From positions 1,178,001-1,242,000 of the forward strand of contig NZ_FXBM01000002.1 in assembly GCF_900177245.1 (NCBI RefSeq): a stretch of 64,000 bases of DNA. Reading direction: 5' to 3'. Origin of the DNA: Rathayibacter oskolensis. Lineage in GTDB: Bacteria; Actinomycetota; Actinomycetes; Actinomycetales; Microbacteriaceae. The notes beneath the pieces were generated by a model that saw only the letters and a program-made list of their open reading frames with translations, had not been told where the DNA came from and ran no database searches. Positions 1 to 64,000 of this stretch are shown one piece after another (the first letter of the stretch is position 1; each line of letters starts with the position of its first letter). A program made the translations under genes and the position numbers.

Positions 1-1
1 C

Positions 2-352
2 AAGGGCGAGGCGAGCGCGGCCGCGATCCAGGCCGAGGCGGAGGCGCTCCGCGAGAACCAGGAGGCGATCCTGGGCCGCGAGCTGATCGGGCAGCTCCCG
101 TCGCTGATGGCCGAGTTCGCGAAGGGCTACCAGAACGTCGGCACCGTCACCCTGATCGGAGGCGACACCGCCGGCACCCACATCGCGCGCGAGCAGGCGG
201 CGAGCCTCGCGGCCACGTTCGACAGCGTCAAGTCGGCGACCGGTGTCGACCTCGGAGCGATCCTGCAGGGCCAGGCCTTCGGCCGGGGCGTGGCGGCGGC
301 TTCCGGGGCGTCGGAGTCCACCGACCCCACCGTCATTCCCTCGACGAGCTGA
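2..352 (+). CDS. Flotillin/SPFH-family membrane scaffold protein, 3' end only
   Basis: This is the C-terminal part of a gene that begins before the window; the frame is open from base 2. The visible 116 residues start with an Ala/Glu-rich heptad-like helix (AAAIQAEAEALRENQE) and continue into a Gly-rich tail with LIGGDTAGTHIAREQAA and a Ser/Thr-rich end. Flotillins and YqiK-like proteins have an N-terminal membrane/SPFH domain, a long Ala-Glu coiled coil and this kind of tail, and they form inner-membrane microdomain scaffolds. The N-terminal domain cannot be seen, so the assignment rests on the coiled coil and tail. A strong hairpin follows the stop. Confidence 0.6.
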   Translation, partial: KGEASAAAIQAEAEALRENQEAILGRELIGQLPSLMAEFAKGYQNVGTVTLIGGDTAGTHIAREQAASLAATFDSVKSATGVDLGAILQGQAFGRGVAAASGASESTDPTVIPSTS

Positions 353-363
353 CGAGCGGAGGC

Positions 364-395
364 GCCCCGCCCGCGAACTCCTCGCGGGCGGGGGC
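364..395 (+). terminator. GC-rich hairpin after the flotillin gene
   Basis: A perfect 12-bp stem (CCCCGCCCGCGA with its complement) encloses a 5-nt loop 13 nt after the stop codon. There is no T-tract, which is usual for actinobacterial intrinsic terminators. Confidence 0.65.
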
Positions 396-496
396 CCGGC
401 CCAGCCGACGCTCTATCCGCCTCCGAGCTCTGCGTCGCACCGAGGTCAGCCGCGCGGCTGATCCCAGCGACAGCAGCGCCTCGTTACGCTCGTCGG

Positions 497-850
497 ATGT
501 TCGCAGGACTCGCAGGCTGGCACCTCGTCATTATCGCCGTCATCGTCTCTCCGGTGCTCATCGCGGCGATCGGCATCCCGATCGCCGTCACCCAGGGCCG
601 CGCCCGTCGCGAGGCCGGCCTCGTGACCGATCCGCGCGTCAACCCGCTCTCGATCGCCGCCTTCGTCGCCGCGTTCCTGATCGGCATCGTGGGCGTGGTC
701 CTCGGCCACGTGGCCCGGGCGCAGATCCGCAGGAGCGGGGAGGCGGGCTGGGGGTTCGCCACGTTCGCGCTGTTCCTCGGCTACTGGGCGACGGCGATCG
801 CCCTGCTCGGCGTGGTGTCGGTCGTCGGCGCCGCGCTCTGGCAGAGCTGA
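497..850 (+). CDS. Small DUF4190-like integral membrane protein
   Basis: The 117-residue protein has three hydrophobic segments at about residues 8-30, 50-75 and 85-115. The middle of the protein reads NPLSIAAFVAAFLIGIVGV followed by LGHVARAQIRR, the layout of DUF4190 proteins, in which a Gly-rich membrane hairpin is followed by a G-x-x-A-R-x-Q-I loop. The molecular role of this family is not known. The start is supported by a -10 box TACGCT (485-490) six bases before the ATG, which suggests a leaderless mRNA. A second DUF4190-type protein lies at 10221-10664. Confidence 0.7.
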   Translation: MFAGLAGWHLVIIAVIVSPVLIAAIGIPIAVTQGRARREAGLVTDPRVNPLSIAAFVAAFLIGIVGVVLGHVARAQIRRSGEAGWGFATFALFLGYWATAIALLGVVSVVGAALWQS

Positions 851-908
851 CGCCGCGCGCGGGCCTCCACCGCGCTCGGGAAGGCCGCGCACCGGATCCC
901 GCGTCGTG

Positions 909-1376
909 TCAGCTGAGCTCCTTGCGCATCTGCACCGCCGTCGTCTCGTATCCGAGCGACTCGTACAGCCCTCGCGCCGACGTGTTGAAGCCGAAGACGT
1001 TCAGTGCGAGCGCGCGGCCGCCGTGGGAGGCGACGTGCTCCTCCGCCAGCAGCATCGCTGCCCGGCCGAGGCCGCGACCTCGCTCGGCGGCATCGATCTG
1101 CACGTCCCACACCCAGAAGACGCCCTCCAGGTCGCTCGGATGGGGCCCGAGCCAGATCGTGCCGACGCGTCGATCCCCGTCGAGGATCACCAGCACATCG
1201 TGCCCCGGCGCCGGTACTCCGTCCGGGAAGTACTTCTCGTAGGAGGTGTCGGCGTTGCGGGTCGCTGCCGCTTCGTCGTCACCGGAGCGGATCCGGTCCG
1301 TGATGTACTCCGCGCGCTGAACCTCCATCCAGGCGGCGAGATCGGAGGCGGTCAGCGGCGAGAGCGAGACGGTCAC
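909..1376 (-). CDS. GNAT-family N-acetyltransferase
   Basis: A 155-residue single-domain acetyltransferase. The acetyl-CoA binding motif A is seen as a strand (VWDVQIDAAERGRGLGRAAM) with the R-G-R-G-L-G pyrophosphate loop, followed by the C-terminal N-x-x-A-R-x-L-Y-E-S-L-G-Y signature (NTSARGLYESLGYE). The substrate cannot be predicted. The chosen GTG at 1376 gives the first beta strand (TVSLSPLTASDL) of the fold, but a GGAGG lies only one base upstream, so the exact start is uncertain. The gene follows the APC permease on the same strand but a strong hairpin separates them. Confidence 0.8.
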   Translation of the reverse strand: MTVSLSPLTASDLAAWMEVQRAEYITDRIRSGDDEAAATRNADTSYEKYFPDGVPAPGHDVLVILDGDRRVGTIWLGPHPSDLEGVFWVWDVQIDAAERGRGLGRAAMLLAEEHVASHGGRALALNVFGFNTSARGLYESLGYETTAVQMRKELS

Positions 1377-1400
1377 CCCTCCACCGTGCCACGTCGACCC

Positions 1401-1445
1401 GTCGCGAACGGCTCCCTCCGTCCGGTCGAGGCAGCCGTTCGCGAC
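1401..1445 (-). terminator. Hairpin terminator after the APC permease
   Basis: A perfect 13-bp inverted repeat, GTCGCGAACGGCT with its complement, encloses a 19-nt loop. It lies 15 nt after the permease stop on the minus strand and just before the acetyltransferase start, so the two genes are probably separate units. Confidence 0.6.
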
Positions 1446-1459
1446 TGATCGATCGAGGG

Positions 1460-2803
1460 CTACGAGCGGTTCGCGTGCGCCTTCTTGCCGAAGCGCGTCG
1501 CGAGGAACAGCACGGTGCCGACGACGGCGTAGGCGAGCGCGCCCAGCCACACCGGCCCGGTCTGCTGGGTCAGCAGGACGATGCTCGCGATGATCGCGAG
1601 CACGGGCACCACCCGCGGCACCGAGAAGTGCTCGTGGTCGACCTTGTCCTTCTTCAGCACCAGCACCGAGACGTTCGCCGAGATGAACACGAGCAGGAGC
1701 AGCAGCACGGTGGTCTCGGCGAGCGTCCCGACGTCGCCGACCAGGCTCAGCACGGCGGTCGCGACGCCGACGGCGATGATCGACACCCACGGGGTCCCGC
1801 GCTTGGGCAGCACGTAGCCGAATGCGCTCGGCAGCAGGCCCGAGGAGGCGAGGCCGAAGCCGACGCGGCTCGCCATCACCATGAAGAGCAGGGCGCCGTT
1901 GGCGATGGCGACGAGCGCGATCAGGCCGAACAGCCACTCCGGAACCGCCACGCCGCTCGCCGACACGACATCGAGCAGCGGGCCGGACGACGCCGCGAGC
2001 TCGTCGATCGGCAGCACGATCACGGCGCCGAGCGCGATCAGGAGGTAGACCACGGCGGCCGTGAACAGGGCCGCGAACAGCGCGCGCGGGTACACCTTCG
2101 ACGGGTTGCGCACCTCCTCGGCCATGTTCGCGGCGGCCTCGAAGCCGAGGAACGAGAAGAAGGCGACGATCGAGGCGGCGAACGCGCCCTGCAGCGGCGC
2201 TACGTCGGGAGCGAACTCGAAGATGCGCGCGGGGTCGCCGTTGCCGCCGCCGAAGAAGATCGCCGCGCAGACGATGACGATGACGAGCCCGCTGACCTCG
2301 ATCACGGAGGCGACCAGGTTCGCCGACAGCGACTCCTTCACGCCGCGCAGGTTGATCAGCGTGAGCAGCGCGATGAAGACGATCGCGGTCGGAGCGGGCG
2401 GGACGTCGAGGAGCGCGCCGAGGTAGTCGCCGGCGAAGGCGTTGGCGAGCGAGGCCGCCGTGGTGATGCCCGAGGCCATCATCAGGAAGCCGACGAGGAA
2501 CGACAGGTACGGCTTGCCGAACGCGTGGTCGACGTAGCGGGCCGCGCCTCCCGCGTGCGGGTACTTGGTGATCAGCTCGGCGTAGGTGCCGGCGGTGAGC
2601 AGCGCGATCACGAGCGCGATGAGCAGGGGCAGCCAGATGACGCCTCCGACGTCGTTCGCCATCGTGCCGACCAGCGTGTAGATGCCGGCGCCGAGGGTGT
2701 CGCCGACGATGAACGCGAAGAGGAGGGGCCCGGTGATGACCTTCTTGAGCGAACCCCCGCCCTTCGAGGGCGCGGCAGCGGCGGCTTTCGTCGTTTCGGT
2801 CAT
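1460..2803 (-). CDS. APC-superfamily amino acid/polyamine permease
   Basis: A 447-residue membrane protein with about 12 hydrophobic helices. The first helix contains the broken-helix substrate motif (FIVGDTLGAGIYTLVG), and the helix 2-3 loop carries A-E-L-I-T-K-Y-P-x-x-G-G-A-A-x-Y. Both are typical of APC transporters that carry amino acids or amines in symport with H+. A cytoplasmic N-tail of about 20 residues with Ala and Lys precedes helix 1. The substrate is not evident. It is divergent from the M20 peptidase gene at 2981, so a link to peptide or amino acid use is possible but unproven. Confidence 0.85.
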   Translation of the reverse strand: MTETTKAAAAAPSKGGGSLKKVITGPLLFAFIVGDTLGAGIYTLVGTMANDVGGVIWLPLLIALVIALLTAGTYAELITKYPHAGGAARYVDHAFGKPYLSFLVGFLMMASGITTAASLANAFAGDYLGALLDVPPAPTAIVFIALLTLINLRGVKESLSANLVASVIEVSGLVIVIVCAAIFFGGGNGDPARIFEFAPDVAPLQGAFAASIVAFFSFLGFEAAANMAEEVRNPSKVYPRALFAALFTAAVVYLLIALGAVIVLPIDELAASSGPLLDVVSASGVAVPEWLFGLIALVAIANGALLFMVMASRVGFGLASSGLLPSAFGYVLPKRGTPWVSIIAVGVATAVLSLVGDVGTLAETTVLLLLLVFISANVSVLVLKKDKVDHEHFSVPRVVPVLAIIASIVLLTQQTGPVWLGALAYAVVGTVLFLATRFGKKAHANRS

Positions 2804-2980
2804 CCGGCTACTTCAGCGAGAGCTGAGCCGTGACGCAACCCCGGCAGCGTGATTGCTGCGAGATTTCTCACGCCTGAAACGTGGGACGGGCCGCGTCCCC
2901 AGCTCGGGCCGTGCGTCGCGTCGCTCCGGGAGGCTCCGCTCCGCCACGATGGCTGCACGCCCCTCCGAGAGAGCAGGACC

Positions 2981-4312
2981 ATGGACCTCGTCGCCCCGCG
3001 CCCAGGGATCGCCCAGCGCCTGTCCGCCCTCCTCCGCGTCCCGACGGTCTCGTCCGAGCTGACGGACGCCGACCAGTTCCTCGCGGCGCTGCGCGAGCTC
3101 TACCCGCTCGTCCACGAGCACCTGTCGCTCGAGCGGGTCACCGACCGCGGCCTCCTCTACCGCTGGGCCGGTCGCGACTCCGCCGCCCCGCCGCTGGTGC
3201 TGATGGCCCACTTCGACGTCGTCCCGGTCGAGGATCCTGCGGCCTGGACGCATCCGCCGTTCGACGGCGCGATCGTCGACGGCGCGGTGTGGGGGAGGGG
3301 TGCGCTCGATGACAAGGGTCCGCTCGTCGTCGTGATCGAGGCCGTCGAGAACCTGCTGGCCGCGGGCGTCGCGCCGGCCCGCGACGTGCTGCTCTCGTTC
3401 GGCGGCGACGAGGAGGTGCGCGGAGCCGCGGCGAAGGCGATCTCGGCGACCCTGCACGAGCGCGGCGTCACCCCGTGGCTCGTGATCGACGAGGGCAGCG
3501 CGGTCGTCGACGCGCCGCTGCCCGGCGTGGAAGGCCGGGTCGCGATGATCGGGGTCGGTGAGAAGGGCCTGCTCACCCTCCGGCTCACGGTGCGCAGCAG
3601 CGGCGGTCACGCCTCCGCCCCGCCGCCGCTGACCGCGGTCGGCCGGCTCGCCAGAGCTGTCGCACGGCTGACGCCCTCGACGTTCCCGCCGCGGGTCCCG
3701 GAGGCGCTCGGGCAGGCGTTCCCGCTCCTCGCCGATCGCTCGCCCGGCCGCTTCGGCGCCGTCTACCGCGCGTTCGGGCGGAGTCCGCGCCTGGCCGCCC
3801 CCGTGCTCGCGCGCCTCGGCGGCGAGCCGGCCGCCCTCGTGCGCACCACGATCGCCCCGACGATGCTGCGAGCAGGCTCGGCCGACAACGTCCTCGCCGC
3901 GGAGGCGACGGCCACTCTCAACCTCCGGCTCGCGCCGGGCGAGACGGTGCAGAGCGCGACCGAGCGGGTCCGCCGGCGCGTCCGCGACCGCGAGGTGAGC
4001 GTGGAGGTCGTCGCGGGGGAGGACCCGTCGCCGCAGTCGCCGAGCGACGGCGCGCCGTTCGAGGCGATCCGCGCGGCCCTCGCGGTGTCGCACCCGGGCG
4101 CGGCGGTCGTGCCCTACGTGATCATGGCGGCCACCGACTCCCGCCACTTCCACCGGTTCGCCCCCGCCGTCTACCGCTTCGCGCCGCTGCTGATGTCGAA
4201 GGAGCAGCGGGCGGGCATCCACGGGGTCGACGAGCGCGTCGACGTCTCGGCGCTCGAGCGCGGCGAGGTCTTCCACCGGGCGCTGCTCACCGGTCTCGGG
4301 GCAGCGGCGTGA
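2981..4312 (+). CDS. M20-family zinc metallopeptidase (dipeptidase/carboxypeptidase type)
   Basis: A 443-residue M20 peptidase. The metal-site motifs are all present: M-A-H-F-D (H77, D79), G-A-L-D-D-K-G-P (D110) and G-G-D-E-E (catalytic E144 with E145). A lid/dimerisation domain follows, containing a G-G-H-A-S motif. Cytoplasmic members hydrolyse dipeptides, acyl-amino acids or related amides. An in-frame ATG at 2849 would add 44 residues that do not resemble the family, so the ATG at 2981, with a GA-rich ribosome site just upstream, is preferred. Its stop overlaps the start of the MFS gene by 4 nt, so the two are translationally coupled. Confidence 0.85.
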   Translation: MDLVAPRPGIAQRLSALLRVPTVSSELTDADQFLAALRELYPLVHEHLSLERVTDRGLLYRWAGRDSAAPPLVLMAHFDVVPVEDPAAWTHPPFDGAIVDGAVWGRGALDDKGPLVVVIEAVENLLAAGVAPARDVLLSFGGDEEVRGAAAKAISATLHERGVTPWLVIDEGSAVVDAPLPGVEGRVAMIGVGEKGLLTLRLTVRSSGGHASAPPPLTAVGRLARAVARLTPSTFPPRVPEALGQAFPLLADRSPGRFGAVYRAFGRSPRLAAPVLARLGGEPAALVRTTIAPTMLRAGSADNVLAAEATATLNLRLAPGETVQSATERVRRRVRDREVSVEVVAGEDPSPQSPSDGAPFEAIRAALAVSHPGAAVVPYVIMAATDSRHFHRFAPAVYRFAPLLMSKEQRAGIHGVDERVDVSALERGEVFHRALLTGLGAAA

Positions 4313-5742
4313 CGCGCGTCCCGGCGCGCACCCTCGCCTCCGTCGTCGGCGTGCTGGTCGTGGTCGAGTTCACCAGCGGTGTGCTGCAGGGCTGGTACAC
4401 GCCGATGCTCACCGACATCGCCCGGAGTCTCGACATCCGCGACGCCGACGTCAACTGGTTCGAGGGCGCTCAGCTCCTGCTCGCCGCCCTGGTGGTCCCG
4501 GCCTTCGCGAAGCTCGGCGACATGCTCGGCCACAAGCGGATGCTGCTGTGGTCGACCGCGCTGACGGCACTCGCCTCCCTCGCCCTGCCGCTCGCGGGCT
4601 CGTTCGTCCCCTTCCTCGTCGCGTGGGCCCTGCAGGGCTTCTACGTCGTCTGGCTGCCGCTCCAGATCGCGCTGATCTGGTCGCGATCCCGCGAGCTGCC
4701 GCATCGCGCCGCGGTGACCGCCGCGGCCGCGGGGCTGCTGGTCGGGGCCCTCGAGACGGGAGCGATCACCGGTGCCCTGGCGGGCGGCGCGCTGGTCGGA
4801 ACGCTGCCGCTGCCGGTGGTGCTGGTGATCCCCGCCCTGCTCGTCGTGGTCTGCTTCGTCGTCGTGCTCGTCGGCGTCCGCGAGTCGCCCTCGCCGACGG
4901 GCGGGCGCTTCGACAGCGGAGGCCTCGCCCTCGTCTCGTCGGGCCTGATCGGCGCACTCGGCGGGCTCGGCCTCGTGCGCATCCTCGGAGCCGCCAGCCC
5001 CGTGCCGTGGCTGCTCCTCGCCGCGGGGATCGCGCTCCTCGCGGTCTTCGCCCGCTGGGAGCTGCGGCACGAGGACCCCCTGATCGACGTGCGGATGTTC
5101 CGCTCTCCGGCGCTCGGCCCCGTCTTCCTCAACGCCGGGCTCTTCGGCGTCAGCGTGCTCGGTGCGCAGGCGCCGCTGTCGACGTTCGCGCGCACCGATC
5201 CGTCCGTCAACGGCTACGGGCTCGGCACCACCGGATTCACGACCTCGCTCATCATCGGCGTCTACCTGATCGCGATGATCGTCGGCGCCCTGCTGTTCCC
5301 GCCGATCGCCCGGGCGGTCACGCCGCGCCGCACCCTCGTCGGAGCCTCGCTGCTGGTCGCCGCAGGGTTCCTGCTGCTGATCCCGCTCAACGGGGCCTAT
5401 GCGAGCGTGGTCGGCTGCATGGTGGTCGTCGGGCTGGGCTCCGGGGCGCTCGTCGCCGCGCTGCCGGCCGCCGCCGCGTCGGCGGCCCCCGCCTCGCAGA
5501 CCGGCGTCGCCACGGGCCTGACCAACTCGGTCAAGACGGTCGGCGGAGCGGTCGCCTCCGCCGTCTTCGGGCTCGCCCTGGTGCAGGGCGCGGCGGAGGC
5601 GACGGTGAGCCCGTTCGCGGGGTACGTCACCGTGTGGCTGGTCTGCGGCGGGACGGCGGTCGCCGCGGCACTGCTGCTCCTGGTCGTGCCGAAGGACGCG
5701 TTCACCGACCGGGCGGCGAGGGACGTCGGGCCGATCCGCTGA
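4309..5742 (+). CDS. MFS transporter (14-helix DHA2-like)
   Basis: A 477-residue polytopic protein starting with GTG inside the stop of the M20 peptidase gene (GTGA overlap). Features include the loop 2-3 motif A-K-L-G-D-M-L-G-H-K-R, many Gly/Ala-rich helices in the second half, and a length that suits 14 helices. DHA2-like proteins usually export drugs or metabolites with H+ antiport. Coupling to a peptidase suggests export of a peptide-derived or amidated compound, but this is inference only. Confidence 0.8.
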   Translation: MTRVPARTLASVVGVLVVVEFTSGVLQGWYTPMLTDIARSLDIRDADVNWFEGAQLLLAALVVPAFAKLGDMLGHKRMLLWSTALTALASLALPLAGSFVPFLVAWALQGFYVVWLPLQIALIWSRSRELPHRAAVTAAAAGLLVGALETGAITGALAGGALVGTLPLPVVLVIPALLVVVCFVVVLVGVRESPSPTGGRFDSGGLALVSSGLIGALGGLGLVRILGAASPVPWLLLAAGIALLAVFARWELRHEDPLIDVRMFRSPALGPVFLNAGLFGVSVLGAQAPLSTFARTDPSVNGYGLGTTGFTTSLIIGVYLIAMIVGALLFPPIARAVTPRRTLVGASLLVAAGFLLLIPLNGAYASVVGCMVVVGLGSGALVAALPAAAASAAPASQTGVATGLTNSVKTVGGAVASAVFGLALVQGAAEATVSPFAGYVTVWLVCGGTAVAAALLLLVVPKDAFTDRAARDVGPIR

Positions 5743-5863
5743 CCGCCTCCGCACCGCACCGGCCCGCATCCGCGGGGGAGCTCCGGCGGCGCCCCTGTCG
5801 CCCGGCCGCTCCGGATAAGCTGGATTGCTTCGTCGTCGAGAGTGGAGCGGTCGCGGAGGAACG

Positions 5864-7705
5864 ATGGGCAAGAAGCGCAATCAGGGACGATCCGGGGGCG
5901 GCAAGTCCGGCGGCTCCGGGGGCCAGGGTGGCGGCCGCACGGCCGAGACGGCGCTGATGGCGCGGTTCCGCAGCTGGTACCGCTCGCACCTCGCCGATGT
6001 CGGCGCGCTGCACGAGCACCTCGAGGTCGACGAGGCCGTCGAGGTCCTCACCGACCTCTTCGCGATGACGAGGGACCTCCGCCCGCGCGGCTCGTTCGCC
6101 CAGCCCGACGCCGAGCTCCTCGAGGCCGTCTTCGACCAGATCGAGGCGGATCTCTCGGGCGAGGAGAGCGCGGCCGATCTCGACGACACCCTCTTCACCG
6201 TCGCCGAGGTGGTCGAGCACTTCCTCGACTTCCTCACCGACGAAGACCTCTGGACCGGGACCGACGAGCAGCTCGACGAGTGCCAGGCCGTCCTCGACGA
6301 GGTCCTCGACCTCGCCGGATCCTTCGTCGAGGCGGTCCTCGACGACCTGCTCGAGCTCGACGAGGTCCCCGCCGAGCAGATGCTCGCGGCCGTCCGCGCC
6401 ACCGCTCTCGTGCACGCCGCCGACGTCGTCGTCGAGCACCTCGCCGCGAACGACGACGCGGCGCTCACCGAGCGCGAGGCTCGCGAGATCGTCGCCGAGG
6501 CGGGCATCCCCGCGGCCGGTTCGACACCGAGCGACGACGCGGTCCGCATCCCGGTCTCGGCGTGGTGGGACGCGCTGGTCGCCGCCTCCGTGCTCGAGGC
6601 AGAGGGGCGCCGTGCGAGCCTCGGCGAGTCGGCCCCGCTCTGGCGCAGCTCCGAGCCTCTCGAGGCGTTCGCCGAGCGGGTCGCCTACGTCGCCCGCTTC
6701 CTCGCCCAGTGGGTGCTGAGCGCTCAGGAGTCGCTCGCCGCCTCCGACGCCGAGAACGGAGCGTTCTCGCCCCGCGAGCGCGCCGTCACGACGACCGACG
6801 CCGTCCTCGTGCGCATCGCCGTGGCCTGCCAAGCCCAGATCCACCCCGGTCTCGTCGTCGGCGAGCTGGTCGACGAGCTCGCCGCCGACCTCGACGTCGC
6901 GCTCGAGGAGTCGCTCGACGAGCGCGAGCGGATGGTCGGCTCGGCCGAGAGGATGCTCGACGACACGGCCGAGCTCGGCCTGCTGCTGCACTCGCCCGAG
7001 TTCGGCTACGTGGTCCCCGAGGGCCTCGCGCCCGGCATCGCGGCGGTCGTCCGCGGCAGCATCGTGCTCCTCGGCGAGCACGACGCGACGCGGCTCGAGA
7101 TCCTCGACGAGGCGACGGAGGACACAGCCTCCGTCTTCACCCTGAAGGTCTCCCTCCTCGGCACGAAGCCCGCCGTCTGGCGCCGCCTCGAGCTGTCGTC
7201 GGAGTCGTCGCTGCGCGATCTGCACCTCGCGCTCCAGCTCTCGCTGGGCTGGACCGACGCTCAGCCGCACTTCTTCAGCGTCGGCGTGCCCGACGAGGAG
7301 CGCGCTCCGATCGGGTCGCCCGCCGACGCCGAGGAGCTCGGCGCCGACCTCGTCGACGAGTCGCAGGTCGCGCTCGCCGAGGTCCTCGACGCCGAGGGGG
7401 ACGAGCTGTTCTACGTCTACGACCTCGAGGACGAGTGGCGCCACGTCATCCGCCTCGAGTCGATCACGCCGCTCCGAGCCGCCCTCCCGCGGTGCACCGG
7501 TGCCCGCGGAGCCGCCCCGATCGACGCCCCCGGCGGGCCGGCGGCCTGGGCCGACACGGTGCGCGCCGCGACCGACCCCTCCTCGCCCGATCACGCCGAG
7601 GCGCTCGAGGCGCTGGGCCTCGCACCCGGAGCGTCGTTCGACCCCTCGGTCGTCGATGTCGACGGGATCAACCGCTCGCTCGGGCTGCTGCGCTCGGGAG
7701 TCTGA
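5864..7705 (+). CDS. Large protein with a C-terminal pRiA4b ORF-3-like domain
   Basis: A 613-residue soluble protein with a Gly/Ser/Lys-rich N-tail, a long acidic helical region (about residues 25-400, very rich in Asp, Glu, Leu and Val) and a C-terminal pRiA4b ORF-3-like domain. That domain begins near FTLKVSLLGTKPAVWRRLEL and contains L-x-x-L-H-x-A-L-Q-x-S-L-G-W, then H-F-F-S-V and Y-V-Y-D-L-E-D-E-W-R-H. The domain is common, but its biochemical function is unknown. The ATG at 5864 has a GGAGGA site 5 nt upstream and begins MGKKRNQ; an ATG 13 codons earlier lacks one. The family is usually shorter, so the N-terminal part may be a separate domain. Confidence 0.75.
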   Translation: MGKKRNQGRSGGGKSGGSGGQGGGRTAETALMARFRSWYRSHLADVGALHEHLEVDEAVEVLTDLFAMTRDLRPRGSFAQPDAELLEAVFDQIEADLSGEESAADLDDTLFTVAEVVEHFLDFLTDEDLWTGTDEQLDECQAVLDEVLDLAGSFVEAVLDDLLELDEVPAEQMLAAVRATALVHAADVVVEHLAANDDAALTEREAREIVAEAGIPAAGSTPSDDAVRIPVSAWWDALVAASVLEAEGRRASLGESAPLWRSSEPLEAFAERVAYVARFLAQWVLSAQESLAASDAENGAFSPRERAVTTTDAVLVRIAVACQAQIHPGLVVGELVDELAADLDVALEESLDERERMVGSAERMLDDTAELGLLLHSPEFGYVVPEGLAPGIAAVVRGSIVLLGEHDATRLEILDEATEDTASVFTLKVSLLGTKPAVWRRLELSSESSLRDLHLALQLSLGWTDAQPHFFSVGVPDEERAPIGSPADAEELGADLVDESQVALAEVLDAEGDELFYVYDLEDEWRHVIRLESITPLRAALPRCTGARGAAPIDAPGGPAAWADTVRAATDPSSPDHAEALEALGLAPGASFDPSVVDVDGINRSLGLLRSGV

Positions 7706-7752
7706 CTCCCGCGCGCCGGTGACTCCTGGCGCCGTCGGTGACTCCGCAGCGG

Positions 7753-8730
7753 TCAGGGCGTCAGCAGCAGCTTCCCGATGTGGCTCGAGGCCCGCATCCG
7801 GTCGTGGGCGCGATCGGCCTCGGCCAGCGGGCGCACCTCGTCGATCACCGGGCGCACCGTGCCGTCGGCGACGAGCGGCCACACCTTCTCGCGGACCTGC
7901 GCGATGATCGCCCGCCGCTCCTCCAGGGGACGCGCGCGGAGGGTCGTGGCGTGCACGGAGCCCCGCTTGCGCATCAGCACCCCGAGATCGAGCGAGCCGA
8001 GCGCCCCCGACTGGTTGCCGATGAACACGACGCGGCCGCTCAGCGCCAGCGCCTCGACGTCGCGCGCGAGGTAGTCGCCGCCGACCGGGTCGAGGATCAC
8101 GTCGACGCCGCGCCCGTCGGTCTCCTCCGCGATGCGCGCGACGAAGTCCTCCTCGCGGTAGTCGATCAGGATGTCGGCGCCGAGGGCGCGGCAGGCGTCG
8201 AGCTTGCGCGGGCTGCCGGCCGTCACGGCGACGCGGGCGCCGATCGCCAGCGCGATCTGGACGGCGGACGTGCCGATGCCGCTCCCTCCGCCGTGGATCA
8301 GCACCGTCTCGCCGGCGCGCAGGCCCGCGACCATCGCCAGGTTCGACCAGACGGTCGCGGTCGCCTCGGGCAGCGCTGCGGCCGAGACGAGTCCGACTCC
8401 GGCGGGCACCGGCAGGAGGAGCCCCGCGTCGACGACCGCGTACTCGGCGTAGCCCCCGCCGGGGAGCAGCGCGCAGACCTCGTCGCCCTCGGCGACGCTC
8501 GTCACGTCGACGCCCCGCTCGACGACCGAGCCGGACACCTCCATCCCCAGGATCGTCGAGGCGCCGGGCGGAGGCGGGTAGACCCCCGCGCGCTGGGCGA
8601 GATCGGCCCGGTTCACTCCGGCGGCCGTGACCCGGATCAGCACTTCGCCCGGTCCGGGAGCGGGTGTCGGCACCTCCTCGAGCACGAGGCGGGAGTCGGG
8701 CCCAGGCTGGTCGACGCGGATCGCATGCAT
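7753..8730 (-). CDS. NADPH:quinone oxidoreductase-like, zinc-independent MDR enzyme
   Basis: A 325-residue medium-chain dehydrogenase/reductase. The GroES-like N domain has the G-V-N-R-A-D motif seen in quinone oxidoreductase and PIG3-type enzymes instead of zinc ligands. The Rossmann domain has a G-G-x-S-G-I-G-T nucleotide loop (IHGGGSGIGTSAVQIA). Such enzymes reduce quinones or enals with NADPH. The -10 box TAGCAT (8737-8742) lies 6 nt before the ATG, predicting a leaderless mRNA. The next gene on the same strand is the alpha/beta hydrolase upstream at 8772. Confidence 0.85.
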   Translation of the reverse strand: MHAIRVDQPGPDSRLVLEEVPTPAPGPGEVLIRVTAAGVNRADLAQRAGVYPPPPGASTILGMEVSGSVVERGVDVTSVAEGDEVCALLPGGGYAEYAVVDAGLLLPVPAGVGLVSAAALPEATATVWSNLAMVAGLRAGETVLIHGGGSGIGTSAVQIALAIGARVAVTAGSPRKLDACRALGADILIDYREEDFVARIAEETDGRGVDVILDPVGGDYLARDVEALALSGRVVFIGNQSGALGSLDLGVLMRKRGSVHATTLRARPLEERRAIIAQVREKVWPLVADGTVRPVIDEVRPLAEADRAHDRMRASSHIGKLLLTP

Positions 8731-8771
8731 GCCGCGATGCTACGCCGCGCGAGTCCGGCAGCGGCCGCCGG

Positions 8772-9551
8772 TCAGCCCTGCTCCGCGAGGAACCCGAGCA
8801 CCGCCTCCTTGAACGCCCGGGCCGGGACCGTGCTGGTGTGGTCGCGGCCGGGGACGCTCACGAAGCGCGCGCCCGCCTCGGCGGCCAGCTGTGCGCCTCC
8901 GGGGGCGATCGGGTCGGCGTCGCCGGTGACGAGCAGCATCGGCAGGGCCGGGTGCGTTCCGAGCTCCGGATGCGCCCCGCCGCGCACGCCGTCGGCCACC
9001 GCGACCAGAGCCTCGAGGTCGTTGCCCTCGACGCCCTCCGCCATGCCGATGAACGCGCGGGTGAAGCGGTCGTCGATCTCGCCTCCGCCGGCCACGCGGG
9101 CCCTGGCGGCCTCGGCGTCGAAGTGCCGCAGCGGCTCGCCGACCGTGAGCCCGCCCAGGCTGAGGCTCGCCAGACGCTCCGGGTGCCGAAGCCCCAGCAC
9201 CCAGCCCATCCGCGCGCCGAGCGAGTAGCCGAGGTAGTGCGGTTCGACCAGGTCGTAGGAGTCGAGCACCCGCACCAGGTCGTCGACCATGGTGTCGACC
9301 CCGTAGGCGTCGGCCCGGTGCGGCTTCTCGCTCGCGCCGTGCCCGCGCTGGTCGAGGGCGACGACGCGGTAGCCGGCCCGCACGAGGGTGCGCAGCCAGC
9401 CCGCGGTCTCCCAGTTCAGCACCGCGTTCGACGCGAAGCCGTGCACCGCGAGGACAGTGGGCGCGCTCTCGTCCCCGACCGCGTAGGTGGCCAGGCGCAC
9501 TCCGTCGTCGGCCACGACGAACACGGGGGAGGGGAAGGCGATCGGAGTCAC
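8772..9551 (-). CDS. Alpha/beta-fold hydrolase
   Basis: A 259-residue hydrolase. An oxyanion-hole H-G-F-A-S segment (AVHGFASNAVLNWE) precedes V-A-L-D-Q-R-G-H-G-A-S, the nucleophile elbow is G-Y-S-L-G-A, and the C-terminal catalytic pair is V-T-G-D-A-D followed by G-R-D-H-T. These mark a Ser-Asp-His triad. The substrate is unknown. The start is GTG at 9551, with a -10-like CAGGGT (9558-9563) 6 nt upstream. The gene sits 41 nt from the quinone-reductase gene. Confidence 0.8.
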   Translation of the reverse strand: MTPIAFPSPVFVVADDGVRLATYAVGDESAPTVLAVHGFASNAVLNWETAGWLRTLVRAGYRVVALDQRGHGASEKPHRADAYGVDTMVDDLVRVLDSYDLVEPHYLGYSLGARMGWVLGLRHPERLASLSLGGLTVGEPLRHFDAEAARARVAGGGEIDDRFTRAFIGMAEGVEGNDLEALVAVADGVRGGAHPELGTHPALPMLLVTGDADPIAPGGAQLAAEAGARFVSVPGRDHTSTVPARAFKEAVLGFLAEQG

Positions 9552-9599
9552 CCGTCCACCCTGCCAGCCCGGGCACCTCCCTCGGGACGAGCCCCCTGC

Positions 9600-10031
9600 T
9601 CAGCGCTGCGGCCGCGAGGAGCGCACGAACGGCACCGCGATCGGCAGGCGCACCGACCGTCCGCGCCCCGAGCGGATGCCCAGCACGACGCAGACCACGA
9701 GGTTGAGCACCGACAGGAGGAGGATCGCCGCGATCGTGACGATCGGCCAGTCGAGCTCGAGGGAGTCGCGCACCGAGACCAGCGCGAGGTGCAGTGGCAC
9801 GAGCATCAGCTGCAGGGCGAGGTAGGTGAGCTGCCAGTTCACCGCGACGACTCCGTTCAGGTCGCTCAGCGGCCCGGTGCGGCGCCGCGCTCCCCAGGTC
9901 ATCACGGTGGCGATCAGCGAGAGCAGCGGGGACAGCACGACGAAGCCCGCCAGCGCCGAGAGGCCCGAGAACCACACGGCGCGGGCCCCCTTGGCGTCGC
10001 GGATCCGGAACCGGGTCTCGTCGTCGTGCAT
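9600..10031 (-). CDS. DUF4870-like small membrane protein
   Basis: A 143-residue protein with three to four hydrophobic helices. The central part, with Leu-rich helices separated by W-G-A-R-R-R-x-G-P-L-S-D-L-N-G and then V-N-W-Q-L-T-Y-L, resembles DUF4870 membrane proteins, which carry E-A-L-N-F-Q at this place. Function is unknown. The reading frame extends 29 codons upstream into an Arg-rich stretch. The ATG at 10031, preceded by GGAGG-type sequence, begins with a charged M-H-D-D-E-T and is preferred. Confidence 0.6.
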   Translation of the reverse strand: MHDDETRFRIRDAKGARAVWFSGLSALAGFVVLSPLLSLIATVMTWGARRRTGPLSDLNGVVAVNWQLTYLALQLMLVPLHLALVSVRDSLELDWPIVTIAAILLLSVLNLVVCVVLGIRSGRGRSVRLPIAVPFVRSSRPQR

Positions 10032-10220
10032 CCTCCGCCGCCTCCTCGCGCCCGCCGACGACCGCCGGCCGCTCCAGTCTCGCACCCGCCCCCGGAGCGA
10101 CGCGGGGGACAGCCCCACCGGGTCGGGGGTTCACCGGATGGGGCCGGCCGCCGGCCGTCTCTAGCGTGGAGTCATCGCCGGAACGACCCTCGCCTCCGGC
10201 CCGCTGAGAAGGAGCACCCC

Positions 10221-10664
10221 ATGACCACCGACACCGCGCCGAAGCCCGCCGACGAGCAGCCGACCGAGAACCTCGGCTCCGGCGGCACCGCCGTTCTCAC
10301 GGAGGCGGCACCGCGGGAGGTCGAGTCCCGACCGACCGAGGCCCCCCGCGCCGAGGCCCCCTACGGCACGCCGACGCCTCCCGCCGTCGCGACCCCCGCC
10401 CCGTCGACCCCGTTCTCGCTGACGAGCCTCATCCTCGGTGTGACGTCGGTCTTCTTCGGGCTCACCGTCATCGCCCCGGTCGCCGGCCTCGTGTTCGGCA
10501 TCCTCGGCCTCCGTCGCGAGCCCGCCGGGCGCACGCTCGCCATCTGGGGCATCGTCCTGAACGCCGTCATGCTCGGCTTCGTCGCGCTGATGATCGTCGG
10601 ACTGCTGTTCCTCGGCCTGCTCGTGCCGTTCGTCGCCCTCGCGACCGGCAGCGATCTGAGCTGA
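10221..10664 (+). CDS. DUF4190 domain membrane protein with Pro/Glu-rich N-tail
   Basis: A 147-residue protein with a disordered Pro/Ala/Glu/Thr-rich cytoplasmic tail of about 65 residues followed by a DUF4190 membrane hairpin (SLILGVTSVFFGLTVIAPV, then FGILGLRREPAGRTLAIWGI). A third hydrophobic stretch runs to the C-terminus. The start ATG has GAAGGAG at the usual spacing, and a TAGCGT -10 box (10161-10166) lies about 55 nt upstream, so unlike many genes here it has a leader. It ends convergently, 12 nt from the FadR-type regulator. Confidence 0.75.
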   Translation: MTTDTAPKPADEQPTENLGSGGTAVLTEAAPREVESRPTEAPRAEAPYGTPTPPAVATPAPSTPFSLTSLILGVTSVFFGLTVIAPVAGLVFGILGLRREPAGRTLAIWGIVLNAVMLGFVALMIVGLLFLGLLVPFVALATGSDLS

Positions 10665-10676
10665 CCGGGACGCCCC

Positions 10677-11441
10677 TCACGACAGGAACGCGCGCAGCAG
10701 GGCCGCCGACGCCTGGACGTGCTCCGACATCAGCCGCGCCGCCTCGTCCGCCCGCCCCGTGAGGATCGCGGTCACGAGCGCCCGGTGCTGCTCGTCGGCG
10801 TGCTCGATGTTCCGCGGCAGCAGCGGGATGTCGTCGAGCAGCGCGTTCACCCGCATCCGGCTCTCGGCCACGAGCGGCAGGAGCGACGGGACGCCGGCCA
10901 GCTCGGCGATGCTCAGGTGCAGCCGGGAGTCGAGGCGGCGGTAGTCGTCCGGGCTCGCGCTCTCGAGCTCGGCCAGTGCCTCGAAGAGCTGCTCGCGGTC
11001 GGCGGCGCTGAGATCGGATCCTGCGGCCAGGCGGGCGGCTCCGACCTCGAGGATCTCGCGCAGCCCCACCACGTCGTCGATCTCGGCGCGGTCGAAGCCC
11101 CGCCGCCCGGGCGCCGGAGTCGGCGGCAGCTCGTCGGCGACGAAGGTCCCTCCGTAGCGGCCCCGCCGCACGAGCAGGTAGCCGGCGTCGGCGAGCGAGG
11201 CGATGGCGTCGCGCAGCGTGTCGCGGCCGACGCCCAGGCGCGCCGACAGCTCCCGCTCGGGAGGCAGGCGCTCGCCCGGCCCCACCAGCCCGAGCTTGAC
11301 CATCTGCATCAGCCGCTGGACCGTCTCCTCGAAGGCGTTCCCGGTGCGCACCGGCCGCAGCACCGCCTCCTCGGCGCTCGCCGCGGGCCCGGTCGGCCAC
11401 GGGCCGTCCCCGGTCTCGGAGTCGAGCCCCACGCCGATCAC
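10677..11441 (-). CDS. FadR/GntR-family transcriptional regulator of the gamma-glutamylation locus
   Basis: A 254-residue regulator. After a 30-residue tail, the winged helix reads G-E-R-L-P-P-E-R-E-L-S-A-R-L-G-V-G-R-D-T-L-R-D-A, the GntR signature, and an all-helical FCD ligand domain (E-I-D-D-V-V-G-L-R-E-I-L-E and later H-L-S-I-A-E) follows. FCD regulators bind small organic acids and often repress their own operon. The GTG start overlaps the SDR stop by 4 nt, making it the last gene of the operon that begins with the glutamine-synthetase-like gene. It is therefore the likely regulator of the permease/ligase divergent promoters. Confidence 0.88.
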   Translation of the reverse strand: MIGVGLDSETGDGPWPTGPAASAEEAVLRPVRTGNAFEETVQRLMQMVKLGLVGPGERLPPERELSARLGVGRDTLRDAIASLADAGYLLVRRGRYGGTFVADELPPTPAPGRRGFDRAEIDDVVGLREILEVGAARLAAGSDLSAADREQLFEALAELESASPDDYRRLDSRLHLSIAELAGVPSLLPLVAESRMRVNALLDDIPLLPRNIEHADEQHRALVTAILTGRADEAARLMSEHVQASAALLRAFLS

Positions 11442-12241
11442 TCCGGCGTCACGTAGGCCGAGGAGATGCCGCCGTCGACGAGGAAGGTCGAGCCGGTGAT
11501 GAAGGAGGCGTCGTCGCTCGCGAGGAACGCGACGGCCGCCGCGAGCTCCTCCGGCTCGGCGAAGCGCCCGATCGGGACGTGCACCAGGCGGCGCTGGGCG
11601 CGCACGGGATCGGCGGCGAACAGCTCCTGCAGCAGGGGCGTGTTGACCGGCCCCGGGCAGAGCGCGTTGACGCGGATGCCCTGGCGGGCGAACTGCACGC
11701 CGAGCTCGCGGCTCATCGCGAGCACGCCGCCCTTCGAGGCGGTGTAGCTGATCTGCGAGGTGGCCGAGCCGAGGACGGCCACGAAGGAGGCGGTGTTGAT
11801 GATCGATCCGCTGCCCTGCCGCGTCATGTGGCGCAGCGCCGCGCGGCAGCACAGGTACACCGACTTGAGGTTGACGTCCTGCACCCGCTCCCAGGCCGGC
11901 AGCTCGGTGGTCTCGATCGAGTCGTCGTCGGGGGGCGAGATCCCCGCGTTGTTGAAGGCGATGTCGAGGGAGCCGTAGGTGTCGACGGCGGTCTGGAAGA
12001 GGGCGTCCACCTCCTCCTCGCTCGTCACGTCCACCTTCACGAACAGGCCGCCCAGCGCCTCGGCGACCTCGGTGCCGCGCGCCCGGTCGACGTCGGCGAT
12101 GACCACCCGCGCGCCCTCGCGGACGAAGCGCGTCGCCGTGGCCAGGCCGATCCCGCTCGCGCCGCCCGTGACGACCGCGACCTTGCCGGCGAGACGGCGC
12201 CCGAGGTCGATCGGGGTGGTGTCGAGGGGAGGGATCGCCAT
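11438..12241 (-). CDS. Short-chain dehydrogenase/reductase (SDR), predicted alcohol dehydrogenase of the pathway
   Basis: A 267-residue classical SDR with the NAD-binding T-G-G-A-S-G-I-G motif near the N-terminus, D-V-D after strand 2 (favouring NAD+ over NADP+), N-N-A-G, and the catalytic Y-T-A-S-K. The C-terminal signature is G-S-T-F-L-V-D-G-G. It lies between the aldehyde dehydrogenase and the regulator in one operon. Polyamine gamma-glutamylation loci normally have a flavin amine oxidase at this step and none is seen here. An alcohol dehydrogenase would fit oxidation of a gamma-glutamylated amino alcohol. Annotation as 3-oxoacyl reductase would rest on family similarity only. Confidence 0.85.
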   Translation of the reverse strand: MAIPPLDTTPIDLGRRLAGKVAVVTGGASGIGLATATRFVREGARVVIADVDRARGTEVAEALGGLFVKVDVTSEEEVDALFQTAVDTYGSLDIAFNNAGISPPDDDSIETTELPAWERVQDVNLKSVYLCCRAALRHMTRQGSGSIINTASFVAVLGSATSQISYTASKGGVLAMSRELGVQFARQGIRVNALCPGPVNTPLLQELFAADPVRAQRRLVHVPIGRFAEPEELAAAVAFLASDDASFITGSTFLVDGGISSAYVTPE

Positions 12242-12294
12242 GGGACGGCCTTTCTGAGGAGCGGGAGCAGGAGCGGGAGCGGAGCGGGAGGAGG

Positions 12295-13653
12295 TCAGTC
12301 GGCCGCGAAGAAGACGTTCTTCGTCTCGGTGAAGCCGAGCGCGGCGTCCGGTCCGAGCTCGCGGCCGAGCCCCGACTGCTTGAAGCCGCCGAAGGGGGTC
12401 GAGTACCGGACAGAGGAGTGCGAGTTGACCGAGAGGTTGCCGCTCTCGACCGCGCGCGACATCCGCAGGGCCCGGCCGAGGTCCCGGGTCCAGATCGAGC
12501 CCGAGAGCCCGTAGTCGGTGTCGTTGGCGAGCCGGATCGCGTCGGCCTCGTCGTCGAACGGCAGCACCGAGACGACGGGCCCGAAGACCTCCTCGCGCCA
12601 CACGGCGTCGCTCGTCGAGGGCAGGAGCACGGTCGGCGGGAACCAGAAGCCGGGGCCGTCGGGAGCCGCGCCGCGGAAGGCGACGGGCGCCCCCTCCGGC
12701 ACGAACGACGCCACCCGGTCGCGGTGGGTGGACGAGACGAGCGGACCCATCTCGGTCGACTCCTCGGTCGGGTCGCCGACGACCACGCCCTGCACCGCCG
12801 GCTCCAGCAGCTCGAGGAAGCGGTCGAGGACGCTCCTCTCGACGAGGATCCTGCTGCGGGCGCAGCAGTCCTGACCGGCGTTCTCGAAGACGCCGTACGG
12901 CGCGGTGGCCGCGGCGCGCTCGAGGTCGGAGTCGGCGAAGACGATGTTCGCGCTCTTGCCGCCGAGCTCGAGGGTCACCCGCTTCACCTGCTCGGCGCAG
13001 CCGGCCATCACCTGCTTGCCGACCCGCGTGGATCCGGTGAAGACCACCTTGCGGACGAGCGGATGGGTGACGAAGCGCGTGCCGACCACGTCGCCGCGGC
13101 CGGGGAGGACCTGGAAGAGCCCCTCGGGGAGTCCGGACTCGAGGGCCAGCTCGGCGAGGCGGAGGCTGGTGAGCGGGGTCCACTCCGCGGGCTTGAGCAC
13201 CACGGCGTTGCCCGCGGCGAGAGCCGGAGCGAAGCCCCACGACGCGATCGTCATCGGGAAGTTCCACGGCGTGATGATCCCGACGACGCCCAGGGGCTCG
13301 TGCACCGTGACGTCGAGTCCTCCGGCGACCGGGATCTGCGCGCCGAGGAGGCGCTCGGGCGCCGCCGAGGCGTACTCGAGCACGTCGCGGACGTGGCCCG
13401 CCTCCCACCGGGACTGCGTGATCGGGTGCCCGGAGTTGCGGGTCTCGAGGGCGGCGAGCTCCTCGATCGCGCCGTCGACCGCCGAGGCGAATCGCCGCAG
13501 CGCCCGGGCGCGGTCGACCGGAGCGAGGGCGGCCCAGGCGCGCTGGGCTCGGGAGGCGCGCTCGATCGCGGCGTCGACGGTCGCGAGGTCGGCGAGGGCG
13601 ACCTCCTCGAACGCGGCCCCGGTAGAGGGGTCGACGAGGCTCTGGGTGCTCAT
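12295..13653 (-). CDS. NAD(P)-dependent aldehyde dehydrogenase
   Basis: A 452-residue aldehyde dehydrogenase with I-T-P-W-N-F-P (about 127-133), F-T-G-S-T-x-V-G-K, the general base in L-E-L-G-G-K (E229) and the nucleophile in F-E-N-A-G-Q-D-C (C263). The ALDH superfamily oxidises aldehydes to acids. Its first codon overlaps the stop of the amidotransferase (ATGA). In this operon it is predicted to oxidise a gamma-glutamylated amino-aldehyde to the matching acid before hydrolysis of the glutamyl group. It is slightly short for the family (about 480-500), mainly at the N-terminus. Confidence 0.9.
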   Translation of the reverse strand: MSTQSLVDPSTGAAFEEVALADLATVDAAIERASRAQRAWAALAPVDRARALRRFASAVDGAIEELAALETRNSGHPITQSRWEAGHVRDVLEYASAAPERLLGAQIPVAGGLDVTVHEPLGVVGIITPWNFPMTIASWGFAPALAAGNAVVLKPAEWTPLTSLRLAELALESGLPEGLFQVLPGRGDVVGTRFVTHPLVRKVVFTGSTRVGKQVMAGCAEQVKRVTLELGGKSANIVFADSDLERAAATAPYGVFENAGQDCCARSRILVERSVLDRFLELLEPAVQGVVVGDPTEESTEMGPLVSSTHRDRVASFVPEGAPVAFRGAAPDGPGFWFPPTVLLPSTSDAVWREEVFGPVVSVLPFDDEADAIRLANDTDYGLSGSIWTRDLGRALRMSRAVESGNLSVNSHSSVRYSTPFGGFKQSGLGRELGPDAALGFTETKNVFFAAD

Positions 13654-14417
13654 GACGCCACTCCCGCGCTCATGCTCTCGCGGCGGGCGAGTGCCGCCGC
13701 GACGAGACCGGTGAACAGGCGGGCGTCCGAGGCGTCCTCCTCCGGATGCCACTGCACCCCGAGGGCGAAGCGGCGCCCCGGCACCTCGAGCGCCTCGATG
13801 GTGCCGTCGGCCGTGCGCGCGGCGACCTCGAGGCCGTCCGCCACGCGGTCGACCGCCTGGTGGTGGTAGACCTGCCCGACCACGGCGTCCTGCCCGAGGA
13901 GCCCGCGCAGGCGCGACTCCGGTGCGACGGCGACCTCGACGTGCGAGAAGACGCCGCCGCCCGCCTGGTAGCGCCGGTCGCCCACCAGGTCGGGCAGGTG
14001 CTGGTGCAGGGTGCCGCCGAGGCTGACGTTGAGCAGTTGGGCGCCGCGGCAGATGCCGAGGAACGGCACGTCGCTCTCGAGCGCTGCGGTGAGCAGCAGG
14101 TCCTCCCACGCGTCGCGCTCGGGGCGGGGCGCGTCGGTCTCAGGATGCGGCTCCTGCCCGTAGCGCGCCGGATCGATGTCCTTGCCGCCGCAGACGATCA
14201 GCCCGTCGAGCCGGTCGACGACGGCGCGCGCCACCTCGGCCGAGGCGGGCTGGGGAGGCAGCAGCAGCGCCACGCCTCCCGCGCGGGTCACCGAGTCGAT
14301 GTAGTTCGCCGGGAGGAAGGACGCCTCGACGTCCCACACGCCCGAGACAGCGCGCTCGCGGTAGGTGGTCAGTCCGATGATCGGCCGCGGGGCGACCGGC
14401 TGGTCAGAGGCGCTCAA
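13650..14417 (-). CDS. Class I glutamine amidotransferase-like gamma-glutamyl hydrolase (PuuD-like)
   Basis: A 255-residue peptidase C26-type enzyme. The nucleophile elbow is F-L-G-I-C-R-G-A-Q (C123) and the His-Glu pair is Q-W-H-P-E-E (H224, E226). The start I-I-G-L-T-T-Y matches gamma-glutamyl-gamma-aminobutyrate hydrolases. It would release glutamate from a gamma-glutamyl amino acid. Its first 14 nt overlap the 3' end of the ligase gene, and its stop overlaps the start of the aldehyde dehydrogenase, so the three are tightly coupled. The actual leaving group (GABA, glycine or other) is not shown by sequence. Confidence 0.87.
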   Translation of the reverse strand: MSASDQPVAPRPIIGLTTYRERAVSGVWDVEASFLPANYIDSVTRAGGVALLLPPQPASAEVARAVVDRLDGLIVCGGKDIDPARYGQEPHPETDAPRPERDAWEDLLLTAALESDVPFLGICRGAQLLNVSLGGTLHQHLPDLVGDRRYQAGGGVFSHVEVAVAPESRLRGLLGQDAVVGQVYHHQAVDRVADGLEVAARTADGTIEALEVPGRRFALGVQWHPEEDASDARLFTGLVAAALARRESMSAGVAS

Positions 14418-15807
14418 ATCCGCGCACCCTCTCCCAGTCGGTGACCGCCGCGTCGTAGGCCGCGAGTTCGACCCGCGCGTTGTTGACGTAGTGGTCGACG
14501 ACCTCGTCGCCGAAGGCCGCGCGGGCGAGCGCGGAGTTCTCGAACAGGTCGGCCGCCTCGCGGAGCGTCGTCGGGACCCGCGGCGCGCCGGAGCCGTAGG
14601 CGTTGCCGGTCTGCAGGTCCTCGAGCTCGAGCTCGTTCTCGATCCCGTGCAGGCCGGCGGCGATGAGGGCCGCGACGGCCAGGTACTGGTTGACGTCGCC
14701 TCCCGGCACGCGGTTCTCGACGCGCATCCCGGGCCCGTGGCCGACCACGCGGAGGGCGCAGGTGCGGTTGTCGAGCCCCCAGGCGACGGCGGTGGGCGCG
14801 AAGGAGCCGTCGACGTAGCGCTTGTAGGAGTTGATGTTCGGCGCGAAGAACAGGGTGAACTCGCGCATCGCGGCCAGCTGCCCGGCGAGGTAGTGCCGGA
14901 ACATCGCCGACATCCCGTGCTCGCCCTCGGGATCGGCGAAGACCGGCGTCCCGTCGGTGCCGCGCAGCGAGAGGTGGATGTGGCAGGAGTTGCCCTCCCG
15001 CTCGTTGAACTTCGCCATGAAGGTCAGGCTCTTGCCGTGCTTGTCGGCGATCTCCTTCGCCCCCGACTTGTAGATCGAGTGGTTGTCGCAGGTCACGAGC
15101 GCGGTGTCGTACTTGAAGCCGATCTCCTGCTGGCCGAAGTTGCACTCGCCCTTGATGCCCTCGCAGTAGAGCCCCGCACCCTCCATCGAGACGCGGATGT
15201 CGCGCATCAGCGGCTCCATCCGGGTGGAGGCGAGCAGCGCGTAGTCGATGTTGTAGTCGCTCGCGGGGGTCAGCTCGCGGTAGCCCTTCTTGAAGGCGTC
15301 GCGGTAGGAGTCGTCGAAGACGATGAACTCCAGCTCGGTCGCCACGAGCGCCTCGAGCCCGCGCTCGGCGAGGCGGTCGAGCTGCGCGCGGAGGATCTGC
15401 CGGGGCGCCTCGCCGACCGGCGCGTCGTCGAGCCAGGTCAGGTCGGCGGTCACCATCGCCGTCCCCGGCAGCCACGGCGCGAGGCGGAGGGTCGAGAGGT
15501 CGGGGACCATCGCCATGTCGCCGTAGCCGCGCTCCCAGCTCGAGATCGCGTAGCCCGCGACGGTGTTCATCTCGACGTCGACGGCGAGCAGGTAGTTGCA
15601 GCACTCCGCTCCGTGCTCGGCGACGTCGTCCTGGAAGAGCCGCGCCGAGATGCGCTTGCCGACCAGCCGCCCCTGCATGTCGGTGAAGGCGACGATGACG
15701 GTGTCGATCTCGCCCGCGGCGATGAGCTCGTCGAGGCGCTCGAGCGTGAGCATGCCCCGCCGGGTCACCGTGCCGTTCGACGACGTGTCCGTGCCCGCTG
15801 TGCTCAT
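14404..15807 (-). CDS. Glutamine-synthetase-like gamma-glutamyl-amine ligase (PuuA/GlnA4-type)
   Basis: A 467-residue type I glutamine-synthetase fold protein. It has the N-terminal F-T-D-M-Q-G-R-L-V-G-K-R beta-grasp start, T-E-L-E-F metal ligands, the nucleotide region M-A-K-F-N-E-R-E-G-N-S-C-H-I-H and the C-terminal N-R-V-P-G-G-D-V-N-Q. The last motif replaces the N-R-S-A of true glutamine synthetases. The Tyr adenylylation region is absent. Such paralogues attach glutamate to amines (putrescine, ethanolamine) using ATP. It is the first gene of a five-gene operon and is divergent from an ethanolamine-type permease, which favours an amine substrate over ammonia. Confidence 0.9.
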   Translation of the reverse strand: MSTAGTDTSSNGTVTRRGMLTLERLDELIAAGEIDTVIVAFTDMQGRLVGKRISARLFQDDVAEHGAECCNYLLAVDVEMNTVAGYAISSWERGYGDMAMVPDLSTLRLAPWLPGTAMVTADLTWLDDAPVGEAPRQILRAQLDRLAERGLEALVATELEFIVFDDSYRDAFKKGYRELTPASDYNIDYALLASTRMEPLMRDIRVSMEGAGLYCEGIKGECNFGQQEIGFKYDTALVTCDNHSIYKSGAKEIADKHGKSLTFMAKFNEREGNSCHIHLSLRGTDGTPVFADPEGEHGMSAMFRHYLAGQLAAMREFTLFFAPNINSYKRYVDGSFAPTAVAWGLDNRTCALRVVGHGPGMRVENRVPGGDVNQYLAVAALIAAGLHGIENELELEDLQTGNAYGSGAPRVPTTLREAADLFENSALARAAFGDEVVDHYVNNARVELAAYDAAVTDWERVRGFERL

Positions 15808-15870
15808 CGTGTGCCTCCGGGTGCTGGCTCCGCCGGTCGGCCGAGAGGAGGCGCAAGGTCGGATCGGGGA

Positions 15871-15898
15871 CCATTAGACCACAGGGTCGGCCGGTGAA
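15871..15898 (-). promoter_or_regulatory. Candidate promoter of the gamma-glutamylation operon
   Basis: On the minus strand TTCACC (15893-15898) and TAATGG (15871-15876) are 16 nt apart, about 65 nt upstream of the ligase ATG. The overlapping bases contain GGTC twice in direct orientation, a possible site for the FadR-type regulator. The -10 match is weak. Confidence 0.35.
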
Positions 15899-15946
15899 TG
15901 GGCGCGAGGGGGCCGACTCTTTTACCTCCCCGAAACGCCATTGGCC

Positions 15947-15975
15947 TTCACAGCGTCCATTGAGGTCCCTATGCT
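15947..15975 (+). promoter_or_regulatory. Candidate promoter of the ethanolamine-type permease
   Basis: TTCACA (15947-15952) and TATGCT (15970-15975) are separated by exactly 17 nt, giving a good housekeeping-sigma match. A leader of about 20 nt with a GAGGAG ribosome site follows before the ATG at 16002. Confidence 0.6.
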
Positions 15976-16001
15976 CGGTCGCGACGACCCGAGGAGACCC
16001 G

Positions 16002-17579
16002 ATGACCCAGCAGTCCGACGCCCCGCAGTCCCCACCGAAGGCCCGCGCGAAGGGTCCCGACTCCGCCAACGTGACGAGCACCGCGGGCGTGAGCTACCGC
16101 AAGGCCGAGGAGGGCTACTTCGAGAAGCGCACCCTCCGGCGCTCGGCGGGCGTGTGGGGGCTCTGGGGCCTCGCCGTCGCCGCCGTCATCTCGGGGGACT
16201 TCTCGGGCTGGAACTTCGGCATCGACTTCGCGGGCTTCGGCGGGATGCTGATCGCCTTCGCGATCCTCGTGGTCATGTACTACGGCCTGATCTTCTCGAT
16301 CGGCGAGATGTCGGCCGCGATGCCGCACACCGGAGGCGCCTACTCCTTCGCCCGCTCGGCGATGGGCCCCTGGGGCGGCCTGGTCACCGGGCTCGCCGAG
16401 ACCATCGAGTACGTCGCCACCACTGCGGTCGTCGTCTTCTTCTCGGCCCAGTACGCGAACGGCGTGACGAGCGAGCTGCTCGGCTTCGACCTCTCGGGTG
16501 CGATGTGGATCTGGTGGCTCGTCCTCTACATCGTCTTCGTCGCGCTCAATTCGGCCGGAGCCGCGATCTCGTTCCGCTTCGCCATCGTCGTGTCGATCGT
16601 CTCGATCGCGATCCTCCTGGCCTTCTCGGTGATGGCGCTGTTCTCGCCGGCGCTCGACTGGTCGAGCCTCTGGAACATCGCGCCCGACGAGGGTCAGACC
16701 GAGTTCCTGCCGCACGGCGTGGTCCCGATCCTGTTCGCGCTGCCCTTCGCGATGTGGTTCTTCCTCGGCATCGAGGAGCTGCCGCTGGCCGCCGAGGAGG
16801 CGCACGACCCGGTCCGCGACATCCCGCGCGCCGGATTCTGGGCCCGCGGCACCCTGATCGTCACCGGCCTGCTCGTGCTGTTCCTCAACACCGCCCTGAT
16901 CGGCTCCGAGGACATGGGGGTCTCGGCCGAGCCGCTGCTCGACGGCTTCCGCGCCATGGTCGGCGACGGAGCGGCGGCCGTGCTGGCGCTCTTCGCCCTG
17001 GTGGGTCTGCTCGCCTCGCTGCAGGGCATCATGTTCGCCTACGGACGCAACATGTACTCGCTGTCGAGGGCCGGCTACTACCCGCGGGTCTTCTCGCTGA
17101 CGGGCAAGCGCCAGACCCCGTGGATCGCGCTGACGGTCGGCGCCATGATCGGGTTCGTCGCCCTGGTGGTCGTCGACCTGCTCGGGCGGGTGTCCCCCGA
17201 CGGGGCGGGAGCCGTGGCCGGCGCGATCGTCCTGAACATCGCGGTCTGGGGAGCGGTCGTGGCGTACTTCCTGCAGATGGTCTCGTTCGTGCTCCTGCGT
17301 CGGCGCTTCCCGAACGCGGTGCGCCCGTACAAGAGCCCGTGGGGGCTGCCCGGAGCGATCATCGCCGCGCTCATCAACGTGCTGATCTTCTTCGGCTTCC
17401 TGCTCAACGAGGTGTTCCAGCCGGCGATCGTCGCCATCGTCATCGTCTACGTCGTGATCCTGATCGGCTTCGCCGTCTGGGGCCGCAAGCGCCTCGTGCT
17501 CTCGCCCGAGGAGGAGTACGCGCTGAGCGGCGGCCTGCACGCCGCCCCGTCGATCCCGGAGCCGGACCGCGTCGAGTAG
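16002..17579 (+). CDS. APC-type permease resembling ethanolamine permease
   Basis: A 525-residue transporter with about 12 helices and a 55-residue hydrophilic N-tail. The sequence G-D-F-S-G-W-N-F-G in helix 1, the segment S-A-A-M-P-H-T-G-G-A-Y-S-F-A-R, and F-F-L-G-I-E-E-L-P-L-A-A-E-E in helix 6 resemble the ethanolamine permease branch of the APC family. The ATG at 16002 has GAGGAG 5 nt upstream; an in-frame ATG 36 codons earlier lies upstream of the candidate promoter and is rejected. Divergence from the ligase operon suggests it imports the amine that is then gamma-glutamylated. Ethanolamine is the best guess; other amines remain possible. Confidence 0.82.
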   Translation: MTQQSDAPQSPPKARAKGPDSANVTSTAGVSYRKAEEGYFEKRTLRRSAGVWGLWGLAVAAVISGDFSGWNFGIDFAGFGGMLIAFAILVVMYYGLIFSIGEMSAAMPHTGGAYSFARSAMGPWGGLVTGLAETIEYVATTAVVVFFSAQYANGVTSELLGFDLSGAMWIWWLVLYIVFVALNSAGAAISFRFAIVVSIVSIAILLAFSVMALFSPALDWSSLWNIAPDEGQTEFLPHGVVPILFALPFAMWFFLGIEELPLAAEEAHDPVRDIPRAGFWARGTLIVTGLLVLFLNTALIGSEDMGVSAEPLLDGFRAMVGDGAAAVLALFALVGLLASLQGIMFAYGRNMYSLSRAGYYPRVFSLTGKRQTPWIALTVGAMIGFVALVVVDLLGRVSPDGAGAVAGAIVLNIAVWGAVVAYFLQMVSFVLLRRRFPNAVRPYKSPWGLPGAIIAALINVLIFFGFLLNEVFQPAIVAIVIVYVVILIGFAVWGRKRLVLSPEEEYALSGGLHAAPSIPEPDRVE

Positions 17580-17718
17580 CGCCGGGTCCGCACTCTCGGG
17601 AGTCGCCTCCGCGGCTGTCGTCCTGCGGGTCGAACGCGGCGGGCCGGTACCCGTCGCGTTCGACCGCGCGCACCAGGAGGAGGAGCGCACTCCCCGCCGC
17701 CGGAGGTGGCCCGCTCGA

Positions 17719-17926
17719 GTGGGATCTGCAGGCGACGGTGCGATTCGCAGGTGTCCGCGCGATCAGCAGGTGCCGGTGCGGTCTGCAGGAGGCCCCTGTG
17801 CGATCTGCAGGAGATCGCAGGGGGAACGCGCTCTCCTCCGCACGGCCGGCGCCACGAGGGCCCGATCGGCTGCAGATCGCACGACCACCTCCTGCAGATC
17901 GCACGACCGCCTCCTGCAGATCGCAC
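17719..17926 (+). repeat. Repeat array: five direct 19-bp units then three inverted units
   Basis: This lies inside the 444-bp gap 17580-18023, which otherwise shows no gene. Five direct units start at 17719, 17738, 17757, 17776 and 17798 with core GTGCGATCTGCAGG. After a 50-nt spacer, three inverted copies of the core (CCTGCAGATCGCAC) end at 17882, 17904 and 17926. Direct units are 19 bp apart (the last 22) and inverted units 22 bp apart. A transcript across it could fold into a long multi-unit stem. A sister array of the same 5+3 design lies at 55379-55531. A TAGGCT box follows at 17956-17961, possibly the -10 of the aspartase gene. Confidence 0.9.
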
Positions 17927-18023
17927 GGCCCGAGCCCCTCGTGACCCGCGGCGTAGGCTGGCACGAGCAGTTCGCGGACCCCCTGCACTCCCGGGGCCGC
18001 ACGACGACAGCAACGGAGCTGAC

Positions 18024-19544
18024 GTGACCCTCGCGACGAGCACCCTCCCCGACGACGAGCCGGAAGGACGCGACCTGACCACCACAGCACCGGGCACCGC
18101 GGCCGAGCCGCCCGCCGCCGTCCGCACCGAGACCGACTCGCTCGGCTCGCTCGAGATCCCGGCCGACGCCTACTGGGGGATCCACACCGCCCGGGCGCTC
18201 GACAACTTCCCGATCTCGAAGCGGCCGATCTCGATCTACCCCGACCTGGTCAAGGCTCTCGTCACCGTCAAGCTCGCCGCGGCGCGGGCCAACACCGAGA
18301 TCGGCAGTCTCGCGCCCGAGAAGGCCGGGCTCATCGAGGCCGCCTGCCGGCGCATCCTCGACGGCGAGTTCCACGACCAGTTCGTGGTCGGCGTGATCCA
18401 GGGCGGAGCCGGCACCTCGACCAACATGAACGCCAACGAGGTCGTCGCGAACGTCGCCCTCGAGATAGCGGGTCGCGCCAAGGGCGACTACGCCTTCCTC
18501 CACCCGCTCGACGACGTCAACCGCAGTCAGTCGACCAACGACGTCTACCCGACCGCCATCAAGATCGCGATGACCTGGTCGCTGCGGCGCCTGCTCGACG
18601 AGCTGGCCCTGCTCCGCGGGTCGTTCTCGCACAAGGCGGTCGAGTTCGGCCAGGTGCTCAAGGTCGGCCGCACCCAGCTGCAGGACGCGGTCCCGATGAC
18701 CCTCGGGCAGGAGTTCCACGGTTTCGCGACCACGCTCGGCGAGGATCATGCGCGCCTCTCCGAGACCATCTGGCTGCTCGCCGAGGTCAACATCGGAGCG
18801 ACCGCCATCGGCACCGGGATCACCGCCGACCCGCGCTACGGGGCCGCCGCCGTGCGGCACCTCAACGAGATCACCGACCTCGACCTCGAGATGGCGCAGG
18901 ACCTCGTCGAGGCCACCAGCGACACCGGCGTCTTCATGTCGTTCTCGAGCGCGCTGAAGCGCTCCGCGATCAAGCTGTCGAAGATCTGCAACGACCTGCG
19001 GCTGCTCTCCTCCGGCCCGCAGGCCGGCTTCGGTGAGATCAACCTGCCCCCGCGCCAGGCCGGGTCGAGCATCATGCCGGGCAAGGTGAACCCGGTGATC
19101 CCGGAGGTGGTGAACCAGGTCGCCTACTCGGTCGCCGGCGCCGACGTGACGGTCACCATGGCCGCCGAGGCCGGGCAGCTGCAGCTGAACGCCTTCGAGC
19201 CGGTCATCGCGCACTCGCTCCTGCAGAGCATCACCTGGATGACCCAGGCCTGTCTCACCCTCCGCGTGAACTGCATCGACGGCATCACGGCCAACGAGGA
19301 CCGCCTCGAGGCGATGGTCGCCTCCTCGGTGGGAGTCGTCACCGCGCTGACCCCGAGCATCGGCTACACCGCGTCGGCCGCGATCGCGAAGGCGGCGCTC
19401 TCGACCGGGCGGAACGTCGCCGATCTCGTGGTCGAGGCGGGCCTGATGTCGCGGGAGGAGGTGCTGCGGCTGATCTCGCCCGCGCGCCTGTCCGGCATCG
19501 AGGCGATGACCGCCGCGATCCCGGTCATCCCGCCCGGGAGCTGA
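18024..19544 (+). CDS. aspA: Aspartate ammonia-lyase
   Basis: A 506-residue member of the fumarase/aspartase superfamily. The catalytic-loop signature G-S-S-I-M-P-G-K-V-N is at about residues 347-356, with upstream T-N-M-N-A-N-E-V and Q-S-T-N-D-V-Y-P-T. V-I-P-E-V-V-N-Q-V after the signature favours aspartase over fumarase. It converts aspartate to fumarate and ammonia. The GTG at 18024 has a modest GGAG site. A 45-residue N-tail rich in Thr/Pro precedes the family core. The longer open frame upstream runs through the repeat array and is not coding. The 3' end overlaps the convergent Ada/AlkA gene by 20 nt. Confidence 0.88.
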   Translation: MTLATSTLPDDEPEGRDLTTTAPGTAAEPPAAVRTETDSLGSLEIPADAYWGIHTARALDNFPISKRPISIYPDLVKALVTVKLAAARANTEIGSLAPEKAGLIEAACRRILDGEFHDQFVVGVIQGGAGTSTNMNANEVVANVALEIAGRAKGDYAFLHPLDDVNRSQSTNDVYPTAIKIAMTWSLRRLLDELALLRGSFSHKAVEFGQVLKVGRTQLQDAVPMTLGQEFHGFATTLGEDHARLSETIWLLAEVNIGATAIGTGITADPRYGAAAVRHLNEITDLDLEMAQDLVEATSDTGVFMSFSSALKRSAIKLSKICNDLRLLSSGPQAGFGEINLPPRQAGSSIMPGKVNPVIPEVVNQVAYSVAGADVTVTMAAEAGQLQLNAFEPVIAHSLLQSITWMTQACLTLRVNCIDGITANEDRLEAMVASSVGVVTALTPSIGYTASAAIAKAALSTGRNVADLVVEAGLMSREEVLRLISPARLSGIEAMTAAIPVIPPGS

Positions 19545-21009
19545 CGACCCGCCAGAGGTGCATCCCGGCGTAGCTGCGCCACGGAGCCCAGCGGCGACCG
19601 CGCTCGGCCAGCGCCCGCGCCCCGGCCGGCAGCCCGATCGCGGCGGCTCCGCTCCGCAGGGCGAGGTCGCCGGTCAGCAGCACGTCGGGGTCCCCGGTGA
19701 CGCGCATCGCGACGTACCCGGCGGTCCACGGACCGATCCCCGGCACGGCGAGCAGGCTTTCGGCGATCTCGTCCCTGCTCGCCCCCGCGTCCAGGCGCAG
19801 CCCGTCGTCGGCGAGCAGACCGCAGACGCGGCGGACCGTGTCGATCCGGCGCGCAGGTCCCCGCAGCACCTCCGCCCCGCGCTCGGCGATGGTCGCGGGG
19901 GAGGGGAAGGCGCGCGCGATCGTCCCGCTCGCGATCTCGGCGGGCAGTTCGTCGCCGAGCGCCGAGACGAGGCGGCCCAGTGCGGTGCGGGCCGCGGCGA
20001 CCGACACCTGCTGGCCGAGCAGCGTCCGCACGAGGGTCTCTGCGGGGTCGACCGAGCCCGGGAGGCGTATGCCGGGAGTCGCCGCGACCAGGGGCGCGAG
20101 CGCCGGATCGCCGGAGAGCGCCTCGTCGATGGCCCGGGAGTCGGCGTCGAGGTCGAGCAGTCGGCGCACCCGGGCGACGAGCGGCCCGGCGTCGGCGACC
20201 GAGGCGAGGGTCGCCGTGCAGCGCACCGCATCGCCGTCTCGTTCGAGCCGCGCGATCGCGGGGCCGCCCGGCAGGCGGAGCGAGCGCGAGTAGTGGCCCG
20301 GTCCCGCCTCCTCGAGTCCGGCGACGGCGCGAGTGCCGAGGAAGCCGAGCACGCCGTCGTCGAAGGGCGCCCGGACCGGGAGCCGCAGCCGCAGGACCGT
20401 CGCACCGGGCTGCGCCTGCGTTCCCGAGCGCTCGCCGCGGGCCGAGGCGCGCAGGGCGCTCGGGCTCCGCTCGTACACCTCGGCGATGGTCGCGTTGAAC
20501 TGCCGGATGCTCGTGAAGCCGGCGGCGAACGCGACGTCCGACACCGGCAGCTCGGTGCCCGTCAGCAGCAGCCGCGCGGTCTGCGCCCGCTGCGCGCGGG
20601 CGAGGGCGAGCGGAGGCGCACCGAGCTCCTCGCGCAGGATGCGGCCCAGGTGGCGGGCACCGTAGCCGAGCCTCGCGGCGAGCCCCTCGACTCCCTCGCG
20701 GTCGACGACCCCGTCGCCGATCAGGCGCATCGCCCGCGCCGCGGTGTCGTCGCGGAGGTTCCACTCGGGGGAGCCGGGGACCGCGTCGGGCAGGCAGCGC
20801 TTGCACGCCCGGAGCCCGGCCTCGTGCGCGGCCGCAGCCGTCGGGTAGAAGCGCACGTTGGTGCGCCGCGGAGTCGTCGCGGGACAGCTCGGGCGGCAGT
20901 AGATGCCGGTGGAGTGCACTCCGGTGATGAAGCGGCCGTCGAAGCGCGAGTCGCGGGAGGCGACAGCGCGGTAGCGCTCCTCGAAGAGCGGATCCTGGTC
21001 GGCGGGCAC
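19525..21009 (-). CDS. Ada N-terminal/AraC/AlkA fusion: adaptive DNA-3-methyladenine glycosylase
   Basis: A 494-residue three-part protein. Residues 1-75 form the Ada zinc domain with T-G-I-Y-C-R-P-S-C and A-C-K-R-C. An AraC-type helix-turn-helix region follows, up to about 185 (V-S-D-V-A-F-A-A-G-F-T-S-I-R-Q-F-N). The rest is an AlkA-type glycosylase with the HhH motif P-G-I-G-P-W-T-A-G-Y and a downstream Asp. The Ada domain accepts methyl groups from phosphotriesters and switches on transcription, while AlkA removes alkylated bases. The O6-methylguanine transferase domain of Ada is absent. The start is GTG, 6 nt after a CAGGCT -10-like box. Confidence 0.88.
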   Translation of the reverse strand: MPADQDPLFEERYRAVASRDSRFDGRFITGVHSTGIYCRPSCPATTPRRTNVRFYPTAAAAHEAGLRACKRCLPDAVPGSPEWNLRDDTAARAMRLIGDGVVDREGVEGLAARLGYGARHLGRILREELGAPPLALARAQRAQTARLLLTGTELPVSDVAFAAGFTSIRQFNATIAEVYERSPSALRASARGERSGTQAQPGATVLRLRLPVRAPFDDGVLGFLGTRAVAGLEEAGPGHYSRSLRLPGGPAIARLERDGDAVRCTATLASVADAGPLVARVRRLLDLDADSRAIDEALSGDPALAPLVAATPGIRLPGSVDPAETLVRTLLGQQVSVAAARTALGRLVSALGDELPAEIASGTIARAFPSPATIAERGAEVLRGPARRIDTVRRVCGLLADDGLRLDAGASRDEIAESLLAVPGIGPWTAGYVAMRVTGDPDVLLTGDLALRSGAAAIGLPAGARALAERGRRWAPWRSYAGMHLWRVVSSRAG

Positions 21010-21148
21010 GGGTCGAGCCTGACACGCGAGGCGGTGCGGTGATCGCGGGAATCGGACACGAGCCCCTCCCGGTACCGTCCGCCCCGGTGCGCCTCGGCGC
21101 TGTCAAGCGCGGGAGCCCGCCTCCGCTCGTGCCCTACTCTCGGACCCC

Positions 21149-22264
21149 ATGAGCGCCTACCCGCCGCCGCCGCCCGCCCGACCCTCGATCGTCCCGACCG
21201 TGCTGGGCGCGATCGGGGTGGGCCTGCTCGGGATCCTGCTGCTGCTCGTCCTCGCCTACGTGGTGCTCGGGCTCGGCGTCACGGCGGCCGCCGTCTGCGC
21301 CGTCGTCGCTCTCGTGCCGCTGACCGTCGTGCTGGCGGGGGTCCGCTGGGTCGACCGCTGGGAGCCCGAGGCTCCGCTCGGCCTCTGGTTCGCGTTCCTG
21401 TGGGGAGCCGCGGGCTCGGTCGCGATCTCGCTCCTGGTCGACCTCGGCGTGCAGATCGCGGTGTACGCCTCCGGAACTCAGCCGAGCGGGTCGGACTTCG
21501 TCGGCGCGGTCATCCAGGCGCCCCTCGTGGAGGAGACGGCGAAGGGGCTCGGGGTCCTGCTCGTGCTGCTGATCTGGCGCCGCTCCTTCGACGGGCCGGT
21601 CGACGGCATCGTCTATGCGGCCGTCGTGGCGTCGGGCTTCGCGTTCGTCGAGAACATCCTCTACTTCGGCAGTGCTCTCGTGGAGGGCGGGCTCGGCTCG
21701 CTCGCCGTGACCTTCTTCCTCCGCGGGGTGCTCTCGCCCTTCGCGCACGTGCTCTTCACCGCGTGCACGGGCGCGGCGCTCGGCTTCGCCACGCGGCGCA
21801 GCCCCGCCGCCGGCGTGCCGATCGTGCTGCTCGGGCTGGCGCTCGCCGCGTTCCTGCACGCCCTGTGGAACGGTTCGTCGTTCCTCGTGTCCGACTGGTT
21901 CGGCTTCTACGGCGTCGTCCAGGTGCCGCTGTTCGTCGTCGCGGTCGTCGTCGTCGTGCTGCTGCGCAGGCAGGAGCGCCGGGTCACCCTCGAGCGGCTG
22001 GCCGACTACGCCGATGCGGGCTGGCTCTCAGCGGCCGAGGTCCGCATGATCGGCACGGCGGAGGGGCGCCGCACCGCCGCGCGCTGGGCCCGGACGGCCG
22101 GGGGAGACACCCCGCGGGCGATGAAGGGGTTCGTCCGTTCCGCGACCCGGCTCGCGCACCTGCGCCAGCATCAGCTCGCGGGCCGCGGCGGCCGGGCGGC
22201 GTCGGTGGACGAGCGGGTGCTGCTCGACGAGCTCGTGGCCCGGCGGGCGGCCCTCACGCGCTGA
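21149..22264 (+). CDS. PrsW-family intramembrane metalloprotease
   Basis: A 371-residue protein with a Pro-rich N-terminus and about 8 helices. The PrsW motifs appear in order: V-E-E-T-A-K, F-A-F-V-E-N, P-F-A-H-V-L-F-T and H-A-L-W-N. These supply the Glu/His metal ligands of this CPBP-like superfamily. A basic cytoplasmic tail of about 100 residues follows the last helix. In Bacillus PrsW cuts an anti-sigma factor; the target here is unknown. A TACTCT -10 box lies 8 nt before the ATG. Its 3' end overlaps the convergent MFS gene by 11 nt. Confidence 0.85.
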   Translation: MSAYPPPPPARPSIVPTVLGAIGVGLLGILLLLVLAYVVLGLGVTAAAVCAVVALVPLTVVLAGVRWVDRWEPEAPLGLWFAFLWGAAGSVAISLLVDLGVQIAVYASGTQPSGSDFVGAVIQAPLVEETAKGLGVLLVLLIWRRSFDGPVDGIVYAAVVASGFAFVENILYFGSALVEGGLGSLAVTFFLRGVLSPFAHVLFTACTGAALGFATRRSPAAGVPIVLLGLALAAFLHALWNGSSFLVSDWFGFYGVVQVPLFVVAVVVVVLLRRQERRVTLERLADYADAGWLSAAEVRMIGTAEGRRTAARWARTAGGDTPRAMKGFVRSATRLAHLRQHQLAGRGGRAASVDERVLLDELVARRAALTR

Positions 22265-23465
22265 CGAGGCTCGCCGCGCGCCGGCGCCGCAGATCGACCA
22301 GGGCCACGATGCCCGACGCCAGGCACAGCGCTGCCACCGCGGGCGCGACGATGTCGATCGCCGGTTCGAGTCCGAGCCCGGTCGCCGCGACTCCCGCTGC
22401 CACGGCCGTGACGGCCTGACCGAGGTAGCTCAGGAGGTACACCGCCGAGATCATCGAGCCGCGGTGCTCGGCCGGAGCGGTGCGCCCGACCAGCGACAGC
22501 CCGCCGGAGAAGCTGAGCGAGTAGCCGACTCCGCCGACGACGGCGAAGGCGATGAAGAGGGGGAGGGAGCCGGCGGCGGCCGTCCACTCCATCAGGCCGA
22601 GGGCCGCGACGGAGATCACGGCGCCGAGTACGATCGCGAGGTGCGCGTGCAGACGCTGGATCGCCAGCGCGGTCGCGCCGATGACCACGGAGGACAGCGC
22701 GAGGACCGATCCGGTGACGAGCAGGTCGGTGGTGCCGGTCAGCTCACGGGCCATCTCGGCTCCGAGCGAGAGCACGAGCGCACCGACGGCGTAGGCGACC
22801 GAGACCGCGAGGGTCGCGCAGGCGTAGACCCACCCGAGCCCCGCGGGCACGTGGGGGAGGCTCGGCCGCCAGCGCCGGGCGCCGGCCGGCCGGTCGTCGC
22901 GGCTGACGGCGAGCAGCGCCAGGGTGGCGGCGCCGACGACGGCGAGCACCCAGAAGCTGAGCTGCAGGGGGAGGGGAGCGTACTGCGCCAGCGCACCGGA
23001 CAGCAGCAGCGACAGCGTGAGACCGGTCGCGGTCGAGACGGTGGTCAGCGAGGAGGGCACCCTCGGGTTCCCCGAGACGTTGTTGTCGACGAGGGAGGCG
23101 CTCGCCGCACCGAGTGCCAGCGCCGTGCCGACCCCCTGGAGCGCGCGGCCGACGTAGAGCAGGGCGACTCCGTCGGCGAACGAGAAGGCGACGGCCGAGA
23201 CCGAGATCAGCGCGATGCCCAGCAGCATCGTGCGTCGCCGCCCGATCGCGTCGGAGAGGTCGCCGACGACGAGGAGCGCGAGGAGGAGGGCGGCCGGGTA
23301 GGCGCTGAAGACCGTCGTGATCACCACCGACGACAGATCCCACTCCCGCGCGTAGCTGGGGTAGAGCACGGAGGGTGAGCCGCTCGACCAGAGGCAGAGC
23401 GCCAGCACCAGGGTCGAGACCCAGAAGCTGCCGCGGCGTCCGAAGCGAGGGAGGAGGGTGGCCAT
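22254..23465 (-). CDS. MFS transporter, probably controlled by the divergent HxlR regulator
   Basis: A 403-residue, 12-helix MFS protein with the loop 2-3 motif G-D-L-S-D-A-I-G-R-R-R and a Y-V-G-R-A-L-Q-G-V-G motif in helix 4. The family exports drugs and metabolites. The ATG at 23465 follows a TAGCGT -10 box (23473-23478) by 7 nt. A longer frame with ATG at 23501 lies upstream of that box, inside the operator palindrome, and is rejected. The divergent arrangement with HxlR suggests an efflux system induced by its substrate. Confidence 0.83.
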   Translation of the reverse strand: MATLLPRFGRRGSFWVSTLVLALCLWSSGSPSVLYPSYAREWDLSSVVITTVFSAYPAALLLALLVVGDLSDAIGRRRTMLLGIALISVSAVAFSFADGVALLYVGRALQGVGTALALGAASASLVDNNVSGNPRVPSSLTTVSTATGLTLSLLLSGALAQYAPLPLQLSFWVLAVVGAATLALLAVSRDDRPAGARRWRPSLPHVPAGLGWVYACATLAVSVAYAVGALVLSLGAEMARELTGTTDLLVTGSVLALSSVVIGATALAIQRLHAHLAIVLGAVISVAALGLMEWTAAAGSLPLFIAFAVVGGVGYSLSFSGGLSLVGRTAPAEHRGSMISAVYLLSYLGQAVTAVAAGVAATGLGLEPAIDIVAPAVAALCLASGIVALVDLRRRRAASLVSA

Positions 23466-23486
23466 GACCAGAACGCTAGCGGTCTG

Positions 23487-23503
23487 GCTTGGTATTTCCA
23501 AGC
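23487..23503. promoter_or_regulatory. Palindromic operator between MFS and HxlR genes
   Basis: GCTTGG-TATTT-CCAAGC is a perfect 6-bp inverted repeat with a 5-nt centre. It lies 9 nt upstream of the MFS -10 box (23473-23478) and 15 nt upstream of the HxlR -10 box (23519-23524), overlapping where both -35 regions would be. HxlR-family regulators bind palindromes of this size, so autorepression and control of the pump are predicted. Confidence 0.65.
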
Positions 23504-23530
23504 GAGGTCGACCGGGGCTACCCTCGATGC

Positions 23531-24028
23531 GTGCCCACGACCACTCTTGCGACCGATCCGGTCGACGACGACCGGGCCGAGCGCTGCTCCGTGGCCCGCT
23601 CGGTCGAACTGCTCGGCGAGCGCTGGAGCCTGCTCCTCGTGCGGGAGGCGCTGCGCGGGGCGACCACCTACTCGCAGTTCCGCGAACGCCTCGGCGTCCC
23701 GAGCGACGTGCTCTCAGCGAGGCTGCGGACCCTCACCGAGGCGGGGGTCCTCGAGAAGGTGCCCTACCGGCCGGACGGCGAGCGCGAGCGCTCCCGGTAC
23801 GAGCTCACCGAGCAGGGCCGGGCGCTGAAGCTCGTCCTGGCGGCGCTGGCGCAGTGGGGCGACGAGAACCGGCCGACCCCCTTCGGTCGCGCCTCGTACC
23901 CCGCCGACGTCGAGACCGGCGAGGAGCTCGAGCTGGTGTTCGTCGACCGCACGGGAGCGGCGGTCCCGATCGACCGGGTGAGGATCGTGCCGGGACCCGC
24001 CGCGCGCACCGGCTGGGACAGCCTGTGA
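23531..24028 (+). CDS. HxlR-family winged-helix transcriptional regulator
   Basis: A 165-residue regulator with C-S-V-A-R-S-V-E-L-L-G-E-R-W-S-L-L-L-V-R-E, the hallmark HxlR start, followed by Y-S-Q-F-R-E-R-L-G-V-P-S-D-V-L-S-A-R-L and the wing Y-E-L-T-E-Q-G-R-A-L. The N-terminal Cys is conserved in redox- or aldehyde-sensing members. About 40 residues after the core form a beta-rich tail. The GTG start follows TACCCT (23519-23524) by 6 nt, so the mRNA is probably leaderless. The stop overlaps the hydrolase GTG by 4 nt. Confidence 0.85.
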   Translation: MPTTTLATDPVDDDRAERCSVARSVELLGERWSLLLVREALRGATTYSQFRERLGVPSDVLSARLRTLTEAGVLEKVPYRPDGERERSRYELTEQGRALKLVLAALAQWGDENRPTPFGRASYPADVETGEELELVFVDRTGAAVPIDRVRIVPGPAARTGWDSL

Positions 24029-24861
24029 GCCGCGATGTCACGAGCCGCGACGTGGCGACCCGCGACGGACGAATCCTCCGTGTCCACGACAGCGGACCGC
24101 GCGACTCCGGCAGGACCCTCCTCTGGCACCACGGCTCCCCGCAGACCGGCGCCCTGCTCGCTCCGGTGCTCGAGGCGGCAGAGGCCCGCCGGGTGCGGCT
24201 CGTGTCCTACGGTCGGCCCGCCTACGGAGGCTCGTCGGCGCTGCCCGGACGCGACGTCGCCTCGGCCGCCGAGGACGTGCGCGCCGTGCTCGACGCGCTC
24301 GGCGTCCGCTCCACCCTGACGATGGGAGCGTCGGGCGGCGGCCCGCACGCGCTCGCCTGCGCCGCGCTGCTCCCCGATCGAGTGGAGGCGGTGGCCGTGC
24401 TGGCCTCGCCCGCTCCGTTCGACGGCGAGCCGGGCTGGTTCGACGGCATGGCCGCGCCGGGCGGGCTGCGCGCCGCCCTCGCCGGCCGGGACGCCAGGGC
24501 GGCGTTCGCACTCGTCGACGAGTTCGACCCGGAGTCGTTCCTCCCGATCGACTACGCGGCGTTCGACGGCGACTGGTCGGCCCTGGGCGAGGACGTCGCC
24601 CGGAGCGCGGAGTGGGGCGATGACGGTCTGATCGACGACGACGTCGCCCTCGCCTCCGACTGGGGAGTCGACCTCGCCCTCATCCGGGTGCCCGTCGTGC
24701 TCGTGCAGGGCGGCCTCGACCGGGTCGTCCCGGCACACCACGCCGAGCGCCTCCGGGCGCGGCTCCCGCTCGCCGAGCACGTGCTCCGCCCCGACGACGG
24801 CCACATCTCGGTCCTCCGCGATGTCCCGGCCGCTCTCGACCGGCTGATCGCCCTGTCCTAG
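24025..24861 (+). CDS. Alpha/beta hydrolase co-transcribed with HxlR regulator
   Basis: A 278-residue alpha/beta hydrolase with an H-H-G-S-P oxyanion loop, the nucleophile elbow G-A-S-G-G-G-P-H and the terminal acid/base in G-G-L-D-R-V and D-D-G-H-I-S. The GTG start sits in the HxlR stop (GTGA overlap). Co-expression with an HxlR regulator and divergence from an efflux pump suggest handling of a toxic ester or antibiotic-like compound, though the substrate is unknown. An in-frame extension upstream overlaps the regulator and is not real. Confidence 0.82.
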   Translation: MSRDVTSRDVATRDGRILRVHDSGPRDSGRTLLWHHGSPQTGALLAPVLEAAEARRVRLVSYGRPAYGGSSALPGRDVASAAEDVRAVLDALGVRSTLTMGASGGGPHALACAALLPDRVEAVAVLASPAPFDGEPGWFDGMAAPGGLRAALAGRDARAAFALVDEFDPESFLPIDYAAFDGDWSALGEDVARSAEWGDDGLIDDDVALASDWGVDLALIRVPVVLVQGGLDRVVPAHHAERLRARLPLAEHVLRPDDGHISVLRDVPAALDRLIALS

Positions 24862-24878
24862 CGCCCCGCGAGGGGGCG
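24862..24878. terminator. Short hairpin between convergent genes
   Basis: CGCCCC and GGGGCG with a 5-nt loop lie directly after the hydrolase stop and before the end of the convergent DUF1684 gene. The stem is short and there is no T-tract. Confidence 0.4.
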
Positions 24879-24889
24879 GGATCCCGCGC

Positions 24890-25672
24890 TCAGGCGGCGC
24901 TGCGGACCCGGCGCTCGCCGGCCGTCACCGCGACGCCGAGCCGGTTCTGCGCGGGAGGCAGCGGGCAGTTGTAGTGCGGCGAGAACCCGCACGGCGGGAT
25001 GTAGGCGCGGTTGAAGTCGAGCAGCACCGGCCCGGGGGTTCCGGCATCGGCGGCGCCGCCGAGGCGCTGCACGACCAGGAACCGTCCGACCGGGTAGCTC
25101 CGGAGGTCGGGGTCGTCGCTGCGGTTCGTCGGGTCGCCGAAGGGGACCAGGAGCGAGCCTCCGTCGTCGAACGCCGCCACGGTGTACTCCCTGGCACGCC
25201 CGTCGTCGACCAGCGAGAAGGTGATGTCGCCCGGGACGACGAGGTCGCGGGTGGCGCCGTTGTCGCGGAGGTGCTCGAACGGGATGGTCCGCTGCTCGTC
25301 GACCGGCTCGAACCACGCCTCGAGCACCCACGCGGCGTCGAAGGGGAACGTCTCGATCGCATCGAACTCGCGGATCGCCTCGGAGGAGGCGTCCCAGACG
25401 CGGTAACCGTACTCGTCCTCTCCGGTGTCGAGACTCGGGCGTCGCATGCGGGTGAGGGCGGCGGTCGGGCCGTAGCCCGCCAGGGCCGTCTCGTCGTCCA
25501 CGCTCTCGCCCGGCCCGAGCCAGCGGGTCTCGACGAGCGCGAGGTCGCCGCGCGGGCCGGTGACCCGCTCGAGGCGACGGGCGAGCCAGGCCTCCCAGCC
25601 GGCGCGAGCCGACTCGGTGAGATCGATCGAGGCGCGGGAGGGGGCGGTGACGCTGCTGCTCGGCGAAGGCAT
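24890..25672 (-). CDS. DUF1684 domain protein
   Basis: A 260-residue soluble protein with a central acidic beta-rich part and the DUF1684 signature near the C-terminus, D-F-N-R-A-Y-I-P-P-C-G-F-S-P-H-Y-N-C-P-L then P-P-A-Q-N-R-L. The two conserved Cys and the His could bind metal, but no activity is established for this family that I can name. The start M-P-S-P-S is followed by the helix T-E-S-A-R-A-G-W-E-A-W. It is divergent from the HelD gene across a structured 329-bp gap. Confidence 0.82.
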   Translation of the reverse strand: MPSPSSSVTAPSRASIDLTESARAGWEAWLARRLERVTGPRGDLALVETRWLGPGESVDDETALAGYGPTAALTRMRRPSLDTGEDEYGYRVWDASSEAIREFDAIETFPFDAAWVLEAWFEPVDEQRTIPFEHLRDNGATRDLVVPGDITFSLVDDGRAREYTVAAFDDGGSLLVPFGDPTNRSDDPDLRSYPVGRFLVVQRLGGAADAGTPGPVLLDFNRAYIPPCGFSPHYNCPLPPAQNRLGVAVTAGERRVRSAA

Positions 25673-26001
25673 GCACGGTGCAACGCCGACGGCCGTCGAT
25701 CCCTTCCCGGATTCCGCGCGGACGGTGTCGGAGAACGGAGGCGGTTAAAGAACTCGACGCCCTGCGGCAGCGGCGCAGCCGGCTGCTCTGACGGGGCGTC
25801 GAGCTCTTCTTGACGACGAGCATGCACCCGCTCGGAGCGTCGCGCAAGGCCGAATCCGGCGTTCGCCGTCCGCGAGCGCTCGTGCACCGCTCGACGAGGA
25901 TCCGCCCCGAGCGGTCGTTAGACTGGACCGCCTGTTTTCTTGCGGCCCCGGAGCGAATCACGCGTCCCGGCCGCGACGGCGATGCATGGGAAGGGCGCAC
26001 G
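25673..26001. other. Divergent gap before helD with a long hairpin
   Basis: No gene is seen here. Bases 25748-25762 (AAGAACTCGACGCCC) pair with 25794-25808 over 14 of 15 positions around a 31-nt GC-rich loop. A short pyrimidine-rich run (CTTCTT) follows on the plus strand. The hairpin is not at the 3' end of any gene I can identify: both neighbours point away from it. It may be a leader terminator for a helD transcript begun farther upstream, or the end of an unrecognised small RNA. Confidence 0.55.
25911..25931 (+). promoter_or_regulatory. Probable helD promoter with overlapping inverted repeat
   Basis: A -10 box TAGACT (25919-25924) is flanked by the perfect inverted repeat GCGGTC (25911-25916) and GACCGC (25926-25931). 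A repressor bound there would cover the -10 region. About 70 nt of leader follow before the ATG at 26002. Confidence 0.45.
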
Positions 26002-28242
26002 ATGGCAGACGGCAACACGGTCCTCGAGTCCGAGCTGACGCACGAGCGCGCCTACGTGGCGGGGCTCTACGCCCGCCTCGACGAGCTGATCGCGCAGACG
26101 CGGGAGGCGCTCGACTCGGTCCGGATCGAGAGCGTCGGCGGCAACCACCAGAGCCGCTCGGAGCGCGACGCCTTCGCCCGCCTCTACGAGGACCGCCTCC
26201 GCATGCTCACCGGCGCCGACGACCGCCTCGCGTTCGGTCGGCTCACCCTGGCCGAGGGCGAGACGGAGCACCGCTACATCGGCCGGATCGGCCTCCGCGA
26301 CGAGGAGCAGGACGCCCTGCTGCTCGACTGGCGGGCACCGCAGTCGGCCGCCTTCTACCAGGCGACCGCCGCGCAGCCCATGGGGACCCGTGCCCGCCGC
26401 CACCTCACGACCCGGGGACGCGAGGTGCTCCGCTTCGAGGACGAGGTCTTCGACGAGGAGCTCCTGCGCGAGGGGACGGCGCTGCAGGGCGAGGGCGCGC
26501 TGATGGCGGCGCTCGGCGCCGAGCGCACCGGCCGGATGCACGACATCGTCGCGACCATCCAGAGCGAGCAGGACCGCATCATCCGCTCCGAGCTGCGCGG
26601 TGTACTCGTCGTCCAGGGCGGCCCGGGCACCGGCAAGACGGCGGTGGCTCTCCACCGCGCCGCCTACCTCCTGTACTCCCACCGCGACCGCATCGCCTCC
26701 TCCGGTGTGCTCGTCGTCGGCCCGTCGCGGTCGTTCCTGCGCTACATCGAGGCGGTGCTGCCCTCTCTCGGCGAGACCGGTGTGGTGCTGTCGACCCTCG
26801 GCCAGCTCTACCCCGGCTACGACCTCGTCGAGGAGGACGAGCCGACCGTCGCCCGAGTGAAGGGCTCGGCGCGGATGGCGGAGCTGCTCAAGCGCGCCGT
26901 CCGCTCCCGCCAGGTGGTGCCCGCCGAGACGCAGATCCTCGAGGTGAACGGCGAGCGGCTGCGGCTCGAGCCGCACGAGATCGAGCGGGCGATCACCCGC
27001 GCCCGCGACTCCCGCAAGCCGCACAACGAGGCGCGGGTGACCTTCGTGAAGACGATGCTCTCGCAGCTCACCCGTCAGCTCGCCGACCAGCTGCGCAGCC
27101 ACGGCAACACGGTCGACGAGGCCGACGAGGCGGTGCTGCGCGAAGACGTCCGCACCGCCGACGACGTGCGCGTCGCCCTGAACACCGCGTGGATCCCGCT
27201 GACCCCCGAGAAGCTGCTCCAGGACCTCTACGCCCGTCCCCAGTGGTTCGCCTCGCTCACCCCGCGGTGGACGACCGCTCAGCGCGCTCTGCTGCGACGC
27301 GACCGCGACGCCCCGTTCACCGTGTCCGACGTGCCGCTGCTCGACGAGGCGGCCGAGCTGCTCGGCGCCTACGACGACCACGCCGACGCGCAGAAGAAGG
27401 CCGAGAAGGAGCAGCGCCGCCGCGACATCGAGAACGCGGAGGCGGCGATCCGCAACATGGGCGTCGACGGGCTCGTCAACGCCAAGGATCTCGCGGCGGG
27501 CTTCGCCGAGCGCACCAGCCTCGGGACGACCTCGGAGCGGGCGGCGGCCGACCGCTCGTGGGCCTACGGCCATGTCGTGGTCGACGAGGCGCAGGAGCTC
27601 TCGCCGATGCAGTGGCGGGTCCTCATCCGGAGGTGCCCGATGCGCTCGTTCACGATCGTCGGCGACGTCGCCCAGGCCTCGGGAGCATCGGCGGCCTCGA
27701 GCTGGGACGACGCGCTGCGCGACGCGTTCGGCCGGCAGGGCCGTGCGGAGGGGCCGGCGTGGCGCCTCGAGGAGCTGACTGTCAACTACCGCACCCCCGC
27801 GCAGATCGTCGCCCTCGCGGAGCGCACCGCCCGCGAGAACGGTCTCGAGATCACTCCGAGCCGCTCGGTGCGCTCGACGGAGTGGCCGGTGCGGACCGTG
27901 CGCGACCGCGGCGACGCACCTCTCGCCGAGCGCGTTCTGGCCGCCGTCCGCGAGGACCGCGCCGTCAGCACCGACGGGACGCTGGCGATCATCGCCCCCG
28001 ACGCCGACCTCGACGACATCGCGGCACGGGCCGAGCAGGAGCTCGGCCGCGAGGTCGGCCGGGGCTCCCGGGGCCTCGACCGCCCGGTGGCGATCCTCTC
28101 GACGACCGAGGCGAAGGGGCTCGAGTTCGACTCCGTCATCATCGCCAGGCCCCGCCTGATCGCCCAGACCGGCGAGAGGGGCGCTGCCGCGCTGTACGTC
28201 GCCATGACCCGGCCGACGCAGCGGCTCACCCTGGTCGAGTGA
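26002..28242 (+). CDS. helD: HelD-type superfamily 1 ATPase, RNA polymerase recycling factor
   Basis: A 746-residue UvrD-like protein. The N-terminal coiled-coil arm (E-L-T-H-E-R-A-Y-V-A-G-L-Y-A-R-L-D) precedes D-W-R-A-P, the Walker A G-G-P-G-T-G-K-T (about 206-213), an inserted specific domain, Walker B V-V-D-E-A-Q-E-L-S, motif III D-V-A-Q-A, motif IV V-N-Y-R-T-P, and the C-terminal K-G-L-E-F-D and A-M-T-R motifs. This is the actinobacterial HelD layout and size. HelD removes stalled RNA polymerase from DNA using ATP, and several actinobacterial homologues protect against rifamycins. DNA unwinding is not expected. Confidence 0.85.
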   Translation: MADGNTVLESELTHERAYVAGLYARLDELIAQTREALDSVRIESVGGNHQSRSERDAFARLYEDRLRMLTGADDRLAFGRLTLAEGETEHRYIGRIGLRDEEQDALLLDWRAPQSAAFYQATAAQPMGTRARRHLTTRGREVLRFEDEVFDEELLREGTALQGEGALMAALGAERTGRMHDIVATIQSEQDRIIRSELRGVLVVQGGPGTGKTAVALHRAAYLLYSHRDRIASSGVLVVGPSRSFLRYIEAVLPSLGETGVVLSTLGQLYPGYDLVEEDEPTVARVKGSARMAELLKRAVRSRQVVPAETQILEVNGERLRLEPHEIERAITRARDSRKPHNEARVTFVKTMLSQLTRQLADQLRSHGNTVDEADEAVLREDVRTADDVRVALNTAWIPLTPEKLLQDLYARPQWFASLTPRWTTAQRALLRRDRDAPFTVSDVPLLDEAAELLGAYDDHADAQKKAEKEQRRRDIENAEAAIRNMGVDGLVNAKDLAAGFAERTSLGTTSERAAADRSWAYGHVVVDEAQELSPMQWRVLIRRCPMRSFTIVGDVAQASGASAASSWDDALRDAFGRQGRAEGPAWRLEELTVNYRTPAQIVALAERTARENGLEITPSRSVRSTEWPVRTVRDRGDAPLAERVLAAVREDRAVSTDGTLAIIAPDADLDDIAARAEQELGREVGRGSRGLDRPVAILSTTEAKGLEFDSVIIARPRLIAQTGERGAAALYVAMTRPTQRLTLVE

Positions 28243-28274
28243 CGCGTCCCGCATCCGTCCTAGGATTGACGACC

Positions 28275-28649
28275 ATGAGCAGTGAGAACCTGACCAAGCC
28301 CGAGCTCGACGCCCCCGACGGCCCGGCCCCCGACACGCTCGTCGTCGAGGACCTCGTCGTCGGCGACGGAGCGGAGGCCCAGCCCGGCTCGACCGTCGAG
28401 GTGCACTACCTCGGCGTCGAGTACGACACCGGCGAGGAGTTCGACTCGTCGTGGAGCCGCGACCAGTCGATCAACTTCCCCCTGAACAACCTGATCCGCG
28501 CCTGGCAGCAGGGCATCCCCGGCATGAAGGTCGGCGGCCGCCGCAAGCTGATCTGCCCGCCGGCACTCGCCTACGGGCCCGCGGGCGGCGGACACCCGCT
28601 GTCGGGCAAGACGCTGATCTTCGTGATCGACCTGCTCGGCACGAAGTAG
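28275..28649 (+). CDS. FKBP-type peptidyl-prolyl isomerase
   Basis: A 124-residue single-domain FKBP. G-S-T-V-E-V-H-Y-L-G opens the fold, followed by E-F-D-S-S-W, a hydrophobic pocket with I-P-G-M-K-V-G-G-R-R, and the end P-L-S-G-K-T-L-I-F-V-I-D-L-L. It catalyses cis/trans isomerisation of X-Pro bonds in the cytoplasm; no signal peptide is present. A TAGGAT box lies 8 nt before the ATG. It is 32 nt after helD and may also be read from it. The following hairpin lies within the convergent emfourin gene. Confidence 0.88.
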   Translation: MSSENLTKPELDAPDGPAPDTLVVEDLVVGDGAEAQPGSTVEVHYLGVEYDTGEEFDSSWSRDQSINFPLNNLIRAWQQGIPGMKVGGRRKLICPPALAYGPAGGGHPLSGKTLIFVIDLLGTK

Positions 28650-28680
28650 TCGCAGGCGCCGATCGCAGGCGCCGATCCGA

Positions 28681-28715
28681 GAAGGCGCAGCCCGGGCTAG
28701 AGGGGCTGCGCCTTC
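28681..28715 (+). terminator. Terminator of the FKBP gene, inside the emfourin coding region
   Basis: GAAGGCGCAGCCC (28681-28693) pairs perfectly with 28703-28715 across a 9-nt loop, followed by TTCAC. The stem includes the emfourin stop codon and its last codons on the opposite strand, so both convergent genes share it. Confidence 0.75.
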
Positions 28716-28981
28716 TTCACGCGGTCGACGAGCTCGCGCCAGGGCCCGTCGAGCTCCGTCTCGCCCAGGCGCACGTGGTGGGTCTGCACCCGGATCTCGT
28801 AGACGAAGCGATCGGGCCGTCCGGCGGAGGCTCGGCGCGGTTCGTCGGAGTCGCCGTCGTCCCAGGGGAGCGAGCCGAGCAGCTCCAACCACGACCGCTC
28901 GTCGGGCTGCGCCGCGACATCGACCCGCCACACCCGGCGCAGGCCTGCGAAGCCGCCGCTGCGCGACACGATCACGTCCAT
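28697..28981 (-). CDS. Emfourin-like inhibitor of the adjacent M4 protease
   Basis: A 94-residue protein. It starts M-D-V-I-V-S-R-S-G-G-F-A-G-L-R-R, the conserved N-terminal strand and R-S-G-G-F-G/A-G motif of emfourin, the proteinaceous inhibitor of protealysin-like proteases. The middle contains a helix (S-W-L-E-L-L-G-S-L-P-W) and the C-terminus ends E-L-V-D-R-V-K-K-A-Q-P-L. It lies 47 nt downstream of the M4 protease gene on the same strand, the operon order known for protealysin and emfourin. The likely role is to block self-digestion inside the cell. Confidence 0.85.
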   Translation of the reverse strand: MDVIVSRSGGFAGLRRVWRVDVAAQPDERSWLELLGSLPWDDGDSDEPRRASAGRPDRFVYEIRVQTHHVRLGETELDGPWRELVDRVKKAQPL

Positions 28982-29028
28982 GCGCGCGATGGTACTCGCC
29001 GCACCACCGCGCCGTCCGGGCGGGGGAG

Positions 29029-30111
29029 TCAGGCGCCGGTCGGCAGCTCCACCCCCACCGTCGACCACCCGGTGCGCACGGCCCGCTCGACCTCGGAGTC
29101 GGCGCCGAAGCGCGCGGCGGCCGCGGCGACCGTCAGCCCGGCGAAGGCCGTGAAGTCGGCCGTGGCCGTGAGCACCCCTCCGGTGAGCACGTCGTACCAG
29201 ACCTGCCCCGCCCGCTCCCAGGCGTTGCCGCCGAGGGTCGTCGCGGCGACCGCGAACGCGCGGTTGGGGATGCCGGAGTTGATGTGCACGCCGCCGTTGT
29301 CGTCGTCGGTGTCGACGTAGTCGTCCATCGATCCGGGCTGCGGGTCCTTGCCGAGGACGTCGTCGTCGTAGGCCGTGCCCGGGGCGATCATCGAGCGGAG
29401 CGCCGTGCCCTCCACCTCGTCGGTGAAGAGCCCCTCGCCGATCAGCCAGCTCGCCCGATCGGCGGTCTGACCGGCGCCGAACTGCTCGAGCAGCGCGCCG
29501 AAGACGTCCGAGATCGACTCGTTCAGAGCGCCCGACTGCCCGCGGTAGACGAGGTTGGCGGTGTACTCGGTGACGCCGTGCGCGAGCTCGTGCCCGATGA
29601 CGCTCGGCGAGACGGTGAAGCGGCGGAACACCTGGCCGTCCCCGTCGCCGAAGACCATCCTCGAGCCGTCCCAGAAGGCGTTGTCGTAGTCGTCGCCGTA
29701 GTGCACCGTCGCGTCCAGCGGCAGCCACTCGTCGTCGATGGAGTCGCGGCCGTAGGCCTGCTGGAGGAACGCGAACATCGCTCCGAGGCCGTCGTAGGCC
29801 TCGTCGACGGCGACGTCTCCCGTCGCGGGCTCGCCCTCCCTCCGCACGGGCGTGCCGGGGAGCGTCTCGGTCGTCTGCGCGTCCGAGATGGTGCGCTGCA
29901 GAGCCTCCACCCGGTCGCGCGGCGAGGGCGTCGCGGTCGCCGACGGGCGGGGCGCTGTCGGCCCGGGTGCCGGCTCACCGGGCCGGACGCGCCGGAAGGG
30001 CTCGTCCTGCTCGAGGGAGCGGCGCGCGGCACGGGCGGCCCGCGAGAACGCGGGATCGTCGAGGCGGGCGATGCGGACGAGGAGGTACGGCGGCACGACG
30101 GTTCGTCTCAT
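29029..30111 (-). CDS. Protealysin-like M4 (thermolysin family) metalloprotease with short propeptide
   Basis: A 360-residue M4 peptidase without a Sec signal. Its N-terminus M-R-R-T-V-V-P-P-Y-L-L holds the P-P-Y/P-P-L motif that defines the short protealysin propeptide. The catalytic domain has H-E-L-A-H (H174, E175, H178) and G-A-L-N-E-S-I-S-D (third zinc ligand E198), with the substrate-site His in V-H-I-N-S-G-I-P-N. About 45 residues between propeptide and catalytic core are Pro/Thr-rich. Protealysins act inside the cell or leave by a non-classical route, and the emfourin gene follows. Confidence 0.9.
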   Translation of the reverse strand: MRRTVVPPYLLVRIARLDDPAFSRAARAARRSLEQDEPFRRVRPGEPAPGPTAPRPSATATPSPRDRVEALQRTISDAQTTETLPGTPVRREGEPATGDVAVDEAYDGLGAMFAFLQQAYGRDSIDDEWLPLDATVHYGDDYDNAFWDGSRMVFGDGDGQVFRRFTVSPSVIGHELAHGVTEYTANLVYRGQSGALNESISDVFGALLEQFGAGQTADRASWLIGEGLFTDEVEGTALRSMIAPGTAYDDDVLGKDPQPGSMDDYVDTDDDNGGVHINSGIPNRAFAVAATTLGGNAWERAGQVWYDVLTGGVLTATADFTAFAGLTVAAAAARFGADSEVERAVRTGWSTVGVELPTGA

Positions 30112-30274
30112 GCCCCGATCCTCGCACCGACCTCCGACACGGTCCCGGGCTCGCCGGAGTCGCCCGAATGGGGTAACGCCGCTCTCGCCGGTGCCTGCCG
30201 GGAGCGATAGCCTGGCGCTCGACGAGCGGTTTCCATCGATCAGGGGCTCGGCCCCGGGGACGACGAGGGCGGAC

Positions 30275-30859
30275 ATGGGCATCATCACGCGGGGCTTCTT
30301 CGGGAAGCGGGAGCAGAATCCCGACATCCCTCCGGGTCAGTACCTCGAGACGGGCTTCCCCGTCCTCTCGATCGGGCCGACGCCCAACATCCACGAGTGG
30401 GCCTTCTCGATCGACGCGGGGCCGGCCGGGGTCCGGCGGTGGACGCGCGAGGAGTTCGACGCGCTTCCGCACGAGGACGTGCACACCGACATCCACTGCG
30501 TGACGCGCTGGTCCAAGCTCGGCACCACCTGGCGCGGCGTCTCGGTCGACACCCTCCTCGACGGCATCGAGAGCGACGCGGGCTTCGTGATGGCCGAGAG
30601 CTTCGGCGGCTACACGACCAATCTGCCCCTGCCCGAGATCCGGGGCGGCAAGGCCTGGGTCGTCACCGAGTTCGAGGGGGCACCGCTCGCCGCCGAGCAC
30701 GGGGGGCCCGCGCGCCTGCTCGTCCCGCACCTCTACTTCTGGAAGAGCGCGAAGTGGGTGAAGGGCCTGCGCTTCATGCCCGGCGACCAGCCCGGGTTCT
30801 GGGAGCAGAACGGCTACCACATGCACGGGGACCCGTGGAAAGAGGAGCGCTACTGGTGA
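30275..30859 (+). CDS. Sulfite-oxidase-fold molybdopterin oxidoreductase, catalytic subunit
   Basis: A 194-residue compact oxidoreductase of the sulfite oxidase molybdopterin-binding fold. The molybdenum-ligating Cys is in D-I-H-C-V-T-R-W-S (C75), followed by W-R-G-V-S-V. The segments E-S-F-G-G-Y-T-T-N-L-P-L and L-Y-F-W-K-S-A-K-W-V-K-G match the YuiH-like soluble branch. There is no Tat signal and no heme domain, so it should act in the cytoplasm. The natural substrate of this branch is unknown. The stop overlaps the flavin reductase start (TGATG). Confidence 0.83.
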   Translation: MGIITRGFFGKREQNPDIPPGQYLETGFPVLSIGPTPNIHEWAFSIDAGPAGVRRWTREEFDALPHEDVHTDIHCVTRWSKLGTTWRGVSVDTLLDGIESDAGFVMAESFGGYTTNLPLPEIRGGKAWVVTEFEGAPLAAEHGGPARLLVPHLYFWKSAKWVKGLRFMPGDQPGFWEQNGYHMHGDPWKEERYW

Positions 30860-31584
30860 TGTGGACGGAGGCGGTGACCGAGTCGGTCGCTCCGCTCACC
30901 CCCACGTCACGACTCCTGACGCTGCGCGTGCCCGGCTGGCCGGGACACGTGGCGGGCCAGCACCTCGACATCCGTCTGACGGCCCCCGACGGGTACCAGG
31001 CGAGCCGGTCCTACTCGATCGGCGCCCCCTCCGACGGCGAGAGGGTCGAGCTCGCGGTCGAGCGCCTCGACGACGGCGAGGTCTCGCCCTACCTCGTCGA
31101 CGGCCTCGAGGCGGGGGACAGCCTCGAGGTCAGGGGCCCGATCGGCGGCTGGTTCGTCTGGCGGCCCGAGCAGACCGAGCCGGTGCAGCTGATCGCCGGC
31201 GGGAGCGGCCTGGTGCCGCTGATGGCGATGGCGCGCGAGCACGGCCGCACAGGGAGCGCGGCCCCGATGAGGCTGCTCTACTCGGTGCGCTCGCCCGTGT
31301 TCGCCTACTACCAGAGCGACCTCCGGGCGCTCGCCGAGACGCCGGCCGAGCGGGGCGGAGTCGTCACCGACATGGTCTTCACCCGGGCGTCCCCTCCGGG
31401 AGCGACCCGCCCGGCGGGTCGGGTGACTCCCGACCTGCTCGCCGAGGCGACCCTGCCTCCGGAGCTCGCCCCGACCGTCTACGTCTGCGGTCCCACCGCA
31501 TTCGTCGAGGCGGTCGCGACCGCGCTCGTCTCCCAGGGCCATGCACCCGAGCGCGTCCGCACCGAGCGCTTCGGCGGCCCCTGA
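30859..31584 (+). CDS. FAD/NAD(P)H-dependent ferredoxin-reductase-type partner of the molybdoenzyme
   Basis: A 241-residue ferredoxin-NADP reductase-like protein. The FAD-binding R-S-Y-S-I-G, a G-P-I-G-G-W-F loop, the NAD(P) motif G-G-S-G-L-V-P-L-M-A-M and the C-terminal V-C-G-P-T-A-F-V-E are present. No 2Fe-2S domain follows, so electrons probably pass straight from flavin to the molybdenum protein encoded just upstream. The ATG overlaps that gene's stop codon, which implies equal amounts of both proteins. Confidence 0.85.
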   Translation: MWTEAVTESVAPLTPTSRLLTLRVPGWPGHVAGQHLDIRLTAPDGYQASRSYSIGAPSDGERVELAVERLDDGEVSPYLVDGLEAGDSLEVRGPIGGWFVWRPEQTEPVQLIAGGSGLVPLMAMAREHGRTGSAAPMRLLYSVRSPVFAYYQSDLRALAETPAERGGVVTDMVFTRASPPGATRPAGRVTPDLLAEATLPPELAPTVYVCGPTAFVEAVATALVSQGHAPERVRTERFGGP

Positions 31585-31606
31585 GCCGCCCCGGCGGGTC
31601 AGCCGG

Positions 31607-32113
31607 TCACTCGAACGAGACGGTGCGGTTCTCGCCCACGTCGGGCTGATCGCCGGTGACGGCGGCCTTCAGCACCTTGAAGAGCACCACCGGGCGCGGC
31701 TCGTCCATCGCCCACAGCTCGACGGTCTCGGCCTGCACGCGCAGGAGCGCGATCGTCGGGTCCTCCTTGCCCTCGGGGAACCAGGCCGAGACCGAGGGGG
31801 TCCACAGCTCGTCGATCTTCGCGGTGTCGTGCACGACGCTCGCCGAGCCGGCGACCGAGAGGTAGCCCTTCTTCGACTCGAACGCCACGTTCACGCTCGG
31901 GTTGGCGCGGATGTCGTCGACCTTCGGCGACGGGTCCTGGGTGAAGAACCAGAGATTGCCGTCGAAGTCGGTGTCCTGGGCGGCGAGGGGGCGGCTGACG
32001 AGCTGCCCGGTCGCGGTGACGGTCGTCAGCAGTCCGATCTTCGCGCTCGAGACGAGCTCCGCGATCTGGGCGATGTCGTCGGCGTCGGCGGGGGTGATGT
32101 CGGTGTCGGTCAT
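31607..32113 (-). CDS. Pyridoxamine 5'-phosphate oxidase-like flavin protein (general stress protein 26 type)
   Basis: A 168-residue split-barrel protein: I-G-L-L-T-T-V-T-A-T-G-Q-L-V-S-R-P-L, then G-N-L-W-F-F-T-Q, V-N-V-A-F and the strand K-G-Y-L-S-V-A-G-S-A. These form the FMN/F420 pocket of the PPOX superfamily. Members reduce or bind flavin-linked substrates, and many are stress-induced. The ATG at 32113 follows TAGCGT (32121-32126 on the minus strand) by 7 nt. A longer frame upstream lacks family similarity. Confidence 0.82.
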   Translation of the reverse strand: MTDTDITPADADDIAQIAELVSSAKIGLLTTVTATGQLVSRPLAAQDTDFDGNLWFFTQDPSPKVDDIRANPSVNVAFESKKGYLSVAGSASVVHDTAKIDELWTPSVSAWFPEGKEDPTIALLRVQAETVELWAMDEPRPVVLFKVLKAAVTGDQPDVGENRTVSFE

Positions 32114-32188
32114 GCGCTCGACGCTACGCGGACGAGCCGCAGTCGCAAGGGGTGGCGGGCATCCGGGGCACCTGGCTAGCGTCGGGGG

Positions 32189-32461
32189 ATGGACACCACC
32201 TCGTACACAGCCATCCTCGACAGCGGAGCCGAGCAGGAGAGCATCCGCCTCGAGTACGTCGACGGCGCCCCGCAGCCGACGCTCACCCGCCTCGCCGACA
32301 TCGACGGCGAGGACGTCGAGGTCGTCTGGGAGCTCGAGCCCGACGACGAGGGCTTCCACGTCTACCGCCCCGTGCGCGTCGAGGGTCGCGACGACGACAG
32401 CGGACCGGTCTCCGAGGACCTCACGGACGGCAACGGAGCGGGCGCCTACTCGGGCGAGTGA
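32189..32461 (+). CDS. Small acidic protein of unknown function
   Basis: A 90-residue, highly acidic protein (about a third Asp/Glu) with beta-rich pattern Y-T-A-I-L-D-S-G, I-R-L-E-Y-V-D-G, V-E-V-V-W-E-L-E and H-V-Y-R-P-V-R-V-E. I do not recognise the family. A TAGCGT -10 box (32177-32182) 6 nt before the ATG supports the start and real expression. It is divergent from the PPOX-like gene, with the two -10 boxes only about 50 nt apart. Confidence 0.6.
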   Translation: MDTTSYTAILDSGAEQESIRLEYVDGAPQPTLTRLADIDGEDVEVVWELEPDDEGFHVYRPVRVEGRDDDSGPVSEDLTDGNGAGAYSGE

Positions 32462-32488
32462 CTCCCGGCCGCTCCCGCCCCGGAGCGG

Positions 32489-33802
32489 TCAGGCCACGGG
32501 CTGCAGCGCGTCGTACTCGCGGAACGCGGTCCGCGTCCGGAGCACGGCAGCGAGGATCGCGATGATCGCGAGCCCGCCCGCGAGGGGCGGCAGCCAGAGC
32601 AGCGCGAGCGAGGCCAGCAGACCGGTGTAGAGGTCGCCGACCCTCGGCCCACCCGTCACCACGACGATGAAGACGCCCTGCAGGCGCCCCCGCATGTTGT
32701 CGGGGACCGCGGTCTGCAGCATCGTCTGCCGGAAGATCGAGCTCACATTGTCGGCCGCCCCCGCTCCGGCCAGAGCGAGGGAGGCGGCGAGGATCAGGCC
32801 GGCGTTCGCCACGGACGCGTCGTGGTCGATCACCGCCGCGACCAGCAGCACCGCGCCGAACGCGACGATGAAGCCTCCGTAGACCTGGATCGATCGGCCG
32901 ATGGCCAGCCCCTGTCGGCGGACGCCCGTCAGCCGTCCCGAGAACACGCCGCTCACGAGCGCGCCGATCGCGAACGCCGCCGTGAGCACGCCGACGGTCA
33001 CGGCGCCTCCGCCGAGCAGGAGCGCCGCGGCCGCCGGGAACACCACTCGGGGCTGCCCGAAGGTCATCGCCACGATGTCGACCAGGAACGACATCCGGAT
33101 GTTCGGAGCGCCCCTCAGGAACCGCATGCCGAAGCGCAGCGACTCCAGCCCCGGCCGCTGCCGCTCTCCCTCCGGCACGAGCGCCGGGAGCCCGGCGATG
33201 CCCAGGAACGCCGCGAGGAACAGCACGACGTCGATCGTGTAGGTGACCGCGAACCCGGAGGAGGCGACCAGCACGCCCGCCAGCGCCGGCCCCACGGTCA
33301 CCTCGACCCCGCTCGCGATCCCGCCCAGCGCGGCCGCCGCCGGCACGAGCTCCGTGCGCAGCAGCCGGGGCGCGAGCGTCATCCGGGTCGCGACGATCAC
33401 CGTGGTCGCCACCGCGTTGAGAGCGGTCAGGAGGTAGAGGGACGGAGGCGTCTCGGCGCCCAGCCACGCGAGCGCCGCGATGCCCGCGGTCGAGCCCCAG
33501 GCGACGATCGCCGCCACCAGGAGGACCAGCCTGCGGTCGAACGCGTCGGCGAGCATGCCGCCGTAGAGCCCGGCGAGCACCGTCGGTACCAGCGCGACGA
33601 CGCCGACCATCGCGACGGCGAGCGGCGACCCGGTGAGCTCGTAGATGTGCAGCCCCACGGCGACGATCGTCATCTGGCCGCCGATGCCCGAGATCACGTT
33701 GCCCGCCCAGAGGCGCGCGAAGGCGGGGGACTCGCGGAGGGGGGAGATGTCGATGACGTGGCTGCGCCGGGGCGCGGGCGGGGGCTGGCTCACCCGCTCC
33801 AT
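32489..33802 (-). CDS. MFS transporter (DHA3/enterobactin-exporter-like)
   Basis: A 437-residue, 12-helix protein. The start F-A-R-L-W-A-G-N-V-I-S-G-I-G and loop 2-3 G-G-M-L-A-D-A-F-D-R-R resemble the DHA3 exporter branch (EntS, MefA-type). The helix 4 region contains N-A-V-A-T-T-V-I-V-A-T-R-M-T-L-A-P. Substrate unknown. It stands alone, divergent from the basic membrane protein gene at 33872. Confidence 0.82.
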   Translation of the reverse strand: MERVSQPPPAPRRSHVIDISPLRESPAFARLWAGNVISGIGGQMTIVAVGLHIYELTGSPLAVAMVGVVALVPTVLAGLYGGMLADAFDRRLVLLVAAIVAWGSTAGIAALAWLGAETPPSLYLLTALNAVATTVIVATRMTLAPRLLRTELVPAAAALGGIASGVEVTVGPALAGVLVASSGFAVTYTIDVVLFLAAFLGIAGLPALVPEGERQRPGLESLRFGMRFLRGAPNIRMSFLVDIVAMTFGQPRVVFPAAAALLLGGGAVTVGVLTAAFAIGALVSGVFSGRLTGVRRQGLAIGRSIQVYGGFIVAFGAVLLVAAVIDHDASVANAGLILAASLALAGAGAADNVSSIFRQTMLQTAVPDNMRGRLQGVFIVVVTGGPRVGDLYTGLLASLALLWLPPLAGGLAIIAILAAVLRTRTAFREYDALQPVA

Positions 33803-33871
33803 TGTGCTCGCTCGGCGGCGTCCCCCGGTGCGCGTCGGGGACCCGGGAGCCGGACCCTCTAGGGTGAGGGC

Positions 33872-34387
33872 ATGAGCACGTCATCCGACGGCGCGCCCGG
33901 ACGCCAGGCCCCTCCCGCGCCGAGAACGGCCGGAGCCGCCCCCACCCGCCGCGCCGCCCGGGCCGCGGCGCCGGCGTCCAGGGCCGCCGCCCGCCGACCC
34001 GCGCGCTCCGTGTCCGCGGCCGCCGGCAGCCGCACGACCGGGTTCTGGCGTCGCTACGGGGCGGGTCTCTCGTCGATCGCGCTCGCGGTCATCACCGTCC
34101 CGATCCTGTTCTTCGTCTGGTACGCGCTGATCTCCCTCGGCGCCTACCCCGGGGATCAGGCGGTCAGCGACCTCCTCGTCGGCGTCCTCTACACCGCGAT
34201 CGTGCACGCGATGCTCCTGGTGGGCGTGCTCCTGGGCGTCTCGTCCGTCCGCGCTCGCCGCCGCGAGGGCCGGCCTCCCGTCGCGGGGTGGATCGGCATC
34301 GTCCTCAACGCCCTCGTCCTCGTCTACTGGGAGCTGCTCGTCTCTCCGTGGCTCGTCGAGCTGTGGAACCGGGCCACCGGCTCCTGA
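33872..34387 (+). CDS. Membrane protein with Ala/Arg/Pro-rich cytoplasmic tail
   Basis: A 171-residue protein. The first 65 residues are Ala/Arg/Pro-rich and likely disordered; three helices follow at about 68-90, 105-125 and 133-155. The order of helices and the loop [17 protein letters not shown] recall DUF4190-like proteins but the match is loose. The start is supported by TAGGGT (33860-33865) 6 nt before the ATG. Function unknown. Confidence 0.65.
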
Positions 34388-34423
34388 GTCCCGCCGCGAG
34401 CCCCGCGCGTGCCTCGGCTCTGG

Positions 34424-34517
34424 TAAGCTCGTGCAGTTGCCGTTCGACGGCCGCGGATCAAGAGAGCCCACGCATCAGGCGATGGGCACCGCGCAACGAG
34501 AGAGAGGGGATCCATCT
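34424..34517 (+). promoter_or_regulatory. rpsO promoter and leader
   Basis: An extended -10 (TGG then TAAGCT at 34424-34429) precedes a leader of about 80 nt with an AGAGAGGGGA ribosome site before the ATG at 34518. The leader is purine-rich in its second half. S15 proteins often repress their own mRNA at leader structures, but I could not define a conserved fold. Confidence 0.5.
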
Positions 34518-34787
34518 ATGGCACTCGAAGCAGATGTCAAGAAGGCGATCATCGAAGAGTACGCGACCCACCCCGGTGACACCGGATCCCCCGAGGTGCA
34601 GGTGGCCGTCCTGACCAAGCGGATCAAGGACCTCACCGAGCACCTCAAGGAGCACAAGCACGACCACCACTCGCGTCGTGGTCTGCTGCTGCTTGTGGGT
34701 CAGCGTCGTCGACTCCTCGGCTACCTGGCGGATGTGGACATCAACCGCTACCGCTCGCTGATCGAGCGTCTCGGTCTGCGCCGCTAG
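34518..34787 (+). CDS. rpsO: 30S ribosomal protein S15
   Basis: An 89-residue protein of full family length. It shows the S15 pattern [35 protein letters not shown] and the end [12 protein letters not shown]. It binds 16S rRNA helices 20-22 early in 30S assembly. The reading frame extends upstream but the ATG with AGAGAGGGGA is the family start. Unlike many bacteria, rpsO is not immediately followed by pnp: seven genes lie between them. Confidence 0.97.
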
Positions 34788-34840
34788 TTCCCTCCGGAGC
34801 TGCGCGCGGTCTCGATGACACCGCGAACTTCTCAGCCGTT

Positions 34841-34880
34841 CGGGCCGTTCTCCTCCGGGAGGGCGGCCCGTTCCGCGTTT
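34841..34880 (+). terminator. rpsO terminator
   Basis: A 13-bp stem (34841-34853 with 34858-34870, two G-U pairs) has a stable TCCG loop and is followed by a T-containing tail (TTCCGCGTTT). Confidence 0.8.
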
Positions 34881-34891
34881 CCGGTGCGGCC

Positions 34892-35779
34892 TCAGCGGCG
34901 CTCCGGCCGGTCCACTCCGCCCCACGAGAAGGCGCCCGACGCTGCGAACCAGTCGTCAGCGGCGCGCGCGAGTGCCGCGTCCTCCTCCGGCCGGCCGGGA
35001 GCCGCGAGGGCCTCGGTGAGTCCGGGGAGGAGCCAGCCGTCGCCCAGAGCCGTGACCTGCGCCTCCCGCCACTCGGCGCGGCACGCGGCGGCCCCGGCGG
35101 CCCGCTCGCTCGCGGCCGGGTCGACCATGTCCGCGTAACCGGCCTCGGTCAGAGCGAGGGCGCAGGTCAGTGCCGCCGACCGCACCACGCTCCGCGGAGC
35201 GCGCGGCGGGCTGCTCGACTGCGCGGCGTCCTGGGCCGCGACGACCGCGCTGAGCGCGAGGAACAACCGCGTCCCCTCGCGATCCGGCTGCGGCTCGATC
35301 CGGCCGGGCCCCGCCGAGACCGATGCGGAGGCGCCGGGAGCGAGGATCAAGCCGCGGCCCGAGCGCGAGGCGTACGAGCTGAGGAGTCCGCTGACGCCTC
35401 CTGTCTGGCTGACGACTCCGCTGATCCCGGGATCGCTGAGCGCCCACACGATCGGCGTGCGGTTGTGGATCGTCAGGCTGCGGTGCTCCTCGTCGACGCA
35501 GGCGATGAGCTGCCCGGCGACGGTGTCGGCGCCGCGATCGAGCACCGAGGAGGCGGTCACGAGCTGGCGCTCGTCCTCGCACTGACCCGGCGCACCGGCC
35601 GCCGCCGACGGGACGGACGCGAGGGGTGCCAGGGCCCCGAGGGCGAGTGCCACGACAGCGACCCCCGCCGCCGAGGCGACGGTGGCGCCGAGCACGCGGC
35701 GCCCGGTCCCCGGCGGGCGCACCGGCCGGCGCCGCGGCTCCCTCGGGATCGCGGGACGGGCCGAGCGTCGTCGCACCAT
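34892..35779 (-). CDS. Membrane-anchored or secreted protein of unknown function
   Basis: A 295-residue protein. A basic N-tail of about 28 residues (R-R-R-S-A-R-P and R-R-R-P-V-R-P) is followed by a 25-residue hydrophobic segment (VASAAGVAVVALALGALAPL), giving a type II anchor or long signal. The outer part has two Cys near C-E-D-E-R and A-C-V-D-E-E that could pair, Ser/Gly-rich loops and a helical C-terminal half with two more Cys. I do not recognise a family. The ATG at 35779 has GGAGAGGGAG upstream. The long open frame beyond it is a codon-bias artefact. Confidence 0.65.
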   Translation of the reverse strand: MVRRRSARPAIPREPRRRPVRPPGTGRRVLGATVASAAGVAVVALALGALAPLASVPSAAAGAPGQCEDERQLVTASSVLDRGADTVAGQLIACVDEEHRSLTIHNRTPIVWALSDPGISGVVSQTGGVSGLLSSYASRSGRGLILAPGASASVSAGPGRIEPQPDREGTRLFLALSAVVAAQDAAQSSSPPRAPRSVVRSAALTCALALTEAGYADMVDPAASERAAGAAACRAEWREAQVTALGDGWLLPGLTEALAAPGRPEEDAALARAADDWFAASGAFSWGGVDRPERR

Positions 35780-35986
35780 GCCGAACTCCCTCTCCTCGGA
35801 GGCTAGCCCCGGAACCGCCGTCCGACCAGGGTGTTCCCGCCGGCGGGAGACGCCGCCACGGATTCTCTTCGGAAATTCTCGGGATCTCTGCATCCGTCGA
35901 GGGCCTCCGGCCGGAAGTAGTGCGTGAAGGCCCTTCTCGAGAACCCACCGACCCGCCCGCGGGTCCCATCGTGAAAGAGGAACATC

Positions 35987-36832
35987 GTGAACACCTCCCG
36001 CTTCTCCCGCCGTCTCCTGACCGGAGCCTGCGTCGGCGCCCTCGCGGTCGTCGGCCTCGCTGCGGCCCCTGCCTCCGCGGCGGACGCCGACTCGGCCGAC
36101 CTGTACGTCCTCCACGCGGTCCCGGACACCCCGGTCGACGTGTACGTCAACGGAGCACTGACGCTCGACGACTTCACCCCCGGATCGCTCGCGGGCCCGC
36201 TCGACCTGCCGACCGGCACCTACACGGTCGCGATCACCGCTGCCGACGCCGCCGACGCCAGCGCCCCGGTCATCGGCCCGGTCGACCTCGCCCTCGAGGC
36301 CGGCAAGAGCTACACCGTCGCCGCGCACCTCAAGCCCGACAACACCCCCACGGCGACGCTGTTCCCGAACGACATCTCGGCCACTGCGGCCGGCGAGGGT
36401 CGCCTGACGGTCCGTCACATCGCGGCGGCACCCGCCGTCGACATCCTCGCGGGCGGCACCCCGGTGCTGACCAACGTGACGAACCCCAACGAGGGCATCC
36501 TGAACCTCGCCCCGGCGACCATCTCGACCGTCGTCGCGGCGACCGGCACGACCACTCCGGTGATCGGCCCGGCCGACGTCCAGGTCCAGGAGGGCGTCAA
36601 CACGATCGTCTACGCCTGGGGCAGCCTCGAGGCGGGCAACCTCGCCCTCGCGACGCAGACCATCGACGGCCTGCACTCGACGCCGAGCGGTGTCCCCGCC
36701 GGTGAGGCCGGCCTCGCGGCCGACAACCGCCCCGACGCTGCAGCGGGATGGTGGGGCGCCGCGGCGCTCGCCGCTCTCGCCCTCGCCGGTGCGACCCTGA
36801 TCGGGCGCCGCAAGGCCGTGTCGGGTCGCTGA
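35987..36832 (+). CDS. DUF4397 surface protein with C-terminal anchor
   Basis: A 281-residue exported protein. The signal peptide (about 1-32) ends A-A-P-A-S-A-A. Two DUF4397 repeats follow: L-Y-V-L-H-A-V-P-D-T-P-V-D-V-Y-V-N-G and L-T-V-R-H-I-A-A-A-P-A-V-D-I. The end has a hydrophobic helix and R-R-K tail, like a sortase cell-wall sorting signal, but instead of LPXTG the bases before it encode G-L-A-A-D-N-R-P-D. The GTG start has a GAAAGAGGAA site. A class F sortase gene follows after a strong hairpin, so this is its likely substrate. Confidence 0.83.
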   Translation: MNTSRFSRRLLTGACVGALAVVGLAAAPASAADADSADLYVLHAVPDTPVDVYVNGALTLDDFTPGSLAGPLDLPTGTYTVAITAADAADASAPVIGPVDLALEAGKSYTVAAHLKPDNTPTATLFPNDISATAAGEGRLTVRHIAAAPAVDILAGGTPVLTNVTNPNEGILNLAPATISTVVAATGTTTPVIGPADVQVQEGVNTIVYAWGSLEAGNLALATQTIDGLHSTPSGVPAGEAGLAADNRPDAAAGWWGAAALAALALAGATLIGRRKAVSGR

Positions 36833-36846
36833 CCCGTCTCCCGACC

Positions 36847-36882
36847 GCCGGTCCGGAAGCGCTGGAGCGCCTCCGGACCGGC
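36847..36882 (+). terminator. Strong hairpin between DUF4397 and sortase genes
   Basis: An 11-bp perfect stem (GCCGGTCCGGA) plus an inner 5-bp stem (GCGCT/AGCGC), separated by an A-C mismatch, makes nearly one 17-bp helix with a GG loop. With no obvious promoter after it, it may act as a partial terminator that lowers sortase levels relative to the surface protein. Confidence 0.7.
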
Positions 36883-36910
36883 CACCCCGATCACGAGAAT
36901 GGAGGACACC

Positions 36911-37588
36911 GTGAGCAAGAGCCCCCTCTCCCTCCGCGTCCTCGCCGTGATCGGCACGATCGTGGTCGGCGTCGGCCTCGGCGGCTGCTCGGCACAGGCG
37001 GCCGGGGTCGTGCCCGCCCCTGACGCGAGCACGCCGGCACAGCAGCCGACGCCGACCACGATCCCCACCCTGACGTCTCCGCCCGTGCCGTCGGTCCCGA
37101 TCGGCGACGCCCGGCTCGGGGCGACCCCCGCGCCGACCGTGCTGGCTCCCACCCGGATCGCCGTCGACGGCCTCCCCGTGGACATGCCCCTCGAGCCAGT
37201 CGGCGTCGCCGACGACGGCACCATGGAGCTCGTCCCGGACACGGACGTCGCCGGCTGGTACCGCTTCGGCGCCGGCCTCGACGAGCCCGACGGCACGATC
37301 GTCATCGCGGCACACGTCGACTCCCTGACCTACGGGCTCGGCCCCTTCGCCGAGCTGAAGAAGGCGCAGCCGGGCCAGACGGTCCGCCTGACGGCGCCCG
37401 ACGGCTCCGAGCGCGCCTTCGTCATCGGCAGCGTCGAGACGACCGACAAGACCGCAGTCGACCTCTCGTCCGTCTTCGTCAGGGACGGGCCGCCCCGCCT
37501 GGTGCTGATCACCTGCGGCGGCGACTTCGACTACGACACCCGCCACTACCTCAGCAACGTCGTCGTCACGGCCGAGCCGGCACCGTGA
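36911..37588 (+). CDS. Class F sortase with a lipoprotein-type signal
   Basis: A 225-residue sortase. The catalytic residues are H135 in A-A-H-V-D-S, C202 in L-I-T-C-G-G and R211 in D-T-R-H-Y, the order typical of class F. The N-terminal hydrophobic segment ends V-G-L-G-G-C (C26), a lipobox, instead of the usual plain transmembrane anchor. A Pro/Thr-rich linker of about 50 residues precedes the catalytic domain. GTG at 36911 is chosen because GGAGG lies 5 nt before it; the ATG four codons earlier overlaps that site. It should anchor or process the DUF4397 protein encoded upstream. Confidence 0.85.
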   Translation: MSKSPLSLRVLAVIGTIVVGVGLGGCSAQAAGVVPAPDASTPAQQPTPTTIPTLTSPPVPSVPIGDARLGATPAPTVLAPTRIAVDGLPVDMPLEPVGVADDGTMELVPDTDVAGWYRFGAGLDEPDGTIVIAAHVDSLTYGLGPFAELKKAQPGQTVRLTAPDGSERAFVIGSVETTDKTAVDLSSVFVRDGPPRLVLITCGGDFDYDTRHYLSNVVVTAEPAP

Positions 37589-37691
37589 CCCCGCCGACCA
37601 GACGCCGCCCCGTCGTACGATGAACGGAGCGATCGTCGCAGCGCCGCACGCATCCCCGGCACGGCGCCGCCCCCATCCCAGGAGGATTCCC

Positions 37692-38276
37692 CTGACCGAC
37701 GCCGAGACGAGCGAGCCCCTCGACGGGGCGGCCGACGAGCGCGCCGTCGTGCACCGCCTCGGACTCCGCTTCGCGGCGGGGGAGGAGCACGCGCTCACCG
37801 AGGCCTACACCCGGTGGTCCCCCCTCGTCTTCACCCTTGCTCTTCGATCCCTCGGCGACCGGGGGGAGGCGGAGGACGTGGTCCAGCGGGTCTTCGTCTC
37901 GGCCTGGACGGGTCGCGAGAGCTTCGATCCCGCCCGCGCCGCCCTCGGCGCCTGGCTCGTGGGGATCTCGCGGAACCGCATCGCCGACGCCCACGAGAGC
38001 CGCTCCCGGCAGAGGCGCCTCACGCAGGCTCTCGTGGCGGTCGCTCCCCGGGACGAGGGCGAATCGCCCGTCGACCTCGAGGCGAAGGTGCTCGTGGCCG
38101 ATGAGCTCGCCCGCCTCGATCCCGTCCCGCGGCGGGTGATGAGCCTCGCCTTCTACGACGATCTGACGCACACCGAGATCGCCGAGCGCACCGGGCTCCC
38201 GCTCGGTACCGTCAAGAGCCACATCCGCCGAAGCCTCGATCGACTCCGCTCCCGACTGGAGGTGAGCAGCATATGA
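37692..38276 (+). CDS. ECF sigma factor, SigK-like
   Basis: A 194-residue ECF sigma factor. Region 2 reads L-T-E-A-Y-T-R-W-S-P-L-V-F-T-L-A-L-R then G-D-R-G-E-A-E-D-V-V-Q-R-V-F-V-S-A-W, and region 4 has D-L-T-H-T-E-I-A-E-R-T-G-L-P-L-G-T-V-K-S-H-I-R-R. The best ribosome site (AGGAGG, 37680-37685) points to a CTG codon at 37692. The only upstream ATG (37620) lies within a TACGAT -10-like box and lacks a site. The anti-sigma gene overlaps by 4 nt. Linkage to an RskA-type anti-sigma factor suggests the SigK group. Confidence 0.87.
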   Translation: MTDAETSEPLDGAADERAVVHRLGLRFAAGEEHALTEAYTRWSPLVFTLALRSLGDRGEAEDVVQRVFVSAWTGRESFDPARAALGAWLVGISRNRIADAHESRSRQRRLTQALVAVAPRDEGESPVDLEAKVLVADELARLDPVPRRVMSLAFYDDLTHTEIAERTGLPLGTVKSHIRRSLDRLRSRLEVSSI

Positions 38277-39001
38277 CCCATCTCGACCCCGACGAACTCG
38301 CCCTGCTCGCCCTCGGTGAGCCCTCCTCCGACGCCGATGCCGCTCACCTGCGCGACTGCCCCGAGTGCGCGCAGCAGCTGGTCGAGCTCGGCCACGCCGC
38401 CGGCATCGGTCGTGCCAGCAGGTCGTTCGTCCTCGAGGCTCCGCCCGCGGCGGTCTGGGACCGCATCCACGACGAGCTGGCGCTCGGTACGGCCTCGCAG
38501 CCGGTCCTCGCTCCGGTGACCTCGCTCGCCGGTGGCCGTCACCGCCCCGAGCGCCGCCGCCGTCGGGCACGGCGCACGCTCGGCGCCGTGGTCGCCGCCC
38601 TCGCGGCCCTCGTCGTCGGTGTGGCCGGGGGAGCGTGGTGGCAGGCGTCCCGCAGCGGTGACGCCGTCGTCGTCGCCCGCGCCGATCTCGAGGCCTTCCC
38701 CGGCTGGCAGGGCGCGAGCGGCAGCGCCGAGCTCGAGGACTCCGACGGTGAGCGTCAGCTCGTCGTGCACCTCGACGCGGCGGGGGGCGCCGACGCCTAC
38801 CGCGAGGTGTGGCTGATCGCCTCCGACGCCTCCGGACTGGTCGGCCTCGGTGTGCTCGACGGGGCGGACGGCCGCTTCACCGTGCCGGCCGACGTCGACC
38901 TCTCGCAGTACTCGCTCGTCGACGTGTCCGAGGAGCCGCTCGACGGCGATCCCGCGCACTCCGGCGACTCCATCGTGCGCGGCCCCCTGCTCGAGGGCTG
39001 A
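38273..39001 (+). CDS. RskA-like zinc-binding anti-sigma factor
   Basis: A 242-residue single-pass protein. The N-terminal ZAS motif A-H-L-R-D-C-P-E-C supplies H25, C29 and C32 (H-x3-C-x2-C). After an Arg-rich stretch, one helix (about 105-125, TLGAVVAALAALVVGVAGGA) crosses the membrane, and the outer part is the RskA domain (E-V-W-L-I-A-S-D-A-S-G-L-V-G-L-G). It should hold the sigma factor until membrane proteolysis. The ATG overlaps the sigma stop (ATGA), giving balanced synthesis. Confidence 0.88.
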   Translation: MTHLDPDELALLALGEPSSDADAAHLRDCPECAQQLVELGHAAGIGRASRSFVLEAPPAAVWDRIHDELALGTASQPVLAPVTSLAGGRHRPERRRRRARRTLGAVVAALAALVVGVAGGAWWQASRSGDAVVVARADLEAFPGWQGASGSAELEDSDGERQLVVHLDAAGGADAYREVWLIASDASGLVGLGVLDGADGRFTVPADVDLSQYSLVDVSEEPLDGDPAHSGDSIVRGPLLEG

Positions 39002-39007
39002 GCGCGC

Positions 39008-39889
39008 TCAGGCGGCCGTGCGCTCCTGGAGGAGCGCGGTGAGCGCCTGCACCGCCGCCGACGGCCGCGGGGCCGTGCACACCGAGAGCTCCCACACGAG
39101 CCCCGGCCAGTCGAGGCCGATGGCGCTCACCCCCTCGAGGGGAGCGACGCCGGCGCGGGGGACCACGGCAGGTCCGAGGCCCGCCTGCACGAAGCGGGGG
39201 ATGCCGGGCAGGTCCGCCACCTCTGTGGCCACCCGCCTGGTCGCCCCGGCGGCTCGGAAGGCCCGGTCGACCGCGACCCTGTTGCCGAAGCCGGCCGGCG
39301 TGTCCACGAAGGTCAGGCCGTCCAGATCCCGAGGAGTCGGGTGCGTGCTGCCCGCGAGGTCGCCCGAGCTCTCGACGAGGAGCACGTAGTCGCTCCTGAT
39401 GACGGTCGTCACCGCGAGGTCGGCCAGGTCGTCCCCCGGCAGAGCGAGCAGCGCGAGGTCGAGCCGCCCCCGCCGCAGGTCCTCGGCGAGACCGGTCGAG
39501 CCGGTGGTCGAGGTCCGCAGGAGGAGGTCGACGAGGGGGTGCCGGCGACGGTAGGCGCCGAGCGCGCCCGGCAGGTCCACCAGGTCCAGCGCCGAGAAGG
39601 TGCCCATGCGCACCCGTCCGCGCAGACCCGCTGCGTCCTCGGCGGCGAGCGAGCGCATCCGGTCGAGGCCGTCGATGGTCGAGCGTGCCGTCGGGAGGAG
39701 CGCCTCGCCGACCGCGGTCAGCGCGACCCGCCGGGTCGACCGGGTGAACAGCGGCGCTCCGAGCTCGTGCTCGAGCGCGCGGATGCTCGCCGAGAGCGTG
39801 GACTGGACCACGAAGAGGCGAGCCGCCGCGCGGGTGAAGTTGAGCTCCTCCGCGACCGTGACGAAGGCGGCGAGCTGGCGATCGTCCAT
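39008..39889 (-). CDS. LysR-family transcriptional regulator
   Basis: A 293-residue LysR regulator. The helix-turn-helix is in L-N-F-T-R-A-A-A-R-L-F-V-V-Q-S-T-L-S-A-S followed by L-E-H-E-L-G-A-P-L-F-T-R. The periplasmic-binding-like sensor domain follows, ending with G-L-G-P-A-V-V-P. The second ATG (39889) is preferred over 39904: it begins M-D-D-R-Q-L-A-A-F as in the family, and a GATAAT box (39896-39901) lies 6 nt before it, so the message is probably leaderless. It likely controls the divergent MFS gene and itself. Confidence 0.87.
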   Translation of the reverse strand: MDDRQLAAFVTVAEELNFTRAAARLFVVQSTLSASIRALEHELGAPLFTRSTRRVALTAVGEALLPTARSTIDGLDRMRSLAAEDAAGLRGRVRMGTFSALDLVDLPGALGAYRRRHPLVDLLLRTSTTGSTGLAEDLRRGRLDLALLALPGDDLADLAVTTVIRSDYVLLVESSGDLAGSTHPTPRDLDGLTFVDTPAGFGNRVAVDRAFRAAGATRRVATEVADLPGIPRFVQAGLGPAVVPRAGVAPLEGVSAIGLDWPGLVWELSVCTAPRPSAAVQALTALLQERTAA

Positions 39890-39902
39890 CCCGTCATTAT
39901 CC

Positions 39903-39929
39903 ATCTCGACCGATCAATGCGACCGAGAT
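39903..39929. promoter_or_regulatory. Inverted repeat between LysR and MFS genes
   Basis: ATCTCG (39903-39908) and CGAGAT (39924-39929) are perfect inverted arms 15 nt apart, just upstream of the LysR -10 box. LysR regulators often bind spaced, partly symmetric sites in such divergent regions. Confidence 0.5.
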
Positions 39930-39971
39930 CATCCGTTGGACGTGGATGCCGGAGAGGAGCACTCTGAACCC

Positions 39972-41210
39972 GTGCCCACCTCAGACCTCGCCCCCGCGCC
40001 CCTCACCGCCGCACCCTCCCGCCGCCCCGTCCTGCCGCACGGCCACGGCTTCTGGGTCATCGCGGTCGCCTTCCTCGCCGTCATGGCGTTCTCGACCGTC
40101 CCGACGCCCCTCTACGCGATCTACCAGCAGCGCGACGGGTTCCCGGCTTTCGTGGTCACGGTCGTGTTCGCCGCCTACGCGGTCGGAGTCGTCGCCAGCC
40201 TCTTCCTCGCCGGTCACGTCAGCGACTGGCTCGGCCGCCGCCGCATCCTCCTGGCGTCGATCCTCGTCGAGGTGCTCGCGAGCGCGGTCTTCCTGCTCTG
40301 GCCCGAGGTGCCTGGGCTCATCGTCGCCCGGCTGCTGACGGGTCTCGGCGTCGGCGCCCTCACCGCCACGGCGACCGCGCACCTGTCCGAGCTGCGCGCC
40401 GTCGCCCGGCCCGACGAGGGCCCCGGCACCTCCCGCGCCGTCTCGACGCTGGTCAACATGGGCGGGCTCGCCCTCGGCCCGCTGGTCGGCGGGATCTTCG
40501 CGGTGACCGTCGACCGCCCCCTGGTCGTGCCCTACGCGGTGTTCCTGGTGCTGCTGATCGTCCTCGGCCTCGCCGTCGCGCTCGTCCCCGAGACCGTCGA
40601 GCGCCGCGAGATCCTGCCCGCCTACCGTCCGCAGCGGCTCGCGGTCCCGGAGGCGTCCCGCGGCACCTTCCTGTCGGCCGCGGTCGGCGCCTTCGCCGGC
40701 TTCGCGGTCTTCGGCCTCTTCACCTCGCTGGCCCCCACCTTCCTCGCCGGCCGGTTCGGCGAGACGTCGCACCTCGAGGCGGGTGCGGTGTCGTTCGGGG
40801 TCTTCGCCGCAGGAGCCGTCGCCCAGCTGGTCTCGACCCGGCTGTCGTCCCGTCGGGCGCTCGGACTCGCCGCAGCCGCTCTCACGGTCGGACTCGTGCT
40901 CGTCGCGGTCGGCGCCGTCGTGGTCTCGCTCGCCGCGTTCGTCGCCGGCGGGGTGATCGCCGGCGCGGGGGTCGGCCTGCTCTTCCGCCTCGCTCTCGGA
41001 GTCGCGAGCTCGCTCGCCTCCGACGAGACGCGCGGCGAGGTGCTCGCGGCGATGTTCCTGGCCGCCTACCTCGGGCTCGCCGTGCCGGTCCTCCTGATCG
41101 GCGCCGCGCTCGCCCTGCTGCCCTCGGTGCCGGTGCTGCTCGGCTTCGTCGCCGTGGTGCTCGTGCTGGTGCTCGCCGCGATCGCGCGGATGCGGCGCGC
41201 GGCCCAGTGA
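39972..41210 (+). CDS. MFS transporter divergent from LysR regulator
   Basis: A 412-residue, 12-helix protein. Helix 1 is followed by F-S-T-V-P-T-P-L-Y-A-I-Y-Q, and loop 2-3 is H-V-S-D-W-L-G-R-R-R. The S-T-V-P-T-P-L-Y motif occurs in a group of actinobacterial MFS proteins of unknown substrate. The start is GTG with a GGAGAGGAG stretch about 10 nt upstream. It is the presumed target of the LysR regulator. Confidence 0.8.
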   Translation: MPTSDLAPAPLTAAPSRRPVLPHGHGFWVIAVAFLAVMAFSTVPTPLYAIYQQRDGFPAFVVTVVFAAYAVGVVASLFLAGHVSDWLGRRRILLASILVEVLASAVFLLWPEVPGLIVARLLTGLGVGALTATATAHLSELRAVARPDEGPGTSRAVSTLVNMGGLALGPLVGGIFAVTVDRPLVVPYAVFLVLLIVLGLAVALVPETVERREILPAYRPQRLAVPEASRGTFLSAAVGAFAGFAVFGLFTSLAPTFLAGRFGETSHLEAGAVSFGVFAAGAVAQLVSTRLSSRRALGLAAAALTVGLVLVAVGAVVVSLAAFVAGGVIAGAGVGLLFRLALGVASSLASDETRGEVLAAMFLAAYLGLAVPVLLIGAALALLPSVPVLLGFVAVVLVLVLAAIARMRRAAQ

Positions 41211-41264
41211 GAACGCGCCGGGTCGAGGCCCGCGCGCCCCGGCCCCGCGCTCCACAATGGAGGC

Positions 41265-41708
41265 ATGAAGCTCTTCTCCTTCGGGCGCGGTGACGCCGAC
41301 AACCCCCTCCCCTCGAACGACCGGGGCTCGGGCAAGCTCGACGACTACGACTACGACCTGCTGCCCAAGTCCCGCCGGGGAGAGACCCTGCTCGGCATCG
41401 CCGACTCCCTCCCTCACCAGGACGAGCTGGCCCGCATCCTCGGCTTCGGCGAGGAGGAGGTCACGGCGATCATCCCGCGCCGCTCGCCCGAGGAGGAGCG
41501 CACCGACGCCCCGATGCCCGTCCGGCTCTTCGCGAACCAGCGCCCCTCCGACCTGGTCGGCTACGTGCCGCGCGGGCTCGAGAACGTGGTCGACGCCGCG
41601 CTCGCCCGACTCTCGGAGGCGGGCAAGCAGCCCCGTGTGCCCGCCCGGATCGTGAAGAGCAAGGGAGCCCTCCGCGTGCAGCTGCTGATGCACGAGACCC
41701 GCGGCTGA
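41265..41708 (+). CDS. Conserved-looking small cytoplasmic protein, unknown function
   Basis: A 147-residue protein. The N-terminal third is charged (D-D-Y-D-Y-D-L-L-P-K-S-R-R-G). The C-terminal half has V-R-L-F-A-N-Q-R-P-S-D-L-V-G-Y-V-P-R and then V-P-A-R-I-V-K-S-K-G-A-L-R-V-Q-L, a beta-rich pattern faintly like a HIRAN domain, but I cannot confirm that. CACAAT and GGAGG lie just before the ATG, so it may be leaderless or have a tight ribosome site. No operon partner is evident; the pnp leader follows. Confidence 0.65.
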   Translation: MKLFSFGRGDADNPLPSNDRGSGKLDDYDYDLLPKSRRGETLLGIADSLPHQDELARILGFGEEEVTAIIPRRSPEEERTDAPMPVRLFANQRPSDLVGYVPRGLENVVDAALARLSEAGKQPRVPARIVKSKGALRVQLLMHETRG

Positions 41709-41742
41709 CCCGCGGATCCTGGCCCGGGGGCACCCGTGCTGA

Positions 41743-42065
41743 TAGCATGAACCGGTTCCGAATCCGAAAGCGGCCGCCGGCTGCAGCCGGATTCGAACCA
41801 CGGAGCAGGCTGGCAGGAAGCTGGTCCTCGGTGGTGGAGTCCCGGATCGACGTCGCACTCGCGGCGTTCTGCCGCACGGCAGGGTGCCCGACGGCACAGG
41901 CAGACCCGGAGCTTTTCTACTGGTGGCCAGCACGAACGCCCTCCACACGACGGCACGGCGCGAAGCCCTGCCGTGGAATCGTCTCGATTCCTGACCGGAA
42001 CGCTGCTCCGACGAACGCCGGCACCCAGAAGGGGTGCCGCTGCAGACGTTAAGGAGACAGACCTC
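41743..42065 (+). promoter_or_regulatory. pnp promoter and long structured leader
   Basis: The 357-bp gap before pnp holds no gene. A -10-like TAGCAT (41743-41748) starts it. At once a strong hairpin follows: 41754-41766 pairs with 41788-41799 (12 bp with one bulged C), and inside it CCGGCTGCAGCCGG is itself a palindrome. About 250 more nt lead to AAGGAG at 42051. In other bacteria PNPase controls its own mRNA through an RNase III-cut leader hairpin, and this structure would fit such control. Confidence 0.55.
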
Positions 42066-44339
42066 TTGGAAGGTCCTGAAATCACATTCGCCGAAGCCGT
42101 TCTCGACAACGGCTCGTACGGCACCCGCACCGTCCGCTTCGAGACCGGCCGCCTCGCGCAGCAGGCTCAGGGAGCGGTCGCCGCGTACCTCGACGAGGAC
42201 ACCATGCTCCTCTCGGCCACCTCGGCGTCGAAGAACCCGAAGGACAACTTCGACTTCTTCCCGCTGACCGTCGACGTCGAGGAGCGCTCCTACGCCGCCG
42301 GCAAGATCCCCGGCTCGTTCTTCCGTCGCGAGGGACGCCCCTCGACCGAGGCGATCCTGGTCTGCCGTCTGATCGACCGGCCGCTGCGCCCCTCCTTCGT
42401 CGAGGGGCTCCGCAACGAGGTCCAGATCGTCATCACCGTCCTCAGCATCGCTCCGGACGAGTTCTACGACGCTCTCGCGATCAACGCCGCGAGCGCCTCG
42501 ACCCAGATCTCCGGGCTGCCCTTCTCGGGTCCGATCGCCGGTGTGCGCCTCGCGCTCATGTCCGACGGCTCGGGCACCGACCAGTGGGTCGCCTTCCCCA
42601 AGGCCTCGCAGCTCGAGAACGCCGTCTTCGACCTCACGGTCGCGGGCCGCGTCGTCACCAACGAGGATGGCTCCTCCGACGTCGCCATCATGATGGTCGA
42701 GGCCGAGGCCACCGAGTCCTCCTGGAACCTCATCAAGGCGGGTGCGACCAAGCCCAACGAGGCCGTCGTCGCCGAGGGCCTCGAGGCCTCCAAGCCCTTC
42801 ATCCGCGCGCTCGTCGAGGCGCAGGCGAAGCTCGCGAGCTCGACCGCGAAGCCGGTCAAGGACTACCCGGTGTTCCTGCCCTACACGCAGGAGGCGTACG
42901 ACAACGTCGCCGAGCTCAGCTACGACGAGCTCGTCCGCGTCTACCAGATCGCCGACAAGGTCGAGCGTCAGGACGCCGACGACGCCCTCAAGGCGAAGGT
43001 CAAGGAGCAGATCGCCGAGCGCATCGCCTCCGGTCGCCTCCCCGCCGAGGCGTACTCGCAGGTCTCCGGTGCCTACAAGGCCGTCACGAAGGTGGTCGTC
43101 CGCGGCCGGATCCTCCGCGACGGCGTGCGCATCGACGGTCGCGGCCTCGCCGACATCCGTCCGCTCGACGCCGAGGTGCAGGTCATCCCGCGCGTCCACG
43201 GCTCGGCGATCTTCCAGCGCGGCGAGACCCAGATCCTGGGCGTCACCACGCTGAACATGCTCAAGATGGAGCAGCAGATCGACTCGCTGTCGCCTGTCAC
43301 GAAGAAGCGCTACCTGCACCACTACAACTTCCCGCCCTACTCCACCGGTGAGACCGGTCGTGTCGGGTCGCCGAAGCGTCGCGAGATCGGGCACGGCTTC
43401 CTCGCCGAGCGCGCCCTCGTGCCGGTGCTGCCGAGCCGCGAGGAGTTCCCCTACGCGATCCGTCAGGTGTCCGAGGCGCTCAGCTCCAACGGCTCCACGT
43501 CGATGGGCTCCGTCTGCGCGTCGACCCTGTCGCTCCTCAACGCCGGTGTGCCGCTGCGCGCGCCGGTCGCGGGCATCGCGATGGGCCTCGTCTCCGACGT
43601 GGTCGACGGTCAGACCCGCTACGCGGCGCTGACCGACATCCTCGGTGCCGAGGACGCGCTGGGCGACATGGACTTCAAGGTCGCCGGCACGTCCGAGTTC
43701 GTCACCGCGATCCAGCTCGACACGAAGCTCGACGGCATCCCGTCGTCGGTCCTCGACGCCGCGCTCAAGCAGGCGAAGGACGCCCGCACCACGATCCTCG
43801 CGGTGCTCACGGCGGCCATCGACCAGCCCGACGAGATGGCCCCGACCGCGCCCCGCGTGATCTCGGTCCAGATCCCCGTCGACAAGATCGGCGAGCTGAT
43901 CGGCCCCAAGGGCAAGACGATCAACGCGATCCAGGACGAGACCGGCGCCGACATCTCCATCGAGGAGGACGGCACCGTCTACATCGGCGCCGTCGACGGC
44001 CCGTCGGCCGAGGCCGCCCGCGCCCAGGTCAACGCGATCGCCAACCCGACGAACCCCGAGGTCGGCGAGCAGTTCCTCGGAACCGTCGTCAAGCTCGCGA
44101 CCTTCGGTGCGTTCGTGTCGCTCCTCCCCGGCAAGGACGGACTGCTGCACATCAGCGAGGTCCGCAAGCTCGCCGGTGGCAAGCGCGTCGAGAACGTCGA
44201 GGACGTCCTCGGTGTCGGCCAGAAGCTCCTGGTCCAGATCACCAAGATCGATGACCGCGGCAAGCTCTCCCTCGCGCCCGTCGTGGCCGAGGAGGCGGAG
44301 GCGCTCGTCGTCGCCGTCGAGGAGCCCGTCGAGAGCTGA
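42066..44339 (+). CDS. pnp: Polyribonucleotide nucleotidyltransferase (PNPase)
   Basis: A 757-residue enzyme of full length. Two RNase PH domains flank an all-helical domain (first core [12 protein letters not shown]; second core [13 protein letters not shown] with [11 protein letters not shown]). They are followed by a KH domain ([12 protein letters not shown]) and an S1 domain ([13 protein letters not shown]). It degrades RNA 3' to 5' with phosphate. The start is TTG at 42066, 9 nt after AAGGAG; no ATG gives a better fit. The Val/Glu-rich tail ends at E-E-P-V-E-S. Confidence 0.97.
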
Positions 44340-44357
44340 TCCCTCTCGCGCGATCGA

Positions 44358-44388
44358 GACGCCCGTCCCACTCCGTGGGGCGGGCGTC
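44358..44388 (+). terminator. pnp terminator
   Basis: A 14-bp stem (GACGCCCGTCCCAC, one G-U pair) with a TCC loop lies 19 nt after the stop. It is followed by CGTCGTCTCCC instead of a T-tract. Confidence 0.75.
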
Positions 44389-44446
44389 CGTCGTCTCCCG
44401 GTGATGGGCCGTCCCGCTCCGGTGGGGCGGGCGTCCGTCGTCTCCC
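44375..44446 (+). repeat. Duplicated terminator arm
   Basis: A 25-bp direct repeat beginning GTGGGGCGGGCGTCCG occurs at 44375-44399 and 44422-44446, 47 bp apart. The second copy has a weaker left arm (GCCGTCCCGC), so a once complete second hairpin has partly decayed. Confidence 0.75.
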
Positions 44447-44501
44447 ACCTGGGGTACGGTGGCCGGACCGTGCCGTCGCACCGCCCCGACCGGAGGACCC
44501 C

Positions 44502-45461
44502 GTGACCGACCCGACGCCCCTGGCCCCCGAGCTGGAGACGCCTCCTCCGTTCCGCACTCTCGGCCGCACCGGGATCCCGATCCACCCGCTGGCCCTCGAC
44601 GGCTCCGTCTTCGGCTGGGCCACCGCCATCGACGACACGACGGAGGCGCTCGACGCCTTCGCCGCACTGGGCGGCACGCTGATCTCGACCGCCGACCACT
44701 ACGCCACGGGCCGCAGCGAGTACATGATCGGCCGCTGGCTCGAGTCGAGCGGCTCGCGCGAGCGGATGCTGATCGCGACCAAGGTCGGCCGTCACCCCGA
44801 TGCACCGGGCCTCGCCGCCCCCGACGTGACCGCGGCCGTCCAGGGCTGCCTCGAACGCCTCGGGACCCGCATTGACCTGCTGTCCTTCGACAGCGAGGAC
44901 CCGGAGGTGCCGATCGAGGAGAGCCTCGCCGCTGTCGCGCCCTTCCTCGCCGACGGCTCGGTCGGCGCGCTGGGCGCCGCGCACTTCAGCGGCGCGGCAC
45001 TGGCCGAGGCCGAGGAGGCCGCCCGCACCCTCGGCCTGCCGCCCTTCTCAGTCGTCATCGCCGAGTACAACCTCATGGAGCGCAGCGCCTACGAGTCCGA
45101 CGTCGCCCCCGAGGTCGAGCGCCAGGGCCTCGCGACCCTCGCCCGCCTGCCGCTCGCGAGCGGCTACCTCACCGGCCGGCTGCGGCACCGCTCCGACGAG
45201 CCGGAGTCGGTGATGTTCGAGGCCGCGCTCGACTACATCGGCCGGCACGGCAACCGCGTCCTCGCCGTCCTCGACGAGCTGGCGGAGGCGCACGGCACGA
45301 ACCCGGGCACGATCGCCCTCGCCTGGGTGCTGTCGCACCAGGAGGTGGCGGCGGCCGTGATCCGCGCGCGGGGGGCCGCCGACCTCGAGTCGGTCTTCGG
45401 CGCCGCCTTGATCCCGCTCACCCGGAGCGACATCGCGCAGCTCGACCGCACCTCGGCCTGA
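44502..45461 (+). CDS. Aldo/keto reductase homologue lacking two catalytic residues
   Basis: A 319-residue TIM-barrel protein of the AKR superfamily. It starts F-R-T-L-G-R-T-G-I-P-I, and R-S-E-Y-M-I-G-R-W-L and A-T-K-V-G follow. The usual F-D-T-A-x-x-Y has become I-S-T-A-D-H-Y (catalytic Asp to Ser). The L-H position of the fourth barrel strand reads S-F-D-S-E-D (catalytic His missing). Lys in A-T-K and the Tyr remain. It may bind NADPH without normal reductase activity. The GTG start has a GGAGG site. A second degenerate homologue is at 47378. Confidence 0.78.
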   Translation: MTDPTPLAPELETPPPFRTLGRTGIPIHPLALDGSVFGWATAIDDTTEALDAFAALGGTLISTADHYATGRSEYMIGRWLESSGSRERMLIATKVGRHPDAPGLAAPDVTAAVQGCLERLGTRIDLLSFDSEDPEVPIEESLAAVAPFLADGSVGALGAAHFSGAALAEAEEAARTLGLPPFSVVIAEYNLMERSAYESDVAPEVERQGLATLARLPLASGYLTGRLRHRSDEPESVMFEAALDYIGRHGNRVLAVLDELAEAHGTNPGTIALAWVLSHQEVAAAVIRARGAADLESVFGAALIPLTRSDIAQLDRTSA

Positions 45462-45473
45462 CGGCCGGGTCCG

Positions 45474-47186
45474 TCAGCGGCGGAGGATCCGCGCCTCCCA
45501 CGGTCCGAGCGTCGATCCGGAGGCGCCGCGGACGTTGCCGAGCACCGTCTCGGCGCCGGCCCACTCGTCGAGCAGCGCGACCTCGAGCGGCTCGCCCGAG
45601 ACGTTGCCGACGACGAGCAGCTCGTCGCGCCCCGACCGGGTGAAGGCGAACAGGCGGGGATGCTCGGCCTCGAGCAGCGTGAAGCGGCCGAGCTGCACCG
45701 TCTCGTCCTCGTGGCGCAGCGCGATCAGCGCGCGGTAGTACTCGAACACCGACCGCTCGGCGGCGCGGTCGGTCTCGACGTTGACCTCGACGTGGTCGGG
45801 GTTGACCGGGATCCAGGGGACGCCGGTGGTGAAGCCGGCGTTCGGGCTCGAGTCCCACTGCACCGGGGTGCGGGCGTTGTCGCGGCTCTGCGCGCGGAGC
45901 CCGGCGAGCACCGACTCCGGGTCCTCGCCGCGCTGGTCGACGGCCTCCGCGTAGTAGTTCAGCGACTCGACGTCGCGGAAGTCGTCGATCCCCGAGAACG
46001 GCACGTTCGTCATGCCGATCTCCTCGCCCTGGTAGATGTAGGGCGTGCCGCGCTGCAGGTGCAGGAGCGTGGCCCACAGCGTCGCGGACTCGTAGCGCCA
46101 GGCCCCGTCGTCGCCGAAGCGCGACACGAGCCGGGGCTGGTCGTGGTTGTTGAGGTAGAGGCTGTTCCAGCCCTTCTCGGCGAGTCCGTCCTGCCAGCGC
46201 GCGAGGTTGGCCTTCAGGGCGACGAGATCGACCGGAACGGGGTGGAACTTGTCCACTCCGTGGTCGATGCCGACGTGCTCGAACTGGAAGACCATGTCGA
46301 GCTCGCGGCGGGCCGGGTCGGTGACGAGCACCGCCTCCTCGAGGGTGACGCCCGGCATCTCGCCGACCGTCAGATAGGCGCCGTCGCGCCCCGCGAAGAC
46401 CGCTGCGTGCATCTCCTGGAGGAACTCGTGCAGCCGCGGGCCGACACCGCCGACGATGCCGGAGCCGCCGGCCGCGCCGTCGATCGCCTCGACGTCCTTC
46501 GAGACCAGGTTGATGACGTCCATCCGGAAGCCGTCGACCCCGCGGTCGAGCCACCAGTTCATCATCGCGTGCACGGCCTGCCGCACCTCGGGGTTCTCCC
46601 AGTTGAGGTCGGGCTGCTGCACCGCGAAGAGGTGGAGGAAGTACTCCTCCGTCGCCGGATCGAGCGTCCAGGCGGGGCCGGAGAAGTACGAGCGCCAGCC
46701 GTTCGGCGTGGCGGTGTCGAGCCCGGCGGCAGCCGCGGCCTCGAGCTCGTCGCCCGCCACCACGGTCGCGCGACCCCTGCGCCACCAGTACCAGTCGCGC
46801 TTAGGGTCCTCCTGCGAGGAGCGCGACTCGACGAACCACGCGTGCTCGTCGCTCGTGTGGTTCACCACGAGATCCATCACGATCCGGATGCCGCGCTCGT
46901 GCGCCTCCTCGAGCAGCAGGTCGAACTCGGCCAGCGTCCCGAAGAGCGGGTCGATGTCCTGGTAGTCGGAGATGTCGTAGCCGTTGTCGTGCTGTGGGGA
47001 GGGGTAGATCGGGGAGAGCCAGATCACGTCGATGCCGAGATCGGCCAGGTGATCGAGCCGGGAGCGGACGCCGCCGAGGTCTCCGACGCCGTCGCCGTTC
47101 GAATCGGCGAACGAGCGGGGGTAGATCTGGTAGACGACGGCGCTGGTCCACCAGGGCGTCGACGGGGTCGGGGTGAGGGGCTCCAT
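45474..47186 (-). CDS. GH13 alpha-glucosidase (oligo-1,6-glucosidase type)
   Basis: A 570-residue glycoside hydrolase family 13 enzyme. V-Y-Q-I-Y-P-R-S-F and N-G-D-G-V-G-D-L open the barrel. The nucleophile is D223 in G-F-R-M-D-V, the acid/base E276 in V-G-E-M-P-G, and the third acid D349 in N-N-H-D-Q-P-R. It hydrolyses terminal alpha-glucosidic bonds of small sugars; without a signal peptide it acts in the cytoplasm. The V in M-D-V next to the nucleophile is seen in alpha-1,6 and mixed types. The ATG at 47186 follows TAGATT (47194-47199) by 7 nt; a longer start at 47216 would lie before that box. Confidence 0.9.
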   Translation of the reverse strand: MEPLTPTPSTPWWTSAVVYQIYPRSFADSNGDGVGDLGGVRSRLDHLADLGIDVIWLSPIYPSPQHDNGYDISDYQDIDPLFGTLAEFDLLLEEAHERGIRIVMDLVVNHTSDEHAWFVESRSSQEDPKRDWYWWRRGRATVVAGDELEAAAAAGLDTATPNGWRSYFSGPAWTLDPATEEYFLHLFAVQQPDLNWENPEVRQAVHAMMNWWLDRGVDGFRMDVINLVSKDVEAIDGAAGGSGIVGGVGPRLHEFLQEMHAAVFAGRDGAYLTVGEMPGVTLEEAVLVTDPARRELDMVFQFEHVGIDHGVDKFHPVPVDLVALKANLARWQDGLAEKGWNSLYLNNHDQPRLVSRFGDDGAWRYESATLWATLLHLQRGTPYIYQGEEIGMTNVPFSGIDDFRDVESLNYYAEAVDQRGEDPESVLAGLRAQSRDNARTPVQWDSSPNAGFTTGVPWIPVNPDHVEVNVETDRAAERSVFEYYRALIALRHEDETVQLGRFTLLEAEHPRLFAFTRSGRDELLVVGNVSGEPLEVALLDEWAGAETVLGNVRGASGSTLGPWEARILRR

Positions 47187-47377
47187 GAGCCCGAATCTAT
47201 CCGTCGCGACCGACATCTCGGCGCCCGCCGCACCGCCGCCGCAGTCGTGCGAGTCGAGGAGGAGGCGGGAGTGTAACGATCGGGTTAATCCCCTTCGACG
47301 CCCTCGGGACGGCCTCCCGCCGCTCGGCTACTCTCGGTCCTGGCGGGAACCCGAGCCGCCGCAGGGAGAGTGGTGGC

Positions 47378-48388
47378 GTGCCGAGGGTCAGGGCCGCAGC
47401 CAAGGCCGTCGCAGCCGCGCGCACGCCGCGCCGCGCGGGCGCCCTCGACTCGGTCGCTCCCGTGGATCCGGTCGTCCCGCACACCCACCGCCGCCCCCTC
47501 GGCGAGACCGCCGAGGCCCTCTTCCCGCTCATCCTCGACGCCGCGGCGCTCGGTCGGCGCAGCGCCGACGGCCCCGACCTGCTCGAGCGCTACGCCGCCT
47601 GGGGCGGCAACGGCGTGGTCGTGACCGACACCGAGGGCTCGGCCCAGGGCGAGGAGGCGGTCGGCCGCTGGCTCACCGGCCACCGCGATCGCGACCGCTT
47701 CCTCCTGATCGGCCGCTTCGGCGCCTCGACCGGCTCCGCTCCCTCGCCCCGCGCGCTCGTAGCCCGCGTCGAGGAGTCGCTGCGGCGCCTCCGCACCGAT
47801 CGTCTCGACGTGCTCGCCCTGCGTCCCGACGGCGCCGGTCGACTCGACGAGCTGCTCACCGCCGCCGAGGTGCTGCTCGCCCGCGGCGCGGCCCGCGCGG
47901 TCGTCGCCTCCGGTTTCAGCGCCGAGGAGCTCTTCGAGGCCCGGGTGCTCGCGGCTCACGGACTGCCGCGGTTCGCCGCGGTCGAAGTGCGCTACAACGT
48001 CCTCGAGAGCGCGGAGGCCGAGGGCGACGTCGGTCTGGTGGCTGCGGGGCAGGGCCTCTCCCTGCTCTCGACCCTCCCGCTCGCCCACGGGTTCCTGCGC
48101 GGTGCGGCGCGGACGCGGAGGGAGGTCGGCCGGCTCCCCGACGGCGCCCTCGCGCTCGCGCACCTCGGCCGCCGCGGCCGGCGCGTGCTCGCCGCGCTCG
48201 ACGCGATCGGGTCGGAGCTGTCGGCGGCTCCCGCCGCTGTCGCCCTCGCCTGGCTCCTCGCGCGCCCGGGCCTCGCCGCCGCGACCGTCGATCCGAGCAG
48301 CACCGCCGATGTCGACGAGCTGGTCCGCGCCGTCTCGCTCGACCTCGAGGACGGCCATCTCGCCGCCCTCGACCGCGCGCGCCGCTGA
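47378..48388 (+). CDS. Strongly degenerate aldo/keto reductase-like protein
   Basis: A 336-residue protein that follows the AKR barrel pattern. G-N-G-V-V-V-T-D-T-E-G-S-A-Q-G-E-E-A-V-G-R-W-L matches the strand 2 and helix 2 region, L-R-T-D-R-L-D-V-L-A-L matches strand 4, and A-L-A-W-L-L-A-R-P-G-L matches the end. The catalytic Tyr, Lys (A-T-K becomes L-I-G-R) and His are all gone. The N-terminal 45 residues are basic and unusual. The start is GTG with a GGGAGAG site. It is probably a non-catalytic protein or binds a cofactor in a new role. Position next to a GH13 enzyme may be chance. Confidence 0.65.
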   Translation: MPRVRAAAKAVAAARTPRRAGALDSVAPVDPVVPHTHRRPLGETAEALFPLILDAAALGRRSADGPDLLERYAAWGGNGVVVTDTEGSAQGEEAVGRWLTGHRDRDRFLLIGRFGASTGSAPSPRALVARVEESLRRLRTDRLDVLALRPDGAGRLDELLTAAEVLLARGAARAVVASGFSAEELFEARVLAAHGLPRFAAVEVRYNVLESAEAEGDVGLVAAGQGLSLLSTLPLAHGFLRGAARTRREVGRLPDGALALAHLGRRGRRVLAALDAIGSELSAAPAAVALAWLLARPGLAAATVDPSSTADVDELVRAVSLDLEDGHLAALDRARR

Positions 48389-48475
48389 CGTCGCGGCCCG
48401 GGCAGCGGCTCCCGGCCGCCGACCCCGACGCGCCACGTCGGAGGCGCACGCGCCGGGTGACCTACAGTGGGACGG

Positions 48476-49873
48476 ATGAATAACGGCGTCGCACTCCCTC
48501 TCGAACAGCCGGAGACGACCATCCGGGCCGCAGGCGGCTCCCTGGTCCGCCGGTCGGTCCTCCCGAGCGGGGTCCGCATCCTGAGCGAGGCCGTCCCGGG
48601 GGCGCGCAGCGCGACGGTCGGCTTCTGGGTCGCCGCCGGCTCCCGCGACGAGCAGCCGTCGCGACCCGCCGGCGCGCTCGGCGGCGCGGCACCGTCGAAC
48701 TTCGGGTCCACGCACTTCCTCGAGCACCTGCTCTTCAAGGGCACGCGCACGCGCACCGCACTCGACATCGCCGTGGCGTTCGACTCCGTGGGCGGCGAGC
48801 ACAACGCGCTCACCGCGAAGGAGTACACCTGCTACTACGCGAAGATCCAGGACCGCGACCTCCCCATGGCGGTGGAGGTGATCGCCGACATGGTCACGTC
48901 GAGTCTGCTCGACCCCGGCGAGTTCGAGACCGAGCGCGGCGTCATCCTCGAAGAGCTGGCGATGGCCGACGACGATCCCGCCGATGTCGCGAGCGAGCGG
49001 CTCTTCGAGGCCGTCTTCGGCGAGCATCCCCTCGGGCGCCCCATCGGCGGCAGCGCTGCGACCATCGGAGAGGCCACTCGCGACGCCGTGTGGGCCCACT
49101 ACCGCGCCGCCTACCGCCCGAACGATCTCGTCGTCACCGTCGCGGGAGCCGTCGACCACGACGCCCTGGTCGCCCTGCTCTCGCGCGTGCTCGCCTCCGA
49201 CGGCTGGGACCTCGCGACTCCCGCCGCCCCGGTCGCCCGCCGCGTCGGAGGCTCCGCCGAGTTCACCCGCGGCACCGCGCTGTCGCTCGTGCACCGGCCG
49301 ACCGAGCAGGCGAACCTGCTCATCGGCTTCCCGGGACTCGCCGCGGCCGACGAGCGGCGGATGACGATGGGGGTGCTGAACTCGATCCTCGGCGGCGGCA
49401 TGTCGTCCCGCCTCTTCCAGGAGGTGCGCGAGAAGCGCGGGCTCGCCTACTCGGTCTACTCCTTCGCCCCCTCCTACTCCGACGCCGGGATCTTCGGCCT
49501 CTACGCCGCCTGCACCCCCGCCCGCGCGGGGACGGTCGCCGAGCTCCTCCTCTCGGAGTTCACCCGTCTCGCCGAGCACGGCGTGACGGCCGACGAGCTC
49601 ACCCGCGCGCAGGGGCAGCTCTCGGGTGCCGCGGCCCTGGCTCTCGAGGACTCCGACACGCGCATGTCGCGCCTGGGCAGGTCCGAGCTCACGTTCGGCG
49701 AGTTCGTCGACCTCGACGAGAGCCTCCGTCGCCTGGCCCGGGTCGGTCCGGAGGATGTCCAGGCACTCGCGGCAGACTTGGCGAGGGGGCCGTCGTCGAT
49801 CTCGGCCGTCGGCGCGGTCGACGACTCGACGTTCGACGGGATCGCCGACATCGAGATCGCTCCCGCGATCTGA
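48476..49873 (+). CDS. M16-family zinc metallopeptidase
   Basis: A 465-residue M16 peptidase. The inverted zinc motif H-F-L-E-H is at H80, E83 and H84, with the downstream Glu in E-R-G-V-I-L-E-E-L. The inactive second half has R-E-K-R-G-L-A-Y-S-V-Y-S. Compared with relatives there is a short Ser/Gly/Ala insert (residues 60-77) before the zinc motif. In actinobacteria the gene follows pnp, as it does here with a few genes between. The substrate is not established. TACAGT (48463-48468) lies 7 nt before the ATG, so the mRNA is probably leaderless. Confidence 0.9.
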   Translation: MNNGVALPLEQPETTIRAAGGSLVRRSVLPSGVRILSEAVPGARSATVGFWVAAGSRDEQPSRPAGALGGAAPSNFGSTHFLEHLLFKGTRTRTALDIAVAFDSVGGEHNALTAKEYTCYYAKIQDRDLPMAVEVIADMVTSSLLDPGEFETERGVILEELAMADDDPADVASERLFEAVFGEHPLGRPIGGSAATIGEATRDAVWAHYRAAYRPNDLVVTVAGAVDHDALVALLSRVLASDGWDLATPAAPVARRVGGSAEFTRGTALSLVHRPTEQANLLIGFPGLAAADERRMTMGVLNSILGGGMSSRLFQEVREKRGLAYSVYSFAPSYSDAGIFGLYAACTPARAGTVAELLLSEFTRLAEHGVTADELTRAQGQLSGAAALALEDSDTRMSRLGRSELTFGEFVDLDESLRRLARVGPEDVQALAADLARGPSSISAVGAVDDSTFDGIADIEIAPAI

Positions 49874-49936
49874 CCGGATCGCCGAACGTCCGCTGACCGC
49901 GCACCGTCGCGCCGCACCGCATCAGGGAGGACCTCC

Positions 49937-50539
49937 GTGTCCCACTACATCTACCTCGTCCGCCACGGTGAGCAGCAGGACGCCGAGCACGGTCTGCCGG
50001 ACGGCCCGCTCTCGGCCAGGGGCGAGCGCCAGGCCCGGCTCATCGCCGAGCGCCTCGGCGGCGTCCCGTTCACGGGCGCGTGGCACTCGCCGCTGCGCCG
50101 GGCGGAGGAGACGGCGGCCCGGTTCCGCGCCGTCCTGCCGGGCCTCGCCATCGAGCCCTCCTCGCTGCTCTTCGACTGCATCCCCTCCGGCCCCACGCCC
50201 GACATGCCGCGCTCGTTCGAGCCCTTCTTCGGCAGCGTCACCCCCGCCGAGATCGAGGCCGGGCACGCTCAGATGCAGGACGCGGTGGCCGAGTTCCTCG
50301 CTCCCTCCCGCGAGGACCGCCACGACCTGCTGATCACCCACAACTTCGTCATCGGCTGGTTCGTCCGTCACGTCTTCGATGCCCCCGACTGGCGCTGGCT
50401 CGGTCTCAACCAGGCGAACTGCGGCCTCACGATCATCCGGGTCCGCTCCCGCAAGCCTCCCGTGCTCGTGGTGCACAACGATCTCGCCCACCTGCCGGTC
50501 GAGCTGCGCACGGGCCTTCCGGAGGCTCAGCCCTACTGA
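49937..50539 (+). CDS. Histidine phosphatase family protein
   Basis: A 200-residue phosphatase. The phosphohistidine signature L-V-R-H-G-E is at residues 7-12, followed by A-W-H-S-P-L-R-R-A-E-E-T and the second catalytic His in L-L-I-T-H-N-F-V-I-G. The family removes phosphate from sugars, nucleotides or proteins; the substrate is unclear. The start is GTG with an AGGGAGG site. A run of 15-bp repeats begins with its own stop codon. Confidence 0.87.
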   Translation: MSHYIYLVRHGEQQDAEHGLPDGPLSARGERQARLIAERLGGVPFTGAWHSPLRRAEETAARFRAVLPGLAIEPSSLLFDCIPSGPTPDMPRSFEPFFGSVTPAEIEAGHAQMQDAVAEFLAPSREDRHDLLITHNFVIGWFVRHVFDAPDWRWLGLNQANCGLTIIRVRSRKPPVLVVHNDLAHLPVELRTGLPEAQPY

Positions 50540-50626
50540 GCCGGCCGCCCCTGAGCACGCCGCCCCTGAGCACGCCGCCCTTGAGCCGGCCGCCCGTGAG
50601 CCCGCCGCCCCTGAGCCCGCCGTGGC
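50537..50626 (+). repeat. Six tandem 15-bp repeats
   Basis: Units of consensus TGAGCMCGCCGCCCC start at 50537, 50552, 50567, 50582, 50597 and 50612; the first includes the stop codon of the phosphatase gene. They fill the gap to the next gene's -10 box (TACCGT, 50635-50640). Copy number may vary between strains. Confidence 0.85.
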
Positions 50627-50646
50627 CGAGCCGCTACCGTGGCCGG

Positions 50647-51135
50647 GTGACGTCGACCCTCCTCCGCCCCGGAACGCGCGACGACCACGACGACTGCGTG
50701 CGGCTCTGGCTCGCGGCACTCGAGGCCCGCGACGGTCGCGCACCCGTGCCGGGGACCGACGACCGCGCCCGCGCCAAGCTCGCAGCCCCGGCGGTCTGCT
50801 TCGTCGTCGCCGAGCGCGGCGGCCCGATCGACGGCTTCGTCCTGGTGTCGACGCCGGGGAGCGGCTTCGCCGACGATCCGCCGGGCGCCGCCTACCTCTC
50901 GCTGCTGGCCGTGCACCCCTCGGCCCAGGGGAGGGGGCTCGCGCGGCGGCTGCTCGCGGCGGCCGAGCGCGACGCGGCGGCCGTCGCCGACGAGGCCGTG
51001 CTGCACGTCCTCGTGGGCAATCGGGCGGCCCGCTCCCTCTACCGCGCGGCGGGCTGGAGGGAGGAGGGTGCGGAGTTCCCGCACCCGCTGTCCGCGGCTC
51101 CCGTGATCACGCTCCGGCGACTGCTCGGCGACTGA
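50647..51135 (+). CDS. GNAT-family N-acetyltransferase
   Basis: A 162-residue acetyltransferase. Motif A reads L-S-L-L-A-V-H-P-S-A-Q-G-R-G-L-A-R-R-L-L, with the Q-G-R-G-L-A pyrophosphate loop, and the end has N-R-A-A-R-S-L-Y-R-A-A-G-W. The substrate is unknown. The start is GTG, 6 nt after TACCGT (50635-50640), so it is probably leaderless. It is followed by dapB with its own -10 box. Confidence 0.83.
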   Translation: MTSTLLRPGTRDDHDDCVRLWLAALEARDGRAPVPGTDDRARAKLAAPAVCFVVAERGGPIDGFVLVSTPGSGFADDPPGAAYLSLLAVHPSAQGRGLARRLLAAAERDAAAVADEAVLHVLVGNRAARSLYRAAGWREEGAEFPHPLSAAPVITLRRLLGD

Positions 51136-51151
51136 TCGTTAGGCTGGTGCG

Positions 51152-51985
51152 GTGATGACCTCCGTCGCCGTCGTCGGTGCGTCCGGCAGACTCGGCTCCC
51201 TGACCTGCTCGCTCATCGAGGCCTCAGACGACTTCACCCTCGTCGCGCGTCTGGGATCCCGGAGCGACCCGCGCGAGATGCTCGCAGCCGACGTCGTCGT
51301 CGACATGACCGTCCCCGCCGTCAGCCAGGCGATCGTCGACCTCGCGGTGTCGAACGGCAGGAAGGTGCTCGTCGGCACCTCCGGCTGGACCGGCGACCGG
51401 ATCGCGGCGCTCCGCCGCACGGTCGACGCGCATCCCGGGGCGGGCGTCGTCATCATCCCCAACTTCTCGCTCGGCTCCGTCGTCGCCACCGCGCTCGCCA
51501 CGGTCGCCGCGCAGTTCTTCGACGCCGCCGAGATCATCGAGACGCACGGGGCGCGCAAGGTCGACTCCCCGTCGGGCACCGCGGTGCGGACGGCCGAGCT
51601 CCTCCTGCGGGCTCGGGCCGAACGGGGCCCGGTGGAGGCGCCGCACACCGACCAGCGCGCCAGAGGGCAGCAGGTGGCGAGCATCCCGGTGCACAGCCTC
51701 CGGCTCCCGGGAGTGGAGGCGCGCCAGGAGGTGATCTTCGGCGGCACGGGCGAGACGGTCACCATCCGGCACGACACCTCCTCGCAGGCCTCCTACGAGG
51801 CGGGGATCCTCCGCTCGCTCGAGGCGGTCGCGACCACCACGGGAGTCGTCGTGGGTCTGGACGCGCTGCTCGATCTCCGCGCGGCGTTCGATGCGGCGCC
51901 GCTCGCCGAGCGGGCCTCCGACGAGCCGCCCGTGATCGACGACGTCCCCTCCGGTCAGGCGGCCTCCGCGACGAGCACCCGGTGA
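51152..51985 (+). CDS. dapB: 4-hydroxy-tetrahydrodipicolinate reductase
   Basis: A 277-residue enzyme of the diaminopimelate/lysine pathway; it reduces the DapA product with NAD(P)H. The nucleotide loop is V-V-G-A-S-G-R-L-G, the strand V-V-V-D-M-T-V-P marks the cofactor domain, and the catalytic region is E-T-H-G-A-R-K-V-D-S-P-S-G-T. About 30 extra residues at the C-terminus are not part of the core. The start is GTG at 51152, 6 nt after TAGGCT (51140-51145); ATG one codon later is the alternative. The stop overlaps the next gene's GTG by 4 nt. dapA lies 3.6 kb downstream. Confidence 0.93.
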   Translation: MMTSVAVVGASGRLGSLTCSLIEASDDFTLVARLGSRSDPREMLAADVVVDMTVPAVSQAIVDLAVSNGRKVLVGTSGWTGDRIAALRRTVDAHPGAGVVIIPNFSLGSVVATALATVAAQFFDAAEIIETHGARKVDSPSGTAVRTAELLLRARAERGPVEAPHTDQRARGQQVASIPVHSLRLPGVEARQEVIFGGTGETVTIRHDTSSQASYEAGILRSLEAVATTTGVVVGLDALLDLRAAFDAAPLAERASDEPPVIDDVPSGQAASATSTR

Positions 51986-52428
51986 GGACCCGCCTGGGCG
52001 TCGGCCTGATGGCGGTCCTGCTCGCCCTGTACCTCTTCGTGTGCCTGCAGTACTCCTACGTCGCCTTCGCGGCCGGCACGCTGCCGGGCGTCGTCATGGG
52101 CGTCGGACTCCTGATCCTCGGCGGGATCGGGGTCTGGGGTCTCGTGCGCGAACTGCTCTTCGGCGTCCGCGCCGAGCGCCTCGCCCGCAGGCTGGAGGAG
52201 GAGGACGCCCTCCCGCAGGAGGTGGTCGTCTCCCGGGCCAGCGGGCGCCCGCTCCGCGAGGAGGCCGACGCCCTCTTCCCGCGCTACGCGGAGGAGGTCG
52301 ACGCGCACCCGGAGAGCTGGCGCGCCTGGTACCGCCTCGGCCTCGTCTACGACGCCGGCGGCGACCGCAAGCGCGCGAGGGGCGCGATCCGCCGCTCGAT
52401 CAGCCTGGAGCGCGACGCGCCCGCCTGA
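51982..52428 (+). CDS. Membrane protein with one TPR-like repeat, coupled to dapB
   Basis: A 148-residue protein with two helices (about 5-28 and 33-55) followed by a basic/acidic helix and a C-terminal tetratricopeptide-like unit (E-S-W-R-A-W-Y-R-L-G-L-V-Y-D-A-G-G-D). The GTG start overlaps the dapB stop (GTGA), so the two are made together. The role is unknown; TPR units bind proteins. It ends 4 nt from a convergent gene. Confidence 0.72.
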   Translation: MRTRLGVGLMAVLLALYLFVCLQYSYVAFAAGTLPGVVMGVGLLILGGIGVWGLVRELLFGVRAERLARRLEEEDALPQEVVVSRASGRPLREEADALFPRYAEEVDAHPESWRAWYRLGLVYDAGGDRKRARGAIRRSISLERDAPA

Positions 52429-52432
52429 TCGC

Positions 52433-53488
52433 TCAGCCCAGGACCCAGGCGAGCGCCTCCGCCACCGTCCGGTGCCGGAACTCGAAGCCGTCGTCGAGGA
52501 GTCGCTGCGGCACGAGCTGCTGGCTCGAGAGCAGGAGCTCGTGACCGGCGTCCCGCAGGGCGAGCTCGATGATCTTCTCGGGAACCGCGAGCTTGAAGGG
52601 CCGGTGCAGCTGCTCCGCGAGCGTGCTCATCACGTCGTTCGCGGTCGCGGCGGCCGGACCCGCGAGGTTGACCGGGCCCGAGAGCGAGGAGGTCAGCAGG
52701 TGCCGGATCGCCGCCGCCTCGTCGTACAGGCTGATCCACGGCCAGACCTGCCGGCCGCCGCCGAGGGGGCCGCTGAGACCGAAGCGGGTCAGCGGCAGGA
52801 GCGGCTTGAGCGCGCCTCCCTTGCCCAGGACGAGACCGGTGCGGAACGTCACCACCCGCGTGCTCTCGGGTGCGAGGTGCGCGGCGCGCTCCCACTGCTC
52901 GACGACGTCGGCGAGGAAGCCCTCGCCGCGCGGGGAGTCCTCGGTCAGCTCCTCGCCCGGGCGGTCGCCGTAGTAGCCGACCGCTGACGCGTTGAGGAGG
53001 ATCGTCGGGGGCGAGGACGCCATCCGCATCGCGTCGGTGATGGTCTGCGTCGCCTGCACCCGCGAGTCGAGGATCTCGCGCCTGTAGGAGGAGGTCCACG
53101 GCAGCCGGCTGATCGACGCACCCGAGAGGTTGATGACGGCGTCGACGCGGTCGAGGACGCTGAAGTCGAGCATGTGCGACGCCGGTGCCCAGTGGAACTC
53201 GTCCGGGCTGGCGGGCGCGTGGCGCACCAGGCGGAAGATCTCGTGCCCGTCCGCGCGCAGCTGGCGGGTGAGCTCGGAGCCGATCATCCCGCTCGCGCCC
53301 GAGATCAGCACCTTGAGGCGGGGAGGAGGGGTCGGGGTCTCGCGCTGCTTCTCCTGCGCGTGGGCGCCGGACGACGAGTCGGGCAGCGCGGAGGGACGAG
53401 GCTCCTGCGGGCGCGAGGACCGGCGGGTGGGGCCGGCCGTCGCGTCGGTTCCGTCCTGGTCGGAGTGCCGTGCGGATGAGTCGCTCAT
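52433..53488 (-). CDS. TIGR01777-family NAD-dependent epimerase-like protein
   Basis: A 351-residue extended-SDR protein. After a disordered 57-residue N-tail rich in Ser, Pro and Arg, the NAD loop reads V-L-I-S-G-A-S-G-M-I-G, then N-L-S-G-A-S-I, N-A-S-A-V-G-Y-Y-G with the conserved Tyr pair, and V-F-R-T-G-L-V-L-G-K-G-G type residues. The C-terminal DUF1731 region follows. The family (YfcH in E. coli) has no settled substrate. The ATG has GGAGG 4 nt upstream. Confidence 0.85.
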   Translation of the reverse strand: MSDSSARHSDQDGTDATAGPTRRSSRPQEPRPSALPDSSSGAHAQEKQRETPTPPPRLKVLISGASGMIGSELTRQLRADGHEIFRLVRHAPASPDEFHWAPASHMLDFSVLDRVDAVINLSGASISRLPWTSSYRREILDSRVQATQTITDAMRMASSPPTILLNASAVGYYGDRPGEELTEDSPRGEGFLADVVEQWERAAHLAPESTRVVTFRTGLVLGKGGALKPLLPLTRFGLSGPLGGGRQVWPWISLYDEAAAIRHLLTSSLSGPVNLAGPAAATANDVMSTLAEQLHRPFKLAVPEKIIELALRDAGHELLLSSQQLVPQRLLDDGFEFRHRTVAEALAWVLG

Positions 53489-53544
53489 GGTGCCTCCCGG
53501 GGCCCGTCGCGGTCGGCCCGCGAGGCGCCTCCCAGCCTAGGGCG

Positions 53545-54048
53545 TCACGCCCGGGAGCCCGCCGAGCGCCCGAGCACACCGGCGCGGACCAGCAGCAGGT
53601 AGAGCTGGCAGCCGAGGCAGAGTCCGAAGGCGGCGTTGAGGAAGGCGGCCAGGAAGGCGACGGCGGCCGCGACGGGAACGGCGCCCGGGACGCCCGCCAG
53701 GTGCAGCACGGCTCCGACCGCGGTGACGACCAGTCCGACGACCTGGGCGAAGCGCGGAGGGCGGGCGTCCTCCCACTCCGAGGGCGGTGCGAGCCGGGGT
53801 GCGACCAGTCGGCGGTAGAGCGTCGCCCACGGGCCGGAGCCGATCCCGCGCGCCGCCGACCATGCGAACAGCGCGACGATCACGAGGAGGAGGAGGAAGC
53901 CGGGCCGGGTGGCGCGCTCCGCGAGATCTCCTCCGACGGGCGCCGCGAGCCCGAGCCCGACGGTCGCGAGCAGGAGGAGCGCGGTGATCGACGCGGCGAA
54001 GCGCGGCCCGCGCGGGTCGATGCGTCCGGGTGGGCGAGTGCCGGTCAT
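53545..54048 (-). CDS. DUF4395 membrane protein paired with thioredoxin
   Basis: A 167-residue protein with four helices. It opens I-D-P-R-G-P-R-F-A-A-S-I-T and ends with the DUF4395 signature L-N-A-A-F-G-L-C-L-G-C-Q-L-Y, which has a C-x2-C pair in the last helix. Its start overlaps the stop of the thioredoxin gene (ATGA). The pair could pass reducing power across the membrane, similar to DsbD/CcdA, though this is not proven for DUF4395. Confidence 0.85.
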   Translation of the reverse strand: MTGTRPPGRIDPRGPRFAASITALLLLATVGLGLAAPVGGDLAERATRPGFLLLLVIVALFAWSAARGIGSGPWATLYRRLVAPRLAPPSEWEDARPPRFAQVVGLVVTAVGAVLHLAGVPGAVPVAAAVAFLAAFLNAAFGLCLGCQLYLLLVRAGVLGRSAGSRA

Positions 54049-54482
54049 GGCGTCTCCAGGAGTCGGTCGAGCTCCTCGACGACGACGGAGCGTGCCGGAG
54101 CGCCGCCGATGCGGCTGCGCGCGACACCGTCGGCGTCGAGGACGAGGAGGGTGGGGGTCTGCACGATCCGGAACCGGTCGGCGAGGTCGGCGCGGCGGGT
54201 GAGGTCGACGTCGAGGTGCACGACTCCCTCTCGAGCGCCGGCGACGTCGGCGAGCATCCGGTGCACGGCGGGGCAGCGGGTGCAGAACTCGGTCGAGAAC
54301 TGCACGACGGTGGCCACTCCTCCGAGCTCGGCTCCATCGACCAGCCCGGCGGGATCGATCCGCTCCGGTGCCGGCGTGGCGAGAGTGCGGACGCGCCCCG
54401 AGGAGCGGCGGTGGGCGACGCCGAGTGCTGTCCCGAGGGCGACGAGACCGACGAGGACGGCCGCGATGACGAGAGGATCCAC
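54045..54482 (-). CDS. Membrane-anchored thioredoxin-fold protein
   Basis: A 145-residue protein. One N-terminal helix (about 4-24) is followed by a short linker and a thioredoxin domain with F-S-T-E-F-C-T-R-C-P (C-x2-C) and the cis-Pro in V-Q-T-P-T-L-L-V. The GTG start follows TACCGT (54489-54494) by 6 nt. Overlap with the DUF4395 gene marks the two as a functional pair, probably in redox control at the membrane. The topology of the domain (in or out) is not certain. Confidence 0.85.
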   Translation of the reverse strand: MDPLVIAAVLVGLVALGTALGVAHRRSSGRVRTLATPAPERIDPAGLVDGAELGGVATVVQFSTEFCTRCPAVHRMLADVAGAREGVVHLDVDLTRRADLADRFRIVQTPTLLVLDADGVARSRIGGAPARSVVVEELDRLLETP

Positions 54483-54574
54483 GACTCGACGGTAGGCGGC
54501 GCGTGCCCCGGGCGTCCGTTCGTGACGTCCCGAGTCGGCGGCGCGGCTCCGGGACGTGCTCTAGGGTCGAAGCC

Positions 54575-55336
54575 GTGACCGAGCAGAGCGCCCCCGACGG
54601 CACCATCACCTTCCGCTCCGACGTCGTCGTCGAGCTCGTCAGGGCCAGCGCCCACGACTCCGACGTCCTCTTCGCCGCCCGCGTCTCGACGCAGGGCGAG
54701 CAGACCCTCGCTGCGGCGCTGGACGGCGAGGAGGCCGAGGTCGAGCTGCAGCGCAAGCGCGATCGCGGGCTCATCAACTACCTGATGCGCGACCGGCACG
54801 GCTCGCCCTTCGAGCACAACTCGATGACCTTCTACGTGCAGGCGCCGATCTTCGTGTTCCGCGAGTTCATGCGGCACCGCATCGCCTCCTACAACGAGGA
54901 GTCGGGCCGCTACCGCGAGCTGCGTCCGGTCTTCTACGTGCCCGGCCCCGAGCGCAACCTCGTGCAGATCGGCAAGCCCGGCGCCTACGACTTCGTCCCC
55001 GGCACCCCGGAGCAGACCGAGCTCGTCGCCGCAGAGACCCGTCGGGCGAGCACGCAGGCGTTCGAGGCCTACCAGCGGATGCTCGCCGAGGGTGTCGCCC
55101 GCGAGGTCGCGCGCATCGTCCTCCCCCTCAACATCTACTCGTCGATGTACGTCACGCTGAACGCCCGCTCGCTGATGAACTTCCTCTCGCTGCGCACCAA
55201 GCGGGAGGACTCGACGTTCCCCTCCTTCCCTCAGCGCGAGATCGAGATGGCCGCCGAGCAGATGGAGCGCCACTTCGAGGAGCTGATGCCGCTGACGGCC
55301 GCGGCCTTCACCGCGAACGGGCGCGTCGCCCCGTAG
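54575..55336 (+). CDS. thyX: Flavin-dependent thymidylate synthase
   Basis: A 253-residue ThyX. The family signature R-H-R-I-A-S-Y-N-E-E-S-G-R is at about residues 99-111, with upstream G-H/G-S-P-F-E-H-N-S and the substrate Arg in N-A-R-S-L-M-N-F-L-S-L-R. It makes dTMP from dUMP with methylene-tetrahydrofolate and reduced FAD. Its place between dapB and dapA is usual in actinobacteria. The start is GTG, 7 nt after TAGGGT (54562-54567). Confidence 0.96.
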   Translation: MTEQSAPDGTITFRSDVVVELVRASAHDSDVLFAARVSTQGEQTLAAALDGEEAEVELQRKRDRGLINYLMRDRHGSPFEHNSMTFYVQAPIFVFREFMRHRIASYNEESGRYRELRPVFYVPGPERNLVQIGKPGAYDFVPGTPEQTELVAAETRRASTQAFEAYQRMLAEGVAREVARIVLPLNIYSSMYVTLNARSLMNFLSLRTKREDSTFPSFPQREIEMAAEQMERHFEELMPLTAAAFTANGRVAP

Positions 55337-55378
55337 GGCCGCCGTTGCCTGCCGCGTCCGTCCGCGGGCGCTCAGCGG

Positions 55379-55531
55379 GTGCGCTTGCAGGTGCCGGAGC
55401 GCTTTCCAGGTGCCTGTGCGGTTCGAAGGTGCCGGTGCGGTTCGCAGGTGTCTGTGCGGTTCGCAGGCACCCACCCACACCTGCGCATCGCACCCACTCC
55501 TCCAGATCGCACCGCCACCTGCAGACCGCAC
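55379..55531 (+). repeat. Second repeat array: five direct units then three inverted units
   Basis: Between thyX and dapA, direct units start at 55379, 55397, 55416, 55435 and 55454 (core GTGCGGTTCGCAGG; spacing 18-19). After only 12 nt, three inverted units end at 55493, 55512 and 55531, spaced exactly 19 (for example CCTGCAGACCGCAC). The 5+3 layout is the same as at 17719-17926, but the spacer is shorter and the units are more varied. Bases after it (55532-55586) lead into the dapA -10 box. Confidence 0.9.
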
Positions 55532-55599
55532 TCCACGCCCCCGAAGAACCACCCGATCGACCCCCGGCCCCCCGCCGCCGACCCGATACCCTGATGACC

Positions 55600-56577
55600 G
55601 TGTCAACTCCGGAGAATCCTTTCGGCCAGGTCCTGGTCGCCCTGGTCACCCCGTTCACCGCCGACGGCGAGGTCGATTGGCCCGGCGTCGAGAAGCACAT
55701 CGACGACTGCATCGCGTCCGGAGCGGACGGCATCGTCGTCACCGGGACGACCGGCGAGACGAGCACCCTGACCGACCCCGAGAAGATCCGTCTCGTCGAG
55801 GTCGGGAAGTCGGTCGCCGCCGGGCGAGCCAGGATCATCACCGGAGGCGGCTCGAACGAGACCGCGCACGCCATGCAGCTCGCCCGTCAGAGCGAGAAGG
55901 CCGGCGCCGACGGCAACATGATCGTGACGCCCTACTACAACAAGCCGACCCAGGCCGGCATCCTGACGCACTTCCGGATGATCGCCGACGCGACCGACCT
56001 CCCCGTGATCCTCTACGACATCCCGGGTCGTACCGGCGTGCCGATCCGCTACGAGACGATCCTCCGCGCCGCCAAGCACCCCAACATCCTCGCGGTGAAG
56101 GACGCCAAGGGCGACCTGGCCGAGGTCAGCCGCGTGCTCAACCAGACCGATCTCCTCTACTTCTGCGGCGACGACGCGAACGTCCTCCCCGAGCTGGCGA
56201 TCGGCGCCACCGGACTCATCGGCGTGACCGCGAACATCGCCGCCGCCCCCTACCGCACCATCGTCGACGCCGTGAACTCGGGCGACCTGCACGCGGCGAC
56301 GCGGGCCCACCAGCAGCTCGAGCCGCTCGTGCGCGCCGTGATGACCCACGTCCCCGGAACGGTCGCGGCGAAGTACATCCTGCACGGCCTCGGCCGCATC
56401 TCCTCACCGCGCGTGCGCCTCCCTCTGGTGGGCCCCGAGGAGTCGGAGGCCGCGCTGATCGAGGACGAGCTGGGTCTCGTCCGCGACATCCCGGGCGTCG
56501 ACTTCCGCAACTTCCGGCCCGACCGCAACGCCGCAGCCGGTGGCGCGCTGCCGAAGGTCGCGGGCACCACGCGCTGA
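55600..56577 (+). CDS. dapA: 4-hydroxy-tetrahydrodipicolinate synthase
   Basis: A 325-residue DHDPS. It has the N-terminal L-V-T-P-F-T-A-D-G-E-V-D-W, G-T-T-G-E-T-S-T, the Tyr in L-Y-D-I-P-G-R-T, and the Schiff-base Lys in L-A-V-K-D-A-K-G. It joins pyruvate and aspartate semialdehyde in the first step of the lysine/diaminopimelate branch. TACCCT (55587-55592) lies 7 nt before GTG at 55600; the ATG at 55594 is only 1 nt from that box, so GTG is preferred. RNase J follows after 46 nt. Confidence 0.95.
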   Translation: MSTPENPFGQVLVALVTPFTADGEVDWPGVEKHIDDCIASGADGIVVTGTTGETSTLTDPEKIRLVEVGKSVAAGRARIITGGGSNETAHAMQLARQSEKAGADGNMIVTPYYNKPTQAGILTHFRMIADATDLPVILYDIPGRTGVPIRYETILRAAKHPNILAVKDAKGDLAEVSRVLNQTDLLYFCGDDANVLPELAIGATGLIGVTANIAAAPYRTIVDAVNSGDLHAATRAHQQLEPLVRAVMTHVPGTVAAKYILHGLGRISSPRVRLPLVGPEESEAALIEDELGLVRDIPGVDFRNFRPDRNAAAGGALPKVAGTTR

Positions 56578-56623
56578 CGCCGCGGGAGCGGCTCCATCCG
56601 CCACGACGAACAGAGGAGGGCGC

Positions 56624-58300
56624 ATGCCCAGTCCCGTGATCACTCCGGCCCCGCTCGCGGCGGGCACCCTCCGCATCATCCCTCTCGGCGGTCTCGGCGA
56701 GATCGGGCGCAACATGACGATCTTCGAGATCGACGGCAAGATCCTCGTGGTCGACTGCGGCGTGCTGTTCCCCGAGGAGAACCAGCCCGGCGTCGACCTG
56801 ATCCTCCCGGACTTCGGCCCGATCAAGGAACGCCTCGACGACATCGTCGGAGTCGTGCTGACCCACGGACACGAGGACCACATCGGAGCCGTTCCCTACC
56901 TCCTCCGGCTCAAGCGCGACATCCCGCTCATCGGCTTGACGCTCACACTCGCCCTCGTCGAGGCGAAGCTCAAGGAGCACCGGATCAAGCCCTACACCCT
57001 CGCCGTGAAGGAGGGGGACATCGAGAACCTCGGCCCCTTCGAGCTCGAGTTCGTGGCCGTGAACCACTCCATCCCCGATGCCCTCGCCGTCGCGATCATC
57101 ACCGACGCGGGCTCGGTCCTGCACACCGGCGACTTCAAGATGGACCAGCTGCCGCTGGACGGCCGCATCACCGACCTGCGCGCCTTCGCCCGGCTCGGCG
57201 AAGAGGGCATCGACCTGTTCATGGTCGACTCGACCAACGCCGACGTGCCCGGATTCACGCCCAGCGAGCGCGACATCGGCCCGGTCATCGAGGCGGTCAT
57301 GGCGAAGGCGAAGCGGCGCGTGATCGTGGCGAGCTTCTCCAGTCACGTCCACCGCGTGCAGCAGGTGCTCGATGCGGCGCACGCGAACGGCCGCCGGGTC
57401 GCCCTCCTCGGCCGTTCGATGGTCCGCAACATGGGCATCGCGGCCGACCTCGGCTACCTCAGGGTGCCGCCGGGCGTGCTGATCGACGTCAAGAAGGCCG
57501 GAGACATCCCCGAGGATCAGATCGTCTACATGTCCACCGGGTCGCAGGGCGAGCCGATGGCGGTGCTCAGCAGGATGGCCAACCGCGATCACCAGATCGA
57601 GCCGGGGGAGGGCGACACCGTCATCCTCGCGTCGAGCCTCATCCCGGGCAACGAGAACGCCGTCTACCGCGTCATCAACGGCCTGACCAAGCTCGGCGCG
57701 ACCGTCGTGCACAAGGGCAACGCCAAGGTGCACGTCTCGGGTCACGCCGCGGCCGGCGAGCTGATCTACTGCTACAACATCCTCAAGCCGCTCAACGTGA
57801 TGCCGGTCCACGGCGAGTACCGCCACCTGGTGGCCAACGCGAAGCTCGCCATGGCCACCGGCATCGAGGAGGAGAACACGATCATCGCCGAGGACGGCAC
57901 CGTGATCGACCTCCTCGACGGGAAGGCCACCGTCGTCGGGCAGCTCGACCTCGGCTTCGTCTACGTCGACGGATCGTCGGTGGGCGAGATCACCGACGCC
58001 GACCTGAAGGACCGCCGGATCCTCGGCGAGGAGGGCTTCATCTCGATCATCGTCGTCGTCGAGGCGGGGACCGGGCGGATCGTCGTCGGACCGGAGATCC
58101 ACGCGAAGGGCTTCGCCGAGGACGACAGCGTCTTCGACGAGGTCAAGCCGCGCATCGCGAGAGCCCTCGAGGAGGCGGTGCAGAACGGTGCGAGCGACCC
58201 GCACGCCCTCTCGCAGAGCGTCCGTCGCGTCGTCGGCCGCTGGGTGAACACCAGCTACCGACGGCGTCCGATGATCGTCCCGCTGGTCATCGAGGCCTGA
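56624..58300 (+). CDS. rnj: Ribonuclease J
   Basis: A 558-residue beta-CASP metallo-beta-lactamase nuclease. The metal motif is H81-G-H-E-D-H86, with D-C-G-V-L-F-P-E-E upstream. The beta-CASP part has F-S-S-H-V-H-R and S-G-H-A, followed by M-P-V-H-G-E-Y-R-H. RNase J cuts and degrades RNA, both inside and from the 5' end, and works with PNPase in mRNA turnover. The ATG has an AGAGGAGGG site. The dapA-rnj order is usual in actinobacteria. Confidence 0.95.
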   Translation: MPSPVITPAPLAAGTLRIIPLGGLGEIGRNMTIFEIDGKILVVDCGVLFPEENQPGVDLILPDFGPIKERLDDIVGVVLTHGHEDHIGAVPYLLRLKRDIPLIGLTLTLALVEAKLKEHRIKPYTLAVKEGDIENLGPFELEFVAVNHSIPDALAVAIITDAGSVLHTGDFKMDQLPLDGRITDLRAFARLGEEGIDLFMVDSTNADVPGFTPSERDIGPVIEAVMAKAKRRVIVASFSSHVHRVQQVLDAAHANGRRVALLGRSMVRNMGIAADLGYLRVPPGVLIDVKKAGDIPEDQIVYMSTGSQGEPMAVLSRMANRDHQIEPGEGDTVILASSLIPGNENAVYRVINGLTKLGATVVHKGNAKVHVSGHAAAGELIYCYNILKPLNVMPVHGEYRHLVANAKLAMATGIEEENTIIAEDGTVIDLLDGKATVVGQLDLGFVYVDGSSVGEITDADLKDRRILGEEGFISIIVVVEAGTGRIVVGPEIHAKGFAEDDSVFDEVKPRIARALEEAVQNGASDPHALSQSVRRVVGRWVNTSYRRRPMIVPLVIEA

Positions 58301-58400
58301 GGGGCGGCGGCGCAGGAGCCTCCGGCTGGTCGTCCGCCCCGCGAGCGGGCACACTGTCCACGGGGGAACCGCCGTCCACTCCGTCCGTCCGGAGGTCCGC

Positions 58401-58889
58401 TTGGACTACTCGATCCGTTCCGCCCGTCCCGAGGACGGCCCGTTCCTCGCCGACATGCTCGTCGAGGCGGCCAACGGGAACGGGACCTCCGCCCGGACGA
58501 GGGTCGACGTGCTCGCCGAGGAGGCGACCCGTCGCTACGTCGCGGGCTGGCCTCGGCCCGGCGACCTCGGCTCCGTCGCCGAGACCGCGGACGGCGAGCG
58601 GATCGGCGCCTGCTGGTCGCGCCTGTTCACGTCCGCGTCCCCCGGTCGCGGCTTCATCGCGGCGGGGGTCCCGGAGCTCACCCTCGGGGTCCGGCCCGTG
58701 CACCGGGCGCAGGGGGTCGGGCGGTCCCTGCTCCGGGCCGTGGTGGCGCAGGGCCGGGCCGCGGGGTACGCGCGCCTCTCGCTCTCGGTGGCGAGCGGCA
58801 ACTTCGCCCGCCGTCTCTACGTGAGCGAGGGCTTCTCGGTCGTGGCCGACCGGGGCGACGCCGAGACGATGGTCGCGCTGCTGCGCTGA
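58401..58889 (+). CDS. GNAT-family N-acetyltransferase
   Basis: A 162-residue acetyltransferase. Motif A is [19 protein letters not shown], with the Q-G-V-G-R-S CoA loop, and it ends with [15 protein letters not shown] at 58401 is chosen as the start because GGAGG lies 5 nt upstream and the first strand (D-Y-S-I-R-S-A) then fits the fold. Substrate unknown. Confidence 0.82.
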
Positions 58890-58948
58890 GGCGCGGTCCG
58901 TCGGCGCGGGTCCGCGGTGATGACGGAGGCGGCGGGTACGGTGGCCTC

Positions 58949-61807
58949 ATGGCGACGAGCACCAAGACGACCTCCCGTGGGCGCGGGAGCGCGTCCGCGC
59001 GCTCCGGCGCGGCACGTTCCGGCCGCGGCTCGGGGCGGGGAGCCGCAGAGAAGGCGACCGTCGCCTTCGACTCGGCTCCGCGAGCGAACCTCGTCGTCCG
59101 GTTCTGGATGACGCTGGCGCACGTGGTCGGGGGCGCCGCGCGCGCCCTGGGGCCCGAGAGGCTCGCGAAGGAGGAGCGCCGCGACGGCGTCCCCTTCCTC
59201 CTCGTCCTCCTCGCGGTCTCCGGAGCGGTGGTCGAGTGGTTCCTGGCGACCGATCCAGTGGCCCAGGTCCTCGACGCCTGGAGCTTCGGGGGGCTCTTCG
59301 GGCGGGTGGCCTACGTCCTGCCCGTCGTCCTCCTCCTCTTCGCGCTCTGGCTCTTCCGCCACCCCAGCTCCGTCGACGACAACGGCCGCATCGGGGTGGG
59401 CCTGACCTTCCTCCTCGTCGCCTCCGCGGGGATCTGCCACGCCCACCTCGGCACCCCGCAGCCGGGCGAGGGCATCGACCGGATGGCCGCGGCCGGCGGC
59501 GTGCTCGGCTGGCTCGTCGGCGCCCCGCTGGTCGCGATCGCGACGGTCCCCGGAGCCACGGTGCTGCTCTCGGCGGTCATCCTGCTCTCGCTGTTCATCA
59601 TCACCAAGACGCCGCCGAACCGTGTCGGTGCCCGCTCGCGCGAGCTCTACTCCTACCTGTTCGGCACGCCGGTCCTCGACGACGAGGAGCGTGCGCGCCT
59701 GAAGGCCGAGAAGGCCGCGGCCAGGGCCGCCTCGAAGGCCGAGGCGGAGGACGAGCAGGCCGACGGGGGAGAGCTGCCGTGGTGGCGCCGCACCGACTCG
59801 GGTCGTGAGGACGACCCGACGGTGCAGGCCGAGCTGCCCCTCGACTCCCTCACCGAGGTCATCGACGAGCCCCGGGGCCGTCGCGGGCGCGCCAAGGGGT
59901 TCGACACCGCACTGGAGGAGCGCGACGAGCCCGTCGATCCGCCCACCCGCTCCTTCGCTACGGAGGTGATCTCGGAGGCGGAGAGCGCAGAGGCCGCGCT
60001 CGCCCGCTTCGACGAGCGGTCCTCGACCCGGGCGGCCGTCGGCGTCGTCGACGACGACGCCACCGACGTGATCCGGCTCGACGACCTCGACGTGGCTCCG
60101 GCCGTGCCTGTCCCGCCGGTGCTCGCGACCGGACCGATCGCACCCCTCCCCGAGGCCGATGCGACGGCCGACTTCGACTCCTCCTTCGAGGACGACGCCC
60201 CCTACCGGCTGCCATCGGCCGCGGCCCTGTCGACGGGGACCCCGTCGAAGGCCCGCTCGGCCGCGAACGACGAGATGGTGCGGGCGCTCACCGAGGTCCT
60301 GCGCCAGTTCAACGTCGACGCCACCGTCACCGGGTTCTCGCGCGGGCCGACCGTCACGCGCTACGAGATCGAGCTCGGGCCGGGCGTCAAGGTCGAGCGC
60401 GTGACGGCGCTCAGCAAGAACCTCTCCTATGCCGTCGCGAGCAACGAGGTACGCATCCTCTCGCCGATCCCCGGCAAGAGCGCGATCGGCGTCGAGATCC
60501 CGAACACCGACCGCGAGATCGTCTCACTGGGCGATGTGCTGCGCTCCCCGGCGTCCACGACGTCGACGCACCCGATGACGATCGGCGTGGGCAAGGACGT
60601 CGAGGGCGGCTACGTCGTCGCCAACCTGGCGAAGATGCCCCACCTGCTCGTCGCGGGCTCGACGGGCTCCGGGAAGTCGAGCTTCGTCAACTCGATGATC
60701 ACGAGCCTCCTGATGCGCGCCCGCCCCCAGGACGTCCGGATGGTCCTGATCGACCCCAAGCGCGTCGAGCTGACGATCTACGGAGGTGTCCCGCACCTCA
60801 TCACGCCCATCATCACGAACCCCAAGAAGGCGGCCGAGGCGCTGCAGTGGGTCGTGAAAGAGATGGACATGCGCTACGACGACCTCGCATCGTTCGGCTT
60901 CCGCCACATCGACGATTTCAACGCCGCCGTCCGCGGTGGCGATCTGAAGCTCCCGGCCGGCAGCAATCGCGTCCTGAAGCCCTACCCCTACCTCCTGGTC
61001 GTCGTCGACGAGCTCGCCGATCTGATGATGGTCGCCCCCCGCGACGTCGAGGACTCCATCGTCCGCATCACCCAGCTCGCCCGCGCCTCCGGGATCCACC
61101 TGGTCCTCGCGACGCAGCGACCGAGCGTCGACGTGGTCACCGGTCTGATCAAGGCGAACGTGCCCAGCCGACTGGCCTTCGCGGTGACCAGCGTCACCGA
61201 CTCGCGGGTCATCCTCGACCAGCCCGGCGCCGACAAGCTGATCGGCCAGGGCGACGGGCTCTTCCTCCCGATGGGGACGAACAAGCCCATGCGGGTGCAG
61301 GGCGCGTGGGTCCGCGAGGACGAGATCGCGAAGGTCGTCGAGCACGTGACGCGCCAGGCGCAGCCCGACTACCGCCAGGACATCACCGTGCAGGCGCAGC
61401 GCAAGGAGGTCGACTCCGACATCGGCGACGACCTCGAACTGCTGATCGCGGCGGCCGAGCTGGTCGTGAGCACCCAGTTCGGATCGACGTCGATGCTGCA
61501 GCGCAAGCTCCGCGTCGGCTTCGCCAAGGCCGGCCGCCTGATGGACCTCCTCGAGTCCCGCGAGGTGGTCGGTCCCTCCGAGGGGTCGAAGGCTCGCGAC
61601 GTGCTCGTCACCGGCGAGCAGCTGCCGGGTGTCCTCGCACGGATGCGGGGCGAGGAGCCCGACGGTCCCGCAGCGGCGCCGTCCGCGGTCGCAGCGGACC
61701 CCTACGAGGATCCGCTCGCCGAGCCGGTCGGTCCTGCGGCCACCGACTACCACGACGACGACGAGGGGTCCGGCGACGACGCCTGGGCACTCACCGGGCG
61801 CGACTGA
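58949..61807 (+). CDS. ftsK: FtsK/SpoIIIE-family DNA translocase
   Basis: A 952-residue translocase. The first 45 residues are Ser/Gly/Arg-rich, then come about four to five membrane helices (residues 90-215), an acidic linker up to about 430, and the motor. Walker A (G-S-T-G-S-G-K-S) is at about 570-577 and Walker B ([10 protein letters not shown]) at about 680-689. The C-terminal winged-helix gamma domain contains [15 protein letters not shown]. It pumps chromosome DNA through the closing septum. TACGGT (58937-58942) lies 6 nt before the ATG. Confidence 0.95.
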
Positions 61808-61857
61808 CCCGTGCAGCTGCGCAGCGACACCGAGACCACCCTCGACGACGGAGCACG

Positions 61858-62460
61858 ATGAGCACCCCCACCGCCGGAGCGGCCGCCCGCTCGGGCAACT
61901 GGAATCTCCCCAACGCGATCACCGTCGTCCGGATCCTCCTCGCACCGCTCTTCTTCTGGATGCTGCTCGCCGACGACGGAGCCGACAGCGGTCTCCGGAT
62001 CGCCGCCGCGCTGCTGTTCATCGTCGCGATCGCGACCGACGGGATCGACGGGCACATCGCGCGAAGCCGCGGGCTCGTGACCGATCTGGGGAAGCTCCTC
62101 GACCCGATCGCCGACAAGGTGCTGACCGGGGCGGCCCTCATCGGGCTCTCGATCCTCGGCGAGCTGCCGTGGTGGGTGACCGTCGTGATCCTCGTCCGCG
62201 AGGTCGGCATCACGATCTTCCGCATGGCGGTCCTCTCCGACCGCGTCATCCCGGCCTCGCGAGGGGGGAAGCTGAAGACGATCGTGCAGTCCGTCGCCCT
62301 CTCCCTGGCCCTCCTCCCGCTGTGGGCCGTGCTCGGCGAGTGGGTGCACTGGCTGAACGGCATCACGATGACGGCGGCACTCGTCCTGACCGTGGTGACG
62401 GGGATCGACTATCTCGCGGATGCGGCGCGGCAGAGCCGAGCCGCCCGCAAGCGCCCGTGA
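61858..62460 (+). CDS. pgsA: CDP-diacylglycerol--glycerol-3-phosphate 3-phosphatidyltransferase
   Basis: A 200-residue CDP-alcohol phosphatidyltransferase with about five helices. The signature D-G-x2-D-G-x2-A-R-x8-G-x3-D-x3-D is seen in D-G-I-D-G-H-I-A-R-S-R-G followed by L-L-D-P-I-A-D-K. The start N-L-P-N-A-I-T-V-V-R-I is typical of PgsA. It makes phosphatidylglycerol phosphate in the membrane. The start is ATG at 61858. The stop overlaps cinA (GTGA). Confidence 0.92.
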   Translation: MSTPTAGAAARSGNWNLPNAITVVRILLAPLFFWMLLADDGADSGLRIAAALLFIVAIATDGIDGHIARSRGLVTDLGKLLDPIADKVLTGAALIGLSILGELPWWVTVVILVREVGITIFRMAVLSDRVIPASRGGKLKTIVQSVALSLALLPLWAVLGEWVHWLNGITMTAALVLTVVTGIDYLADAARQSRAARKRP

Positions 62461-62942
62461 CCGCCGGGCCGCTGGTCGCGGCGATGGCCCGCGGAGGGCT
62501 CGGCCTCGCGATCGCCGAGTCCCTCACGGGCGGAGCCGTGAGCTCGGCGGTCGTCGACGTCCCGGGAGCATCCGGGGTCCACCGCGGAGCGATCGTGAGC
62601 TACGCCACCGACCTCAAGCACCGCCTGCTGGGCGTCGACGCCGCCCTGCTCGAGGCGGAGGGTCCCGTGCACCCGGAGGTGGCTCTGCAGATGGCGCGCG
62701 GGGTCGTCGCCGCGCTGGGCGCGACGGGGCAGCGGACGGTCGGAGTCGCGACCACCGGTGTGGCGGGGCCCGACCCGCAGGGTGACGCCGCCGTCGGGAC
62801 GGTCTTCGTCGCGGCCGTGCTCGGCCGGGACGAGCGGGTGCGCGAACTGCACGCCGACGGGGATCGCGCGTCGATCAGAACCGCCGCCGTCGACGCCGCG
62901 CTGGCCCTCGCCGCCGAGGTCGTCGCCGACTCCACCCGATGA
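62457..62942 (+). CDS. CinA C-terminal domain protein (nicotinamide-nucleotide amidohydrolase)
   Basis: A 161-residue protein that is only the CinA C-terminal domain. It has A-I-A-E-S-L-T-G-G near the start, S-Y-A-T-D-L-K, and V-A-T-T-G-V-A-G-P-D-P-Q-G. Stand-alone forms (PncC) turn nicotinamide mononucleotide into nicotinate mononucleotide and ammonia, saving NAD precursors. GTG at 62457 overlaps the pgsA stop. The pgsA-cinA-clgR order is conserved in actinobacteria. Confidence 0.92.
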   Translation: MTAGPLVAAMARGGLGLAIAESLTGGAVSSAVVDVPGASGVHRGAIVSYATDLKHRLLGVDAALLEAEGPVHPEVALQMARGVVAALGATGQRTVGVATTGVAGPDPQGDAAVGTVFVAAVLGRDERVRELHADGDRASIRTAAVDAALALAAEVVADSTR

Positions 62943-63179
62943 TCTCCTGACCGTCTCGGATCCGGCGACCGTCGTCGGAATGCCCAGCGTTTCGCCCCGG
63001 TTACATCTGGCGTCGCTCACACGCAAAGTCCAGTCATCCGGTATTAGAGTCGACACACACGAACCGGGTAGTGAACAGCTATCCGGTTCCTTCGTACTCA
63101 GCCCCTTCGAGCAAGTGCTCCGGCATTTATCGTGGTTTCGCTGTACGAGGACGCGGTTGACGTGGAGAAGGAGGGTCCA

Positions 63180-63488
63180 GTGGTTCTAGTTCGTCAGGAG
63201 ATCGGCGATGTCCTCAGGGACTTTCGCCTGCAGAAGGGTCGTACGCTCCGTCAGGTGGCGAGCAAGGCGAGCGTTGCGCTCGGCTACCTGAGCGAGGTCG
63301 AACGCGGTCAGAAGGAGGCCTCCTCGGAGATCCTCGCCTCTGTCGCCGACGCCCTCGACACCCCTATCTCGGTGATCATGCGAGAGGTCGGCGATCGCCT
63401 CGCCGTCATCGAGGGGATCGACACGATCCCCGACACCATCCCGGCCGACATGGTCGCCGGATTCGACGCGGATCTCGTCGCTCAGTAG
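63180..63488 (+). CDS. clgR: ClgR-like helix-turn-helix transcriptional regulator
   Basis: A 102-residue XRE-type regulator. The HTH reads L-R-Q-V-A-S-K-A-S-V-A-L-G-Y-L-S-E-V-E-R-G-Q-K-E-A-S-S-E, which closely fits ClgR. In mycobacteria, streptomycetes and corynebacteria, ClgR turns on clp protease and other stress genes, and sits near pgsA/cinA as here. The GTG at 63180 has AAGGAGGG 6 nt upstream; the frame extends 16 codons farther without a site. A 237-bp gap precedes it, with a candidate TAGAGT -10 at 63045-63050. An imperfect symmetric element (TCGCTCACACGCAAA, 63013-63027) could be an autoregulatory site. Confidence 0.85.
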   Translation: MVLVRQEIGDVLRDFRLQKGRTLRQVASKASVALGYLSEVERGQKEASSEILASVADALDTPISVIMREVGDRLAVIEGIDTIPDTIPADMVAGFDADLVAQ

Positions 63489-63528
63489 CGGCTCCGCCCC
63501 GCCCATCCATCCACCGCACCCGTTCTCC

Positions 63529-63570
63529 CCGAAGGGCGCTGGAGCTCCGGCTCCGGCGCCCTTCGGCGTT
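63529..63570 (+). terminator. Terminator after the clgR-like gene
   Basis: An 11-bp perfect stem (CCGAAGGGCGC with its complement, 63529-63539 and 63556-63566) continues into an inner GGAGC/GGCTCC stem and is followed by CGTT. It separates clgR from the DUF3046 gene. Confidence 0.8.
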
Positions 63571-63605
63571 CCCGGCGAGCATTCGCCACCGGTTAGCGTT
63601 GTGCC

Positions 63606-63830
63606 ATGCGATTGAGCGAGTTCCGGCAGCTGGTGGACGACGAGTTCGGTGCGTCCTACGCGCGGGTGCTCGTCTCCGACCTGGTGCTGACCGAGCTCGA
63701 CGGACGCACTGCGGAGCAGGCTCTCCGCGACGGCGAGGAGGCGCGCGAGGTGTGGCTCGCGCTCTGCCGGGCGAACGACGTGCCCGAGGCCCGCTGGCAC
63801 GGGATCGACCCGAAGAAGCGGAACCGCTGA
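63606..63830 (+). CDS. DUF3046 protein, regular neighbour of recA
   Basis: A 74-residue protein of full family length: M-R-L-S-E-F-R-Q-L-V-D-D-E-F-G-A-S-Y-A-R-V-L then L-D-G-R-T-A-E-Q-A-L-R-D-G and W-L-A-L-C-R-A-N-D-V-P. DUF3046 genes lie just upstream of recA in many actinobacteria; the function is unknown. TAGCGT (63594-63599) lies 6 nt before the ATG. Confidence 0.9.
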   Translation: MRLSEFRQLVDDEFGASYARVLVSDLVLTELDGRTAEQALRDGEEAREVWLALCRANDVPEARWHGIDPKKRNR

Positions 63831-63884
63831 GGACATCGCCGAGCCGCTGGCCGAAGTCGTGTTCGACACGCCGCGCGCCCATCA

Positions 63885-63913
63885 TCGAATCCCTGTTCGA
63901 TCGGGTCTAGGCT
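63885..63913 (+). promoter_or_regulatory. LexA (SOS) box and -10 of the downstream recA gene
   Basis: TCGAAT-CCCT-GTTCGA (63885-63900) matches the actinobacterial SOS box TCGAAC-N4-GTTCGA with one change. A TAGGCT -10 box follows at 63908-63913. A further palindrome CGTGT-TCG-ACACG lies at 63858-63870. The coding start of recA is not within the window; bases up to 64000 would be its leader. Confidence 0.8.
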
Positions 63914-64000
63914 CCTCACCAGAAGCAGGAACGCCCCGTACTCCACGGAGGCGCTCGTGCTCGGCCCCGATGTCGGAGGTCGGGCGTACCGTCGGGAACA

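Follow-up and report, generated by a model that had tools for sequence, protein, structure and literature searches.

The closest described counterparts of the repeat reported here are the REP, BIME, REPIN and BOX elements. In the passages cited, enterobacterial REPs are placed mostly downstream of genes, between convergent or tandem genes (PMC3733652), and some REPs are characterized as protein sites, as exemplified by gyrase at BIME-2 (PMC6379681). BIMEs are portrayed as being composed of palindromic units in alternating orientation in the cited part of PMC2817692, and that of PMC3733652 takes GT pairs, where frequent, to indicate a function as RNA. Moreover, the REPIN GI doublet is given a distance of 71 bp in the corresponding part of PMC3116915, and the BOX element of Streptococcus pneumoniae appears in the cited section of PMC3049150 as a composite intergenic repeat containing a module in variable tandem number. 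Literature searches for repeats in Rathayibacter, Microbacteriaceae, Microbacterium and Clavibacter/Leifsonia as well as for the unit letters returned no description of the present element among the matches listed.

The repeat was analyzed starting from a 64,000-nucleotide stretch of Rathayibacter oskolensis DNA (hereafter the window), in which copies of TGCGATCTGCAGG, five direct and three inverted, occupy positions 17720-17925. Features of this array and of a second array in the window are as follows:

17720..17732, + strand, direct unit 1, TGGGATCTGCAGG, 1 mismatch
17739..17751, + strand, direct unit 2, TGCGATTCGCAGG, 2 mismatches
17758..17770, + strand, direct unit 3, CGCGATCAGCAGG, 2 mismatches
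17777..17789, + strand, direct unit 4, TGCGGTCTGCAGG, 1 mismatch
17799..17811, + strand, direct unit 5, innermost, TGCGATCTGCAGG, perfect
17799..17881, + strand, core module consisting of the innermost direct unit, a 57-nt centre and the innermost inverted unit, start-to-start 70
17820..17841, + strand, inner inverted repeat within the core, GGGGGAACGCGCTCTCCTCCGC, displaced to the side of the direct arm, based on the alignment of 70 cores (no gap in this stretch), with covariation on its axis
17869..17881, - strand, inverted unit 1, innermost, 1 mismatch
17891..17903, - strand, inverted unit 2, perfect
17913..17925, - strand, inverted unit 3, perfect
55417-55530, unstranded, second array, belonging to the same family, with direct units at 55436 and 55455, inverted units at 55480, 55499 and 55518, all at 19 bp

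The first-pass annotation had described five direct and three inverted copies, and this arrangement was confirmed, as were the direct period of 19 bp with a last gap of 22 (19, 19, 19 and 22 between unit starts) and the inverted period of 22 bp (22 and 22). The separation of the two arms, put there at about 50 nt, is indeed present and measures 57 nt between the facing units. The perfect 14-bp match claimed for the last direct unit and two inverted units was also recovered, since GTGCGATCTGCAGG (17798-17811) recurs as perfect inverted copies at 17890-17903 and 17912-17925. Allowing up to three mismatches, the 13-mer was counted 48 times in the window vs 28 +/- 5 times in shuffled sequences, and none of 100 shuffles reached 48.

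Regarding its surroundings, domain matches agree with the placement between a permease and an aspartase gene given by the first-pass annotation, the former being an amino-acid permease (PF00324/PF13520) and the latter a Lyase_1/FumaraseC_C gene of the aspartase/fumarase class. The array lies in tandem gene context, 140 bp past the permease stop; open frames cross it, and a simple codon-usage caller places no gene within. Furthermore, a stem-loop with a 16-bp stem and a 6-nt loop follows the permease stop at 17628-17665 and is probably the permease's own terminator. Over the best segment, the window permease is 98% identical to that of Rathayibacter sp. VKM Ac-2754 (L001/G001), 93% to that of Leaf185 (L002/G002), 90% to that of VKM Ac-2857 (L003/G003) and 91% to that of VKM Ac-2856 (L004/G004).

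The second array lies in the gap between a gene of the Thy1 family and a dapA-like gene of the DHDPS family, upstream of the latter. Its facing units are 12 nt apart (start-to-start 25), and a weaker direct unit with four mismatches was read by eye at 55417. It is a variant without the core centre.

TGCGATCTGCAGG was searched with up to one mismatch in five related genomes (G001-G005), where it is dispersed with 63, 125, 28, 86 and 20 matches vs 2, 1, 2, 5 and 1 for the reversed-pattern control. A covariance model of the core matched all 15 genomes of the genus of G002 (hereafter the genus genomes) with 3 to 66 matches each at E <= 0.01, both strands being counted and the best 150 candidates scored. 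At the family level, the model, for which only the best 15 candidates of each genome were scored, matched 39 of 299 genomes at E <= 0.001, and the exact unit TGCGRTCTGCAGG reached 10 or more copies in 7 of 398 genomes. The family pattern TGCAGGNGATN{34,60}ATCNCCTGCA was detected in 35 of the 398 family genomes and its control in none; in five of the 35 (G021, G067, G132, G232, G346) matching outer arms were absent at the examined locus, and the match in G067, G132 and G232 is one near-identical 63-nt stretch that looks coding. Outside the family, it matched 3 of 307 genomes of the order, including G002 itself and two others with one match each, and its control matched 1 of 307. Searched with one pattern for a phage origin, viral contigs yielded 0 matches. 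In Rathayibacter, the window array belongs to a set of dozens of copies spread over the chromosome, and the same design occurs patchily in Microbacteriaceae. Absence of the unit elsewhere and lack of conservation, which the first-pass annotation had named as evidence against its own reading, are excluded, the design being present in 15/15 genus genomes and its place being partly conserved. Among the matches listed for G359:C1, element loci are concentrated at 0-1.5 and 3.4-3.87 Mb, and two lie in the interval that separates these regions.

An initial pattern, CTGCAGGN{42,72}CCTGCAG, was discarded as not discriminating: it matched 14/15 genus genomes vs 13/15 for its reversed control, which was the commoner of the two in G003, G223 and G403, and its use was limited to revealing the 71-72-bp cluster.

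Across Rathayibacter, the minimal core comprises 83/84 bp and consists of two facing 13-bp units, 70/71 bp apart from start to start, with an offset inner inverted repeat between them. Among 71 distinct arrays, for which distances of 66-75 bp were allowed, the innermost facing distance is 70 in 46, 71 in 24 and 69 in one; when the allowed range was 13-200 bp, a spacing of 70 or 71 bp was found for 48 of 53 pairs of adjacent units that face each other. Same-strand neighbour units follow each other at 19 bp in 119 of 149 cases and at 22 bp in ten (13-60 bp allowed). Arms carry one to eight units, the extra ones being added outwards in tandem every 19 bp and with no side bias (104 vs 108). Since 21 of the 71 arrays are of the 1+1 type, we regard the core module as the basic element, to which ladders have often been added. 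In G004, eight tandem core modules are packed into 922 bp (L090:808-1729), flanked by genes for a luciferase-like monooxygenase and a protein of the NMN-transporter family.

Seventy cores could be aligned without gaps through the left arm and the inner motif, giving the consensus TgCGATCTGCAGGnGATC....GC.GGAAnnCGCTTCCnCCGC, followed by a variable stretch of 23-24 nt and then GGATCnCCTGCAGATCGCA; the cores were oriented by iteration, a step that favours the inner motif by construction. The family consensus of the inner inverted repeat reads GC.GGAAnnCGCTTCCnCCGC, and the unit consensus TGCGATCTGCAGG is palindromic only in CTGCAG. Unit types differ between genomes: TGCG accounts for 97 of 123 units in G002 and TCCG for 47 of 70 in G004, and in G359 CACG (26 of 89) and TGCG (20 of 89) were found. 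Such genome-specific types would be the behaviour expected of individual recognition sites for one trans-acting factor.

In other genera the same design is found with TGCAGG kept and other flanks, as in the arms GTGCCAAATGCAGGAGAT (G042), TGCGAAATGCAGGAGAT (G278) and CGTTCTGCAGGCGATC (G267); G182 carries three direct units of GCTGTTGTGCAGGAG at 18 bp. The length from TGCAGG to CCTGCA, with 52-88 allowed, was determined for 34 elements outside Rathayibacter as 57 (2), 59 (2), 69 (7), 70 (17), 71 (5) and 80 (1), corresponding to classes of 57-59 in four, 69-71 in 29 and 80 in one. The steps between these spacing classes are roughly one B-DNA turn, with only 5 of the 34 elements lying outside the 70-bp class. 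The 80-bp element is situated at L188:1501-1580 in G046, a genome that also has the 70-bp form. In G042 (L151-L154, L177), GAGTCACAC lies near one arm in 5/5 copies and represents a lineage-specific inner motif replacing GGAAnnCGCTTCC. Moreover, G367 (L169, L170), a 2.5-Mb genome outside the 15-genome genus set, has the Rathayibacter-type arm TGCGATCTGCAGG at a start distance of 72 bp.

The position of arrays relative to genes was surveyed in the window and 40 regions, with gene calls made by the simple codon-usage caller trained on the window and starts therefore approximate. Array-bearing gaps (42) comprise 18 convergent, 19 tandem and 5 divergent ones vs 7, 50 and 28 among 85 other gaps of at least 60 bp in the same regions (convergent P = 1e-5; divergent P = 0.011). 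Measured from the array edge, 3' ends of genes lie at a median of 27 bp (n=55) and 5' ends at a median of 80 bp (n=29). Arrays sit near gene 3' ends and favour convergent gaps.

Concerning conservation in place, several element sites occur in more than one species, for example in the pairs G002-G001, G002-G359 and G001-G359. The aspartase gene is present in 14/15 genus genomes, and at its site a canonical array was recognized, under one set of thresholds, in three of the 14 (G399 with 1+7, G359 with 1+4 and G402 with 1+3 units). A degenerate array with units at the wrong distance was observed in G332, and the other 10 of 14 genomes either lacked an array or had single units in scattered positions. 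Unlike the window's permease, the gene across the array from the aspartase gene points away from it in G359 and G402. The array at the aspartase site is old but often lost, and its canonical form in only 3/14 relatives indicates that no single site is indispensable. Elements of different genera share neighbours that we take, from their sequences, to be rsmI-pmt, thiL-rsmD and sufS-mnmA, and by coordinates the element lies beside rsmI in G062 and G230 too. Conservation in place across genera was nevertheless set aside, because the occupancies in the examined loci (2/30 at the mnmA site, 1/30 at the rsmI site) were judged compatible with chance.

Sites shared between species keep the element while its centre decays to background. 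At these sites, identity of the variable part is 0.78 for G003-G004, 0.45-0.59 for G001-G002 and 0.23-0.45 for more distant pairs, with a background of 0.35; identity of the arms is 0.73-0.96, with a background of 0.85. For the closely related pair G359 and G399, 17 orthologous cores were kept of 21 examined, two of the four dropped cores having matched a non-orthologous place, one being without a match and one unaligned. Differences in the arms amount to 20/442 (4.5%), a value measured on cores that had been found by their arms, with the G399 loci themselves picked from matches. The corresponding values are 92/808 (11.4%) for the centre, 443/3745 (11.8%) for other intergenic DNA, 295/6995 (4.2%) for coding DNA and 21/170 for the arm extension, so that arms differ from centres at P = 3e-5 and from intergenic DNA at P = 5e-7. 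A neutral simulation, run with detection filters of our own choice, gave an expectation of 11% in the arms (P = 1e-6). Outer units (68/568, 12.0%) change as fast as other intergenic DNA and are slow only with respect to their own spacers (66/273, 24.2%; P = 1e-5). Unit numbers differ at several G359/G399 sites, including the aspartase site with 4+1 vs 7+1, and the listed arrays of the two genomes have a core distance of 70 or 71, with a single exception (73). As judged from these substitution patterns, the innermost arms are clearly constrained.

Based on the observed dispersal, register, placement and slow arm substitution, we interpret the array, with moderate confidence, as a dispersed, selected recognition element on which a putative DNA-binding protein docks; the protein, its bridging along the same face and a boundary role at gene ends are inferred. 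Each unit would be the binding site of a sequence-specific protein that co-evolves with its sites in each genome, and protomers on two facing units may touch across about 70 bp of DNA on one helix face. Contact between facing protomers might then account for the tight register and, in other genera, for spacing steps of roughly one helical turn, and the outward unit arrays could raise occupancy. At gene 3' ends, the bound complex would most likely represent a topological or transcriptional boundary between neighbour genes, by analogy with the BIME-2 gyrase sites of E. coli as described in the cited part of PMC6379681. Both a site for a nucleoid (DNA-binding) protein and a REP-like repeat had been listed as options by the first-pass annotation, and each fits the dispersal, the conserved design and the partial conservation in place. 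Among the gene families beside elements of different genera, which mostly reflect orthologous neighbourhoods and were not all named, no candidate for the trans-acting factor stood out. The docking reading is further weakened by the covariation of the inner repeat, the small number of elements outside the 70-bp class, the canonical array in only 3/14 relatives at the aspartase site, the choice of cores by their arms and the fast change of the outer units.

A rather unlikely alternative to protein docking is a REPIN- or MITE-like non-autonomous mobile element whose arms are recognized by a transposase, in which case only copies with good arms would move and the arms would merely look selected. 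The REPIN-like shape of an inverted doublet with fixed spacing, divergent centre and genome-specific arms speaks for it, as do the tandem core clusters of up to eight modules in L090 and the patchy family distribution with pattern matches in 35/398 genomes. However, a REP-type (Y1) transposase, which the first-pass annotation had suggested looking for, did not turn up: Y1/RAYT (PF01797) was found in 0/15 genus genomes and in 0/28 genomes of a second search, two of which (G021 and G346) are unconfirmed bearers of the element, that is, in none of 39 genomes with four overlapping between the sets, and the search was positive in 5/14 control genomes. The 25 most-alike inner-part pairs of the 70 cores are, moreover, all local copies or orthologues; as no pair from distant loci of one genome is among them, no recent copying is visible. 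The arms of old orthologous copies are conserved while their centre has decayed to background, for which mobility alone is an insufficient explanation. With respect to MITEs, terminal inverted repeats were found and dispersed copies with a similar interior were not; flanks read by eye showed no obvious target-site duplication, and the empty-site alignment at the window site (L002) gave no clean borders. Membership in the REPINs with RAYT was rejected: the doublet and the fixed spacing are there (48/53) and the Y1 gene is not, and the unit consensus has neither GTAG nor CGTC and is not an imperfect palindrome so tagged. Since no Y1/RAYT gene was found in the 39 genomes, the element was not filed as a REPIN.

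Less probable still is a transcribed RNA hairpin at gene ends, acting as a bidirectional terminator, an attenuator or an RNase III substrate. The location of arrays at gene 3' ends and between convergent genes would suit such a function, and the + strand RNA of the array folds at -133.9 kcal/mol (z = -4.8), a very stable fold given which a hairpin may form at the window array. The multi-unit RNA or cruciform hairpin proposed by the first-pass annotation is not supported as the entity under selection. Identity of facing units is 11.40/13 within arrays (n=25) vs 11.42 between arrays (n=600) in G002, and 10.94/13 (n=18) vs 11.24 (n=306) in G359; on the sense strand, G-U and A-C combinations number 19 vs 18 in 40 tandem-context cores from 27 loci, and 17 vs 14 when each locus is represented by a single core. 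Since facing arms match no better within arrays and G-U is no commoner than A-C, there is no sign that pairing of the arms is selected. Most of the covariation falls on the inner repeat and the arm extension. The largest Watson-Crick excess occurs in column pairs 25-38 and 28-35 on the inner-repeat axis, and the covarying pairs include 14-72, which lies on the outer axis (59 of 70 rows kept). For the named structure in 54 sequences, cells with both sides changed number 72 vs 47.6 +/- 6.1 after shuffling (reached by 0/500 shuffles), pairs with two-sided change 15 vs 12.9 (57/500) and further pair types 38 vs 34.4 (50/500); of five covariation measures, three lie above every one of the 500 shuffles, unlike these last two. 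The covariation of the inner repeat speaks for a hairpin but would equally be produced by a dimer site. Against an RNA function, the inner motif shows no preferred orientation with respect to transcription (9 sense, 11 antisense), and the stem-loop of the permease at 17628-17665 is kept unchanged in L002, which has no array. In addition, RNAalifold retained only 6 consensus pairs, and Rfam gave no match at gathering score in the window and none at E up to 1 around the array.

Very improbable is a reading as functionless, decaying selfish repeats of minisatellite type that local slippage and gene conversion keep together: the unit number varies between close species as at the aspartase site of G359/G399, neighbouring same-arm units are slightly more alike (11.67/13, n=73) and outer units diverge like other intergenic DNA, but inner arms (4.5% vs 11.8% in intergenic DNA) and core length are constrained while centre and flanks drift, and the distance between facing units stays the same from species to species and, in another class, from genus to genus.

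Extending the protein-docking reading to the family, we tentatively consider, as an idea that may well not hold, a chromosome-wide docking system of Microbacteriaceae. A putative protein would read a unit centred on TGCAGG, and lineage by lineage the flank of this unit would be re-coded along with the sites; pairs would be bridged on one helix face across about 58, 70 or 80 bp, with 19-bp ladders as a reinforcement in Rathayibacter, and would mark gene 3' ends as boundaries. These results bear on the question of whether intergenic palindromic repeats are selfish passengers or working protein sites, a question that the fixed register makes testable. Furthermore, the unit ladders provide ready-made VNTR markers for Rathayibacter.

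In comparison with known systems, the element shares with the REPINs of Pseudomonas and others an inverted pair of short sequences at fixed distance, a variable centre, a genome-specific type, tens of copies and an intergenic location. It differs from them in that no Y1/RAYT was found in the genomes searched, in that its unit contains neither the GTAG/CGTC tag nor an internal hairpin, and in that the Rathayibacter element has outward tandem 19-bp arrays, conservation in place and slow arm substitution. It is of interest as a REPIN-shaped repeat where the transposase supposed to explain REPINs was not found and where evidence points to selection of the arms site by site. Like REP/BIME elements, the Rathayibacter arrays occur at gene 3' ends and favour convergent gaps; unlike in BIMEs, the unit forms no hairpin, and on either side all units point the same way, towards a fixed centre. 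G-U is not favoured in the arrays, in contrast to the sign of RNA function in the cited part of PMC3733652. BOX resembles the element as an intergenic composite in which one module varies in tandem copy number. By description the two are set apart, since in BOX the variable module lies between the ends, whereas in Rathayibacter the variable units lie outside a constant core. Taken together, the best reading, with no RAYT found in 39 genomes, is that of a dispersed, selected recognition element for a putative DNA-binding protein, which has the shape of a REPIN and belongs to the REP/BIME/REPIN kind.
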